From NCBI GenBank assembly GCA_035574275.1, contig DATLYY010000079.1:1-43112 (forward strand): DNA of 43,112 nt. Reading direction: 5' to 3'. The notes under the pieces are model-generated. The model was not told where the DNA came from. It searched no databases and worked only from the letters and a program-made list of their open reading frames with translations. Below are positions 1 to 43,112 of the stretch, piece after piece. The position numbers and the translations under genes are program-made. The DNA comes from Verrucomicrobiia bacterium (GTDB taxonomy: Bacteria; Zixibacteria; MSB-5A5; DSPP01). Position 1 is the stretch's first letter; each line of letters opens with the position of its first letter.

Positions 1-2419
1 TCTTCAAACGGTGGATAAACCGCCCCTGCCCTTCCCGCCGCTCGATTTCGTAGATGGAAACCCATCCCTCCGGCGCGGTGAAGCGCCCGCGCGCCAAGCA
101 GAAAAGGTAGTAGAACAGCTTGGCGGGCAGGAAAATTTTGACGTCGTGCACCACGGCCAGAAAGCGGTTTTTCTCTTCGGCCCCGTCCAGATAAACGGAA
201 TAGGAGCGCTTTTCCTCGGGAGGCCGGAGGAAAACCAGCTTTTGCCTTGGCTTTACCCCCAAAAGGCGGGCTTTTTGAAATACCGCCGCGCCGGTCTCGG
301 CGCCGAAAAGCTCGGCCAGCTTTTCCGGCCCCAATGCCGCCACATCCTCTGCGGCGGCAAAACCGAAATCCAGAAAGTGGTGAAACTGGTCGCGAAACAG
401 AAATTCGGAAAAGGCAAGCGCCAAATCCCGCAGGCGAGCCGGAAGCCCAAAGCGGGCCTCGAACGCCATCCCATCCAGTCGCGCCTCCCAGTCGGCGGGG
501 AGCGCCAGAAAACGGGCCAAATCCCGCGTGGTTTCCAAAACCCAGGAACTCCCCTCCGCCCAGAGGAGCAAATCCCCCGCCCCGGAGCGGTATTTCGCCT
601 CGATTTCCCGCAGGGGAATTTTCGATTTCCAATCCTCAAAGAGGGACAGGAAAAACAGCGTGCGGGCCGGAAAAGCCAACCCCGCGGAAATGGAACCGGA
701 GGCCGCCTCCTCCCAATTGCCCAACTCGGTGGAAACCGGCGCCCGGCCGGTGGAGGGCATTCGATAGTTCCCCTTTAAAGCTGCAAACCGCCCGGCCACA
801 TCGGAGAGTTCGTCCAAAGAGTAAATCAAGTCAAACAGCCGGTCGGCGGAAAGCCCGGAGGCGGTGCTCAAAAAATCGTACAGGAGGCAGTAACTCTCCA
901 CCGAAAATCCCGAAGAGGCCGCCAGTTTGCCGAGAGGAGTGGAAAATAACTTTCCCCGCTGGTTTTTCAGGAAGCCGACTGTTTCCAGCTCGGCCAGAAT
1001 TTCGGAAAGCCGTTCTTCCTCCAGACGGCTTTTCGGTTTTTTGAGATAGGTTTTTGAAATTTCATCCGCCGCGGAGACCGCGCCGGAGCTGACCAAGTCC
1101 AAAACGAGTTCCGGCGTGCACTCGGAGACGGGAAGTTCCGCCGAGCGCTGTCCCCGCAAAACGTAGCGCTGCCAGAAAAGCTCCTTTTCCAAAGGGGACC
1201 GGGCGATCAATATTGCCTTCCCTTCTTTTTCCAGCCCCAGCCGCCCGGCCCGCCCGGCCATGTTTTCGTACTCCATCAAGGAAATCGGCTGGGAAACCCA
1301 TTCGCCGGAAGCAGGGCCTTTTTCAAATTTCTCGGAATCGACAAAAACGGTGCCGGCGGGCAGATTAACCCCCCAGGCGAGTGTCGAAGTGGCCACAACC
1401 ACCCGGATTTCTCCGGAGCGGAACGCCTCTTCCACCGCCCGGCGCAGGGGGAAGAGCAAATCGGCGTGGTGGAAGGCCACGCCCCCTTCCAAAACCCGCC
1501 AGAGCCGCTCGGCGGAGTTGGAGAAAAGTCCCGTTTTGATTTTTTCCTTGGCAGCGGAGGCGGGCGGCAACCCGAGCCGTCCGGCAAGCCGCAAGGCCAG
1601 CTCTTCGCATTCCTTTTTGCTTTTGCGGAAGACCAAAATCTGCTCCCCTTCCGCCGTTTTTTTCTCGATGGATTTCAGCCAGAGCTCCTCTTCGGAAAGC
1701 TCCAAAACCTCCGGCCACCCCTCCTCCTGTTCCTCGCTGCCGGAATAGAACTTCAGCCGCCCCTCGGCCAAAACGCCCCGCTTGAGCGGCACGGGGCGGT
1801 GCACATCCTCGACGTATTGGCAGGAAAGCCAGCGGGCCAGTTCGGAGAAGTTGGCGACTCCGGCGGACAAGACGACAAGCTGCGGCCTTTTCGGATAGGC
1901 CAAAAATTTGAAAAATATCCTTTCCAGCACTTTTCCCCGTTCAGGGTCGAGTAAAAGCTGCCCTTCGTCCACGACGAGCAGACCCAAAGTCGAGAGAATA
2001 TCCAGTTTGCGCACCAAAAGTTGATTCAGTTTTTCGTAAATGACCACCGCCAAATCGAAATCCCCGCCTGCAAGAAGCGCATCGGACTGCGGATGGTCGC
2101 GGGTGGACAAAAGAACGCGCACGCCCAAATCGGCGTACCGTTTTTTGAAGGTAGCGACTTTTTCTTCCGCCAGCGCTTTCAAGGGCACGGCAAAAATCGT
2201 CTTTTTCCGTTCTTCGACGGCCTTCAAAAAAGCCAGCTCAGCCAAAAAGGTCTTTCCGGCGGAAGGGGGGGCCGAAATCCAAAGCGACTTCCCGCCAAAA
2301 AGCCCCTCCTCCAGTACCACGCGGGATTGCAGGGGCAAAAGATTCTCCCCCTGCGCCAACTTGACCCGCTCCAAGAATTGGGGCAATAGCCCATAACGCG
2401 ACAGATCGGAGAGTTTCAT
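1..2419 (-). CDS. Ski2-like superfamily II DNA/RNA helicase, 3' end cut off by window edge
   Basis: The reading frame is open from an ATG at 2419 to the left edge, giving at least 806 residues with no stop, so the C-terminus is missing. Visible motifs are Walker A (PPSAGKT, about residues 51-57), a motif Ia-like FAVPLKALAEEK, motif II as DEGQ (about 151-154), motif III as LSAGVAN, a motif V-like region TSTLAWGVNLPA, and motif VI ENMAGRAGR (about 385-393). The QxxGRAGR-type motif VI and the winged-helix-like region after it are typical of the Ski2/Hel308/Brr2 group, which unwinds DNA or RNA with ATP. The usual DExH histidine is glutamine here, and the usual SAT motif reads SAG. No Shine-Dalgarno precedes the ATG; a promoter -10 lies 9 nt upstream. 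It is divergent from the lipoprotein operon. The family is clear, but Hel308-like repair versus RNA work cannot be decided. Confidence 0.85.
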   Translation of the reverse strand, partial: MKLSDLSRYGLLPQFLERVKLAQGENLLPLQSRVVLEEGLFGGKSLWISAPPSAGKTFLAELAFLKAVEERKKTIFAVPLKALAEEKVATFKKRYADLGVRVLLSTRDHPQSDALLAGGDFDLAVVIYEKLNQLLVRKLDILSTLGLLVVDEGQLLLDPERGKVLERIFFKFLAYPKRPQLVVLSAGVANFSELARWLSCQYVEDVHRPVPLKRGVLAEGRLKFYSGSEEQEEGWPEVLELSEEELWLKSIEKKTAEGEQILVFRKSKKECEELALRLAGRLGLPPASAAKEKIKTGLFSNSAERLWRVLEGGVAFHHADLLFPLRRAVEEAFRSGEIRVVVATSTLAWGVNLPAGTVFVDSEKFEKGPASGEWVSQPISLMEYENMAGRAGRLGLEKEGKAILIARSPLEKELFWQRYVLRGQRSAELPVSECTPELVLDLVSSGAVSAADEISKTYLKKPKSRLEEERLSEILAELETVGFLKNQRGKLFSTPLGKLAASSGFSVESYCLLYDFLSTASGLSADRLFDLIYSLDELSDVAGRFAALKGNYRMPSTGRAPVSTELGNWEEAASGSISAGLAFPARTLFFLSLFEDWKSKIPLREIEAKYRSGAGDLLLWAEGSSWVLETTRDLARFLALPADWEARLDGMAFEARFGLPARLRDLALAFSEFLFRDQFHHFLDFGFAAAEDVAALGPEKLAELFGAETGAAVFQKARLLGVKPRQKLVFLRPPEEKRSYSVYLDGAEEKNRFLAVVHDVKIFLPAKLFYYLFCLARGRFTAPEGWVSIYEIERREGQGRFIHRLK

Positions 2420-2428
2420 ACTGAAGGG

Positions 2429-2457
2429 AATATAAAAAAATTCCCCAACCCTGTCAT
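2429..2457 (-). promoter_or_regulatory. Sigma70-like promoter of the helicase gene
   Basis: Read on the minus strand there is a -35 ATGACA (5 of 6 to consensus), a 17-nt spacer and a -10 TATATT (5 of 6). The -10 ends 9 nt before the ATG at 2419, so the transcript would start about 3 nt before the start codon and be essentially leaderless. No Shine-Dalgarno is visible, which agrees. Spacing and hexamers are seen directly; use in vivo is inferred. Confidence 0.55.
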
Positions 2458-2613
2458 CCGAACAGAAAGAGACCAGGACGGATAAATCTCCGGAATTATT
2501 CGAAAAGCCCCTTACGGGCCAGCCCTCTTTCCCTTCGAGGATAAAGGCAAGGATGCCAGACCAGCGGCCACTTTCCTCTTCCAAAACACCCCGAATGTAT
2601 TAGATTGTTGGTT

Positions 2614-3138
2614 GTGAGACGCGCCGTCGTTGTGATACTGGGGGTATTTATTTTGACCCTCGCTTGCGGCAAAAAGGAACAGAAGGCCGAAAAAGTGTAT
2701 CCCAAAAACTACCGGGAGATTTTGGCGGCCTCCGACGTGATAGAAATTCACGGCGAGACGGCGGATACGACGAAATTGAAGGACGACCGCACTGTGCTGG
2801 ACAATCTGGACTACATTTTGGCCAACAACACAAGAGTGGCGGTCAACTTCGGCGCCTACTGGTGCAAGGACTGCTACAAGTTCGACCCGTATTTTCGGGA
2901 AACCGCCGCCCGGCCGGAATACGGCGACGTGGTTTTTGCCTACGCCGAGGTGGATGGAACCCGGGGGAACGAAAATTTCCGCGACCGTTTCGCCCTTCCC
3001 GGCGTGCCCGTTGTGATGCTTTTTGAAAACGGGCAAGTGGTCGAAAAGAACGGCCAGCGGGGGATCCTCTTCGGCCAAAACGGGGACAAAACCCGGGAAG
3101 ATTTGGAGAATTTGCTGAAAACCTTTTTTGGAAGCTGA
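2614..3138 (+). CDS. Thioredoxin-fold lipoprotein with CxxC motif
   Basis: The protein starts with a lipoprotein signal (MRR, hydrophobic stretch, lipobox LTLAC), so it should be exported and lipid-anchored. A thioredoxin-like domain follows, with the redox motif WCKDC at about residues 85-89 inside NFGAYWCKDCYKFDP, and a cis-proline-like GVPVVMLF later. This resembles thiol-disulfide interchange proteins such as the C-terminal domain of DsbD. The GTG at 2614 is preferred because it gives a compact MRR signal peptide. A TTG at 2605 would add three residues. No Shine-Dalgarno is visible, and a possible -10 (TATTAG, 2598-2603) sits 10 nt upstream of the GTG. It is first in an operon; the next gene begins 1 nt after its stop. 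Disulfide reduction or isomerisation in the periplasm is likely, but the partner is unknown. Confidence 0.75.
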   Translation: MRRAVVVILGVFILTLACGKKEQKAEKVYPKNYREILAASDVIEIHGETADTTKLKDDRTVLDNLDYILANNTRVAVNFGAYWCKDCYKFDPYFRETAARPEYGDVVFAYAEVDGTRGNENFRDRFALPGVPVVMLFENGQVVEKNGQRGILFGQNGDKTREDLENLLKTFFGS

Positions 3139-3139
3139 C

Positions 3140-3688
3140 ATGTTCGGACTTTTCCCTTTTCTTCTTTTTTTGCAGATGCTATCCCCGGAACCGGGGGAGG
3201 ACACCGCCGGGGGGGGGACGCTCCGTTTCGTCCAGCCGGTTTTTAAAAACGTCCCGCCGCAGGTCTTCATTTTCAAGCCGGGGGCGGGGCCGTACGACAG
3301 CGTGGCCAACGAATTTGACGATCTGATAAAATATATGGCGGAACACCGAATCCCCGGGCAGCTGGCGGCGGTTTTTTACGACGACCCGGCCAAAGTCCCG
3401 GCCGAATCGCTCCGCTGGGAGGCGGGGGTGATTACCAACCAGCCCCCGCTCCACACCGAACCGTACACGCAGAAAATCATCTCCGGTCGCCGGGCCGCCA
3501 GCTTGATTGTGGACGGCTTGCCGGGGCAGAACCATTCCCGATACGCCGGAATGCAGGGGTTCATCCGCCAGCGCCGCCATATTTTCAAGCCGCCCGCGAT
3601 GGAGATTCTGCTCCAGCCGCAAACCGAGGCCGCCGGCCCGAAAACGGAAATTTTGCTGCCCGTGCAGCAGCTAAGGAGGGGAAAATGA
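3140..3688 (+). CDS. GyrI-like (AraC effector-binding-type) domain protein, probably exported
   Basis: This is a protein of about 182 residues with a hydrophobic N-terminus (MFGLFPFLLFLQML), which looks like a signal peptide or membrane anchor. After that, the body (PQVFIFKPGAGPYDSV, AEHRIPGQLAAVFYDDP, EAGVIT, then a GLPGQNHSRYAGMQGF segment) matches the layout of the GyrI-like small-molecule-binding or SOUL-like fold: a short strand, a helix with AEHRI, and a DDP loop. Family members bind ligands or heme-like molecules; no ligand can be named here. The ATG follows the preceding stop by 1 nt, and the 3' end overlaps the next start in an ATGA, so the genes are translationally coupled. The fold assignment is by motif memory and moderately sure; the function is unknown. 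Confidence 0.6.
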   Translation: MFGLFPFLLFLQMLSPEPGEDTAGGGTLRFVQPVFKNVPPQVFIFKPGAGPYDSVANEFDDLIKYMAEHRIPGQLAAVFYDDPAKVPAESLRWEAGVITNQPPLHTEPYTQKIISGRRAASLIVDGLPGQNHSRYAGMQGFIRQRRHIFKPPAMEILLQPQTEAAGPKTEILLPVQQLRRGK

Positions 3689-4038
3689 AATGGGAATTGA
3701 AACGAATCGATCTGGCCTCGCTCGCGAAGGTGGCTCTTTTCCTGAACGCCACCCTCGGATTCATCATCGGCATCCCGATCGGCTTTTTCATCTACCTCGG
3801 CTCAATGCTGCCCGGGATGGAGGAAAATCCGATCCCGCAGGGGCTGGCGCTTTTCTTCCCCTTCATTTTGATGTTCGTCTACGGCATCATCAACACCATC
3901 ACCGCCGTTCTGGCCGGGCTTTTCTATAATTTGGTCGGCCATCTTTTCGGCGGCCTGGAAATGGAATTGAAGGAGGTTGCGCCCAAAACGACTTCTTCGA
4001 TGACTTCTTCCGGCCCGATGGACCTTTCCTCCCTATGA
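3685..4038 (+). CDS. Small two-helix membrane protein, DUF3566-like
   Basis: The protein has 117 residues and two clear membrane segments (about 13-40, ALFLNATLGFIIGIPIGFFI; and about 52-82, LALFFPFILMFVYGIINTI). The last about 30 residues are polar and Ser/Thr-rich. The N-terminal pattern MKWELKRIDLASLAKVALF followed by a membrane helix resembles DUF3566-type proteins, whose role is unknown. The start overlaps the previous stop (ATGA at 3685), a GGAGGGG-like site lies just upstream (AAGGAGGGGAAA), and the 3' end again overlaps gltX in an ATGA. It is therefore the third gene of a tightly coupled operon. No function can be given beyond an inner-membrane location. Confidence 0.65.
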   Translation: MKWELKRIDLASLAKVALFLNATLGFIIGIPIGFFIYLGSMLPGMEENPIPQGLALFFPFILMFVYGIINTITAVLAGLFYNLVGHLFGGLEMELKEVAPKTTSSMTSSGPMDLSSL

Positions 4039-5489
4039 GCGATGTCCGCGTCCGCATCGCCCCCTCCCCTTCCGGCTTTCTGCACGTCGGCACGGCCCGA
4101 ACGGCGGTGTACAATTTCCTTTTCGCCCGGCACCACGGCGGAAAATTCATTTTGCGGATCGAGGATACCGACACGGCCAGAAGCTCGGAAGAAATGGTTT
4201 CCGTGATTCTGGAAGGGTTGAAGTGGCTGGGGCTGGACTGGGACGAGGGGCCGATTTTCCAATCCCAGCGCAATGAACTGTACAAAGAATGGGGGAAAAA
4301 ACTCTCGGAAAGCGGGCAGGCCTATTGGTGTTTCTGCACGCCGGAGGAGCTGGAGGAAAGGCGCCGCTCGGCGATGGCCCAAAAAATTGCCTGGAAATAC
4401 GACCGGAAATGCTCAAAGCTAACCCCCGAGGAAGTGGAGGCGAACAAAAAAGCCGGCAAGGGGGCCGCCCTGCGTCTGAAAGTGCCGGAGGGGAAAACGA
4501 GCTTCAAGGATTTGGTCAGCGGGGAACTGGAACGGGAAAACGCCGACATCGAGGATATGGTCTGCCTCCGCTCGGACGGCCGCCCCACCTACAACTTCGC
4601 CGTGGTGGTGGATGATTACGACATGAAAATTTCCCACGTCATCCGCGGCAACGACCATATTTCCAACACCTTCAAGCAGATTCTGCTCTACCGCGCCTTA
4701 AACCTTCCCACACCGGAGTTCGCCCATTTGCCCTTGATTCTCGGGGCGGATAAAAAAAAGGTCTCCAAGCGGGAGGGGGCCGTCGCCGTCACCGATTACC
4801 GGGATTTGGGCTACTTTCCCGAAACGATGCTCAATTTTCTGGCTTTGCTTGGCTGGTCGCCGGGGGACGGCCGGGAGATTATGACCAAGGAGGAGCTCAT
4901 CGCCGCTTTCACCATCGAGCGGGTGAACACCGCCAATCCGGTTTTCGACGAGCAGAAACTGGAATGGATGAACGGCGAGTACATCCGCCGATTCCCGGAC
5001 GAGGAACTTTTGGAACGCGTCTTTCCATTCTTTGAAAAAGCCGGCTTGGTCAAGCCGGATATGAAAACGGCCCTGCGCGGCTATCTTCTAAAAGTCATCT
5101 CGCTTTTGAAGGAACGCTGCCGGCTTTTGACCGATTTTCCCGCTTTGGGCGACTATTTCTTCAAGGAGGAATTTGACTACGACCCGAAGGGAACCGAAAA
5201 GCAATTCGCCGACCCCAAAGCCGCCGACCGTTTGGCGAAAGTCATCAACGCCTGGCGAGAATTGGAACCCTTCACCAAGGGGACGACCGAGGACGCGCTC
5301 CGGGTTCTCTCCGAACGGGAGGGAGAAAAAGCGGCCGCCTTCATCCATCCCATCCGCCTGGCGATAACCGGCAAGACGATGGGCCCGGCCCTTTTTGACA
5401 TCGTGGAAGCGCTCGGACGCGAACGGGTGCTTGCGCGTCTTTCCCGCGCCACGGCCTTCATCAAAACTCGCATCGCTTCCCCGGCGTAA
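4035..5489 (+). CDS. gltX: Glutamyl-tRNA synthetase
   Basis: GltX charges tRNA-Glu with glutamate using ATP. The 484-residue protein carries the class I signature PSPSGFLHVGTAR (HIGH-type motif HVGT at about residues 17-20) and the KMSKS-type loop KKKVSKREG at about 241-249. It also has the zinc-binding CFC (about 98-100) with the later YDRKC of the SWIM-type site, and the GNDHISNT and LPLILG motifs of bacterial GluRS. Length is normal for the family. The start overlaps the preceding stop by 4 nt (ATGA). A tRNA-Gln gene lies 76 bp downstream. No glutaminyl-tRNA synthetase is seen in the window, so the enzyme could also be a non-discriminating GluRS feeding GatCAB; the sequence alone does not settle this. 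Confidence 0.97.
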   Translation: MSDVRVRIAPSPSGFLHVGTARTAVYNFLFARHHGGKFILRIEDTDTARSSEEMVSVILEGLKWLGLDWDEGPIFQSQRNELYKEWGKKLSESGQAYWCFCTPEELEERRRSAMAQKIAWKYDRKCSKLTPEEVEANKKAGKGAALRLKVPEGKTSFKDLVSGELERENADIEDMVCLRSDGRPTYNFAVVVDDYDMKISHVIRGNDHISNTFKQILLYRALNLPTPEFAHLPLILGADKKKVSKREGAVAVTDYRDLGYFPETMLNFLALLGWSPGDGREIMTKEELIAAFTIERVNTANPVFDEQKLEWMNGEYIRRFPDEELLERVFPFFEKAGLVKPDMKTALRGYLLKVISLLKERCRLLTDFPALGDYFFKEEFDYDPKGTEKQFADPKAADRLAKVINAWRELEPFTKGTTEDALRVLSEREGEKAAAFIHPIRLAITGKTMGPALFDIVEALGRERVLARLSRATAFIKTRIASPA

Positions 5490-5496
5490 GAAGCTT

Positions 5497-5523
5497 TTGC
5501 CCCCGTTCGACCGGAAGGGGCAA
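5497..5523 (+). terminator. Hairpin after gltX, weak terminator candidate
   Basis: TTGCCCC (5497-5503) pairs with GGGGCAA (5517-5523) around a loop that can form a smaller CCG/CGG stem. No T-run follows, so it is a poor intrinsic terminator. It may be a processing or pausing hairpin between gltX and the tRNA gene. Confidence 0.3.
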
Positions 5524-5526
5524 TCC

Positions 5527-5554
5527 TTGACAACTTCCCTCCGTATTTTAACTT
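5527..5554 (+). promoter_or_regulatory. Promoter of tRNA-Gln
   Basis: A perfect -35 TTGACA (5527-5532) is followed after 16 nt by a TAACTT -10 (5549-5554). The predicted start is about 5561, a few bases before the tRNA at 5566. The same TAACTT hexamer serves as -10 for the membrane-protein gene at 10011. Confidence 0.6.
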
Positions 5555-5565
5555 GGGATGCCCAC

Positions 5566-5639
5566 TGGGAGATCGTCCAACGGTAGGACATATGGCTCTG
5601 GACCATAGAATCGGGGTTCGAATCCCTGTCTCCCAGCCA
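5566..5639 (+). tRNA. tRNA-Gln (anticodon CTG), CCA end encoded
   Basis: All cloverleaf parts can be drawn: acceptor TGGGAGA pairing with TCTCCCA, D-stem GTCC/GGAC, anticodon stem TATGG/CCATA around the loop CTCTGGA with anticodon CTG, and a T-arm containing GGTTCGAAT. The discriminator is G and CCA is encoded (5637-5639). It reads CAG codons (Gln). It has its own TTGACA promoter and sits between gltX and an rRNA pseudouridine synthase gene. Confidence 0.95.
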
Positions 5640-5673
5640 ATTTTACAGTCCGCGGCCATTTGAGACGGTTTTG

Positions 5674-6267
5674 ATGAAGTCCCGAACCCCAAGACCCAAA
5701 TTCAAATCGGCGAAGCAATACATTCTTTTCAACAAACCCTACGCCGTTCTTTGCCAGTTTTCTCCGGAAGGGGAAAAACAGACGCTCAAAGATTTTCTTT
5801 CCCTTCCCAAAGACGTCTATCCCGTAGGGAGATTGGATTACGAAAGCGAGGGGCTTTTGCTTTTGACCAACGACACGGACATAAAAAACCAGCTCACCCA
5901 TCCAAAATTCGGCCATCCAAAAACCTATCTAACGCAGGTCGAACGCCTTCCCGCCGAGGAAGCCCTCGATAAATTGCGCCGCGGGGTGATGATTGAGGGG
6001 GCCCCAACAAAACCGGCCGAGGTGGAACTGCTGAACGAAGAACCGGCCCTTCCGCCCCGCCCGGTTCCGATTCGGTTTAGAAAAAACATCCCTACGGCCT
6101 GGCTTAAAATCACCATACGGGAGGGGAGAAACCGGCAGGTCAGGAAAATGACCGCCGCCGTGGGCCACCCCACGCTCCGGCTGGTGCGCATCCGGATTGC
6201 CAATTTGGAAATGGGGGACCTGCAGCCGGGGGAGCAAAGAAAAGTGGAGCGAAAAGAGATTTTTTGA
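5674..6267 (+). CDS. rluE: RluE-like 23S rRNA pseudouridine synthase without S4 domain
   Basis: The protein of about 197 residues isomerises uridine to pseudouridine in rRNA. It belongs to the RsuA/RluB/E/F family: the motif FNKPYAVLCQF near the start, the catalytic loop VGRLDYESEGLLLLTND with the essential aspartate of GRLD, the LTHP and KTYL(T)QVE segments, and the C-terminal REGRNRQVRKM and HPTLRLVRIRI motifs. It lacks the N-terminal S4 RNA-binding domain of RsuA and RluB, and this plus its length points to the RluE type (U2457 in E. coli). A TTG immediately upstream (5671) could also serve as start; ATG 5674 is preferred. It lies 34 bp after tRNA-Gln, continuing the translation theme of the region. 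The exact target uridine is inferred. Confidence 0.85.
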   Translation: MKSRTPRPKFKSAKQYILFNKPYAVLCQFSPEGEKQTLKDFLSLPKDVYPVGRLDYESEGLLLLTNDTDIKNQLTHPKFGHPKTYLTQVERLPAEEALDKLRRGVMIEGAPTKPAEVELLNEEPALPPRPVPIRFRKNIPTAWLKITIREGRNRQVRKMTAAVGHPTLRLVRIRIANLEMGDLQPGEQRKVERKEIF

Positions 6268-6308
6268 TATTATCTTGATTCACCGGCTCGAAAAGGAGAA
6301 AAGAACCG

Positions 6309-6764
6309 ATGCAAAGCAAAGCTAAAACCGTAAAGGAGTATTTGAACGAACTCCCGCCGGACAGGAAGGCGGCCATCTCCGCGGTGCGGGAGGTGATTTT
6401 GAAAAACCTGCCCAAAGGATGCGAAGAGACGATACAGTATGGAATGATTGGCTACGTCATCCCCCACCGGGTCTATCCCGCCGGCTATCACTGCGACCCG
6501 AAACAGCCGCTCCCCTTTATCTGCCTCGCCTCGCAGAAAAACCATATGGCCATATACCTGATGAACATCTATATGAACAAAGCCAGCGAGGATTGGTTCA
6601 AGAAAGCCTACAAGGCCGCGGGCAAAAAGCTGGATATGGGAAAATCCTGCATCCGCTTCAAAAAAGAGGAGGATTTGGCGTTGGATGTAATCGGCCAGGC
6701 GGTTGCCCGGCAGTCGGTGAAAGAGTACATCGCGCTCTACGAAAAAAACAAGCCCCGTAAATGA
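6309..6764 (+). CDS. DUF1801 family protein (YdhG-like)
   Basis: A 151-residue soluble protein. The pattern VKEYLNELPPDRKAAISAVREVILKNLPKGCEETIQYGMIGYVIP, then QKNHMAIYLM and GKSCIRFKKEEDL, is that of DUF1801 (a YdhG/frataxin-like fold). Some family members have been linked to iron or stress functions, but none of that can be read here. A clear Shine-Dalgarno (AAAAGGAG, 11 nt before the ATG) sets the start. The 3' end overlaps the next gene (ATGA at 6761), which is a YdeI-type gene. The two families often lie side by side or fused, so they probably act together. Function unknown. Confidence 0.8.
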   Translation: MQSKAKTVKEYLNELPPDRKAAISAVREVILKNLPKGCEETIQYGMIGYVIPHRVYPAGYHCDPKQPLPFICLASQKNHMAIYLMNIYMNKASEDWFKKAYKAAGKKLDMGKSCIRFKKEEDLALDVIGQAVARQSVKEYIALYEKNKPRK

Positions 6765-7339
6765 CCGTCAAAAACAACTTTAAAATACATGCTTTCAAGA
6801 CCGCCAAGGACTGGAAAAAATGGCTGGAAAAAAACCACGCCAAGTCGCTGGGCATCTGGCTCCGGTTTTTCAAAAAGGGTTCCGGAATTCCCTCGGTGAC
6901 CTACGCCGAGGCGCTGGACGAGGCGCTCTGCTACGGCTGGATTGACAGCCAGCTCCAGAAATACGACGAGGTCTCCTACCTGCAAAAATTCACCCCCCGA
7001 AGGCCCAAAAGCCCCTGGTCGAAACGGAATATCGAGCATGTTGCCCGGCTGGAAAAAGAAGGGCGGATGCGGCCCGCCGGGAAACGGGAGGTGGAAGCCG
7101 CCCGTGCCGACGGCCGCTGGGAGGTGGCCTACGACTCCTCCGGCACGATGGAACTCCCCGCCGATTTTTTGAAAGAACTTTCCAAAAACAAAAAGGCCAA
7201 AGCGTTTTTTGAGAAATTGAACCGCGCGAACACCTATGCCATCGCCTGGCGACTGCAGACGGCCAAAAGACCGGAGACCCGAAAGCGGCGGATGAAAGCG
7301 CTGCTTGAAATGCTCAAGACAGGGAAAAAACTGCACTAA
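6761..7339 (+). CDS. YdeI/OmpD-associated family protein
   Basis: A 192-residue soluble protein with typical YdeI-family features: WKKWLEKNHAKSLGIWLRFFKKGSG, then VTYAEALDEALCYGWIDSQ, then FTPRRPKSPWSKRNIEHVARLEKEGRM, and a C-terminal helix region with RANTYAIAWRLQTAKRPETRKRR. In enterobacteria the family was linked to bacteriocin resistance and peptide tolerance, but its biochemistry is unclear. Translation is coupled to the upstream DUF1801 gene by the ATGA overlap, and to the downstream aldo/keto reductase, whose ATG overlaps its stop (TAATG). A shared operon is likely; a shared pathway is not shown. Confidence 0.8.
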   Translation: MTVKNNFKIHAFKTAKDWKKWLEKNHAKSLGIWLRFFKKGSGIPSVTYAEALDEALCYGWIDSQLQKYDEVSYLQKFTPRRPKSPWSKRNIEHVARLEKEGRMRPAGKREVEAARADGRWEVAYDSSGTMELPADFLKELSKNKKAKAFFEKLNRANTYAIAWRLQTAKRPETRKRRMKALLEMLKTGKKLH

Positions 7340-8289
7340 TGCAAAAACGGAAACTGGGTAATTCCGGGCTGGAAATCACCCCTTTGATGTTCGGCGGCAA
7401 CGTCTTTGGCTGGACGGCGGACGAGCCGACCTCCTTCAAACTGCTGGACGCCTTTGTGGATGCCGGGCTGAACGCCATCGACACGGCGGAGGGGTATTCC
7501 AACTGGCACCCCGGCAACAAGGGAGGGGAGTCCGAGACCATCATCGGCAAATGGCTGAAGAAAACGGGTAAGAGGGAGCGGGTGATTATCGCCACCAAGG
7601 TCGGCTGGTGGAACACGCCGGAGGACAACAAGGGATTGACCAAAGCCCGCATTTTGCAGTCAGCCGAGGATTCGCTGAAGCGTTTGCAAACCGATTACAT
7701 CGACTTGTACCAGACCCACAAGGACGAACCCACCACCCCCATCGAGGAGCGGCTGGAGGCCTATCTAAAGCTTTTGTCCGAGGGAAAAATCCGCGCCATC
7801 GGCGCCTCCAATTACACCGCCGAGCGGCTTTCGCAAGCGTTGCGAATCAGCGGCGAGAAACATCTCCCCCGCTACGAGTCCCTCCAGCCCCTGTACAATC
7901 TTTTTTCCCGCGCGGAATTTGAATACGAGTTGCAGCCCCTTTGTTTGAAGGAAAACATCGGCGTGATTACCTACTCGTCGCTCGCGAGCGGCTTTCTTTC
8001 CGGCAAGTATCGTTCTGAGGCCGACCTGTCCAAAAGCTTGCGCGGTTACCGGGTGAAAAAATACCTGAACGACCGCGGTTTCCGCATTTTGGCCGCCGTC
8101 GAAAAGGTGGCGAAGGAGCATAAAACGACCACTGCCGCCGTCGCCTTGGCCTGGCTACAAACCCGTCCCGCCGTCACCGCCCCGATCGCCAGCGCCACTA
8201 ATTTGGCGCAACTGGAGGAGCTGACCTCCTCTACCCGCTTGAAGCTGGACTCTGCCTCACTGAAACTTTTGAACGAAGCCAGCGATTAA
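7339..8289 (+). CDS. Aldo/keto reductase
   Basis: A 316-residue NADPH-dependent oxidoreductase of the AKR superfamily (TIM barrel). It starts with the typical KLGNSGLEITPLMFGGNVFGW. The catalytic tetrad can be picked out: Asp and Tyr in DTAEGYS (about residues 50-56), Lys in IIATKVGW, His in LYQTHKD. The C-terminal cofactor-binding part (AIGASNY, YSSLASGFLSGKY, TAPIASATNLAQLEE) is intact. The substrate cannot be predicted. Its ATG overlaps the YdeI gene stop, so it is the last gene of the small operon. It ends 10 bp before the convergent bL12-domain gene. Confidence 0.92.
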   Translation: MQKRKLGNSGLEITPLMFGGNVFGWTADEPTSFKLLDAFVDAGLNAIDTAEGYSNWHPGNKGGESETIIGKWLKKTGKRERVIIATKVGWWNTPEDNKGLTKARILQSAEDSLKRLQTDYIDLYQTHKDEPTTPIEERLEAYLKLLSEGKIRAIGASNYTAERLSQALRISGEKHLPRYESLQPLYNLFSRAEFEYELQPLCLKENIGVITYSSLASGFLSGKYRSEADLSKSLRGYRVKKYLNDRGFRILAAVEKVAKEHKTTTAAVALAWLQTRPAVTAPIASATNLAQLEELTSSTRLKLDSASLKLLNEASD

Positions 8290-8299
8290 CGGAATTTGT

Positions 8300-8911
8300 T
8301 TAGCTTGATTTAAGGCGGCTTTTTTCGTCGATCAGTTTTTTGGCTTGGGTCAAATTGAGGCCGAACCGTTCCCGCGCCAGCTTGATGGCGTCAATCTTCT
8401 GCCCGGCCGCCACCAGCTCATCCACGCTGCTTTCAACCGTCACCGGGGAGCCCTTACCGAGCAGGGCGCAAATCCCCTCGGCAATTTGGGTCTCTTTCCG
8501 CAGATTGGACGTCCAGACGTTGGAAAGAGGGAGATCTCCCGCGGCGGTGGCCAGAACCACGCGGTAGCACTGCTGATTTTTCCCTTTCCTCCGCTCCGGG
8601 TCCGAAAGCGAGGCCAGGCGGACTTCCGTTATTTCGTCAAACCCCATCTCCCCCGTCCGGGTGCGGAAGAGGTTTTTCCGCCGCCAGAAAAGCCGTCGCT
8701 TCATCCCATCGAATTCGAAGCGGACGCTGTCCAAAATGGCCGCTATGCCCAAGGGGAGAAGAGCCACAAGGAGGCCAAAAAATATCCTCGTGAAACTTTT
8801 AGGGCCTTCCAAGACTATCCCTGCATTAACGGCGGCGACAAAGAAGATTAAAAGTAGGCGCACCGCGCCTGAACTCCGCACCAACAGGGAGCCGCCGGGC
8901 CGTTTTTGCAT
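8300..8911 (-). CDS. Membrane protein with C-terminal bL12-like (L7/L12 CTD) domain
   Basis: The 203-residue protein has two adjacent membrane segments near the N-terminus (LLLIFFVAAVNAGIVL and IFFGLLVALLPLGIAAIL) followed by a PH-like or beta-rich part (FEFDGMKRRLFWRRKNLFRTRTGEMGFDEITEVRL). Its last about 25 residues (KIDAIKLARERFGLNLTQAKKLID) match the helical signature of the ribosomal bL12 C-terminal domain, which on the ribosome recruits GTPases. Outside the ribosome this domain occurs in various uncharacterised proteins. The ATG at 8911 is preceded by AAGGAAAGG, which fits better than longer upstream starts. Function unknown; a role in docking a partner protein at the membrane is a guess. 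Confidence 0.65.
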   Translation of the reverse strand: MQKRPGGSLLVRSSGAVRLLLIFFVAAVNAGIVLEGPKSFTRIFFGLLVALLPLGIAAILDSVRFEFDGMKRRLFWRRKNLFRTRTGEMGFDEITEVRLASLSDPERRKGKNQQCYRVVLATAAGDLPLSNVWTSNLRKETQIAEGICALLGKGSPVTVESSVDELVAAGQKIDAIKLARERFGLNLTQAKKLIDEKSRLKSS

Positions 8912-8943
8912 CTTCACCTTTCCTTTTTCGACCAATTCTCCCG

Positions 8944-8978
8944 GGGGCTTGAGGGCCGGCCCCTTCCCCTCAAGCCCC
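8944..8978. other. Perfect 12-bp inverted repeat in divergent promoter region
   Basis: GGGGCTTGAGGG (8944-8955) and CCCTCAAGCCCC (8967-8978) are exact reverse complements around an 11-nt GC-rich loop. The repeat lies between two divergently transcribed genes. No T-run follows on either strand that would make it a good terminator. It could be an operator or an RNA structure in the leader of the gene on the left. Confidence 0.5.
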
Positions 8979-9045
8979 GGCCCCAAAAAGCCGATTATTC
9001 CCATAAAGAAGGGAATTTGGGCGAGTTGCCCTTAAGGAGGTTAAG

Positions 9046-9360
9046 ATGAAAAAGATTCTGGTTTTGCTTTTGGCCCTGACGGCGGTTTTTGTCCTTACCG
9101 GCTCGAACGTCTCCGAGGCCAAGGCCAAAAAGGTGACCACGATGAAGTATTCCGGCGTGGTGCTTTGGGTCAATCCCATCCTGAACGTGATTGCCCTGAA
9201 GGGGAGCGAGGACGGGGATGTGCGCTTTAAAATCCACACCACCACCACGCTCAAGCGCAAGGGGAAGGTCGTTCACCTGTCGAAATTCCAGAAGGGGGAC
9301 AAAGTGACCATCACCTACCGCGTGCAGAAAAACACCAAAATCGCCGCCGCGGTTTATTAA
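9046..9360 (+). CDS. Small secreted protein of unknown function
   Basis: The 104-residue protein has a signal peptide (MKKILVLLLALTAVFVLTG, with probable cleavage after SEA or AKA near residues 24-26). A compact basic, beta-rich domain follows (YSGVVLWVNPILNVIALKG, VRFKIHTTTTLKRKGK, FQKGDKVTITYRV). The pattern, a short barrel of alternating strands with a KGDKVTVTY-type turn, resembles small OB-like periplasmic domains (DUF5666-like), but no firm family is recognised. The ATG has a strong Shine-Dalgarno (AAGGAGG, 7 nt upstream) and is followed after 30 bp by an intrinsic terminator, so it is a single-gene transcript. A short GGGC/GCCC hairpin sits directly before the ribosome site. Confidence 0.7.
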   Translation: MKKILVLLLALTAVFVLTGSNVSEAKAKKVTTMKYSGVVLWVNPILNVIALKGSEDGDVRFKIHTTTTLKRKGKVVHLSKFQKGDKVTITYRVQKNTKIAAAVY

Positions 9361-9390
9361 GTTTCCCCGGTTGCAGAATGGAAAATTAAA

Positions 9391-9419
9391 AGGGCAGGCC
9401 ACGGCCTGCCCTTGTTTTT
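9391..9419 (+). terminator. Intrinsic terminator
   Basis: AGGGCAGGCC and GGCCTGCCCT form a near-perfect stem with a tight loop, followed by TGTTTTT. It ends the secreted-protein transcript and lies between convergent genes (next gene ends at 9445). Confidence 0.85.
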
Positions 9420-9444
9420 CTCTGATTTTTTAGCGGTTAAACGA

Positions 9445-10011
9445 CTACATTCCCGAAGGCCACAGCCACCCAAACGTCCCGCCGGTCAAAAGCCCGTAAA
9501 TCAGCCCGTCCAAAGTCATTTTGGCAGTGTAGCCCCAGGAGCGTTTGAACCAGATGGAAGCCGGCCAGGTCCCCACGGCGTAGCAGCAAAAAGCGGTGAA
9601 CCCGGCAAAGCGGAAAACTTCGAGGTACTCCGCGCCCGGTTCCAAGGCCCGCCCGGCGACGTAAGCCGCAAAAATTCCAACCACGATGCAGTAGATGAAC
9701 CACTGCACCAAACTGGGCCCCATTTTGAACACTTCGTTTGGATAGACGGTCAAAAACACCACCGGCCCCTGTTTCAGCTTTTCCATAAACGCCGGGTCTT
9801 TCATCTGCTTGGGGTCGTTGCAGCGGGGAATCATATACTCCCCCGGCGGAATGGCCAAAGGCCGCATCGCATCCCGCACCTTGTCTTCGTTTGGAACCGG
9901 GGGAAAGTCGTTCCGGTGCCACAGGGGAAGCATATGCACCATCCAGCTTGCCAGAAACACCAAAACCGTGGAAACAAGAATTGCCGCCCACAACTCCATT
10001 ATGCCAACCAT
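9445..10011 (-). CDS. Conserved integral membrane protein, unknown function
   Basis: A 188-residue protein with an N-terminal membrane helix (ELWAAILVSTVLVFLASWMVH) and three more segments in the C-terminal half (VQWFIYCIVVGIFAAYVAG, FAGFTAFCCYAVGTWPASIWF, LDGLIYGLLTGGTFGWLW). The loop between holds PLWHRNDFPPVPNEDKVRDAM and IPPGEYMIPRC. Similar proteins of the form 'MEFWAAILVS...HMLPLWHRNDF' occur as hypothetical proteins in other phyla, as far as I recall; no function is known. The ATG at 10011 is 9 nt after a -10 and has no Shine-Dalgarno; a second ATG lies four codons later (9999). It is probably transcribed alone. Confidence 0.65.
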   Translation of the reverse strand: MVGIMELWAAILVSTVLVFLASWMVHMLPLWHRNDFPPVPNEDKVRDAMRPLAIPPGEYMIPRCNDPKQMKDPAFMEKLKQGPVVFLTVYPNEVFKMGPSLVQWFIYCIVVGIFAAYVAGRALEPGAEYLEVFRFAGFTAFCCYAVGTWPASIWFKRSWGYTAKMTLDGLIYGLLTGGTFGWLWPSGM

Positions 10012-10020
10012 TAGGCCCAG

Positions 10021-10049
10021 AAGTTAAGCCCCGCCCAACTGCAGGTCAA
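10021..10049 (-). promoter_or_regulatory. Promoter of the membrane-protein gene at 10011
   Basis: On the minus strand, -35 TTGACC, a 17-nt spacer and -10 TAACTT. The -10 ends 9 nt before the ATG at 10011, the same distance as at the helicase gene, so the mRNA is probably leaderless. A 24-bp repeat lies 21 bp upstream of the -35. Confidence 0.6.
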
Positions 10050-10070
10050 GGAATTTTTTAAAAAAGTGAT

Positions 10071-10094
10071 AACTGCTTGCCGGACAACAAAATC
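10071..10094. repeat. 24-bp direct repeat, copy 1
   Basis: This copy matches 10746-10769 at 21 of 24 positions, and all three differences are transitions. The shared core reads GCTTGC-GGA-AACAAAATC. It is upstream of the promoter at 10021-10049. It is either a protein-binding site shared by two promoters or the remains of a duplication flanking the two small genes between them. Confidence 0.6.
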
Positions 10095-10130
10095 GGCCCA
10101 AAAATCCCCTCTTCGGGACCTTTCCATTCC

Positions 10131-10304
10131 CTATTTTCTAAAGATAAAGTAAAGCAGAATGGCCCCGGCCAAAAGCGCCCCCCCGCCCAGTGTATAGATT
10201 CCCCGATTCGTTAAGATGGCTATCAAGCTCGAGGCGTAGAAAATCAAAAAGGCCAGAGAAATTCCCCATTTCCAGAGCTTGTCCGGGACCTTAAATGCGG
10301 CCAT
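10131..10304 (-). CDS. Small membrane protein, 57 residues
   Basis: An ATG at 10304 opens a frame ending with TAG at 10131-10133. The product has a short basic N-terminus (MAAFKVPDKLWKWG) and two hydrophobic helices separated by TNRG, with the second one (TLGGGALLAGAILLYFIF) ending in RK. The composition and the positive flanks are those of a genuine small inner-membrane protein. It lies 28 bp downstream of a 66-residue frame on the same strand and may share its promoter (10659-10686). No Shine-Dalgarno is seen. No family recognised. Confidence 0.45.
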   Translation of the reverse strand: MAAFKVPDKLWKWGISLAFLIFYASSLIAILTNRGIYTLGGGALLAGAILLYFIFRK

Positions 10305-10332
10305 CGATTTTGAAAGCCGGAAGAAACTGAAC

Positions 10333-10533
10333 CTATTCTTTTTCCACCGGCTCCGCGGGTGCCTGCATCGCCCGGATTTTGTATTTTTCCAAAAGGATTT
10401 GCGCCGCCCGCTTTCCCGCTTCGCCGCCGCTGCGCCAGGACATCAACAAATCATCGATTTCCCCGCGGGATTGGGTCTTCCGCGAGGGCCGCCCCCGGCG
10501 GTCGGGCTGGTTGAAATGGGAATTTTCAGACAA
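10333..10533 (-). CDS. Small basic protein, 66 residues, TTG start, unknown
   Basis: The frame could begin at the TTG at 10533, preceded by GGAAGGGG at a good distance. It encodes a hydrophilic protein with a basic GRPSRKTQSRGE stretch (AT-hook-like GRP) and a C-terminal helix (GKRAAQILLEKYKIRAM). Its start overlaps the TGA of a 22-codon leader frame (10526-10594) that carries the best ribosome site, which suggests translational coupling. A longer start at TTG 10602 is possible but lies against the AGGAGG. It has a promoter at 10659-10686. It could be a small DNA-binding protein; there is no recognised family, and the coding status is uncertain. Confidence 0.35.
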   Translation of the reverse strand: MSENSHFNQPDRRGRPSRKTQSRGEIDDLLMSWRSGGEAGKRAAQILLEKYKIRAMQAPAEPVEKE

Positions 10534-10594
10534 GAGAACACCCCTTCCCGTTAGGTGAATTTCCGACTCGGAGGCCGGTCCCTTTGCGGTCCAT
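10526..10594 (-). CDS. Possible 22-residue leader peptide
   Basis: An ATG at 10594 lies 9 nt after a strong AGGAGG (10604-10609 on the complement) and opens a 22-codon frame ending in TGA at 10526-10528. The stop overlaps the proposed TTG start of the 66-residue gene. This is the layout of a leader or coupling peptide. The alternative is a recent frameshift that split one longer gene. The amino-acid sequence shows no run of one residue that would suggest attenuation. Confidence 0.3.
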   Translation of the reverse strand: MDRKGTGLRVGNSPNGKGCSLV

Positions 10595-10658
10595 TTTTGC
10601 AAACCTCCTGTCTTAAACTCGTAAAGCGGTTAACTTAAATCGTTGAGTTACAATAAAT

Positions 10659-10686
10659 AATATAATCCAAAATACCCGGAAGTCAA
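10659..10686 (-). promoter_or_regulatory. Promoter of the two small genes
   Basis: On the minus strand, -35 TTGACT, 16-nt spacer, -10 TATATT (5 of 6). The leader to the ATG at 10594 is about 58 nt and contains AGGAGG. The second copy of the 24-bp repeat lies 59 bp upstream of the -35. The rest of 10595-10841 holds no gene I can support. Confidence 0.55.
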
Positions 10687-10745
10687 GCTTAATCGAGGTT
10701 TATTTTGGGATATTTTCGCCCGAAAACCACCCGATTTGGGTTGGC

Positions 10746-10769
10746 AACCGCTTGCTGGATAACAAAATC
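10746..10769. repeat. 24-bp direct repeat, copy 2
   Basis: This is the partner of 10071-10094, in the same orientation and 675 bp away, with three transition differences. It is upstream of the promoter at 10659-10686 and between the small genes and the end of the frameshifted nuclease gene. Confidence 0.6.
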
Positions 10770-10841
10770 CGTGGAAGACAGCATTCTTCTCCGTTTAAAC
10801 TGGCTGGCTCCTTTCAGCGAGCCATCCGGCCTTTCAGCTTT

Positions 10842-11731
10842 TTATTCCAGCCTCTCCCAAATGTCGTGATCTCTCTTTTCGCCAAATCCGTAAATTTCGC
10901 CAACGCTGTTCAAAAACTGCTCCCAATGATTTGCAGACACGATAAACGTTGTGAGTTTTTCCGTACGAATTCGCTTTCCTTTGATTGAACGCAAGTGCTG
11001 GGGTAGAGGAAAATCATACGTGAGCCAACTTTTCTCTTCGAGAATCGCCTTATCCGTCGGCAGTAATGCTTCTGGAAGTATTACTTCCTGAGGATTATAG
11101 CTAACAGTATATAAATTGGCGGTGGTCACAATTATAGGCAAAAATATTGCCCCCTCAGGAGTGTCGAATCGATGCTTATGCACAATCAAGTCCCTCTGGC
11201 AGAAACCGTTGAGCTCTCTATGTACTTGCAGTAATGGTTTATAGATTTTTTCATCATTGTTTCTGTTAAGCTTGAATTTCTCATTGTACTCAAAACAGTT
11301 AACGCATTTATCATATTTGTCGGGAAAAGAATACCCTAATTTTTGGAACGTAAGGCGATTTTCAATATGAATCAAATCGTCTTTTTTGGCAAATTTCGTT
11401 ATTGAAACAAATGACGATTCGTAAAGCCGAGAATACTCTGTGTGAGTATTTTTTAAAAAGACCCAGTGTTTGATTTCCGAACTGGCCTTTTTCGCCTCAA
11501 TTATTAAAAAAATATTGTTTTTCATGAGAGGTGGAATGGGCACATTAAGGCGGGGTATCCGAACTGCTACAATGTCAATAGTTCCATCATGCTCGGGTAT
11601 TGAATAGGGGACCTCTATTTCATAAACATAGGATTTATCCCCCCCATGATATGTGCTGCCCAATCCTGAAATGGATATCCAGTCGAATTCAGTAACTCTA
11701 CTATGTTTTCTTTTTTTTCAACTTCAGCCAT
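10842..11731 (-). pseudogene. PD-(D/E)XK nuclease-like gene with a frameshift in a G7 run
   Basis: The main frame (from 11663 down to 10842, about 273 residues) contains a nuclease-like core: GTIDIVAVRIPR followed by NNIFLIIEAKKAS, i.e. the D...E-x-K arrangement of PD-(D/E)XK enzymes. It has no good start. A frame from ATG 11731 (MAEVEKKENIVELLNSTGYP, then FQDWAAHI) reads into the other frame exactly at a run of seven G (11639-11645). Adding one G joins both into one protein of about 296 residues running through HIMGGDKSYVYEIEVPY. The region is visibly AT-richer than its neighbours, which suggests horizontal transfer. It may be a pseudogene, a phase-variable gene or an assembly error. The role is unknown; a restriction or defence-type nuclease is a guess. 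Confidence 0.65.
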
Positions 11732-11796
11732 ATTTGTGAAATAAAGGGATTTAAGACATTTGGAGCAAATGCAGTTACTAAAACGTCACAACTACT

Positions 11797-12072
11797 CTAC
11801 CCCTCCCTCTTCCTCTTCGCCTTCGCCGGCGAAATATCGATGATGAGGGCGATGACAATGCCCACGATGGGGATGAAGGTCCACTCCCCGCCGTACCAGT
11901 GCTGAACGGCGACATACCAGAGCAGAGTGGTGGGCAAAAAGAAAAACCCCAAAACCGGCCAGAGCACGTTGTCAAAAACTCCCGTGAACCAGTCGGAAAA
12001 AATCCAGAGCAAAATCACCACCACGCGGGGGAAAAAGAAAGCGAGCAACGCCAAAAAACATCCGCAGCCCAT
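11797..12072 (-). CDS. Small conserved membrane protein, 91 residues
   Basis: Three hydrophobic segments fill most of the protein: GCFLALLAFFFPRVVVILL, FDNVLWPVLGFFFLPTTLLWYVAV, and WTFIPIVGIVIALIIDI. It ends in a basic tail (SPAKAKRKREG). The layout 'F-PR-V-LLLW-FS-WF...LWP-LGF-FLP-T-L-Y' is common among hypothetical membrane proteins of about 90 residues in many bacteria. The ATG has a strong Shine-Dalgarno (AAGGAGATAAA) and lies 21 nt after the stop of the SDR gene, so it is the third gene of the flavoprotein-SDR operon. Role unknown. Confidence 0.7.
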   Translation of the reverse strand: MGCGCFLALLAFFFPRVVVILLWIFSDWFTGVFDNVLWPVLGFFFLPTTLLWYVAVQHWYGGEWTFIPIVGIVIALIIDISPAKAKRKREG

Positions 12073-12093
12073 TTTATCTCCTTGCGCCCCGCC

Positions 12094-12846
12094 TCAATAC
12101 GAAACCCCGGGCGCCATTCCAAGATACGTATCCTCCGTCAATTGGTTCAGCATAAAATCCGCCGTATCCGAGCGGGAAACGCGCACCGTCCAGAGGTAAT
12201 TGCCGACGTTTGCGCCGTGGCGATAACGTCCCCGCTTTTCCCCATTGGTCAACCGCCCCGGCCGCACAATCACCCACTCCAGCCGGCTTTCCGCAATCAG
12301 CCGCTCCTGTCTTGTTTTGTCCCAAAAATAAAACGGAACCACCAGCGGAATGACGAGGAAGGTGTAATAAATCCCCAAAAATCCGGCGCTGTCCCCGATG
12401 CCGAGGGAGGTCTGGCAGACAAACCGCCGAACCCCCTCTGCCTCCATCGCACGGATGATATTTTTCGTCCCTTCGGAAAGAATGCGGGAAGGGCCGAAGT
12501 ATCGCTTGTGCCCGAGGGCGGAAACCACCGCCTCTTGCCCGTGGACGGCGGATTCGACGGCGGCGTAGGCCAAAACATCCCCCTGCTGGATTTTCAAATT
12601 CGGGTGTTCAATACCAAGCTTGACGGGATTCCGGACGAGAGCCGTGACTTCATATCCCCGTTCGAGCGCTTGCGCGACGAGCTTCCGTCCCGTCCCGCCG
12701 GTGGCTCCGATGATTAAAATTTTCTTGGGGGCCGAACGCTTCTCCCCCGTTTTTCTTGTGGACGAACTCTGCGACCGAAATCCCTTGAGCGCCAGCCCAA
12801 TCGACAGCGCGAGGGAATAAAGAAACCAAATAAAAAGAATTCTCAT
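12094..12846 (-). CDS. Membrane-anchored NAD(P)-binding (atypical SDR) protein
   Basis: The 250-residue protein has an N-terminal membrane segment (LFIWFLYSLALSIGLAL), then an NAD(P)-binding Rossmann domain with the glycine motif IIGATGGTGRKLV at about residues 44-56, TALVRNPVKL, QGDVLAYAAVESAV, and VVSALGHK. A later IVRPGRLTNGE segment is typical of atypical SDRs of the NAD(P)H-binding (NmrA/SDR_a5) type. These proteins bind a nucleotide but often lack the YxxxK catalytic pair, as here, so a redox-sensing or isomerase-like role is possible. A GAAGGAGAT ribosome site sets the start, 36 nt after the stop of the flavoprotein gene. Membrane anchoring is unusual for the family. Confidence 0.82.
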   Translation of the reverse strand: MRILFIWFLYSLALSIGLALKGFRSQSSSTRKTGEKRSAPKKILIIGATGGTGRKLVAQALERGYEVTALVRNPVKLGIEHPNLKIQQGDVLAYAAVESAVHGQEAVVSALGHKRYFGPSRILSEGTKNIIRAMEAEGVRRFVCQTSLGIGDSAGFLGIYYTFLVIPLVVPFYFWDKTRQERLIAESRLEWVIVRPGRLTNGEKRGRYRHGANVGNYLWTVRVSRSDTADFMLNQLTEDTYLGMAPGVSY

Positions 12847-12882
12847 ATCTCCTTCAAGAAGGTAGCGTATATCTCTTGAAAA

Positions 12883-14115
12883 TCAAACCTGCCCCGCCAT
12901 ATTCGCCCCCGCCAGCCATCCGGCGGTCCAGGCGGATTGAAAGTTGAACCCTCCGGTGATTCCGTCGATATCCAGAATCTCCCCGGCAAGATATAGCCCG
13001 GGGCAAACCCGGCTCTGCATCGTTTTGAAATCCACCTCCTTCAGGGAAACCCCGCCGGCGGTCACAAATTCTTCCTTGAAAATTCCCTTTCCGGAAACGA
13101 CAAAGCGCGCCGTGGTTAGCTCGGCCAAAAGCGCGTTCATCTGCTTTTTGGAAACGTTCGTCCAGGTGGTCTCCTCCGGAATTCCGGCCGAGTGGACGAG
13201 CCGCCCCCAGTATCTTGCCGGTATTGAAAAAAGTTTTTCGGAGCCGACCCGCTTTTTTCCGTTTTGCAGTTTGAAATCCGCCAGCCTCTTTGAAATTTCC
13301 TCGGTGTTTAAATCCGGCAGAAAATTGACCACAAGCGTCGCCTGATAATTGCACGCCTGCAAAACCCGCGCCCCCCAGGCCGAAAGTTTCAAAACCGCCG
13401 GCCCGGAAAGTCCCCAATGGGTGATAAGCAAAGGCCCCATCTGCTCCAAACTTTCTCCTTGACCGTCCGATAAAGTGAGATGAACCCTTTCAAAGCTGAT
13501 TCCGGCAAGTCCCGCGATGCGCTCATCCTTGATGTTGAAGGTGAAAAGCGACGGCACGCAGGGGATGATGGTATGCCCCAGCGTCGCGGCAAAGCGATGC
13601 CCCGCCGGGCTTCCCCCCGTGGCCAGAAGGACCCGGTCGAATTTTTCCTTCGAACCATTTCCCATCCCAATTTCAAACTCCGGCCTGTCCGCTCCGATTG
13701 CAACAATGCTTTTCACTTTACTGTTGAGCCGTAGTTGAACCCCCCGTTTTTTCGCGGCGGAAACAAGGCAATCGACGACTGTTTCGGATTTATCCGTGAT
13801 GGGAAACATCCGCCCGTCCGCCTCCGTTTTCAGCCTCACCCCCTCTTTTTCAAACCATTCTACCGTCTCTTTCGGGCCGAAGCGGGTGAACGGCCCCAAA
13901 AGCTCTTTGGCTCCCCTCGGATATCCCCGGACCAATTCCGTCGGCTCAAAGCAGTGGTGGGTCACGTTGCACCGTCCCCCGCCGGAGATTTTCACTTTCC
14001 GCAGCGGCTTTCCCGCCGCCTCAAAGAGGGTGGCTTTTGCGGAAGGATTATGGGTGACGGCCGAAATCGCCCCAAAAAATCCCGCCGCCCCGCCTCCGAT
14101 GATGGCTAACCGCAT
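12883..14115 (-). CDS. HI0933/BaiN-type flavoprotein (NAD(P)/FAD-dependent oxidoreductase)
   Basis: The 410-residue protein starts with an FAD-binding dinucleotide motif (MRLAIIGGGAAGFFGAI). The family signature GKPLRKVKISGGGRCNVTH follows at about residues 40-56, and ATGGSP in the middle; the C-terminus has the second FAD-contact GLYLAGEILDIDGITGGFNFQSAWTAG. This is the HI0933/YhiN/BaiN family. BaiN of gut clostridia was reported to act in bile-acid dehydroxylation, but most members have unknown substrates. The ATG at 14115 is preceded by GAAGG; longer in-frame starts would overlap the divergent gene and add no family residues. It heads an operon with the SDR and a small membrane protein. 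The internal domain (GLSGPAVL) is intact. Confidence 0.9.
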   Translation of the reverse strand: MRLAIIGGGAAGFFGAISAVTHNPSAKATLFEAAGKPLRKVKISGGGRCNVTHHCFEPTELVRGYPRGAKELLGPFTRFGPKETVEWFEKEGVRLKTEADGRMFPITDKSETVVDCLVSAAKKRGVQLRLNSKVKSIVAIGADRPEFEIGMGNGSKEKFDRVLLATGGSPAGHRFAATLGHTIIPCVPSLFTFNIKDERIAGLAGISFERVHLTLSDGQGESLEQMGPLLITHWGLSGPAVLKLSAWGARVLQACNYQATLVVNFLPDLNTEEISKRLADFKLQNGKKRVGSEKLFSIPARYWGRLVHSAGIPEETTWTNVSKKQMNALLAELTTARFVVSGKGIFKEEFVTAGGVSLKEVDFKTMQSRVCPGLYLAGEILDIDGITGGFNFQSAWTAGWLAGANMAGQV

Positions 14116-14177
14116 TTTTGACGAACCTTCATATCCCCGTAGTATGAACGCTTTCCACCCGATCGACAAGCGGCTTG

Positions 14178-14205
14178 TTGAGTTTTTCTCTTGAACACGC
14201 ATATT
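14178..14205 (+). promoter_or_regulatory. Promoter of the glycosyltransferase gene
   Basis: -35 TTGAGT (14178-14183), 16-nt spacer, -10 CATATT (14200-14205). The -10 ends 9 nt before the ATG at 14215 and no Shine-Dalgarno is present, which again suggests a leaderless mRNA. The hexamers are each about 4 of 6 to consensus, so this is moderate evidence. Confidence 0.4.
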
Positions 14206-14214
14206 GGCCCTTCC

Positions 14215-16035
14215 ATGGGCCTGTCCAAAAAAATCTATCTCGGCCTGGCCGCCTGCGCGGCGCTCTTTTTGTATCAAATCCTCTCCTTCAACGTTCTGCA
14301 GGACGACGCCTTCATCTCCTTCCGTTACGTTCAAAATCTTTTGAACGGTCACGGCCTCGTTTTCAACGTGGGTGCGAGAGTGGAGGGGTACACCAACTTT
14401 TTCTGGATAATCCTTATGGCTCTGCTGTCCAAAATCGGCCTGCCGCTTGTCGAAACGGCAAGAGTGGGGGGCGCGCTTGCCGCCTTTGCCGTCATCGGGC
14501 TCTCCCTCCATACGGCGGAAAAGTATTATCCCAAGCGCGGTTCCGTCTGGATTCTGGCCGTCCCGCTTTTGCTTGCCGCCAACGGCTCCAATGCCTTCTG
14601 GGCCGCCGCCGGTCTGGAAACCGGCCTTTTTGCCCTGCTCGCCGCCCTCGCCGGAATTTTTTATTTGGCCAGCCCTGGCCTTTCGCTCTTGTTTGTAACG
14701 CTCGCCGCCCTCACCCGTCCCGAAGGGGCTCTTTTGGCTTTTCTATTCGGCGTTGCCGGAATTGCTTTACGGGAAAGAAGTGTCAAGCAAACCTTGGGCT
14801 GGTGGGCTCTTTTGGCCCTCGCTTTGATTCCCTACGCGGTCTTTAAATGGTTTTATTTCGGCTCCCTTTTCCCCAGCCCCTTTTTCGCCAAGACCGGTTT
14901 TTCCGTCGAGTACTGGAAAAGCGGCCTCGAGTACTTTTTCATATTTTTGCGCCGCTACGCCCTGTATGGCGCGGCCTTGCTATTGCCCGTTCTTTTCTGG
15001 AAAATCCTTCATCCTTTTTCCCGCTTCTCGTTTCTTGTATTCGCCGGCTACACGCTCTACATCATTTCCGTCGGCGGGGATGTGCTCTACGCCGGGCGCT
15101 TTTTCGTCCCGGCCCTTTTTTTCTTTTATTTCCCGCTGGCGGACGCGGTGTACCGCCTGTCTGAATTTCTTCCCCTCTCCAAAAAATTGTCCTTCGGGAT
15201 AATGACGCTGGTCCTTGCCGCCTGCACCTATTTTGTCCCGCTCGGCAACCTCCAAACCTCCGCGGCGGGGGAACGGGGCTTGATTGCCCGGATGAGCGGC
15301 TTTGGCCGCTTTTTTGCGCAGGATGAAAAAGCCAAAAGTTTCTCCCTCTCCTCCATCGGCGCCTTTTCCTACTACGTGGGGGAAAAACCGGTTTACGACA
15401 TGCTCGGGCTGACCGAGCCGGAGGTGGCCAGAAACCCGGAGGAAATCGAAGGGCTGGTCTCCACTTGGAAGGAAAAACGTTTCAACGCCAGCTACATCCT
15501 TTCCAAAAAACCGGACGTAATCTTCTTCCCCACCCGCTTCAAGCCGGCCTCTCCCGCCGAAAAGGCCCTGCTTCTCTACCCCGCCTTCCGCCAAAACTAC
15601 CGGCTGGAAATCTTCTTCGGCGGCGTTTTGCTTCCCTACTACTATCGCTTTCAGGACCGCCCGGTGCCAAACGCCCGTGATCAATTCCCGGCTTTCGTCG
15701 AGCTTTTCAACCAAAGCGTCGATGCACTGGAAGCCAGGCAATTCCCCGCCGCGCTGGACGGACTGAAGCGGATTTTGGCCCAGGGGCCGAACGATTTCCC
15801 CGTTCTTTATATGTTGACCGGCTACGCCCATCACGCCCTTGGACAGCCGGACTCGGCGGAAGCGTATTTGAAAAAGGCGCTGGAACTGGATGGCGGCGGC
15901 TCCTTTTCCCGTTTCTACTACCGCAACTTCCTTTACAACGAGGGGCGCTTTGCCGAAGCCCGCTTCCAGGATTCCCTACTTTTGGAGTCCCTCCCCGGCG
16001 CCTCCCTCTTTCTTTCCCCTATTTCCGGCCAGTAG
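14215..16035 (+). CDS. GT-C-type membrane glycosyltransferase with C-terminal TPR
   Basis: A 606-residue polytopic protein. The segment [37 protein letters not shown] carries the DD pair and the 'VEGYTNFLW' motif of GT-C enzymes of the arabinofuranosyltransferase/PMT-like type, which use polyprenyl-phosphate sugars at the outer face of the membrane. About ten hydrophobic segments follow up to residue 350. A soluble part comes next ([18 protein letters not shown]), and the last 100 residues form TPR-like helices ([34 protein letters not shown]...[12 protein letters not shown]). ATG 14215 is preferred over TTG 14191 because a promoter -10 lies 9 nt before it. Sugar and acceptor are unknown; decoration of surface polymers or proteins fits the neighbouring genes. 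Confidence 0.75.
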
Positions 16036-16081
16036 CGGCCGACCTTGGAAGCCCCGATTCCAAATCCGGCACGCCGTTTGA

Positions 16082-16110
16082 TTGCATATTTAACGACGAA
16101 ATGTTATTAT
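16082..16110 (+). promoter_or_regulatory. Promoter of the dockerin-like secreted protein
   Basis: -35 TTGCAT, 17-nt spacer, -10 TATTAT (5 of 6). The predicted start leaves a leader of about 23 nt with a GGGAG ribosome site before the ATG at 16140. A second -10-like TAGAAT lies just downstream (16115-16120). Confidence 0.4.
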
Positions 16111-16139
16111 TGGATAGAATTTATGAACAGGGAGCCCCG

Positions 16140-16508
16140 ATGACCAAAAAACCGCTTCTGCTTTGCGCCGTTTTTCTGCTTCTTTCCTCCGCCGTTTGGG
16201 CCGGGGAGGAAACCGCCTTTGAACCCAACCTCCCCCAAAACCCCACCTTGCAGAACCTCCTCCCCATGCAGCCGATGCTGGACTGCACCTCCAATTATAT
16301 GCGGGGGGATTTTAACATAAACGAGTTTTTAGACCTCGACGATGTCGTGGTGATGCTAAACTGCGTATTTGCCGATCCGCGCGGCCGGCTCTGTTTGCCC
16401 TGTATCGTCGATATGAACTGCGATAATTTTCCCACCCCGGTGGATGTGATCCTGCTTTTGCGGTTCGTTTGGGAACCCCCGATTTTCGAAATCAAATGCC
16501 CCGATTGA
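16140..16508 (+). CDS. Secreted protein with dockerin-like calcium-binding repeats
   Basis: The 122-residue protein has a signal peptide (MTKKPLLLCAVFLLLSSAVWA, cleavage probably after AVWA). After a linker it carries two dockerin-like repeats: RGDFNINEFLDLDDVVVMLNCVF (about residues 56-78) and VDMNCDNFPTPVDVILLLRFVW (about 90-113). Each has the Asx-rich calcium loop followed by a helix with V-x-V-V/I-LLL. Two cysteines bracket each unit. In cellulosomes dockerins bind cohesins. In FCB bacteria such modules are common at the C-termini of secreted proteins, where their partner is unknown. The dockerin-like part makes up most of this protein, which is unusual. Confidence 0.7.
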   Translation: MTKKPLLLCAVFLLLSSAVWAGEETAFEPNLPQNPTLQNLLPMQPMLDCTSNYMRGDFNINEFLDLDDVVVMLNCVFADPRGRLCLPCIVDMNCDNFPTPVDVILLLRFVWEPPIFEIKCPD

Positions 16509-16608
16509 CGGCCCAAAATTCGTTTCCAAAAACCGCTTGACGAAGGCCCCCCTTTTGTGCATTTTTTGAGTTTAGGCGTTGAATCGGAAGTAGGTTAGAA
16601 AGGAAAAT

Positions 16609-17805
16609 ATGCGGCAGGTTTTTCGACTTTTGGCCATCGCAGCGGCCGGCTTTTTATTCGTGCAGTGCGGCAAGGACGGGAAAATCACAAACGGTGACGG
16701 CCCGGATTTGTACGGCCGTTCCGTAAAGCTGGAACCGGTCGATCTGCCCGAGCCCCCCGCCGGGATGGTGTATCAGGCCTGGCTTTTCCGTCTGGAAAAA
16801 TCGGGCGCCACCTATTCCGCCAAGTATTATCCCTACCGCAAAATGGGGTGGGTTGGCTATCCCTACCGCTTCACCGACCCGACCACGGGGGCGGATATCG
16901 GCTACGTTTTCAAGGCCAGTCCGGACGACAGCAATCTTTTCACCCAAAATCTCACCACCTGGGTCCGTGCGGACACCATCGCCATGATTGTGGAGCAGGC
17001 CCTGCGGGGCCAAAGCGTGACGTTGACCGGGCAGATGGAAAACCTGAACCGGATGGCCGGCTTTCTTTTCTCCTTGGAGCCGGCGGGCGAAACCGGCCCG
17101 GACACCGCCACCCCCGCCCGTCCCTTTCTGGCCGCCTACAGCAACGATTCCGGCAAATTTGAAATGATTTACCCCTACAACTACCGCCATCCGGACTTTT
17201 TCGCGCAGTATTTTTTGGCCTCCCCCACGGATACGCTCTATCCCATAAGAACCGCCTGCAACTGCACGGATTCAAACCAGATTCGCAACGAAGCGCGCGG
17301 CATCTGGTTCGGCCTTTTGGATACCACCAAGTTCGACCGGAGCCGCCGGGAAATCGCCCAGCCGGACACGGTTCTGCGCAAGCTTGGCCGGGAGCTTATG
17401 CCCGGCTGGCAGTTCGAAAGCTGGGCCGAAAAAGGGGGACAGTTGGTAAGTTTGGGACAGTTTACCAAGGGGGACAGTTCCGATTTGGCCAATCCCTATG
17501 CTTTTATTGATGATTCCGTCTTCCTGGTACCCGGCGAAGATTTTCTAAACGGCGGCACACCATCCAATTTTTTACAAAACATCTTGGGAGCGCGGATAAT
17601 GATTACGCTCGAACCGCTTCCCGACCCCGACCCCGCCCAGTTCCCGGTGATTCTGTTTCAGGATACCGTACCGTCAACCTTTACCCTTCCAGACCCGGTG
17701 ACGGGGGAGCAGTTGGGAATCCTGCATCTCAACCGGGAGATGCTGAACCGCGCCCGCTTCTTTCCTAAAATAAAGATTACCGTGATACCGGAACCCCGGC
17801 CGTAA
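16609..17805 (+). CDS. Large lipoprotein of unknown function
   Basis: The 398-residue protein has a lipoprotein signal (FRLLAIAAAGFLFVQCG, lipobox FVQC) and no other membrane segment, so it is anchored in a membrane. A GGAAAAT ribosome site precedes the ATG. The mature part is rich in Tyr, Pro and Asp, with two similar stretches, PPAGMVYQAWLFRLEKSG and MPGWQFESWAEKGGQLVSLG, each followed by a 'kyypyrk' or 'nPYAF' segment. That pattern (W-F-x-x-W) resembles anti-sigma or beta-sandwich lipoproteins, but I recognise no family. Residues about 276-292 are encoded by an 18-bp-periodic repeat (separate entry). The gene ends just before a bidirectional terminator. It lies between two dockerin-bearing genes, which suggests a cell-surface role. 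Confidence 0.7.
   Translation: MRQVFRLLAIAAAGFLFVQCGKDGKITNGDGPDLYGRSVKLEPVDLPEPPAGMVYQAWLFRLEKSGATYSAKYYPYRKMGWVGYPYRFTDPTTGADIGYVFKASPDDSNLFTQNLTTWVRADTIAMIVEQALRGQSVTLTGQMENLNRMAGFLFSLEPAGETGPDTATPARPFLAAYSNDSGKFEMIYPYNYRHPDFFAQYFLASPTDTLYPIRTACNCTDSNQIRNEARGIWFGLLDTTKFDRSRREIAQPDTVLRKLGRELMPGWQFESWAEKGGQLVSLGQFTKGDSSDLANPYAFIDDSVFLVPGEDFLNGGTPSNFLQNILGARIMITLEPLPDPDPAQFPVILFQDTVPSTFTLPDPVTGEQLGILHLNREMLNRARFFPKIKITVIPEPRP
17436..17479 (+). repeat. Three GGGACAGTT units with a TTGGTAA/TTACCAA dyad, inside the lipoprotein gene
   Basis: GGGACAGTT occurs at 17436, 17454 and 17471, about every 18 bp. TTGGTAA (17443-17449) and TTACCAA (17462-17468) form an inverted repeat around the middle unit. 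The spacing keeps the reading frame (protein GGQLVSLGQFTKGDSS). The pattern resembles REP-type elements linked to RAYT transposases in other genomes, but none is in this window. Confidence 0.6.
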
Positions 17806-17822
17806 AATTTCAAGACCAAAAC

Positions 17823-17859
17823 AAAAAGCCCCTCTTCCGGAAGGAAGAGGGGCTTTTTT
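17823..17859. terminator. Bidirectional intrinsic terminator
   Basis: AAAAAGCCCCTCTTCC and GGAAGAGGGGCTTTTT form a strong stem with a short loop, with A-runs and T-runs on both sides. It sits between convergent genes (the lipoprotein gene ends at 17805, the FG-GAP gene at 17873) and should stop transcription from both directions. Confidence 0.92.
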
Positions 17860-17872
17860 ATCTCCTAATTCA

Positions 17873-20470
17873 TCAGCAGGGGAAAGCCGAGGAGATGAAC
17901 ACCTTTTGCAAAAGCAGAATAATATCCACGGGCGAAAGGTCCCCGTCGCAGTTCACGTCCGAAAGAGCCGTGGTGCAAACCCCCGTCCCCATAAAGATGC
18001 AGTTGCACTGCTGGGCGATGTCCACCAGATTATAAACCCTGTCCCCGTTCAAATCTCCCCGAAGAGCCACCCCGGGAACAAATTCCTGGTTCAGAAGCAC
18101 GGTAAAGGCCCCCTGCCCTGGAACGCTGACGCTGCGCTGATTGGTTATCGCCAAATCCAAATCCCCGTCCCCGTTAAAGTCCCCCACCGCCGCAAAACGC
18201 GGGTCTATCCCCGCGCCGAACCCTTGGGCGGCGGCAAAAGCGCCCGTGCCGTCGTTGGCAAAAAAGGAGATGGCGCTCCGGGCCTTATCCACGGTCACCA
18301 AGTCCACATCCCCGTCCAAGTCGAAATCGGCCGCCACGATGTGATTGGGGCCGGCGCCGGGAAGAAGCCGCTGGTGAAAGGCAAACGTGCCGGTTCCGCT
18401 GTTTCTGAATACCACCACCGCCGTGTCCTCCCGGGTGGCTGTGCCCGCCACGGCCACGGCCAAATCCCGGTCTCCATCCCCGTCCAAATCGGCGGCCACG
18501 AGCGAAGTGGGGGCGCTCCCCACCTGCAGGGCCGTCCGCACGGGAAATGCCCCGGCGCCGTCATTGAAAAGCAAACTCACCGAATCCAAAAAGTCATCGG
18601 TCCCCTGGTCGGCGGTTGCCAAGTCGATATCTCCGTCCCCATCCAAATCGGCGGGATAAACATATACCGGGCGCAATCCGACCGTAACATTCACCGGTGC
18701 CGCAAAGGTTGCATTTCCATTATTCTTAAGAATTGAAATAAAATTTGTCCCTTGGTTGGCCGTTATTAAATCGATGTCAGCATCCCCGTCCAGATTGGCC
18801 GCCGCAATCCAAAAGGGGGCAGTTCCGCCTCCAAGCAAATAGACTGTATCCACGGCAAAGCTGCCGGCGCCATTGTTTTTGTAAACAGCGACGTTGTTGC
18901 TGCCCATATTGGCCGTGGCAAAGTCCAAATCCAAATCTCCGTCCAAATCAGCCAGCACGATGCCGCGCGGTCCCGACCAGTTTTTCGAACCTCCCGGCGG
19001 AAAATACCAGTCCGAGCATGGCGGACAGGTGGGACTTGGAAAAGACCCAGACCCGCTGTTTCTATGAATGGTTATGTCGTGTATCCCCTGATTGGCGATG
19101 GCCAAATCAATATCCCCATCCCCATCCACATCCCCCCGGGCAATGCCGAAGGGAAGATTGCCCAGAACGTTAAGGTCCCCCGCCAAATACTCATTCCCCG
19201 CTTCAAAAGTGCCATCTCCTTTGTTCTTCAACACGGCAAACGAATTTCCGGGGTTGCTGGGGGGGGTGCCCAAACTCACCGCCGCCACGTCAAAATCCCC
19301 GTCTCCGTCGTAATCCCCGCCGCTCACCACCGAGGGGGGATTGTTGGGGGTTAAAAAGTCCACCTTGGGCGCAAAGGTGCCGTTGCCGTTGTTTTTCAGG
19401 ACTGATATGGTTCCGCCGAGATAGTTGGCTGAAATTAGGTCTTTATCCCCATCTCCGTCCACGTCTTCTGCGGCAATCGATTGACATCCGAACCCTACCG
19501 TGTAGCGTGCAGGTTTGCTCAAGGCCGGAAGCGTATCAAACGTGCCGTTCTGCCGGTTTAGAAAAATCAAGACGACCGAACTCGCCGGTTGGATGGTGGC
19601 GGCATTGCAAGCCAGAGCCAAATCCAAAAACCCGTCGTTGTTGAAGTCCTCGGCCAAAATCTTGAACGGGTTCAGAGCTGTGTCCAAAGGATGGCCGGTA
19701 CCCGAAGGACGGGCCACTTTGTACAAAACCCGGGCGCTGTCGTCAATTATCCCGTTCCCCTGGTTCTCAAACAAAACGAATCCGGCAAAACCGATATAGG
19801 GATCGGGAGGGGAAGGGCGGATAAACCCCACCGAAACGGCAAAATCGTTGTCCCCGTCGTTGTCCATGTCGAAAAGCTCGATGGAACGGGGCTCGGTCCC
19901 CACCACCTTGATGCTTTCCGCCGGATAAGCCGCCGAGCCGCGGTTTTTATAAATCGAAACGGTTCCCGAAGACCGATTGACGGCAAGAAGTTCCGGAAAG
20001 CCGTCTCCATCCAGAAACCCGGCCGTAACGTCGAATGTTTCACGCCCCGCCCGGCACTCGATGGGAAGTTCAAAACCGGTTCCTCCTCCCTTGTTGCGGA
20101 AGAAATTCACCCTCCCCGTGGCATCGTGGGCAGTCAGAATCTCCAAATCCCCGTCCCCATCCAAGTCAAACACGTCAATGGCGCGCACGGGGCCGGACCT
20201 TTGTGCGGGATAAAGCGTATGGCGGAGTGTAAAGAAACCCTGCCCGTCGTTTTCCATCGCGAGCACCGTCGGCTGTCCCGCCCGCCCCATTAAGTGCCCG
20301 ATGACCAAATCCAAATCGCCGTCATTATCCATATCCCCCGATTGGACGGAAGTGGGGGCTTTGTCGATGCTGTAGGTTATCCAGCTGTCAAAAAGCTGCT
20401 GGGCGTTTGCGACTGCGGAAGCGAATAGAACGGCCAAAAATCCAAAAAAAATCGGTCTTGCGAACTTCAT
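17873..20470 (-). CDS. Secreted FG-GAP/VCBS repeat protein with C-terminal dockerin-like module
   Basis: The 865-residue protein has a signal peptide (MKFARPIFFGFLAVLFASAVANA) and 14 calcium-binding repeats of the FG-GAP/VCBS type with the core D-x-D-x-DGD-x-DL (e.g. DLDGDGDIDLATAD, DFNGDGDLDLAITN). These probably fold into beta-propeller blades. The C-terminus holds dockerin-like repeats (RVYNLVDIAQQCNCIFM and DVNCDGDLSPVDIILLLQKVF). Such proteins are exported and often bind matrix or surface partners. Start: ATG 20470 has AAAAAGGAG 9 nt upstream and begins the signal peptide exactly; an in-frame ATG at 20506 would only add MDFLNRKKEQSP. It has its own TTGACA promoter. The closest neighbour on its strand is the sprA operon. 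Anchoring or secretion route is inferred, not shown. Confidence 0.85.
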   Translation of the reverse strand: MKFARPIFFGFLAVLFASAVANAQQLFDSWITYSIDKAPTSVQSGDMDNDGDLDLVIGHLMGRAGQPTVLAMENDGQGFFTLRHTLYPAQRSGPVRAIDVFDLDGDGDLEILTAHDATGRVNFFRNKGGGTGFELPIECRAGRETFDVTAGFLDGDGFPELLAVNRSSGTVSIYKNRGSAAYPAESIKVVGTEPRSIELFDMDNDGDNDFAVSVGFIRPSPPDPYIGFAGFVLFENQGNGIIDDSARVLYKVARPSGTGHPLDTALNPFKILAEDFNNDGFLDLALACNAATIQPASSVVLIFLNRQNGTFDTLPALSKPARYTVGFGCQSIAAEDVDGDGDKDLISANYLGGTISVLKNNGNGTFAPKVDFLTPNNPPSVVSGGDYDGDGDFDVAAVSLGTPPSNPGNSFAVLKNKGDGTFEAGNEYLAGDLNVLGNLPFGIARGDVDGDGDIDLAIANQGIHDITIHRNSGSGSFPSPTCPPCSDWYFPPGGSKNWSGPRGIVLADLDGDLDLDFATANMGSNNVAVYKNNGAGSFAVDTVYLLGGGTAPFWIAAANLDGDADIDLITANQGTNFISILKNNGNATFAAPVNVTVGLRPVYVYPADLDGDGDIDLATADQGTDDFLDSVSLLFNDGAGAFPVRTALQVGSAPTSLVAADLDGDGDRDLAVAVAGTATREDTAVVVFRNSGTGTFAFHQRLLPGAGPNHIVAADFDLDGDVDLVTVDKARSAISFFANDGTGAFAAAQGFGAGIDPRFAAVGDFNGDGDLDLAITNQRSVSVPGQGAFTVLLNQEFVPGVALRGDLNGDRVYNLVDIAQQCNCIFMGTGVCTTALSDVNCDGDLSPVDIILLLQKVFISSAFPC

Positions 20471-20527
20471 TGGGGACTGCTCCTTTTTCCGGTTAAGAAA
20501 ATCCATTTTTTCGTTCCAAAACCTCCA

Positions 20528-20556
20528 ATAAAACAAGCTTTCGCCCCCCCTGTCAA
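20528..20556 (-). promoter_or_regulatory. Promoter of the FG-GAP/dockerin gene
   Basis: On the minus strand, a perfect -35 TTGACA, 17-nt spacer and -10 TTTTAT (4 of 6). The leader to ATG 20470 is about 50 nt and has a GGAGG near its 5' end and AAGGAG before the start. Confidence 0.65.
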
Positions 20557-20743
20557 GCGTTAAAATCCGCCCGCCGACCCGCTTTCCAGTCCTTTGAATG
20601 CATTTTCCCGCTTTTAGTGAAACAAAAACCGTGCCGAATGGCTTTTCTCCGGCCTTGGGCCCAACCCCCCGCTCCCCAACGCCTTTCCCTTTGCGCTTGA
20701 AAACACCCCCTCCCCACCGGCGGATTTCCGCTGTTTTTCCTCC

Positions 20744-20764
20744 CAAAACGGCGGATTTTCCGCC
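20744..20764 (-). terminator. Short intrinsic terminator after the M28 gene
   Basis: GGCGGAAAATCCGCC followed by GTTTTGGG on the minus strand, 9 bp after the stop of the M28 gene. The stem is short but GC-rich; a similar hairpin (20720-20731) follows it with a T-run on the plus strand. Confidence 0.45.
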
Positions 20765-20772
20765 CGGCGTCC

Positions 20773-21669
20773 CTATTCCTCCGGCTCGTAAAGAAGCGAA
20801 ATTACAAGCCGCCCCACCTGCTCCAGACTTTTCGGACTGCAAACCTCCGGCCGGTCGGCCAGCGTGTGCCAGTGCGGAAAATCGAAATCAATCAAGTCGA
20901 TGACAGGCAGCCCGATTTCCAAAAGCGGCAGATGATCGTCCATCACCGCGTGGCGCACCTGCGGCACGAACGCGGAAAGCCCCAGCTTCTGCGCGCGGGC
21001 AAAAACTTTTTGCACCACGGCTCCGGCAAAAAATGTGGAATACTCCTCCTGGTAAATGGTCAATCCGGAATCCCCCACCATATCCAGAAGAATGCCGAAT
21101 TCGCAGTAGTATCCGCCGGCGTTTTTGGCGAAATGCCTGGAGCCCAGAAGATACTGTTCGGTCACTCCTTCCGGCCCGTAATCCTCTCCATCGAAAAAAA
21201 CCAAATCCACCCCGATTCCGGGATCGCTTTTCGCCAGAAGTTCGGCGACTTGAAGCAAAACGGCAACACCGGAGCCGCCGTCGTTGGCCCCCAAAATGGG
21301 CCGGCGGTGCAGGGAGGAATCCGCCTCCCGGTCGGCGTACGGGCGGCTGTCCCAGTGCGTGCAGAGTAAAATCCGCTTCTTCCGCTCCGGCTGGAAGGCG
21401 GCGATGAAGTTGACCAGCTTCAGCGTGTCGTTCTTCAAACTGTCGTAGTAGATAAAGTTCTGCCGGGTGACCCGCAGGGGAAGTTTTTCCAGGCGCGAGG
21501 CGATGAATTCCGCCGCTTTACGGTGTCCATCGGAGCCGGGGTTGCGCGGTCCCGCCTCGCAGAAGTCGAGCAGAATCTGATACGCCTCCGTCCCGGAAAA
21601 AACGGGCACCCCCCCCGGCCCGCAGGCGGGAGCGGTGAAAAGAAAAAAGAAAAGGGCGGCCCGGCGCAC
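20773..21669 (-). CDS. M28-type lipoprotein, probable glutaminyl-peptide cyclotransferase
   Basis: The 298-residue protein has a lipoprotein signal (FFFLFTAPACG, Cys about residue 16). The fold is the M28 / glutaminyl cyclase type: CTHWDSRPYADRE (about 101-113), the zinc-ligand motif GANDGGSG, FFDGEDYG (Glu ligand and catalytic acid), LLDMVGD, DDHLPLL and HWHTLAD with the last His ligand. The HWDSRPYADRE, DDHLP and WHT-x-AD combination is that of glutaminyl cyclases, which turn N-terminal Gln into pyroglutamate, rather than plain aminopeptidases. The GTG start (21669) lies 17 nt after the sprA stop, so the two form an operon. In Porphyromonas gingivalis such an enzyme modifies type IX secretion substrates, and a similar link is inferred here. 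A plain aminopeptidase remains possible. Confidence 0.75.
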   Translation of the reverse strand: MRRAALFFFLFTAPACGPGGVPVFSGTEAYQILLDFCEAGPRNPGSDGHRKAAEFIASRLEKLPLRVTRQNFIYYDSLKNDTLKLVNFIAAFQPERKKRILLCTHWDSRPYADREADSSLHRRPILGANDGGSGVAVLLQVAELLAKSDPGIGVDLVFFDGEDYGPEGVTEQYLLGSRHFAKNAGGYYCEFGILLDMVGDSGLTIYQEEYSTFFAGAVVQKVFARAQKLGLSAFVPQVRHAVMDDHLPLLEIGLPVIDLIDFDFPHWHTLADRPEVCSPKSLEQVGRLVISLLYEPEE

Positions 21670-21686
21670 CGCCCCAAGATGCGGAA

Positions 21687-24600
21687 TTAAAATTTCAAGT
21701 CAACGGTGAAGGTGGCCGTCCGGATTTTGTTGGTCTTCTTGTCGATGTTGTTTTTCTGGTCCGTCCACTGCAGCGAGAACCCGCCATCCACCTGCGTGGA
21801 AAAACTGTAGGTGAAGGAGGGGTTGATTGAAAGGGTGGACATGTCCGTGGTGATGCCGGAAGTTCCGGGGGTCGGGTTCAGATTCCGCGAGACCCGGTGG
21901 GAGTACTGAATCGACAGGTTCGTGTTCAGACTGGAGGAAAGCCGGATGCCGCGCAGAAGCGGAAGCCGGATGCCGCGCGGAGCGATGAAGCTGTAGCGGG
22001 TGGAAAGCATGAAGCCGTTTTCCGTGTTCTGGGAGGTGTTGAAAACGCTCGTTCCCTCCGGGCGGGTTTTCATCTCCTGCAGGCTTTTCCGGTAGCTGAA
22101 GTTGGCCGATAGCCCGCGGAAAAACGTGGCGGAGACGGAAACGAGCGGGTTGTGGTTTTTGGCGATGCCTTGGCTAAGCGCCTGCCCCGTGCGCGTGTCA
22201 AAGCTCGTGGTGGTCTGCTTCTGGTAATTGGAGGAGATGGTTCCGGCCGGCAGGATTTTCTTCAAAAATCCGACCCGCCGCTCCAGCCCGGATAAACTGA
22301 CGGTCATGTCGGGAAAAGTTTCCGCCTCCTGCCGGCTGGAGCCGGTGGAGATGCGACCCTGGGTGATGTTTTTGGCATAGCGGCCGTTCACCCGGATGCC
22401 CGAGCCGAGATTCAGTCCGGTCCCCGCCGTGTAGTTGTCCGCCTCCCGTTCGCTGTTCGAACTGCTGGAAACCCCCGCCTCCCCCGGGTCGGTGACCAGC
22501 CCGAATTGAAAATCCAGCCCCGGCCGGTTTCGGAGCCCCTGCCGGCTGATGTTGTTCGTGTGGTTGTAGGTGAACTGAACCGGCTCCACCCGGTCCGCCA
22601 GCTTGCGCACAAAGTTTAGCCCGTTGGAAAGCAAAAAGACCTTCCCGCTCCCCTTCTCCTTGGCCACGGGGGGCGGGACCGGTTTTTTGGCCGAATCTCC
22701 CAGGGCAAAACCGGGGCGGGCGCCATCCGGCGCGGCCCGCATCGTCGTATCGCCCGGGAGCTTGGCCACCCCGCCCGGCGCAACCGGCGTCGGCGGAATG
22801 GGTGCGGGAACTGAAGCCGTATCTTTTTTTGCCGGCCCCAGCCGGGGAAGAATGAACCCAAAGGCCGGAACGGGGAGCGGAACGAACCGGTTCATGCTTT
22901 CGCGAAAACGAATTTCCGCCGGAATCGTGTCCCAGGAAGCCACCTCCCGGCGGCGGGCTTCCGCCGCCGCCCGCGCCAAGCTGTCCGCGATGCGCGCCGA
23001 ATCCAACGGCCAGCGCTCCGCCCGCTTCTTTTCCTCCTCCAGCCTCTTTTTCTCCTCCTCTTTTGCTTTTCGTTCCGATTCTTTTTTCTCCCGCTCGGCC
23101 GTTCTGCGGGCCACCTCCGCCGGCGAGGGGGCTTTTGGCTGTCCCAAAAGCCGGGTCAGATTGAAGTTCACGTTCGCCCCGTAGCCGCTGGAACCCTCGA
23201 TCCGACGGGTGCCGGCCAGCGCCCCCAACCCCACCACCAAAGCCTCGCTATAGGTGGAGGAAAAATTGAGCCGCGTGTCGGCAAAGGAGAAAAGCCCCGG
23301 ATTGTAGCTCGTGCGGAAATCCTGCCGCCGCTCCACCTCCACGCCCAGCTTGAATTTTTTCGGGCTGAAGGAAAACGCCAGGTTCTCCGGATTGGAAATG
23401 TCGCGCCGGGTGTTGAAGCTGTAATCGGCGGAAAGGTTGGGGAAGATGCGGAACCCGGCCGTCATTCGCCCGCGGAAATCCCGGATGTAGGAAACGGTGG
23501 GGCGCTGAAAGGGGTCGTTCAAAATCGTGGTGGAAAGCGTGCGCGCAACGTCCCCGCTCACGTTGAAGGTGGCCGGCAGCGGGGAGAACTGCGTCCCCCC
23601 CACTTTTTTCAAAAGCCAGAAGGAGGGGAGCCACCCCAGCGGTTTGAACCCGAGCGTCTTCTTGGGGGAAAGGTCGTAGGCCAATGAAGCCGTGTAGGAG
23701 CGCTGTTCGGAAAGCTGGGTGAACGGGTCGCTTCCCCGGTAGTAGCTGTAGGAAAAGGAGCCGTTCATCCGGTTGAAGGTCAAATTCCAGAGCTTGTTCT
23801 TGGTCTCCTTGCGCAAACTGGGGGTCACGGAGAATCCCCGGCGAATCTGCTCGGAGCGCTCCGCTTCGGCGAACTCGTCGGTCAAAATGATGTCCGAGCC
23901 GGTGCGCAGCCGCGGCGTGGAGCGGCCGCGGCTCCAGTTGATGGAAATCGGCAGGGCCGAAAAGCCCAAAAACTTGGGCAAAAACCGGTGCCCCTGAAAG
24001 CTTCCGGAAAAACTCAAAAGCTCGGTGGTTGCCGCCGAGCGGTTGTAGGACAAAGTCCCGCTTTCGCTCCCCGTCAGGTTGCGGAAAGTCGCCCCCTGCC
24101 GGCTGGCCTCAAAGTTGACCGTCCCCAAATCTGCCAGCTGGGTGGAAAGATGGAAGCGCCCGGCCGTGCCGGTTTCCCGGCGCACGTCGGTCAAAATCAG
24201 CTCGTTCGTCCAGACCTCGCCGGAGGCCGCCCGCGTGGAGTCCAGGTTCTCCACCCCCATCACGTACCAGCGCACCGCCGCCAGACTCGGGTTCCCCCGC
24301 ACCCGGTAGTTGCCGTCGATGGTGTCCTGCACCACGGAAGTCGGGCGCGGGCTTTTGATGAGCAGGTTTTTCAGATTCGTCAGCCGGTTGAAATCCATTT
24401 CCACAAAATTGTTCAAATCCCAGCCCGGTTTCAAAAGCACCCGGTACTCATAGAAATTGTCCGGGTCGTTCTGCGTGCCGGAGCCGAAGCGTAGAAAGAA
24501 CAGAAGCGAATCGGAAAGGTTGTCCGCCGGGTTGCCGATTTGCCGGTCCCCGTGCACCATCATCTTCAAGTTCCGGTAGCCGGAGTAATCCTCCACCCCG

Positions 24601-27600
24601 CCCAAAAGCACCCGCTGCAAAAGCCCCTGGTTCTGCGGCCCGATATTCTCGTAGGTCAAAACGAGCGACTGTTCCCGCTCCCGCAGGTTGGTCGTTTTGT
24701 TCAAAACCTCCCCCACCCCCGGCGGCGGGTCGGCCCGGTAGGCCGGGTGTTCCTGCGAATTGATTACGGAGACCCGCACCTTCTGGCTGTCGGTCACCGG
24801 CTTCAGCGAATCGTCAAAAACCCCCAGCTCCTTCCAGCGGTTCCCCACCAAATCCAAACTGGCGAAGATGATTCGGGAGGTGTCAATCCCCTCCAGCCAA
24901 ATGCGCACAAACTGGATATTGCTCCAGGAAGGGCTTCCTCCCACTATTTTTGCCACGCTCGTGTCCTTCAGCGGCACCCGTATCAGCCGCCAGCGAATGG
25001 CCCGATTCTCACCGGGGCGGACTTCCGGTTGGTTATCTTTGTTTAGGTTGAAGTCGTTGTAGCGACTCGACCCGGGCACCACAAACCGGGTGGTGTCGTT
25101 CAAATCGACCGTAAAGGAGAAATAACCGTCCGCTCCCCCCAACCCGCCGTCGTCGTTCAAATCCTCTTTGTCCGGCTTGGAAAGCCACTCCGGGTCTTGG
25201 TTGTTTTTCTCCGTTCCATTGATGCTGTCAATGGAAATGCCCCAGTTGTCGTTGCTTGAATCCGGATCCGGAATGCCGTCCAGCCCCACATCCTGTTCCG
25301 GCGGAATCGTTCCAATCCGCGCCGGGTCCTCGGTTTCGGGATTTCCACCGTCACCATCGATATCTTCGCTTATCTGCCCAAAATCAAAATGCAGTCGCGG
25401 CGCCGTGGTGCTCTCCTCCAGCCCCACCCAGAATTCCAAAAGCTGCGTTTCCTGATGGTTTTGATTGCCGCTGCCCAGCCAGCGCATTATCCCAGCCCAT
25501 CCGGTTGTGTCCGGAAAGCCGGTGGTATCCGTTTTCGGAAAGTAGCGCAGTTCGAGAACGTCCATTCCTTCTTCTTGGGTCCCCACGGAACGGTCCGGGA
25601 AGATTTCCAAAATGCGAAATCGCCGAACGGCCAGATTGTTGTTGCGAGGATCGAAAATCTTGTTATCCGGCACGTACCAGGCCAGCCGCCCGCGGTTGGT
25701 TTGGGTTTTTCCCGCTGGCGCCGAGGATTTGGTCCAGGTGGTCCGCCGGATCCCCAAACTCGAAAAATCCCGGCTCCCTTCAAAGTCGTCAATGTATGCC
25801 CTCCCCAGCGTGTTCGGGTTCGGCATGCTCCGGGCGATTTCTCCGTCCAGCTGAAAGGCGGAGGGGGCCACCGCGGTGACCATCGGCAGCTTGTCCAAAA
25901 GCCTGGTTACAAAGTTGCTCTGCCCGGTGTAGGCGAAATCGGCGTCCAGAAGCAGGGCATGGTTCGGCTCCTCGCCGATTCTCGGCTTCTGGTCGATGGT
26001 GGAGGAGTTGCGGTAGAGAACGGTGGAGCCGAACCGGAACTGCTCCGAGGTGGAATATTCCGTCCGCAGCCCGAAAAGGTTTTTCTTCTGCGAGGACAAA
26101 AACGGCTGGTATTCGTAGTTCACCTGCACATCGGCGTTCGGGTCGGTCACCCGGGAATTGTAAAAGGTGATGGTCCCGAGCTGGTAGTCGATGCGGTAAT
26201 CCTGGTCCCGGATGAGCTTCTGTCCGTTTAAGCGCACGTCCTCGGACCCTTCCAGAATATCCACCTGCCCCAGCGAAAACTCCGTCCGCCGGGCCTTGGT
26301 CGCTATTTCAAGGTAATATTTACCCAAAGCCACCCCGGCGCTGTCGGAATTGTAAATGACGGGGTTTTTCACCTTTAATACCCCAGCCGATCCCCCCACA
26401 AAATTCTTTGTGGGGTTGAAGGGGTAGCGGTCGGGAAAAATGATATGCCCCAATTCCTCCTGCACGATGGAATAGTCGTAATTTAAATCAACGATGCCAT
26501 CCGGAATCGTATCTCCGGATTGATTGTTGACCTGGTCCAGCCCCAAAAGCTCGATGTAGCGCACCCCGCCGGCCCCCGGTGTTCCCTGATAGTCCTTGCG
26601 GCTTAAATCGTTCGCCTCGCTGATGTCCCCTTCATAAATCTTCGCCCCGAAGCCGTCCCGGTCCAAATTCGGCTCCCGCAAATCATACACATTTTTCCAT
26701 TCGTAGTAATAGCTCGGATTCAGAGGGTTTGCCGCGTCCCGTTTGAGAAGCTTCAACACGTACCGCTGCGCGCTGAAATTGGTGGTATCCGCTCCAAGCG
26801 GCCAGTAGGCATAGCCGATAGTGTCCAGCCGACCGGTTGCCCCGCGGCGAACCTGCATCATGTAACCTATTTTGTCCGCTGCGTTCAAAGGATACTTAAA
26901 AACCACGTAAAAGGAGTCCCGGTTCAACAGATACTGGTCACGGGGGATTTGCAAAAAAAATCCCCCCACCACCGGTTCGCTTTTCGGATTGGTCAGTGTA
27001 TCAAGCGTATCGAGAGGATTAAGGAAACACCTTCCGTAAGGTAACTGGTTTTGGGTTTGATTGCTGTAAAGCTCCGCCTTGAAAAATATCGGATCCCCTT
27101 CGATGGTATCCCGCCCACCGGAAGCGTCCAAGTCAAATTCATCCGTAAAAGGGGGCATTCCGCCGCCCGAATCCGGTTTGGCAATCCCCTTTTTCCCCAA
27201 ATCAAAGTAGGTATAGCGCAGATAATTTTTGTCCGCAATCCGCACGGTGGTCGCCTCCGCCCCCGCCCGGAAGCTCTTCCCCTGCGAAGACCCCTTCTGC
27301 TGGCTGGCGATGGTGGTCCAGTTGAAGCCGCCTAATTTCCCCTGCGCCTTTACGCCAAAAAGCCCCTGCACCGATTGCGAAAACCCGGCGTAGCGCGTTC
27401 CCCCCAGCGAAAGCGTGGTGTTCCCCGCCTCGATGGTCTGCACCAAGTCATCCTCTTCCCCCTTGTAACGGATTTGAATCCGGTCCGACAAATCCAGCCG
27501 CTGGTTGTACTGGTTGGAGCTTTTGTCCGTCTTCATGTTTACGAAAAGCTTGGAGCCGACGTTGCCGGTGATATACATGTTGTATTCCTGCAGGGTCTGG

Positions 27601-28226
27601 AAGCTGGGGGTCCCCTGCCGGACGACGCCGACGTTGTTGTTCACCCCGGTGGTGTAGTTTTTGTCCAGCTTGAAAAGCACCTTGTAGTTGCCGGTCACCG
27701 AAAGCCCCGGCCCCCCCTCGCCGACCAAACTGGATATGACCTTGGGAAACTTCACCGGGATATCGACGTTCAAAAGCCCCTTCCCCCCCTTTCCAAAAGT
27801 GGAGACCGACTTGCCGACGGAGGCCCTTTTGGTATTGTTCCAGTCCGCCCGCCCGCGGAACTCGCTGCGGGACAGAGCCGCGTCCGAAAGCTCAAAAATC
27901 CGGTAATCCCCGTTCCGGTTCAGTTCATCCCGGTTGAAATAGTAACTCCGGCTGGATAAAAACTGGTTTTCATCGTCGATGTCGTGGTAGCTGCGCAAGT
28001 AATTGGGGGCCGGCAGCCAGGCCACGCTGTCCCGCCCCATGGCCAGCCCCTGCCGGGTGGAATCGCAAAAAAGCCGGCACTCGTTGCCGGAAAGCAAATC
28101 CAGTTTTAATCCTTGGGAGAAAGCAAAAGTGGGAAAAACAAAAATAGCCAAAGCCAGAATGGCTTGGGCTTTCTTGTCCCGAGCGAAGACGAGGGACCAA
28201 TTTTTTCTACAACAACCGTTCTTCAT
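21687..28226 (-). CDS. sprA: SprA-type giant outer-membrane protein (type IX secretion pore homologue)
   Basis: This 2179-residue protein has a signal peptide (ILALAIFVFPTFAFSQ) and a long beta-rich body. Stretches such as VGSKLFVNMKTDKSSNQYNQRLDLSDRIQIRYKGEEDDLVQTIEAGNTTLSLGG, DGIVDLNYDYSIVQEELGHIIFPDRYPF, and ARPYIDDFEGS-like AYIDDFEGSRDFSSLGIR are typical of SprA/Sov. That protein forms the 36-strand outer-membrane pore of the type IX secretion system in Bacteroidetes. Length is near the family norm (about 2300). A Lys/Glu-rich helical and Pro-rich segment (about residues 1700-1860) interrupts the C-terminal barrel. The only in-frame ATG is at 28226 and has a weak ribosome site, with a strong AAAGGAGG about 50 nt earlier. 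It is followed by the glutaminyl-cyclase gene in an operon. Whether a full secretion system exists cannot be seen here. Confidence 0.88.
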   Translation of the reverse strand: MKNGCCRKNWSLVFARDKKAQAILALAIFVFPTFAFSQGLKLDLLSGNECRLFCDSTRQGLAMGRDSVAWLPAPNYLRSYHDIDDENQFLSSRSYYFNRDELNRNGDYRIFELSDAALSRSEFRGRADWNNTKRASVGKSVSTFGKGGKGLLNVDIPVKFPKVISSLVGEGGPGLSVTGNYKVLFKLDKNYTTGVNNNVGVVRQGTPSFQTLQEYNMYITGNVGSKLFVNMKTDKSSNQYNQRLDLSDRIQIRYKGEEDDLVQTIEAGNTTLSLGGTRYAGFSQSVQGLFGVKAQGKLGGFNWTTIASQQKGSSQGKSFRAGAEATTVRIADKNYLRYTYFDLGKKGIAKPDSGGGMPPFTDEFDLDASGGRDTIEGDPIFFKAELYSNQTQNQLPYGRCFLNPLDTLDTLTNPKSEPVVGGFFLQIPRDQYLLNRDSFYVVFKYPLNAADKIGYMMQVRRGATGRLDTIGYAYWPLGADTTNFSAQRYVLKLLKRDAANPLNPSYYYEWKNVYDLREPNLDRDGFGAKIYEGDISEANDLSRKDYQGTPGAGGVRYIELLGLDQVNNQSGDTIPDGIVDLNYDYSIVQEELGHIIFPDRYPFNPTKNFVGGSAGVLKVKNPVIYNSDSAGVALGKYYLEIATKARRTEFSLGQVDILEGSEDVRLNGQKLIRDQDYRIDYQLGTITFYNSRVTDPNADVQVNYEYQPFLSSQKKNLFGLRTEYSTSEQFRFGSTVLYRNSSTIDQKPRIGEEPNHALLLDADFAYTGQSNFVTRLLDKLPMVTAVAPSAFQLDGEIARSMPNPNTLGRAYIDDFEGSRDFSSLGIRRTTWTKSSAPAGKTQTNRGRLAWYVPDNKIFDPRNNNLAVRRFRILEIFPDRSVGTQEEGMDVLELRYFPKTDTTGFPDTTGWAGIMRWLGSGNQNHQETQLLEFWVGLEESTTAPRLHFDFGQISEDIDGDGGNPETEDPARIGTIPPEQDVGLDGIPDPDSSNDNWGISIDSINGTEKNNQDPEWLSKPDKEDLNDDGGLGGADGYFSFTVDLNDTTRFVVPGSSRYNDFNLNKDNQPEVRPGENRAIRWRLIRVPLKDTSVAKIVGGSPSWSNIQFVRIWLEGIDTSRIIFASLDLVGNRWKELGVFDDSLKPVTDSQKVRVSVINSQEHPAYRADPPPGVGEVLNKTTNLREREQSLVLTYENIGPQNQGLLQRVLLGGVEDYSGYRNLKMMVHGDRQIGNPADNLSDSLLFFLRFGSGTQNDPDNFYEYRVLLKPGWDLNNFVEMDFNRLTNLKNLLIKSPRPTSVVQDTIDGNYRVRGNPSLAAVRWYVMGVENLDSTRAASGEVWTNELILTDVRRETGTAGRFHLSTQLADLGTVNFEASRQGATFRNLTGSESGTLSYNRSAATTELLSFSGSFQGHRFLPKFLGFSALPISINWSRGRSTPRLRTGSDIILTDEFAEAERSEQIRRGFSVTPSLRKETKNKLWNLTFNRMNGSFSYSYYRGSDPFTQLSEQRSYTASLAYDLSPKKTLGFKPLGWLPSFWLLKKVGGTQFSPLPATFNVSGDVARTLSTTILNDPFQRPTVSYIRDFRGRMTAGFRIFPNLSADYSFNTRRDISNPENLAFSFSPKKFKLGVEVERRQDFRTSYNPGLFSFADTRLNFSSTYSEALVVGLGALAGTRRIEGSSGYGANVNFNLTRLLGQPKAPSPAEVARRTAEREKKESERKAKEEEKKRLEEEKKRAERWPLDSARIADSLARAAAEARRREVASWDTIPAEIRFRESMNRFVPLPVPAFGFILPRLGPAKKDTASVPAPIPPTPVAPGGVAKLPGDTTMRAAPDGARPGFALGDSAKKPVPPPVAKEKGSGKVFLLSNGLNFVRKLADRVEPVQFTYNHTNNISRQGLRNRPGLDFQFGLVTDPGEAGVSSSSNSEREADNYTAGTGLNLGSGIRVNGRYAKNITQGRISTGSSRQEAETFPDMTVSLSGLERRVGFLKKILPAGTISSNYQKQTTTSFDTRTGQALSQGIAKNHNPLVSVSATFFRGLSANFSYRKSLQEMKTRPEGTSVFNTSQNTENGFMLSTRYSFIAPRGIRLPLLRGIRLSSSLNTNLSIQYSHRVSRNLNPTPGTSGITTDMSTLSINPSFTYSFSTQVDGGFSLQWTDQKNNIDKKTNKIRTATFTVDLKF

Positions 28227-28350
28227 TACCCGCTGCGTATTACAACGCGTTACCTATTTACCTATAGTCAGTACCTCCTTTGTTAAGAGTTATTCCAAAT
28301 GCCGTTCCGCCCTTTTCCCCTCCGGACGGACCCGGCCTGTCACACCCCAT

Positions 28351-28378
28351 AATCTACCTATGATACTGCCAAAGTCAA
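28351..28378 (-). promoter_or_regulatory. Promoter of the sprA operon
   Basis: On the minus strand, -35 TTGACT, 16-nt spacer, -10 TAGATT. The leader to the sprA ATG is about 120 nt. It contains AAAGGAGG about 50 nt before the ATG and two tandem ATAGGTAA octamers (28250-28265). Confidence 0.5.
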
Positions 28379-28429
28379 GCTTTTGTTGGAGTTAAATCGG
28401 TTCGGAGGGGTATTTGGGAGAGGGGGAAG

Positions 28430-29350
28430 TTACCCTTGTTTCCGCCCCGAGCCGTCCACGTAGCGGATTTCCTCTTCGAGGGTGATGCCGAATTCGTCGA
28501 ACACCTTCTGCCGCATCAAATTGGCCAGCCGGCGAATATCTGCAAAGCGCGCTCCGCCGTAATTGACGATGATGTTGGCGTGCTTATGGTAAACACCCGC
28601 CTGCCCGATGCGCAGATTTTTGGCGCCGACTTTATCCAAAAGAATGCCGGCGGCCAATTTTCCGTACGGCTCGTCCGCCTTTTCGATGTTTTTGAAAAAG
28701 CTCCCTGCGCAGGGCCAATCGTGCGGCGGATGCTTTTCCGCCCGCAAAGTTAGAATCTCTTTCATCTTTTGCCACAACGCTTCTTTATCTCCCGGCTTGA
28801 ATTTCAGCTTGACCGAAAGCAGAATATCGCCGGATTCTTTGAGATAGGAATGCCGGTAGCGGAATTTGAAATAATCGTTGCCGACCGTTTCCAAACTGTT
28901 GGCAGGAGTCAAAACGATGCCGCTTTCCAGAATTTCCCCGATGGAATAGCCAAACGCTCCGGCGTTGCCAAACACCGCTCCGCCGACCGAGCCGGGAATC
29001 CCGGCCAAGTTTTCCAGCCCGGCCCAACCTTGGTTCCCCGCTTCCTGCACCAAACTCCAGAGTGAAAGCCCCCCCTCGCAGCCGAGCGTCATATTATTTG
29101 TGTCCGCAACGAGGTCGGATGCGGTATAGCGGATTACGAGTCCGCCAAGCCCGGCGTCGTCGATGACCAGATTGCTTCCCCCCGCCATCACAAAGTACGG
29201 AACGCCAATCTCCCGCGCCGCGATGACCGCTTCGATTAATTTTTGCGTGCTGTCGGCCTCAACGTAAAGCTCCGCCGGCCCCCCCACTTTCATCGTGGTG
29301 TGCGGGTACAAAAGCTCCCCCGCTTTGGCCTGCCGCAGCCGGGCTTTCAA
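28430..29350 (-). CDS. murB: UDP-N-acetylenolpyruvoylglucosamine reductase
   Basis: MurB reduces UDP-GlcNAc-enolpyruvate to UDP-MurNAc with NADPH and FAD in the cytoplasm, the second committed step of peptidoglycan synthesis. The 306-residue protein shows HTTMKVGGPAELYVE, the FAD-binding GGSNLVIDDAGLGGLVIR, GIPGSVGGAVFGNAGAFG, the YRHSYLK motif, GSFFKN with the catalytic Ser region, GLRIGQAGVYHKHANIIVNYG-like text, and the C-terminal EEEIRYVDG with the catalytic Glu. It is a type II-like compact form. The first plausible start is a TTG at 29350, preceded by AGGGG at 11 nt; no in-frame ATG or GTG gives the full N-terminus. It is the last gene of the rsmB-recG-ABC group, 105 bp after the permease gene. 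Confidence 0.95.
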   Translation of the reverse strand: MKARLRQAKAGELLYPHTTMKVGGPAELYVEADSTQKLIEAVIAAREIGVPYFVMAGGSNLVIDDAGLGGLVIRYTASDLVADTNNMTLGCEGGLSLWSLVQEAGNQGWAGLENLAGIPGSVGGAVFGNAGAFGYSIGEILESGIVLTPANSLETVGNDYFKFRYRHSYLKESGDILLSVKLKFKPGDKEALWQKMKEILTLRAEKHPPHDWPCAGSFFKNIEKADEPYGKLAAGILLDKVGAKNLRIGQAGVYHKHANIIVNYGGARFADIRRLANLMRQKVFDEFGITLEEEIRYVDGSGRKQG

Positions 29351-29455
29351 CTCAGCGATTCCCCTGCTTACCGGTGCAACTTTAGGAGCCGTTTTAGTCA
29401 GAATAATGTTTTTCCCTTCTCTCTTTAAAGATATCGGCTGAAATCCGCCCCTCCC

Positions 29456-31111
29456 CTATCCGAACTTCCACTCCAGATTCTCCAGCCGTTTCACCGCAAA
29501 CAGTCCGAAAAGCCAGACCAAAAAGAAGCTGACCGCGCCGTAAATTATACTCGCGGCGATAAAAGCGGCGACAAACGGCAGAAATTTTAATGCGGCGACC
29601 CCGGCTGTTAAAAGCCCGGCCCACAAAAGCCCGTACAGAAGAATGATTCCGGCCAGGGTAAACGCTCCCCCCGGCGTCACCATGTGATTCGGTTTATCCC
29701 AGTCCCAGCGGGCAAAGACGGTCCCTATCCACAGCCCGATCGCCCCGGCGGAGGACGCGATGAAAAAAGAGAGCCACAGCCCCAGAAGGAAATGCTTTAC
29801 CTCAAGCGAAAAAAAGACCGTTAAGAGTATCGCGGCAACCCACAACTCCGCGAGCGTGCAAAGCGAGGCGAAGGCAAGCTTGGCCCGGATGTAGACCGGC
29901 ATGGGAAGGGGGGCAACCAGAATCTGGCTCATCGAAAGCCGCTCCCAAGGAACGGCCCTAAGCCCGTTTTGCAGAGCCACGATGCCGGCAAAAAGGAGTA
30001 TGAAGAACGGCATGAACCGCTCGGCTTCCGGATCCTGCCGGATGCCGGCGGAAGTCAGAAGCGGAAGGGCGACCATCATTGCAGGCATGATCAAAGCCGG
30101 GATGATTTGATTCCAATCCCGTTTGAGCGTCTGCCAGTCCTTTTTCATCACCCCCCAAAAAGGGGAGAAAAATTTCTCCGCGGTGGCGATTTTCGCCGGC
30201 GAAACAAGTTGTTTTTTGGCCTTGGGCCCAGCCGCAAGCCAGCCCCGCAAATAAACCTTCTCGGCGGAAAAAACCACCAGGCCGAAAAGCACCGCCCCGC
30301 TCCCCAAAAGAAGCAAAAAGTAAAGCCCGCTTCCCCCCTGCCCGGCCGACCACAAAAGCGCCTCCTTGGCCCAGGCGGAAGGAAAATAGTTTAACCCCCC
30401 GGCCAAAAGATTCTCTCCCGTATCCAAAAGCGGCTTCCAGTTTTCCGGCCGGCTCCAGGCTTCCCACTCCGAGGGATTGCGGAAGTGAATCTCCCCCGCA
30501 AAGAGCTGCATCCCCAAGGCGAAGGCGACCGCCAAAAGCGCCCCCGCAGCCGTCATAATTTCACGGGCCCGGTGGCGCGGCAAAATCCGCGCCAGAAAAG
30601 AGGATAAAACGAACCCAAAACAGGAACCCCAGACCAGAAGCGCGGCCAAAATCAAAACCGCGGCGAAATAAAAGTAAAACGGCGCGCCGTACCCGATGCC
30701 GTAACCGATCAGAAAGGGCAAAAAAAGAAGGGGAAGGAAGGCAAAGGAGAGCGCCAGCGATTCAACCAACTTGGCGGCAAAGACAATCCGGGCCGGGAGG
30801 GGCAGCGAAAAAAGGAACTCCAAATCGCCGGACAAAAACAAACTGAACACGGCCGAGCTGGCCGTGGAAATAAAAAAGAAAAGGAGAATGGCCGAAAAGG
30901 AAAAAAACAAAACAATCTCCGCGACCACACCCCCCCATTCCGGATGCGCGGCGAGTGCTCGGAAAAGACCGTATCCCGTGCCAAAACTGACCGCGCAAAA
31001 AACGCCGATGCCCAGGAGGGCCAAAAGGGCCAAAAACCGGTACGACCACCCCACCCGCCAGAGTGCGTTCCAAAAACACTTGAGCCGCACGGCAATCAAG
31101 GCCCAAAACAT
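29456..31111 (-). CDS. ABC-2-type transporter permease
   Basis: A 551-residue protein with about twelve hydrophobic segments (e.g. FLALLALLGIGVFCAVSFGTGYG, VAEIVLFFSFSAILLFFFI, FLPLLFLPFLIGYGIGYG). The middle and C-terminal halves are similar in layout, as in duplicated ABC-2 permeases. A cytoplasmic loop (FFSPFWGVMKKDWQTLKRDWNQ) probably contacts the ATPase. The gene begins with GTGATG: ATG 31111 (used here) overlaps the stop of the ATPase gene by one base, and a GTG directly before it is also possible. Together with the ATPase it forms an exporter whose substrate is unknown; antibiotics, lipids or proteins have all been reported for this family. No periplasmic domain is present. Confidence 0.85.
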   Translation of the reverse strand: MFWALIAVRLKCFWNALWRVGWSYRFLALLALLGIGVFCAVSFGTGYGLFRALAAHPEWGGVVAEIVLFFSFSAILLFFFISTASSAVFSLFLSGDLEFLFSLPLPARIVFAAKLVESLALSFAFLPLLFLPFLIGYGIGYGAPFYFYFAAVLILAALLVWGSCFGFVLSSFLARILPRHRAREIMTAAGALLAVAFALGMQLFAGEIHFRNPSEWEAWSRPENWKPLLDTGENLLAGGLNYFPSAWAKEALLWSAGQGGSGLYFLLLLGSGAVLFGLVVFSAEKVYLRGWLAAGPKAKKQLVSPAKIATAEKFFSPFWGVMKKDWQTLKRDWNQIIPALIMPAMMVALPLLTSAGIRQDPEAERFMPFFILLFAGIVALQNGLRAVPWERLSMSQILVAPLPMPVYIRAKLAFASLCTLAELWVAAILLTVFFSLEVKHFLLGLWLSFFIASSAGAIGLWIGTVFARWDWDKPNHMVTPGGAFTLAGIILLYGLLWAGLLTAGVAALKFLPFVAAFIAASIIYGAVSFFLVWLFGLFAVKRLENLEWKFG

Positions 31112-31875
31112 CACCCCTGCTCACCCAGAAATTTCAAAACTTCGGTCTCCTCCAGCCCGCCCGTCAGCTCCAAAAAGAGATCCTCCAAACTCTCCCCTTC
31201 TTGGCCGGTTTTCGACTTCAGCTCCTCGGCCGCTCCGAGGGCCACCAGCTCCCCTTTGTTGATGATTCCCACCCGGTCGCACATCCGCTCCGCCACTTCC
31301 AGAATGTGGGTGGAAAGAAAAATCGTGGCCCCCCGCTTGGCGTATTGGCGCAAAAGGTCTTTCAAAATCCGCGCCGAGCGGGGGTCCAGCCCGACCAATG
31401 GCTCGTCCAAAAGCAAAACTTTCGGTTCGTGCAGAAAGGCCGCGGCCAACGCCACTTTCTGCTTGGTGCCGTGGGAAAGGGATTCGATAAGCTCCCACCG
31501 TTTGTCGGCAAAGCCGAATAACTCGAGGAAATTGCCGATTCCCTGCTGGCAGGACTTGGAATCCATTCGGTACACCGCGCCGATGAATTTCAAAAACTCC
31601 TCCACTGTCAGCTTGCCGTACAGCTGCGGCTGGTCCGGCACGTAGGCCAGAATTTTTTTCGCCTCCACGGGGTTTTTGACGACGTCAACGCCGCCGACGA
31701 CCACCCGCCCGGAGGAGGGGCGCAAAAGCCCGGTGATGAGTTTGATGGTGGTGGTTTTCCCCGCGCCGTTCGGCCCCAGAAAGCCGAAAATTTCGCCGGG
31801 TTTGGTTTGAAGGTTTAAATCAACGACGGCGCGAACAGAGCCGAAGTTTTTGCCGAGATGAAAGGTCTCGATCAA
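31111..31875 (-). CDS. ABC transporter ATP-binding protein
   Basis: The 254-residue ATPase has Walker A GPNGAGKTTT (about residues 34-43), the signature SLSHGTKQKVALAAAF (about 128-143), Walker B VLLLDEPLVGLD, D-loop, and the H-loop LSTHILEVAE. The C-terminal part continues to SKTGQEGESLEDLFLELTGG, typical of ABC-2 (CcmA/NatA-like) exporters. It powers the permease encoded next to it; the two genes overlap (TGATG). Its start is 6 nt after the stop of a small helical protein gene. Substrate unknown. Confidence 0.95.
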   Translation of the reverse strand: MIETFHLGKNFGSVRAVVDLNLQTKPGEIFGFLGPNGAGKTTTIKLITGLLRPSSGRVVVGGVDVVKNPVEAKKILAYVPDQPQLYGKLTVEEFLKFIGAVYRMDSKSCQQGIGNFLELFGFADKRWELIESLSHGTKQKVALAAAFLHEPKVLLLDEPLVGLDPRSARILKDLLRQYAKRGATIFLSTHILEVAERMCDRVGIINKGELVALGAAEELKSKTGQEGESLEDLFLELTGGLEETEVLKFLGEQG

Positions 31876-31881
31876 CGGGAA

Positions 31882-32073
31882 TCAGGCCGTCTTTTTTTCC
31901 GAAAGCCGGACGGCGATGGCCAAATCGTGCAAAGCGTCGGATAAATCGGCATCCACCTTTTTCAAAAGGCGCTGCAGATCGTAGTCGTGGATGTGGGGAA
32001 TCAACTCCCGGATTTCCCGCGCCACCTTCTCCGTGGTGGCAACGATTTCTTTCAGCTTCAGCTCGGCGGACAT
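31882..32073 (-). CDS. Small helical protein, 63 residues, unknown
   Basis: The product MSAELKLKEIVATTEKVARE and following residues form an amphipathic, mostly helical chain (IRELIPHIHDYDLQRLLKKVDADLSDALHDLAIAVRLSEKK) without cysteines or membrane segments. It may be a small coiled-coil or adaptor. The ATG at 32073 comes 2 nt after the recG stop, and TCTGGAGA lies upstream as ribosome site. The short distance to recG and to the ABC ATPase shows it is part of this operon. No family recognised. Confidence 0.6.
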   Translation of the reverse strand: MSAELKLKEIVATTEKVAREIRELIPHIHDYDLQRLLKKVDADLSDALHDLAIAVRLSEKKTA

Positions 32074-32075
32074 GT

Positions 32076-34193
32076 TCAACTCGTCTCCAGAAAGGTAAGG
32101 GTTTTCCCCCACCGGCGCAACAAATTCTGAAAGCGGGACACCGGCTCCTTTTTCTCGAACAAAACCTCCTCCGCTTTCTTGCGCGCCCGGTGTATGAGCT
32201 CCAAATCATCCAGCCGCGCAATTTTCAAATCCGGGAAGCCGTGCTGCCGCAGTCCCAAAAATTCCCCCGGCCCCCGCAGCTCCAAATCCAGCTCGGCGAT
32301 TTTGAACCCGTCCCGTTCCTTCGTCAACGCTTCCAGCCGCGCCTTGGCGGTAGCCGAAATGTTGGGCGGAGAAATCAAAATGCAGTACGATTTCTCCGCT
32401 CCCCGTCCCACCCGGCCGCGCAATTGATGCAGTTGCGCCAGCCCGAACCGCTGGGCTTCTTCCACAATCATCAAAGTGGCGTTGGGGACATCCAACCCCA
32501 CTTCGACCACGCTCGTGGCCACCAGAAGCTTCAGCTTTCCGGACGAGAACCCCTCCATAACTTTTATCTTCTCGTTTCCTTTAAGCTTGCCGTGCAGAAG
32601 TCCGACTGAAAATTCGGAAAAGATTTTCATTAGGTTTTCGAATTCCGCCTTGGCTGCTTTCAAATCGGATTTTTCCGATTCCTCAATCACTGGATAAACC
32701 ACGTACGCCTGACGGCCTTTGGCCAGCTCGGTTTTGACGAAATTCCAAATCTCCGGCTTTTTCTCCTCCGTCCGGTACGCCGTGGTGATGGGCGCCCGCC
32801 CCGCCGGAAGCTCTTTGATGACCGACATATCCAAATCTCCGTACGCCGTCAAGGCCAGCGAGCGGGGTATCGGCGTGGCGGTCATCGCCAAAAGTTCCGC
32901 CTCCCTTCCCTTCCGCTTCAAAAGCCCCCGTTGCGAGACGCCAAAGCGGTGCTGCTCATCCACCACCACCAGCGCCAGCTCCTTGAATTCCACCGTCGGC
33001 TCGAGTAGCGCGTGTGTGCCGACGGCCAATTTCAATTCACCGGAGGCCAGCCCGGCCAAGAGTTTTTCCCGCTGGGCGTTTTTGACCGAGCCGGTCAAAA
33101 GCCCCGCTTCTATTCCCAGTTTGGAATACCAAGCCGAAAGCGTCCGGAAATGCTGCTCCGCTAAAACCTCCGTCGGCGCCATCAAAACGGCCTGATAGCC
33201 GTTCTCCACGGCGAAGGCCATGGTGGCGGCCGCCACCGCCGTCTTTCCGGAGCCCACGTCCCCCTGCAAAAGCCGGCTCATCGGGTAGGGGGACAAAATG
33301 TCGGTGAAGATCTCCGCCAAGGCCTGGTTTTGCGCCGCCGTCAATTTGAATGGTAGTATCGAATAGAATTCTTCGACCAGTTTCCCCGGCGGCCGGAAGG
33401 TCCGCTCTTTCGGATGCAAACGCAACTTACGCTTGCGCCCGAGGAGCACCAGCTCCAGGGCGAAAAGCTCGTCGAACGCCAGCCGGTTCCGTGCCCGCTC
33501 GGCGTCCTCCAGCGTTTCCGGAAAATGGACGTGCTTGAGCGCCCACCCCAACTCCGGCAGCGACAGCTTCTCCAGTTCCTCCTTTTGCCATAAATCAAAA
33601 AACAGTTCGGAGTGTTTGTCGATTAAATCAAACATCAAACGCCGCATCCCCCGCGAATCGAGCCGCTTGGCCTTCAGCCCGGCCGTCGAGGGATATAAAG
33701 GTATCACCCGCCCGGTGTGCAGAAATTTCTGCTCCTCCGGGCCGCCGACGATTTCAAAATCCGGATGGGTCATCTGCAGAGTGCCGTAGAGGGAAACGAC
33801 GCCGGAAGCCGCCACCTCCATCCCCTTCTCAAAGTAGCCGGGCAAAAAAGAGGGAACGTGGAACCAGACCAAAGCCAGATACCCCGTCCCATCGTGCAGA
33901 GTGACCACAAACCGCTGCGTCCGCCGGCGCACAACCCGCACGTCCAGAACGTTGCCGACGACTGTGACCTCCTCCCCCACTTTCAAATCGCCAATTTTCA
34001 CCACCCGGCTTCGGTCCAAGTAACGGCGTGGCAAGTAATAGAGAAAATCCTCGACGGTTTCCACGCCGACCTCGGACAGCGCCTTGGCTCTTTCCGGCCC
34101 CACCCCTTTCAAATACTGAACGGGTGAGGAAAGCTCCACCTTCCCCGGCCGGACGACCTTTGCCGGAACTACTTTTTTCTTTTCAACCGGCAT
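32076..34193 (-). CDS. recG: ATP-dependent DNA helicase RecG
   Basis: RecG remodels stalled replication forks and Holliday junctions. The 705-residue protein has an N-terminal wedge/OB domain (about 20-190, starting VQYLKGVGPERAKALSE), helicase motifs PMSRLLQGDVGSGKTAVA (Walker A about 310-317), VVVDEQHRFGV (DEQH about 412-415), MTATPIPRSLALTAYGD, and the C-terminal VGRGAEKSYCI, EVGLDVPNATLMIVE. It ends with the RecG-typical GPGEFLGLRQHGFPDLKIA. Its ATG (34193) lies inside the 3' end of rsmB (25 bp overlap), so translation is coupled. A normal, complete gene. Confidence 0.97.
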   Translation of the reverse strand: MPVEKKKVVPAKVVRPGKVELSSPVQYLKGVGPERAKALSEVGVETVEDFLYYLPRRYLDRSRVVKIGDLKVGEEVTVVGNVLDVRVVRRRTQRFVVTLHDGTGYLALVWFHVPSFLPGYFEKGMEVAASGVVSLYGTLQMTHPDFEIVGGPEEQKFLHTGRVIPLYPSTAGLKAKRLDSRGMRRLMFDLIDKHSELFFDLWQKEELEKLSLPELGWALKHVHFPETLEDAERARNRLAFDELFALELVLLGRKRKLRLHPKERTFRPPGKLVEEFYSILPFKLTAAQNQALAEIFTDILSPYPMSRLLQGDVGSGKTAVAAATMAFAVENGYQAVLMAPTEVLAEQHFRTLSAWYSKLGIEAGLLTGSVKNAQREKLLAGLASGELKLAVGTHALLEPTVEFKELALVVVDEQHRFGVSQRGLLKRKGREAELLAMTATPIPRSLALTAYGDLDMSVIKELPAGRAPITTAYRTEEKKPEIWNFVKTELAKGRQAYVVYPVIEESEKSDLKAAKAEFENLMKIFSEFSVGLLHGKLKGNEKIKVMEGFSSGKLKLLVATSVVEVGLDVPNATLMIVEEAQRFGLAQLHQLRGRVGRGAEKSYCILISPPNISATAKARLEALTKERDGFKIAELDLELRGPGEFLGLRQHGFPDLKIARLDDLELIHRARKKAEEVLFEKKEPVSRFQNLLRRWGKTLTFLETS

Positions 34194-35461
34194 ACGAAAA
34201 CCCCGTCGGTTTCATACTCTCCCGGCAAAATCACCACGTTCCCCTGCGTATCGCAAAATTCTTTCCCCGCCCAAGCTTCCGAACTCTCCCGTTCGAATTC
34301 TGGATGCCCGGCCAAAAATTTTTCGCAAGCGTTCCAGTTTTCCTCCGTCGTCAGCGTGCAGGTGGAATAAACAATAATTCCTCCGGGTTTGACCAGCCCC
34401 GCGGCCCGTTCCAGAAATTGCAAGGCCTGTGCGCCGAGCCGCACGGCATCCTCCTTTTTCTTTTCCCAGCGCAACTCCGGGTGCCGTGCCATCGTTCCAA
34501 GCCCAGTGCACGGCGCGTCAATCAAAATTTTATCAAATTTCTGCTTGAACGGATGCGTCAAAAAATCCCCGGTGACCAGATGAACACCCTTCACTCCGAG
34601 CCGCTTGAAGTTCCCCGCCATAACCTGCATCCTTCGGGGACTTCTCTCCACCGCCGTGATACTCGCGCCCGATTCAGCAATCAAAGCCGTCTTTCCTCCC
34701 GGCGCCGCGCAGGCGTCCAGAATTTCCTCGTTCGGATGCGGGTCCAAAACCCGCACGGCGAGCATTGTCGAGGGATCTTGAATGTATCCCTTCCCCTCCC
34801 GCAAAAGCTCAAAATCGGTCAAGGAGATTTCTTTCCTGATTTTGTAAAAATTCAAAAACCGAAGGCACCGCTCCCATTCGAATTTCTGCTTGGCAAGAAA
34901 TGAAAAAAACTCCTCCTCATTGGTTTTCAACCGGTTTAGGCGCACAAAAGTCGCCGGCGCTCCGTTCCCCCAAGCCAGCATCCGTATTGTCTTTTCCCGG
35001 CCAAACAAACCGAGCCACTCCTCCACAATCCAGCTCGGATAGGAATACGTTCCCGCCAGCTCATCCGCCGCATCGGTGAACGAGAGCGCCGGTCGCTCAC
35101 GCAAAAACTTCCGCAAACAGCCGTTCACCACACCGGAAAGTTTGCCTAAGCGGAACACTTTCGCCAGCTCCACGGCGTCGTTCACCACGGCATACTCCGG
35201 CCATTTTTTTTCTTCCAGTTGGAATAGCGAAAGTAGAAGAATCGCTTTCAAAGTAACGGGAGGATTTTCTTTTGCTAAAAGCAGGGGCAAAAATCGCTCC
35301 AGCCGCCCGAATTTTTTGATGGTTCCGACCACCAGCTCCCAGACCAAGCTACGGTCCTGGGCCGAAAGCCCCGCAACGCCGCGCAGCGCCTGTTTGGGAT
35401 CCCCGCCCGCTTCCAGCCAGCCGGCCAGAATTTTTGCCGCCGCCCGCCGCGCGGGGGAAAT
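34169..35461 (-). CDS. rsmB: 16S rRNA m5C methyltransferase RsmB, apparent ATT start
   Basis: RsmB methylates C967 of 16S rRNA with SAM. The protein has an N-terminal NusB-like domain (SPARRAAAKILAGWLEAGGD, then KQALRGVAGLSAQDRSLVWELVVGTIK). Next is the NOL1/NOP2/Sun catalytic part: EEILDACAAPGGKTALIAE (SAM site), DKILIDAPCTGLGTMARHPELRWE (PCT motif with a catalytic Cys), and GGIIVYSTCTLTTEENW (second catalytic Cys). Starting at ATT 35461 gives 430 residues, close to E. coli RsmB. No ATG, GTG or TTG lies between the upstream stop (TAA 35495-35497) and the middle of the NusB-like domain. The first standard start is TTG 35347, which would cut the domain. The frame is the same as the upstream gene's, with only a TAA between. 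recG overlaps its 3' end. Confidence 0.9.
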   Translation of the reverse strand: MSPARRAAAKILAGWLEAGGDPKQALRGVAGLSAQDRSLVWELVVGTIKKFGRLERFLPLLLAKENPPVTLKAILLLSLFQLEEKKWPEYAVVNDAVELAKVFRLGKLSGVVNGCLRKFLRERPALSFTDAADELAGTYSYPSWIVEEWLGLFGREKTIRMLAWGNGAPATFVRLNRLKTNEEEFFSFLAKQKFEWERCLRFLNFYKIRKEISLTDFELLREGKGYIQDPSTMLAVRVLDPHPNEEILDACAAPGGKTALIAESGASITAVERSPRRMQVMAGNFKRLGVKGVHLVTGDFLTHPFKQKFDKILIDAPCTGLGTMARHPELRWEKKKEDAVRLGAQALQFLERAAGLVKPGGIIVYSTCTLTTEENWNACEKFLAGHPEFERESSEAWAGKEFCDTQGNVVILPGEYETDGVFVCRLKRKK

Positions 35462-35494
35462 TGTTTCGACCCCGGACGAACTTGCGGCTTTCGT

Positions 35495-37885
35495 TTATCT
35501 CACCTCGTGGGGCGAAAGAAGATTCCCATCGGCAAAAATCAAAAGCTCCCGCCGGATAAAAACCGCCTCCTGCGTCACCATCTCCGGCAGCCCCATTCCG
35601 ACCAAGACCTCCTCCGGCCGGGCGTAGTCCCCCCCTGCCATCACCAATTCCATTTTAAGCCCGTGTCCATTCGGCTCCAGCCCCCGCACGAACGGGCGCA
35701 CGTTCACCCGTTTTCGCTCCCCCTCGGAACTCCGCTCCACCCATACCTCTTTTTCTTCCAGAAATTTTGCGCAGCGAGTTGACTCGACCGCTCCCGGCAG
35801 CCGGACTTCATAGCGGGCCACGTTCACGCTGGCCGAAAGGGATTCTGTCTTGGCCAGAATCGGCTGGGCATCGATGAGCGAAAATCCCGGCGGCAGGGCT
35901 GCAGCCAGCCGGGCAAAAAACTCCTGCCGGTACGGCTGCTCGAAGCGGATATCCAGATATTCCGCCGTGGAAAGATGGCCGAGCGGCAGAGCTGGCCCGA
36001 ACGCCACCTTCATTTTCGGGTGAAACCCCTGCGAATACGAAACCGGCAGCCCGGAGCGGCGCAAAGCCCGCTCAAAAACTTTGATGACGTCGAGGTGGGA
36101 GGAATACCGCGCCGCCTCCCCCTTCTCCCAGCGGAAGCGGATGACCGTGTTCGGCACTTGCAGTGCCTCGGGGTGGAAGCGAATTCTCCGTTTGGCGCGC
36201 CCGTATTGCATTTCCCCGCCCGAAGCCGAGGCTGCCGTCGTCGGCGGCTCCAGCGAGAGCGTAATCGGCGCGCCCGATTTTTTGACGACCGGAACCCGGT
36301 ACGCCCAGTCCGTGGGTAGCCCGGAGCCCCCGCTCCGGGGTTCGGTGCCTAAAAACTCCGCGCCCAAAACTTCTGTTGCTCTGACGCCCATTTCTTGGAG
36401 CACCCAGTCCAGCCGACGGTAATCCGCTCCGTCGTCCGGCGTCTCATCCGGCTTGATGTGAGCGGCATAACCCGCAATAAAATCCGCAACTTTATCGCCG
36501 AGCCGTTCCCACAACCCGGTCAGATAAATCTGTTCCGGCGGCTCGTAGCGCAGTTGCAGATTGCGGGCCGAAAGATGCTTTTTCAAAAGTTCCTGCCGCC
36601 GGGTGACTTCGGACGGCCCAATCAAAGCCCCCTTCCACAATCCTTGATGCGGCACGGCGGAAAAAACCCCCAAATACCCCCGCAGCATCGTCCGCCCGGA
36701 ACCCCGCCGCACTTCCGACGCCACCCGGTTCAAAAACTCGGCCGTCTCGGCAATCTCCTCCTCCGTTTCATTCGGAAAACCTAAATACAGGTACAGCCGG
36801 ATTTGTTTGGGTGCAAGATTCAAAACCTCCCGCACCTTTTCGAAAATCTCCCCCTCCCCGGCTTGCACCCCCAAAAGCTTCCGGTTCCGTTCAACGCCGG
36901 AGCCGAGGTAAAACCCGGCGCCGAGTACGGAACTCTTTCGCAAAACCGCCAAAAGCTCCGGCGTGAACAGCTCCGGCTTCAGGTTGGAAAAATCCAGCTT
37001 GCCGTACACCTTGCTCATGTAACCGGCCAGCGAAGCCGCCAGCGGCGCCAAAGGCAAAGGCGGCTCCCCGCCCGCAAAGTCGAACCGCACGTCGTCATAG
37101 CCGGAGGCAAAAACCAGGTTCTGCAAATCCACCGCCGCCGCCGTGACGTCCAAATCCCCGGTGAGCCCGTCCAGCCGGATATTCAAAAACGAGCTTTCCG
37201 GGTCGAGCGTGGGAATCAAAAGTTTGGGGAAATAATTTCGATATTCCGACGGCGTTATCGCCGGATGCCCTTTTTTGCTTTGATTGGTGGCATAGATGGT
37301 CGCCCCTTCCAGATTTTCCAAAAACCTTTGCCGGTCAAACTTCTCATTCAGATTGGACAAACTTCTCGAAAGTGCAACGGCCGCGGCGAACCCTTCGAGA
37401 TGAACCGCCGTGTCGAAAAACCGCCCCAATCCCCCGCTCCAGAGCGACCCCTTGCCGAACGTGGCGACCACCGCTCCCCCACCCCGCTTTTCCCTTTCTG
37501 CTTCGAGGCCGGCCAGCTCCATCAATCGCGGAAAAAAGAAATGGTCCCTTTTCCGCTCTGTTTGGAACAGAATCAAATCGAATTCCTTCACCGGCCGCCC
37601 GGACTCTACGGTGAAAAGCGGCACGCCTTCTTCCTTCATCACCTTCTGGGCGTCCGGCGCCGGCAGATACGCCCGCTCCACGGCAATATCCGGATGGTTG
37701 TTCAAAACGGCATATGCCTGCCGGTGTTCGAAGGAGGAAATTGCAAACTCGTACAAATCCGGATAGAGCAGCACCGCCCGGATTTTCTGCCCCTCTTTTT
37801 TAAAGCTTCCCAGCTCCCCGTCGGTGTACCGCCCCGGCCGGATGACGAACGGCAAAAATTCTTTTTCGATTTTCATATCGGACAT
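35495..37885 (-). CDS. TIGR03960/DUF2344-type protein lacking the radical SAM cysteines
   Basis: The 796-residue protein follows the plan of TIGR03960 proteins fused to DUF2344 (TIGR03936): an N-terminal B12-like domain (LYPDLYEFAISSFEHRQAYAVLN, PAPDAQKVMKEEGVPLFTVES), a radical SAM-type TIM-like middle, and a C-terminal DUF2344 (FRWEKGEAARYSSHLDVIKVFERALRRSGLPVSYSQGFHPKMKVAFG, from about residue 578). The CxxxCxxC cluster motif is absent: the stretch where it belongs (about 225-270) reads as SSFLNIRLDGLTGDL, then AAVDLQNL, then ASGYDDVRF. The whole protein has one cysteine, in the DUF2344 part. The reading frame is intact. TIGR03960 genes usually lie near rpmA/rpsU-type translation genes; here it precedes rsmB. 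Start ATG 37885; a second ATG is at 37876. Function unknown. Confidence 0.8.
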   Translation of the reverse strand: MSDMKIEKEFLPFVIRPGRYTDGELGSFKKEGQKIRAVLLYPDLYEFAISSFEHRQAYAVLNNHPDIAVERAYLPAPDAQKVMKEEGVPLFTVESGRPVKEFDLILFQTERKRDHFFFPRLMELAGLEAEREKRGGGAVVATFGKGSLWSGGLGRFFDTAVHLEGFAAAVALSRSLSNLNEKFDRQRFLENLEGATIYATNQSKKGHPAITPSEYRNYFPKLLIPTLDPESSFLNIRLDGLTGDLDVTAAAVDLQNLVFASGYDDVRFDFAGGEPPLPLAPLAASLAGYMSKVYGKLDFSNLKPELFTPELLAVLRKSSVLGAGFYLGSGVERNRKLLGVQAGEGEIFEKVREVLNLAPKQIRLYLYLGFPNETEEEIAETAEFLNRVASEVRRGSGRTMLRGYLGVFSAVPHQGLWKGALIGPSEVTRRQELLKKHLSARNLQLRYEPPEQIYLTGLWERLGDKVADFIAGYAAHIKPDETPDDGADYRRLDWVLQEMGVRATEVLGAEFLGTEPRSGGSGLPTDWAYRVPVVKKSGAPITLSLEPPTTAASASGGEMQYGRAKRRIRFHPEALQVPNTVIRFRWEKGEAARYSSHLDVIKVFERALRRSGLPVSYSQGFHPKMKVAFGPALPLGHLSTAEYLDIRFEQPYRQEFFARLAAALPPGFSLIDAQPILAKTESLSASVNVARYEVRLPGAVESTRCAKFLEEKEVWVERSSEGERKRVNVRPFVRGLEPNGHGLKMELVMAGGDYARPEEVLVGMGLPEMVTQEAVFIRRELLIFADGNLLSPHEVR

Positions 37886-37888
37886 TAG

Positions 37889-37917
37889 TATTTACCGATT
37901 TTTCTCAAGGTTGTAAA
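37889..37917 (-). promoter_or_regulatory. Promoter candidate of the TIGR03960-type gene
   Basis: On the minus strand, -35 TTTACA (5 of 6), 17-nt spacer, -10 TAAATA. The -10 ends only 3 nt before ATG 37885 and 12 nt before ATG 37876, so the second ATG may be the real start of a leaderless mRNA. Moderate evidence. Confidence 0.4.
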
Positions 37918-37932
37918 GAGTGGGAACCTCTG

Positions 37933-37971
37933 CAAATAAAAGCCGCTCCCAACTTTCTCCGTGGGAGCGGC
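37933..37971 (-). terminator. Intrinsic terminator of the zinc-ribbon gene
   Basis: GCCGCTCCCA (37942-37951) and TGGGAGCGGC (37962-37971) form a 10-bp stem. On the minus strand it is followed by TTTTATTTG. It ends the short transcript of the gene at 37993-38181. Confidence 0.85.
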
Positions 37972-37992
37972 GTAAAACGGATTATTTCCCGC

Positions 37993-38181
37993 TTATCCGT
38001 AAATCTCCGCGTGGTTGCACTTGCAGACCTGCACGACCTTCTGGCGGAATTTCCACGCCCCCGAATCCGCCTTGGCCGAGCGGACGTACAGAACGGACTG
38101 CACCGTCCCGCCGCAAACCGGGCAGGTGACCGAGTGTTTCACTTTGGACGCCTTGTCGGCGAAGCTCTGTTTCTTGGCCAT
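37993..38181 (-). CDS. Small zinc-ribbon-like protein, 62 residues
   Basis: A basic protein of 62 residues with CPVCG (about 20-24) and a C-terminal CKC (about 53-55) that together can bind one zinc ion. The rest is MAKKQSFADKASKVKHSV and a middle stretch VQSVLYVRSAKADSGAWKFRQKVVQV. The MAKK... start and size recall small ribosomal or ribosome-associated zinc proteins, but it is not clearly one of bL31, bL33 or bL36. The ribosome site is strong (AAAGGAGG 5 nt before the ATG). A -10-like TATTATATTA lies on the minus strand at about 38264-38275, so it has its own promoter, and a terminator follows the gene. High expression is likely. Function unknown. Confidence 0.7.
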   Translation of the reverse strand: MAKKQSFADKASKVKHSVTCPVCGGTVQSVLYVRSAKADSGAWKFRQKVVQVCKCNHAEIYG

Positions 38182-38294
38182 TTAAACCTCCTTTACCGCC
38201 AATCTTTTACCTTGCCTAAAACCCGAATCCGGCTTTCCCGGTTCCTTTCGAAACCCGCTGGGCGTAATATAATACGAAACCGGCCCGAAAAACG

Positions 38295-38486
38295 CTAAAT
38301 GTTGTACACCTCTTTCTGTTTCAACGCCTCCTTGCGCACCAAAAGCGCCGTGTAGGCAATCTCCGCCTCGTGCGAAAACCCCGGCTTCCGCCGCGCCCGC
38401 TCCAGATACACCTCCGCGGCGTCGAAATCCTTCTTCAAAAGCGACTCGATTGCCTGGAAATACAAAAGTTCCGCGGTCTCTTCCAT
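38295..38486 (-). CDS. Small TPR-like protein, 63 residues
   Basis: An acidic-basic helical protein (ELLYFQAIESLLKKDFDAAEVYLERARRKPGFSHEAEIAYTALLVRKEALKQK). The pattern AIESLLKKDFDAAEVYLERA looks like one tetratricopeptide motif followed by part of another. It starts 1 nt after the stop of the 229-residue gene, so it is the last gene of the DUF4388 operon. No known family. Confidence 0.55.
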   Translation of the reverse strand: MEETAELLYFQAIESLLKKDFDAAEVYLERARRKPGFSHEAEIAYTALLVRKEALKQKEVYNI

Positions 38487-38487
38487 C

Positions 38488-39177
38488 CTACTTCTTCACC
38501 CGGCTTTTCACCTGCCGGAATTTTTCCAGGTACGGCCCCACGGGATAGTTCTGCGCCTGCAAAAAGTACAAAAGATGCGCCACGAACACCTCGTCCGCCA
38601 GATGATACCGGGCGGTGAGCGCATCCAAAAGCCGCCCGATGACCGAAAGCGGATGTTCCCCCGGCTTGCGGTACTCCCGCATGTACTCCAGCTCATATCC
38701 CAAAAGCTTTTGGAAATCCTCGCTCAAATCCCCGCTGGTGCGGTCGTTGCCGGAGGGGAAATGGCCGGTTTTCGCCGCAAAGGCGGGCGGCTTCGCCTCC
38801 CGCCCGGTCAGCCGGGCCACGAACTTTTCCGAAAGCTCTGCAAGATGGTCGCCGGAATCCCCCGCCTCCGTCCCCTCCCCGTTGCGCGGCAGAAAAAGCT
38901 TGAGCTTTTCCAAGGCGGCGGAAACCTCCTCCATCTGGTAGCGCGTGAGGGGGGTGGAAGCCAGCTCCATCCCCTCTGTCCCCAGCCACTGCTCAAAGAG
39001 CCGGAAGCGCTCCGCCAAATCCGGAAATTCCTCGATCGGGCGGTAGGCCAGCTCCTTCAGTCGCCAGATTTGTTTGAAGGTTTTCAGCCCCTCGGCCTCC
39101 CTTTGCGCCCAGCCGGCCAGAAATTCCTCCGACTGTTGGGCCAGCCGCTCAAAAATTTCCGCCCGGGGGGAGCTCAT
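38488..39177 (-). CDS. Conserved protein of unknown function, 229 residues
   Basis: A soluble, mostly helical protein (ERLAQQSEEFLAGWAQREAEG, ERFRLFEQWLGTEG, FQKLLGYELEYMREYRKPGEHPLSVIGRLLDALTARY). No membrane segment, no cysteine motif and no known catalytic signature. Its ATG (39177) overlaps the stop of the DUF4388 gene by 4 nt (ATGA), so translation is coupled. The pairing with a PATAN/DUF4388 protein suggests a role in the same signalling or polarity pathway, but that is a guess. No family recognised. Confidence 0.6.
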   Translation of the reverse strand: MSSPRAEIFERLAQQSEEFLAGWAQREAEGLKTFKQIWRLKELAYRPIEEFPDLAERFRLFEQWLGTEGMELASTPLTRYQMEEVSAALEKLKLFLPRNGEGTEAGDSGDHLAELSEKFVARLTGREAKPPAFAAKTGHFPSGNDRTSGDLSEDFQKLLGYELEYMREYRKPGEHPLSVIGRLLDALTARYHLADEVFVAHLLYFLQAQNYPVGPYLEKFRQVKSRVKK

Positions 39178-39965
39178 TTCCTTTGGTAGGTTTCCAAAAG
39201 GGTCGAAAGTTTTTCCACCAGCCCCACCAACTTCTCCTCCCCGCTCCCGTTCCCCTCCTTGGCCGGCTCGATGAGCCCGGACATGTACAAAGCCGCCAGG
39301 TTTTTCAAAGTCGAAAGCCGGTCGAGGTTTGAGCGCTCGATGATTTGGTACACATCCTTCCGGCCGTCGACGAGCGCCAGAATGTTCCACTCATCCCCCT
39401 TGAGCGCCACGTCCCGGATCCGCTGCTCCGGAATCGGCTTGACCACAAACACCGTGCCGAAATCCGGCAGCCGCTGTTTGACCTCTTCCAGTTCATCGAG
39501 CCGCCGGACCCCTTCGAGGATTAGATTTTCGGTGGAGATGTGAATCAGAATTTCCTCTTCGGTCGGGAATTCGTTTTCGTAGAATTTGAAATTCCCGTTC
39601 TCCCAGTGCAAAAGCCGATAGATGAGCTCTTCGACTTGACGCCGGACGGCATCCTCCATCTGCGAGCGGGAAACAAAGCCGAACTTGACGAAAATCTCCC
39701 CGATGCGCCTTTGCGGGTGCTTCTCCTTTTCCGCCAGGGCCCCCGCCAGTTGGTTCTGGGTCAAAACCCCCTGCTGGACGAGCAGTTCCCCCAGCGGGAT
39801 TTTCTGCTGCGGCGTGTAGGCGTAGATGACGTTCCCCTGGTTGAAATACACCATCGCCACCTCCTCCTGCCGCTGCAGGCCGAGCGTGCCGGTCTTGCGG
39901 GAAAAGGAAAGGAGTTGAAAGACCTCCGCAACCGAAAACCGGTTTAAACTTCCCTCCAAGTCCAT
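39174..39965 (-). CDS. DUF4388 (PATAN) domain protein
   Basis: The protein begins with a PATAN-type domain (MDLEGSLNRFSVAEVFQLLSFSRKTGTLGLQRQEEVAMVYFNQGNVIYAY), as found in cyanobacterial PatA and many FCB and delta-proteobacterial regulators. A middle helical domain with GELLVQQGVLTQNQLAGALAEKE and GEIFVKFGFVSRSQMEDAVRRQVEELIYRLL resembles the N-terminal domain of GspE/PilB-type ATPases (MshEN-like). The C-terminal part (ILALVDGRKDVYQIIERSNLDRLSTLKNLAALYMSGLI) is a winged-helix-like segment. The ATG at 39965 is only 7 nt after a -10, so the mRNA is probably leaderless; a TTG at 39974 has an AGGAAG upstream but overlaps the -10. It heads a three-gene operon. The output is unknown; a signalling adaptor is likely. 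Confidence 0.8.
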   Translation of the reverse strand: MDLEGSLNRFSVAEVFQLLSFSRKTGTLGLQRQEEVAMVYFNQGNVIYAYTPQQKIPLGELLVQQGVLTQNQLAGALAEKEKHPQRRIGEIFVKFGFVSRSQMEDAVRRQVEELIYRLLHWENGNFKFYENEFPTEEEILIHISTENLILEGVRRLDELEEVKQRLPDFGTVFVVKPIPEQRIRDVALKGDEWNILALVDGRKDVYQIIERSNLDRLSTLKNLAALYMSGLIEPAKEGNGSGEEKLVGLVEKLSTLLETYQRK

Positions 39966-39972
39966 CACCGAC

Positions 39973-40001
39973 AAGTAAAAAACTTCCTACCCGCTTGTCA
40001 A
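39973..40001 (-). promoter_or_regulatory. Promoter of the DUF4388 operon
   Basis: On the minus strand, a perfect -35 TTGACA, 17-nt spacer, then TTACTT at the -10. The ATG lies 7 nt after the -10, so the leader is at most 1-2 nt. Confidence 0.55.
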
Positions 40002-40016
40002 CGCAAAATGAGAGGA

Positions 40017-42584
40017 TTACAGTAGCGCAGCAGATAAAACCGACAATTCGGATAACAATGAAGGGCGCAACTGTTCAAACTCTTTTTGTTTAACTTTCAA
40101 ATATTTCCAATTCTTTCCGGTCAATTTTGTGGCGTTTTCAGCCCAAAGTTTTGCGGCGCGGTCTTTGTGTTTTACGTTTTCGGTTTCTTGGCCTTTGGTT
40201 TCCAATATCCAATATGTTTCCTCCGTATCCAATGCAACAAAGTCCGGGTAGTAATAGCCCAAATTCATTGCCGCATCCAAATAGTCAATAGAAAAACCGA
40301 AAACCATAGGAAGTTTTGAAAATGCCTTGACATCTTCTGCCGAATCCAAAAATTTGGCAAAAGTTTTCTCAAATTCATTATCGCATGGAACCAAATTGAA
40401 AACGGTTTTTCGGCCCTCCCAAACGGGACGGGACCATGGAAAGGGTTCCGTTTCGGAAAGGAATCTTTCCGGTATGACCAACTCTGGCTGAAGTTCGGAG
40501 ACCGCTTTTCCCCGCAGCGCCTTGCCAAAAGCACGGGTACATACAAATTGCGCTACGTTAGAATTCATTGCTTTTATTACGGATTTATCCTCCAAGTCAA
40601 CTTTTTTGCCAAAAGCTTTGTTTTCAAAAAAATCGGTCACTTTGGGAGCCAAAGCCGCAAATTGGGAAGGAAGTTTCACTTCTTGGGCTATTTGACGGGC
40701 GTAGTAGCCAATAATTTCCTGCGCCGTTTGGGGATCCGGTATTGCATATTCCCTCTCAAATAATTTTTCCAAGTTAATAATGTCGTACCCTTCGTACATA
40801 AACTTATCCGCGGCCACATCTTTCTTGCTCATTGGGATTACCGGACAATCGAATGTCATTACGTCCAATTCTGCAATTTCTTCGGCCAAGCTCTTTTTTC
40901 GCATTAAGGATGGCGTTAAAATCGGCAAGCCAATGTCAAATTTCTTCTTTTCCTCAGCAGGCATAATCGTTAAAATTTTAAGGCGGTCTTTTCCAATTTC
41001 AAAGGTATCCAATGGGATACCTTCGACTTTTTCCAGTTCGTCCACAAAAGTCAAAAACGCATTGTTGCCGATGACATCTACTCTTTCTTTGTAGCCGACA
41101 GGCAGACCGCGAAACATCAAGCGCAGACCGCGGCCAATAGTTTGCTCCGGTAAAATTTTTGCTTTTGAACTGTACGGCCGCAAACCAACCACGACGGTAA
41201 CGTTCTGCACGTCCCACCCTTCCCGAAGCATCAGTACGCTGACGATGCCGTTAACCGGGTTTTCCCCGTGGTCCACATCTTTGGCTAACTTTCTGGCTTT
41301 TTCCAAATCTGCTTTGGTAATTTCCCCTTTTGTATCGGTATGAATTATCAAGGTTTGTTCGCCGCCAAATTCTTTTGGATATTTAACTTTCAACCAGTCG
41401 CCCACATCATCCGCTTCATCGGTACTGTTCAGCATTATGAACAAAATCGGTTTTTTATTCAGCGGGGCCAGTTGCTCGTAGTATTCCCTCCACCGCTCCA
41501 CTCCCGCAATCAGAAAGGGCTTGTACTTGGTGCTGGCAATATTGGATTTTGCTTCAGCGAAACGAGCGATGCCTTTGACTGGTCTTTTCACAATTGCATC
41601 CCGAATAGCTTGCAGTAGCGGATAGTCGAAAATTGTCCAAGGAAAGATTTCTCCTTTTTGAAACCGAGGTGTAGCCGTAAAATCAAGTTGTGCCGAGAGC
41701 GGTGTTTTAGTATGAAGATCCCGAATTATTTTGTTCCACTCATTCTCTTCATCGTGTGTGTGGTGGGCTTCGTCATTTACCACCAAAAGTTTGCCACTTC
41801 GCAAGGCAATTCTTTCGCTAAAATCCGTAAAGTCCAACTTTTGGGTTGGGGGTTTTGAACCCATTACAGCGGTCATTTGTTCTGGCTCTTGGTCGTTTTG
41901 CCGCCCGGTTCGTTCATAGAATTGCTGAATGTTGGTGAGGAACAGAGTTCCTTCGTAGTGCGGTCTTTCGCCATCCCCCCGCATAACGCAGTCAAAATCC
42001 CAGAATATTTCCAAAGAGCGAGGAATCATTTGGTCGGCTTTGAAAATCCTGCCGCTCTGAAAGTCGGTTTTGAGCCGTTCGAAGACAATTACATTGGGGG
42101 CAATCACCAAAAAGGTTTTGGCATAATCTTCGCCGCCTTCCCGGACGGCGTTTAAAAACTGCCAGACGATGGCCAAAGCCATAACTTTGGTCTTTCCGCT
42201 ACCCGTGGCCATTTTGATACAATACCGGGCAAATTCGTCATAGGGCGGAAGCCGCACTCCTTTGAGGTCTTGCGCGTATCGTTCCAACAAACCTTTGCGG
42301 GTTCTTACTTTTTCATATTCCCATACATAAATCAAGGTTTCGATGGCATCCCGCTGGGAATAGTGATAGGCAAATGGCTGGCCGCTTGGCAAACGATGGT
42401 CGGTTTTGAACCAGTGATTCAGCAAAATTTGGGTTGTTTCGGTAGTGCCTTTGTAGCCACCGGCCCGCCAAGCTTTTAACGCTTCGCGCAGGGCGGGGAC
42501 GCAGGGGGCGGTTTTTAACCGGGAACTGACATCGATAAGGTCTTGCTGGGAAATATCTGATGCTTTTTTTCTGGTGCGAGGCAC
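40017..42584 (-). CDS. Type III-like restriction enzyme Res subunit
   Basis: The 855-residue protein has a superfamily II helicase/translocase core: ATGSGKTKVMALAIVWQF (Walker A about 125-131), VVNDEAHHTHDEEN (DEAH about 271-274), LDFTATPRFQ, LMLREGWDVQNVTVVVGLRPY, PEQTIGRGLRLMF. A C-terminal PD-(D/E)XK nuclease follows with YYPDFVALD...YWILETKGQE (about 777-800). This is the layout of type III restriction subunits, which translocate along DNA and cut invading DNA after meeting a second complex. It starts with GTG, overlapping the TAG of the methyltransferase gene by one base. The region is AT-richer than the rest of the window, a sign of transfer. The partner Mod is cut by the window edge. 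Confidence 0.9.
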   Translation of the reverse strand: MPRTRKKASDISQQDLIDVSSRLKTAPCVPALREALKAWRAGGYKGTTETTQILLNHWFKTDHRLPSGQPFAYHYSQRDAIETLIYVWEYEKVRTRKGLLERYAQDLKGVRLPPYDEFARYCIKMATGSGKTKVMALAIVWQFLNAVREGGEDYAKTFLVIAPNVIVFERLKTDFQSGRIFKADQMIPRSLEIFWDFDCVMRGDGERPHYEGTLFLTNIQQFYERTGRQNDQEPEQMTAVMGSKPPTQKLDFTDFSERIALRSGKLLVVNDEAHHTHDEENEWNKIIRDLHTKTPLSAQLDFTATPRFQKGEIFPWTIFDYPLLQAIRDAIVKRPVKGIARFAEAKSNIASTKYKPFLIAGVERWREYYEQLAPLNKKPILFIMLNSTDEADDVGDWLKVKYPKEFGGEQTLIIHTDTKGEITKADLEKARKLAKDVDHGENPVNGIVSVLMLREGWDVQNVTVVVGLRPYSSKAKILPEQTIGRGLRLMFRGLPVGYKERVDVIGNNAFLTFVDELEKVEGIPLDTFEIGKDRLKILTIMPAEEKKKFDIGLPILTPSLMRKKSLAEEIAELDVMTFDCPVIPMSKKDVAADKFMYEGYDIINLEKLFEREYAIPDPQTAQEIIGYYARQIAQEVKLPSQFAALAPKVTDFFENKAFGKKVDLEDKSVIKAMNSNVAQFVCTRAFGKALRGKAVSELQPELVIPERFLSETEPFPWSRPVWEGRKTVFNLVPCDNEFEKTFAKFLDSAEDVKAFSKLPMVFGFSIDYLDAAMNLGYYYPDFVALDTEETYWILETKGQETENVKHKDRAAKLWAENATKLTGKNWKYLKVKQKEFEQLRPSLLSELSVLSAALL

Positions 42585-43112
42585 TATTTTACCTCAACTT
42601 GAACGGCCTTGGTCGTATCGTTCCCTAAAATGTCAATGACTTTTACGACAATTGTATATTGTCCCGGTTTTTCGTAGTTATTGGAAATTTCTTTTTGCAA
42701 ATCCGGGTTTTTGCGGGTGCGGTAGCTTTGCCACTGGTTGTGGAAGGTGTCCCCTTTGAAGTCCCAATCCACCGCCCAATAATCTATCCACTGGCTCCAA
42801 TGCTTTATCGCCTTTTGAACGTCCGCCGGAACGTCATCCGGCGGTATGACAAAATCTTTCAGCTTTAAACTGACCTGCCGTCCTTTAGCTTTAACGTCAA
42901 CCTTCAAAGCCGCCAGTTCATAAAAATGAATGTCTCCCTGCTCCACCGCTTTCTTTTCCAAAACTTCACGCGGAATTTTTTTGAAGGACACATCCACCCT
43001 TGCTTCTTCCGCCACTTGTTTGGCCATTTCGTTTATTTCGAAGGCGAATTCCCAGCCCAAAATATCAACACCGGCGGTTTTGGGAGAATCTTTTCCCGTT
43101 CCTATCGCCCGC
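42584..43112 (-). CDS. Type III-like DNA methyltransferase Mod subunit, C-terminal part
   Basis: Only the last about 175 residues lie in the window (the frame is open to the right edge and ends with TAG 42584-42586). The visible sequence (AIGTGKDSPKTAGVDILGWEF, ARVDVSFKKIPREVLEKKAVEQG, DFVIPPDDVP, IDYWAVDWDFKGDTFHNQWQSYRTRK, VVKVIDILGNDTTKAV) matches the C-terminus of large adenine methyltransferases that pair with the neighbouring Res type. Catalytic motifs (DPPY) would lie outside the window. The one-base overlap with the res GTG shows tight coupling. Mod methylates the recognition site and gives specificity to the pair. Confidence 0.75.
   Translation of the reverse strand, partial: RAIGTGKDSPKTAGVDILGWEFAFEINEMAKQVAEEARVDVSFKKIPREVLEKKAVEQGDIHFYELAALKVDVKAKGRQVSLKLKDFVIPPDDVPADVQKAIKHWSQWIDYWAVDWDFKGDTFHNQWQSYRTRKNPDLQKEISNNYEKPGQYTIVVKVIDILGNDTTKAVQVEVK

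Follow-up and report, generated by a model that had tools for sequence, protein, structure and literature searches.

What becomes of a radical SAM enzyme when the cysteines that hold its cluster are gone and its reading frame stays open is the question raised by one gene in the window, i.e., the whole stretch of 43,112 nucleotides analyzed in this study. The gene (positions 35,495 to 37,885, minus strand) starts with ATG, contains no internal stop and encodes a protein of 796 amino acids, the sole cysteine of which, C705, is located in the tail, as the sequence-only reading had described. Homology to the TIGR03960 and DUF2344 families in the usual domain order, also claimed there, was recovered by Pfam and NCBIfam matches. 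Radical_SAM_N2 (PF19864) was detected at residues 57–194 (E 1.3e-18) within an eroded N-terminal domain (residues ~16–200; 37,286–37,840), followed by a vestigial radical SAM core (residues ~201–470; 36,476–37,285), in which PF04055 matched by its C-terminal part only (residues 304–385, 18.6 bits, under the cut-off). In the alignment, a conserved YGR tripeptide (residues 561–563; 36,197–36,205) stands just ahead of the tail, which consists of the DUF2344/TIGR03936 domain (residues ~576–765; 35,591–36,160), all of these features lying on the minus strand. Here, PF10105 matched at residues 582–749 (E 1.1e-44; 152.9 bits versus a cut-off of 23.8), and TIGR03936 passed its threshold with 165.5 bits versus 71.9; for TIGR03960, the protein reached 112.2 bits and remained below the curated cut-off of 462.3. 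The significance of the latter match (E 2.4e-32) and the existence of relatives with intermediate scores (462, 409, and 345 bits) point to common ancestry with the TIGR03960 family over the full length. A search by sequence retrieved no solved structure. Neither TIGR03960 nor TIGR03936, which represent an uncharacterised family, is named in any paper found among 5.39 million open ones, and nothing relevant turned up on radical SAM proteins whose motif was lost.

The loss of the entire [4Fe-4S] motif was borne out by an alignment with 95 full-length relatives carrying all three cysteines, comprising 92 proteins of the same class and three outgroups obtained from a related-locus search. The CxxxCxxC columns fall on residues ~241–244 of the window protein (~37,154–37,165), where the loop is deleted, and the former motif region contains no Cys. 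The orthologue in G001, a second genome from the window's genus, has 75–80% identity and showed the identical deletion in an open frame of 807 amino acids, and a genome of the same order (G002) encodes a motif-less orthologue in a frame of 825 amino acids. That an assembly, frameshift or coding artefact conceals the motif is therefore hardly credible, since the frame is continuous and the deletion recurs in an independent genome at this level of divergence, and nothing was found in its favor in the draft assembly of 79 contigs. Within the barrel of both proteins of the window's family (f1), the stretch FAGGEP was observed (residues ~270–275 of the window protein, ~37,060–37,080, minus strand) at the position occupied by an SLSSTDY-type stretch in canonical TIGR03960 relatives; its similarity to the GGEP motif found in other radical SAM enzymes may be fortuitous.

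To place this protein among its relatives, 132 genomes of the class were searched with PF10105, of which 123 were positive; at the level of the phylum, the search yielded no further class. DUF2344 is also present in Thermotoga maritima and Synechococcus elongatus. Most genomes of the class keep CxxxCxxC. However, 18 full-length relatives besides the window protein lack at least one motif cysteine, each of them in an intact frame. These 19 proteins belong to the families f1 (two), f2 (one), f6 (three), f9 (one in each of the genera g26, g31, and g46), f17 (three), f15 (two), and f3 (five). The extent of the change differs between them: in G035 (g31), the first Cys alone is altered (SxxxCxxC), G006 and G033 feature AxxxCxxC, the motif of G029 aligns as A-C-A, and in f1, f2 and others the whole motif loop is gone. 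In a fourth f9 genus, g20, represented by three genomes (loci L064, L065, and L066), only an open reading frame of ~250 amino acids encoding DUF2344 is left, and this stand-alone domain is a natural minimal form.

The check for a second, canonical copy proposed in the sequence-only reading was negative, as the window's genome (99.9% complete; 2.5 Mb in 79 contigs) encodes no other copy. Among the genomes with motif-less proteins, only those of f3 and f15 carry a canonical one, namely a distinct copy with CTEGCRFC, which is present in addition to the motif-less copy where the latter was found. These CTEGCRFC proteins (~900–957 amino acids; L154, L156, L157, L159, L160, L162, L164, L166, and L168) branch outside all other class members, and several of them adjoin further radical SAM genes. 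At locus L088 (G082), the canonical copy is broken into frames of 296 and 553 amino acids just past CPQGCRFC, which is either a misassembly or a recent lesion such as would precede loss. Two genomes, G016 (96% complete) and G021 (89%), showed no DUF2344 match, which is due either to real loss or to an assembly gap.

A single monophyletic Cys-less clade, as had been envisaged, was not obtained. The full-length tree, calculated from 744 columns with the motif region left out, requires at least four motif changes, all on well-supported branches, and joins f1, f2, f17, f3, and f15, i.e., the most eroded lineages, where long branches meet. A second tree was based on the DUF2344 region alone, which is hardly accelerated. 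It needs ten changes (8–10 in the bootstrap), at least five being forced by well-supported branches, and dissolves the above grouping: f17 is placed with canonical f16, f1 and f2 fall among f10, f13, and f19, and the three full-length f9 cases lie among canonical f9 genera. Since the long branches meet in the first tree and the lineages scatter in the second, long-branch attraction is the better reading of the apparent clade. As judged from these phylogenies, the catalytic heart of the protein appears to have been lost independently at least five times within one bacterial phylum.

Comparison of conserved positions revealed erosion in the catalytic half only. With columns counted as invariant when at least 93% of the canonical proteins agree, the window protein keeps 23 of 40 in the N-terminal domain, 16 of 52 in the radical SAM core, 4 of 8 in the linker, and all 18 in DUF2344. 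Its identity to canonical relatives, expressed relative to the between-family baseline, amounts to 0.43 for the radical SAM core, 0.55 for the N-terminal domain, and 0.97 for DUF2344, the last value being at least 0.78 in all motif-less lineages. TIGR03960 scores accordingly form a graded series from canonical proteins (721 bits) through G035 (462.2), f6 (409), f2 (345), and the window protein (112) to f3 (no match) and g20 (without the domain), whereas the TIGR03936 scores of these proteins stay between 162 and 188 bits (canonical 188, G035 173, f6 162, f2 178, window 165, f3 163, and g20 172). Two elements outside DUF2344 survive in nearly all motif-less proteins: the near-universal N-terminal KPxRYxGxE, which reads RPGRYTDGE at residues 16–24 of the window protein, and the GR of YGR, present in 19 of 19 full-length cases and as FGR in the stand-alone protein of L066.

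Furthermore, all parts of the protein are under purifying selection. The dN/dS value between the window gene and its G001 orthologue is 0.13 overall, in agreement with the predicted value below 1, and 0.114, 0.137, and 0.099 for the N-terminal domain, the radical SAM core, and DUF2344, respectively; the neighboring genes rsmB and recG reached 0.09 and 0.10 in the same genus. Other motif-less pairs with estimable dS remained below 0.42. For the radical SAM core, motif-less pairs yielded 0.14–0.38 versus 0.04–0.13 for canonical congener pairs, indicating that the barrel is still constrained, though less than formerly. This faster evolution of the catalytic half and the loss of most of its invariant residues are what slow pseudogene decay would predict, with a gene on its way out and a frame open by chance. 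However, dN/dS values far below 1 in every domain, 18 further motif-less full-length proteins with intact frames, and an unaccelerated DUF2344 with all its invariant columns largely refute this reading, which we consider very improbable. A tail that remains nearly unchanged while the catalytic heart is lost repeatedly argues for a job of DUF2344 that does not depend on catalysis.

As to the nature of this tail, a TruA-like pseudouridine-synthase fold is likely. Structure prediction covered the window protein and three homologues (two of them from Aminicenantes), and the AlphaFold models are accordingly of low confidence, with pLDDT values of 48 for the full-length window protein and 65 for the DUF2344 domain only. 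Searched against the PDB with Foldseek, the full-length model retrieved two sets of structures, namely radical SAM enzymes led by MiaB, and PUS3, TruA, and Pus1. For the DUF2344 model, TruA ranked first (E 9.5e-6), with pseudouridine synthases making up the majority of the top matches; the best TruA/PUS matches ranged between E 1e-5 and 1e-4 with TM-scores of ~0.4 at the model pLDDT values of 48–65. Pfam places DUF2344 together with the pseudouridine synthase domain PseudoU_synth_1 (PMC7955657), and TruA is among the weak PF10105 profile matches within the class. Direct comparison of DUF2344 and TruA by hhalign was weak (probability 22%, P 1e-3), as was that by HMMER. Because of the low-confidence models and the weak sequence comparison, the fold is likely rather than proven, and RNA binding by DUF2344 is suggested by this predicted fold.

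The same observations bear on the idea that DUF2344 is itself an active enzyme, e.g., a divergent pseudouridine synthase for which the radical SAM half was an optional partner. The putative TruA-like fold, the presence of invariant Arg, His, Glu, and Asp residues, and a constraint that acts on the domain irrespective of the radical SAM half would agree with such an activity. However, in the profile alignments, which are weak, the catalytic Asp of TruA (RTDAGVH; GRTDxGVH) corresponds to a Pro-containing DUF2344 stretch without a conserved Asp, and a genuine TruA is already encoded in the window's genome. We therefore regard an active DUF2344 as rather unlikely.

A new role of the barrel, either catalytic or in ligand binding, such as SAM or B12 binding without radical chemistry, deserves somewhat more attention, albeit as a minority view. 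In most motif-less lineages, the remnant is close to full length and under purifying selection (0.137 for the radical SAM core within the window's genus), and both f1 barrels share the new GGEP stretch. On the other hand, g20 dropped the barrel entirely, and the remnants of independent lineages have few conserved residues in common, which disfavors one common new activity.

Correlates of the loss were evaluated for genomes at least 90% complete, comparing those with a motif-less copy only with the rest. The former encode a median of 9 PF04055 proteins per genome versus 17 (Mann–Whitney p 3.5e-5) and 1 PF02310 protein versus 3, and the haem-copper oxidase PF00115 was detected in 12 out of 13 of them versus 39 out of 61. 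The motif-less genomes of f6, with 13–17 radical SAM proteins, are exceptions. When independent pairs on the tree were considered, the direction of the trend was kept (~3 to 1 and 2.5 to 0.1) without significance, the pairs being too few to reach 0.05. Loss is thus commonest in genomes poor in radical SAM proteins, but the link fails the phylogeny-corrected test, and oxygen or radical-SAM depletion was not retained as the driver despite the clear raw association.

The tie to a neighboring rRNA methyltransferase, raised in the sequence-only reading, was strengthened by the analysis of gene order. The next gene downstream is rsmB (34,169–35,347, minus strand), encoding the 16S rRNA m5C967 methyltransferase with NusB and RsmB domains (Pfam, NCBIfam), followed in an apparent operon by recG (32,076–34,193, minus strand; Pfam, NCBIfam); a DUF4388 protein is encoded upstream. 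Across the class, rsmB lies immediately downstream in 104 out of 131 loci, typically followed by genes for a PASTA protein, rpe, ffh, and rpsP, the place of which is taken by recG in the window's genus. The adjacency is common to canonical copies, most motif-less copies, and the stand-alone DUF2344 of g20, and was lost in the motif-less copies of f3 and f15, where an amidohydrolase gene is usually next. Based on this linkage, 16S rRNA is the first candidate target; however, operon inertia, and not a functional tie, may explain why the two genes stay together. Elsewhere in the window, positions 21,687–28,226 (minus strand) encode a 2179-amino-acid SprA-like protein (PF14349, motility/type IX secretion) of a type known from FCB-group bacteria; together with the single class of the phylum, this would fit an FCB-type candidate phylum, albeit as a guess. 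An 855-amino-acid ResIII/RE_endonuc protein, partly resembling the BPTD_3080 restriction endonuclease family, is encoded at 40,017–42,584 (minus strand); its gene adjoins an open reading frame (42,584–43,111) that runs past the window end.

Taken together, we favor, with some reserve, a transition from a B12/radical-SAM RNA-modifying enzyme to a non-catalytic RNA-binding chaperone or assembly factor, in line with the earlier proposal of a pseudo-enzyme that retains a binding role; RNA binding and target are deduced from the predicted fold and the gene neighborhood. The ancestor would have been a B12-binding radical SAM enzyme with a C-terminal TruA-like DUF2344 domain. The joining of radical SAM and B12-type domains to such a domain suggests that it probably modified RNA, with DUF2344 holding the RNA. 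The [4Fe-4S]/SAM site would then have disappeared from the proteins of the window's genus and, in independent events, from those of at least four further lineages of the class, possibly as the need for radical chemistry relaxed in oxygen-respiring lineages. The catalytic half would have decayed to a structural remnant under continued former constraint on DUF2344, one genus (g20) being reduced to this domain alone. The present protein probably still binds the RNA of its ancestor but no longer modifies it, and it may act on rRNA (or tRNA) as a chaperone or assembly factor, together with the adjacently encoded RsmB.

More tentatively, DUF2344 could be the essential core of a conserved bacterial rRNA/tRNA maturation factor with a TruA-like fold. 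The attached B12/radical-SAM module would then have an accessory activity, which lineages discard time and again when they lose radical SAM enzymes. If so, separation of function would have occurred naturally in these proteins, in the extreme leaving just the isolated domain. In either case, the loss of catalysis in this uncharacterised family appears, from the proteins compared, real and recurrent. Such recurrent, domain-specific loss constitutes a natural experiment, in which the DUF2344 tail is kept and radical chemistry seems dispensable, with RNA as the suggested target. Moreover, it warns against taking every annotated radical SAM enzyme with a DUF2344 domain to be active, as such proteins can be catalytically dead.

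Compared to known systems, the window protein shares with the TIGR03960 family the domain order, the N-terminal element, and, as is usual in the class, rsmB downstream, but differs by the deleted CxxxCxxC loop and the loss of 36 out of 52 invariant radical SAM columns. With respect to TIGR03936/PF10105, it is a full match above the cut-off with complete conservation of the invariant columns; however, its DUF2344 is no longer joined to a working radical SAM half, and in g20 the domain stands alone. TruA, Pus1, and Pus3 resemble the tail in predicted fold and through the Pfam grouping, but sequence similarity is marginal and their catalytic Asp is apparently absent in DUF2344. TruB and TrmA, which act in tRNA folding as chaperones independently of catalysis (PMC11301382), provide the model for an RNA-modifying enzyme that keeps a role without catalysis; their chaperone role was proven by experiment, whereas the TIGR03960/DUF2344 family is known here from sequences and models.
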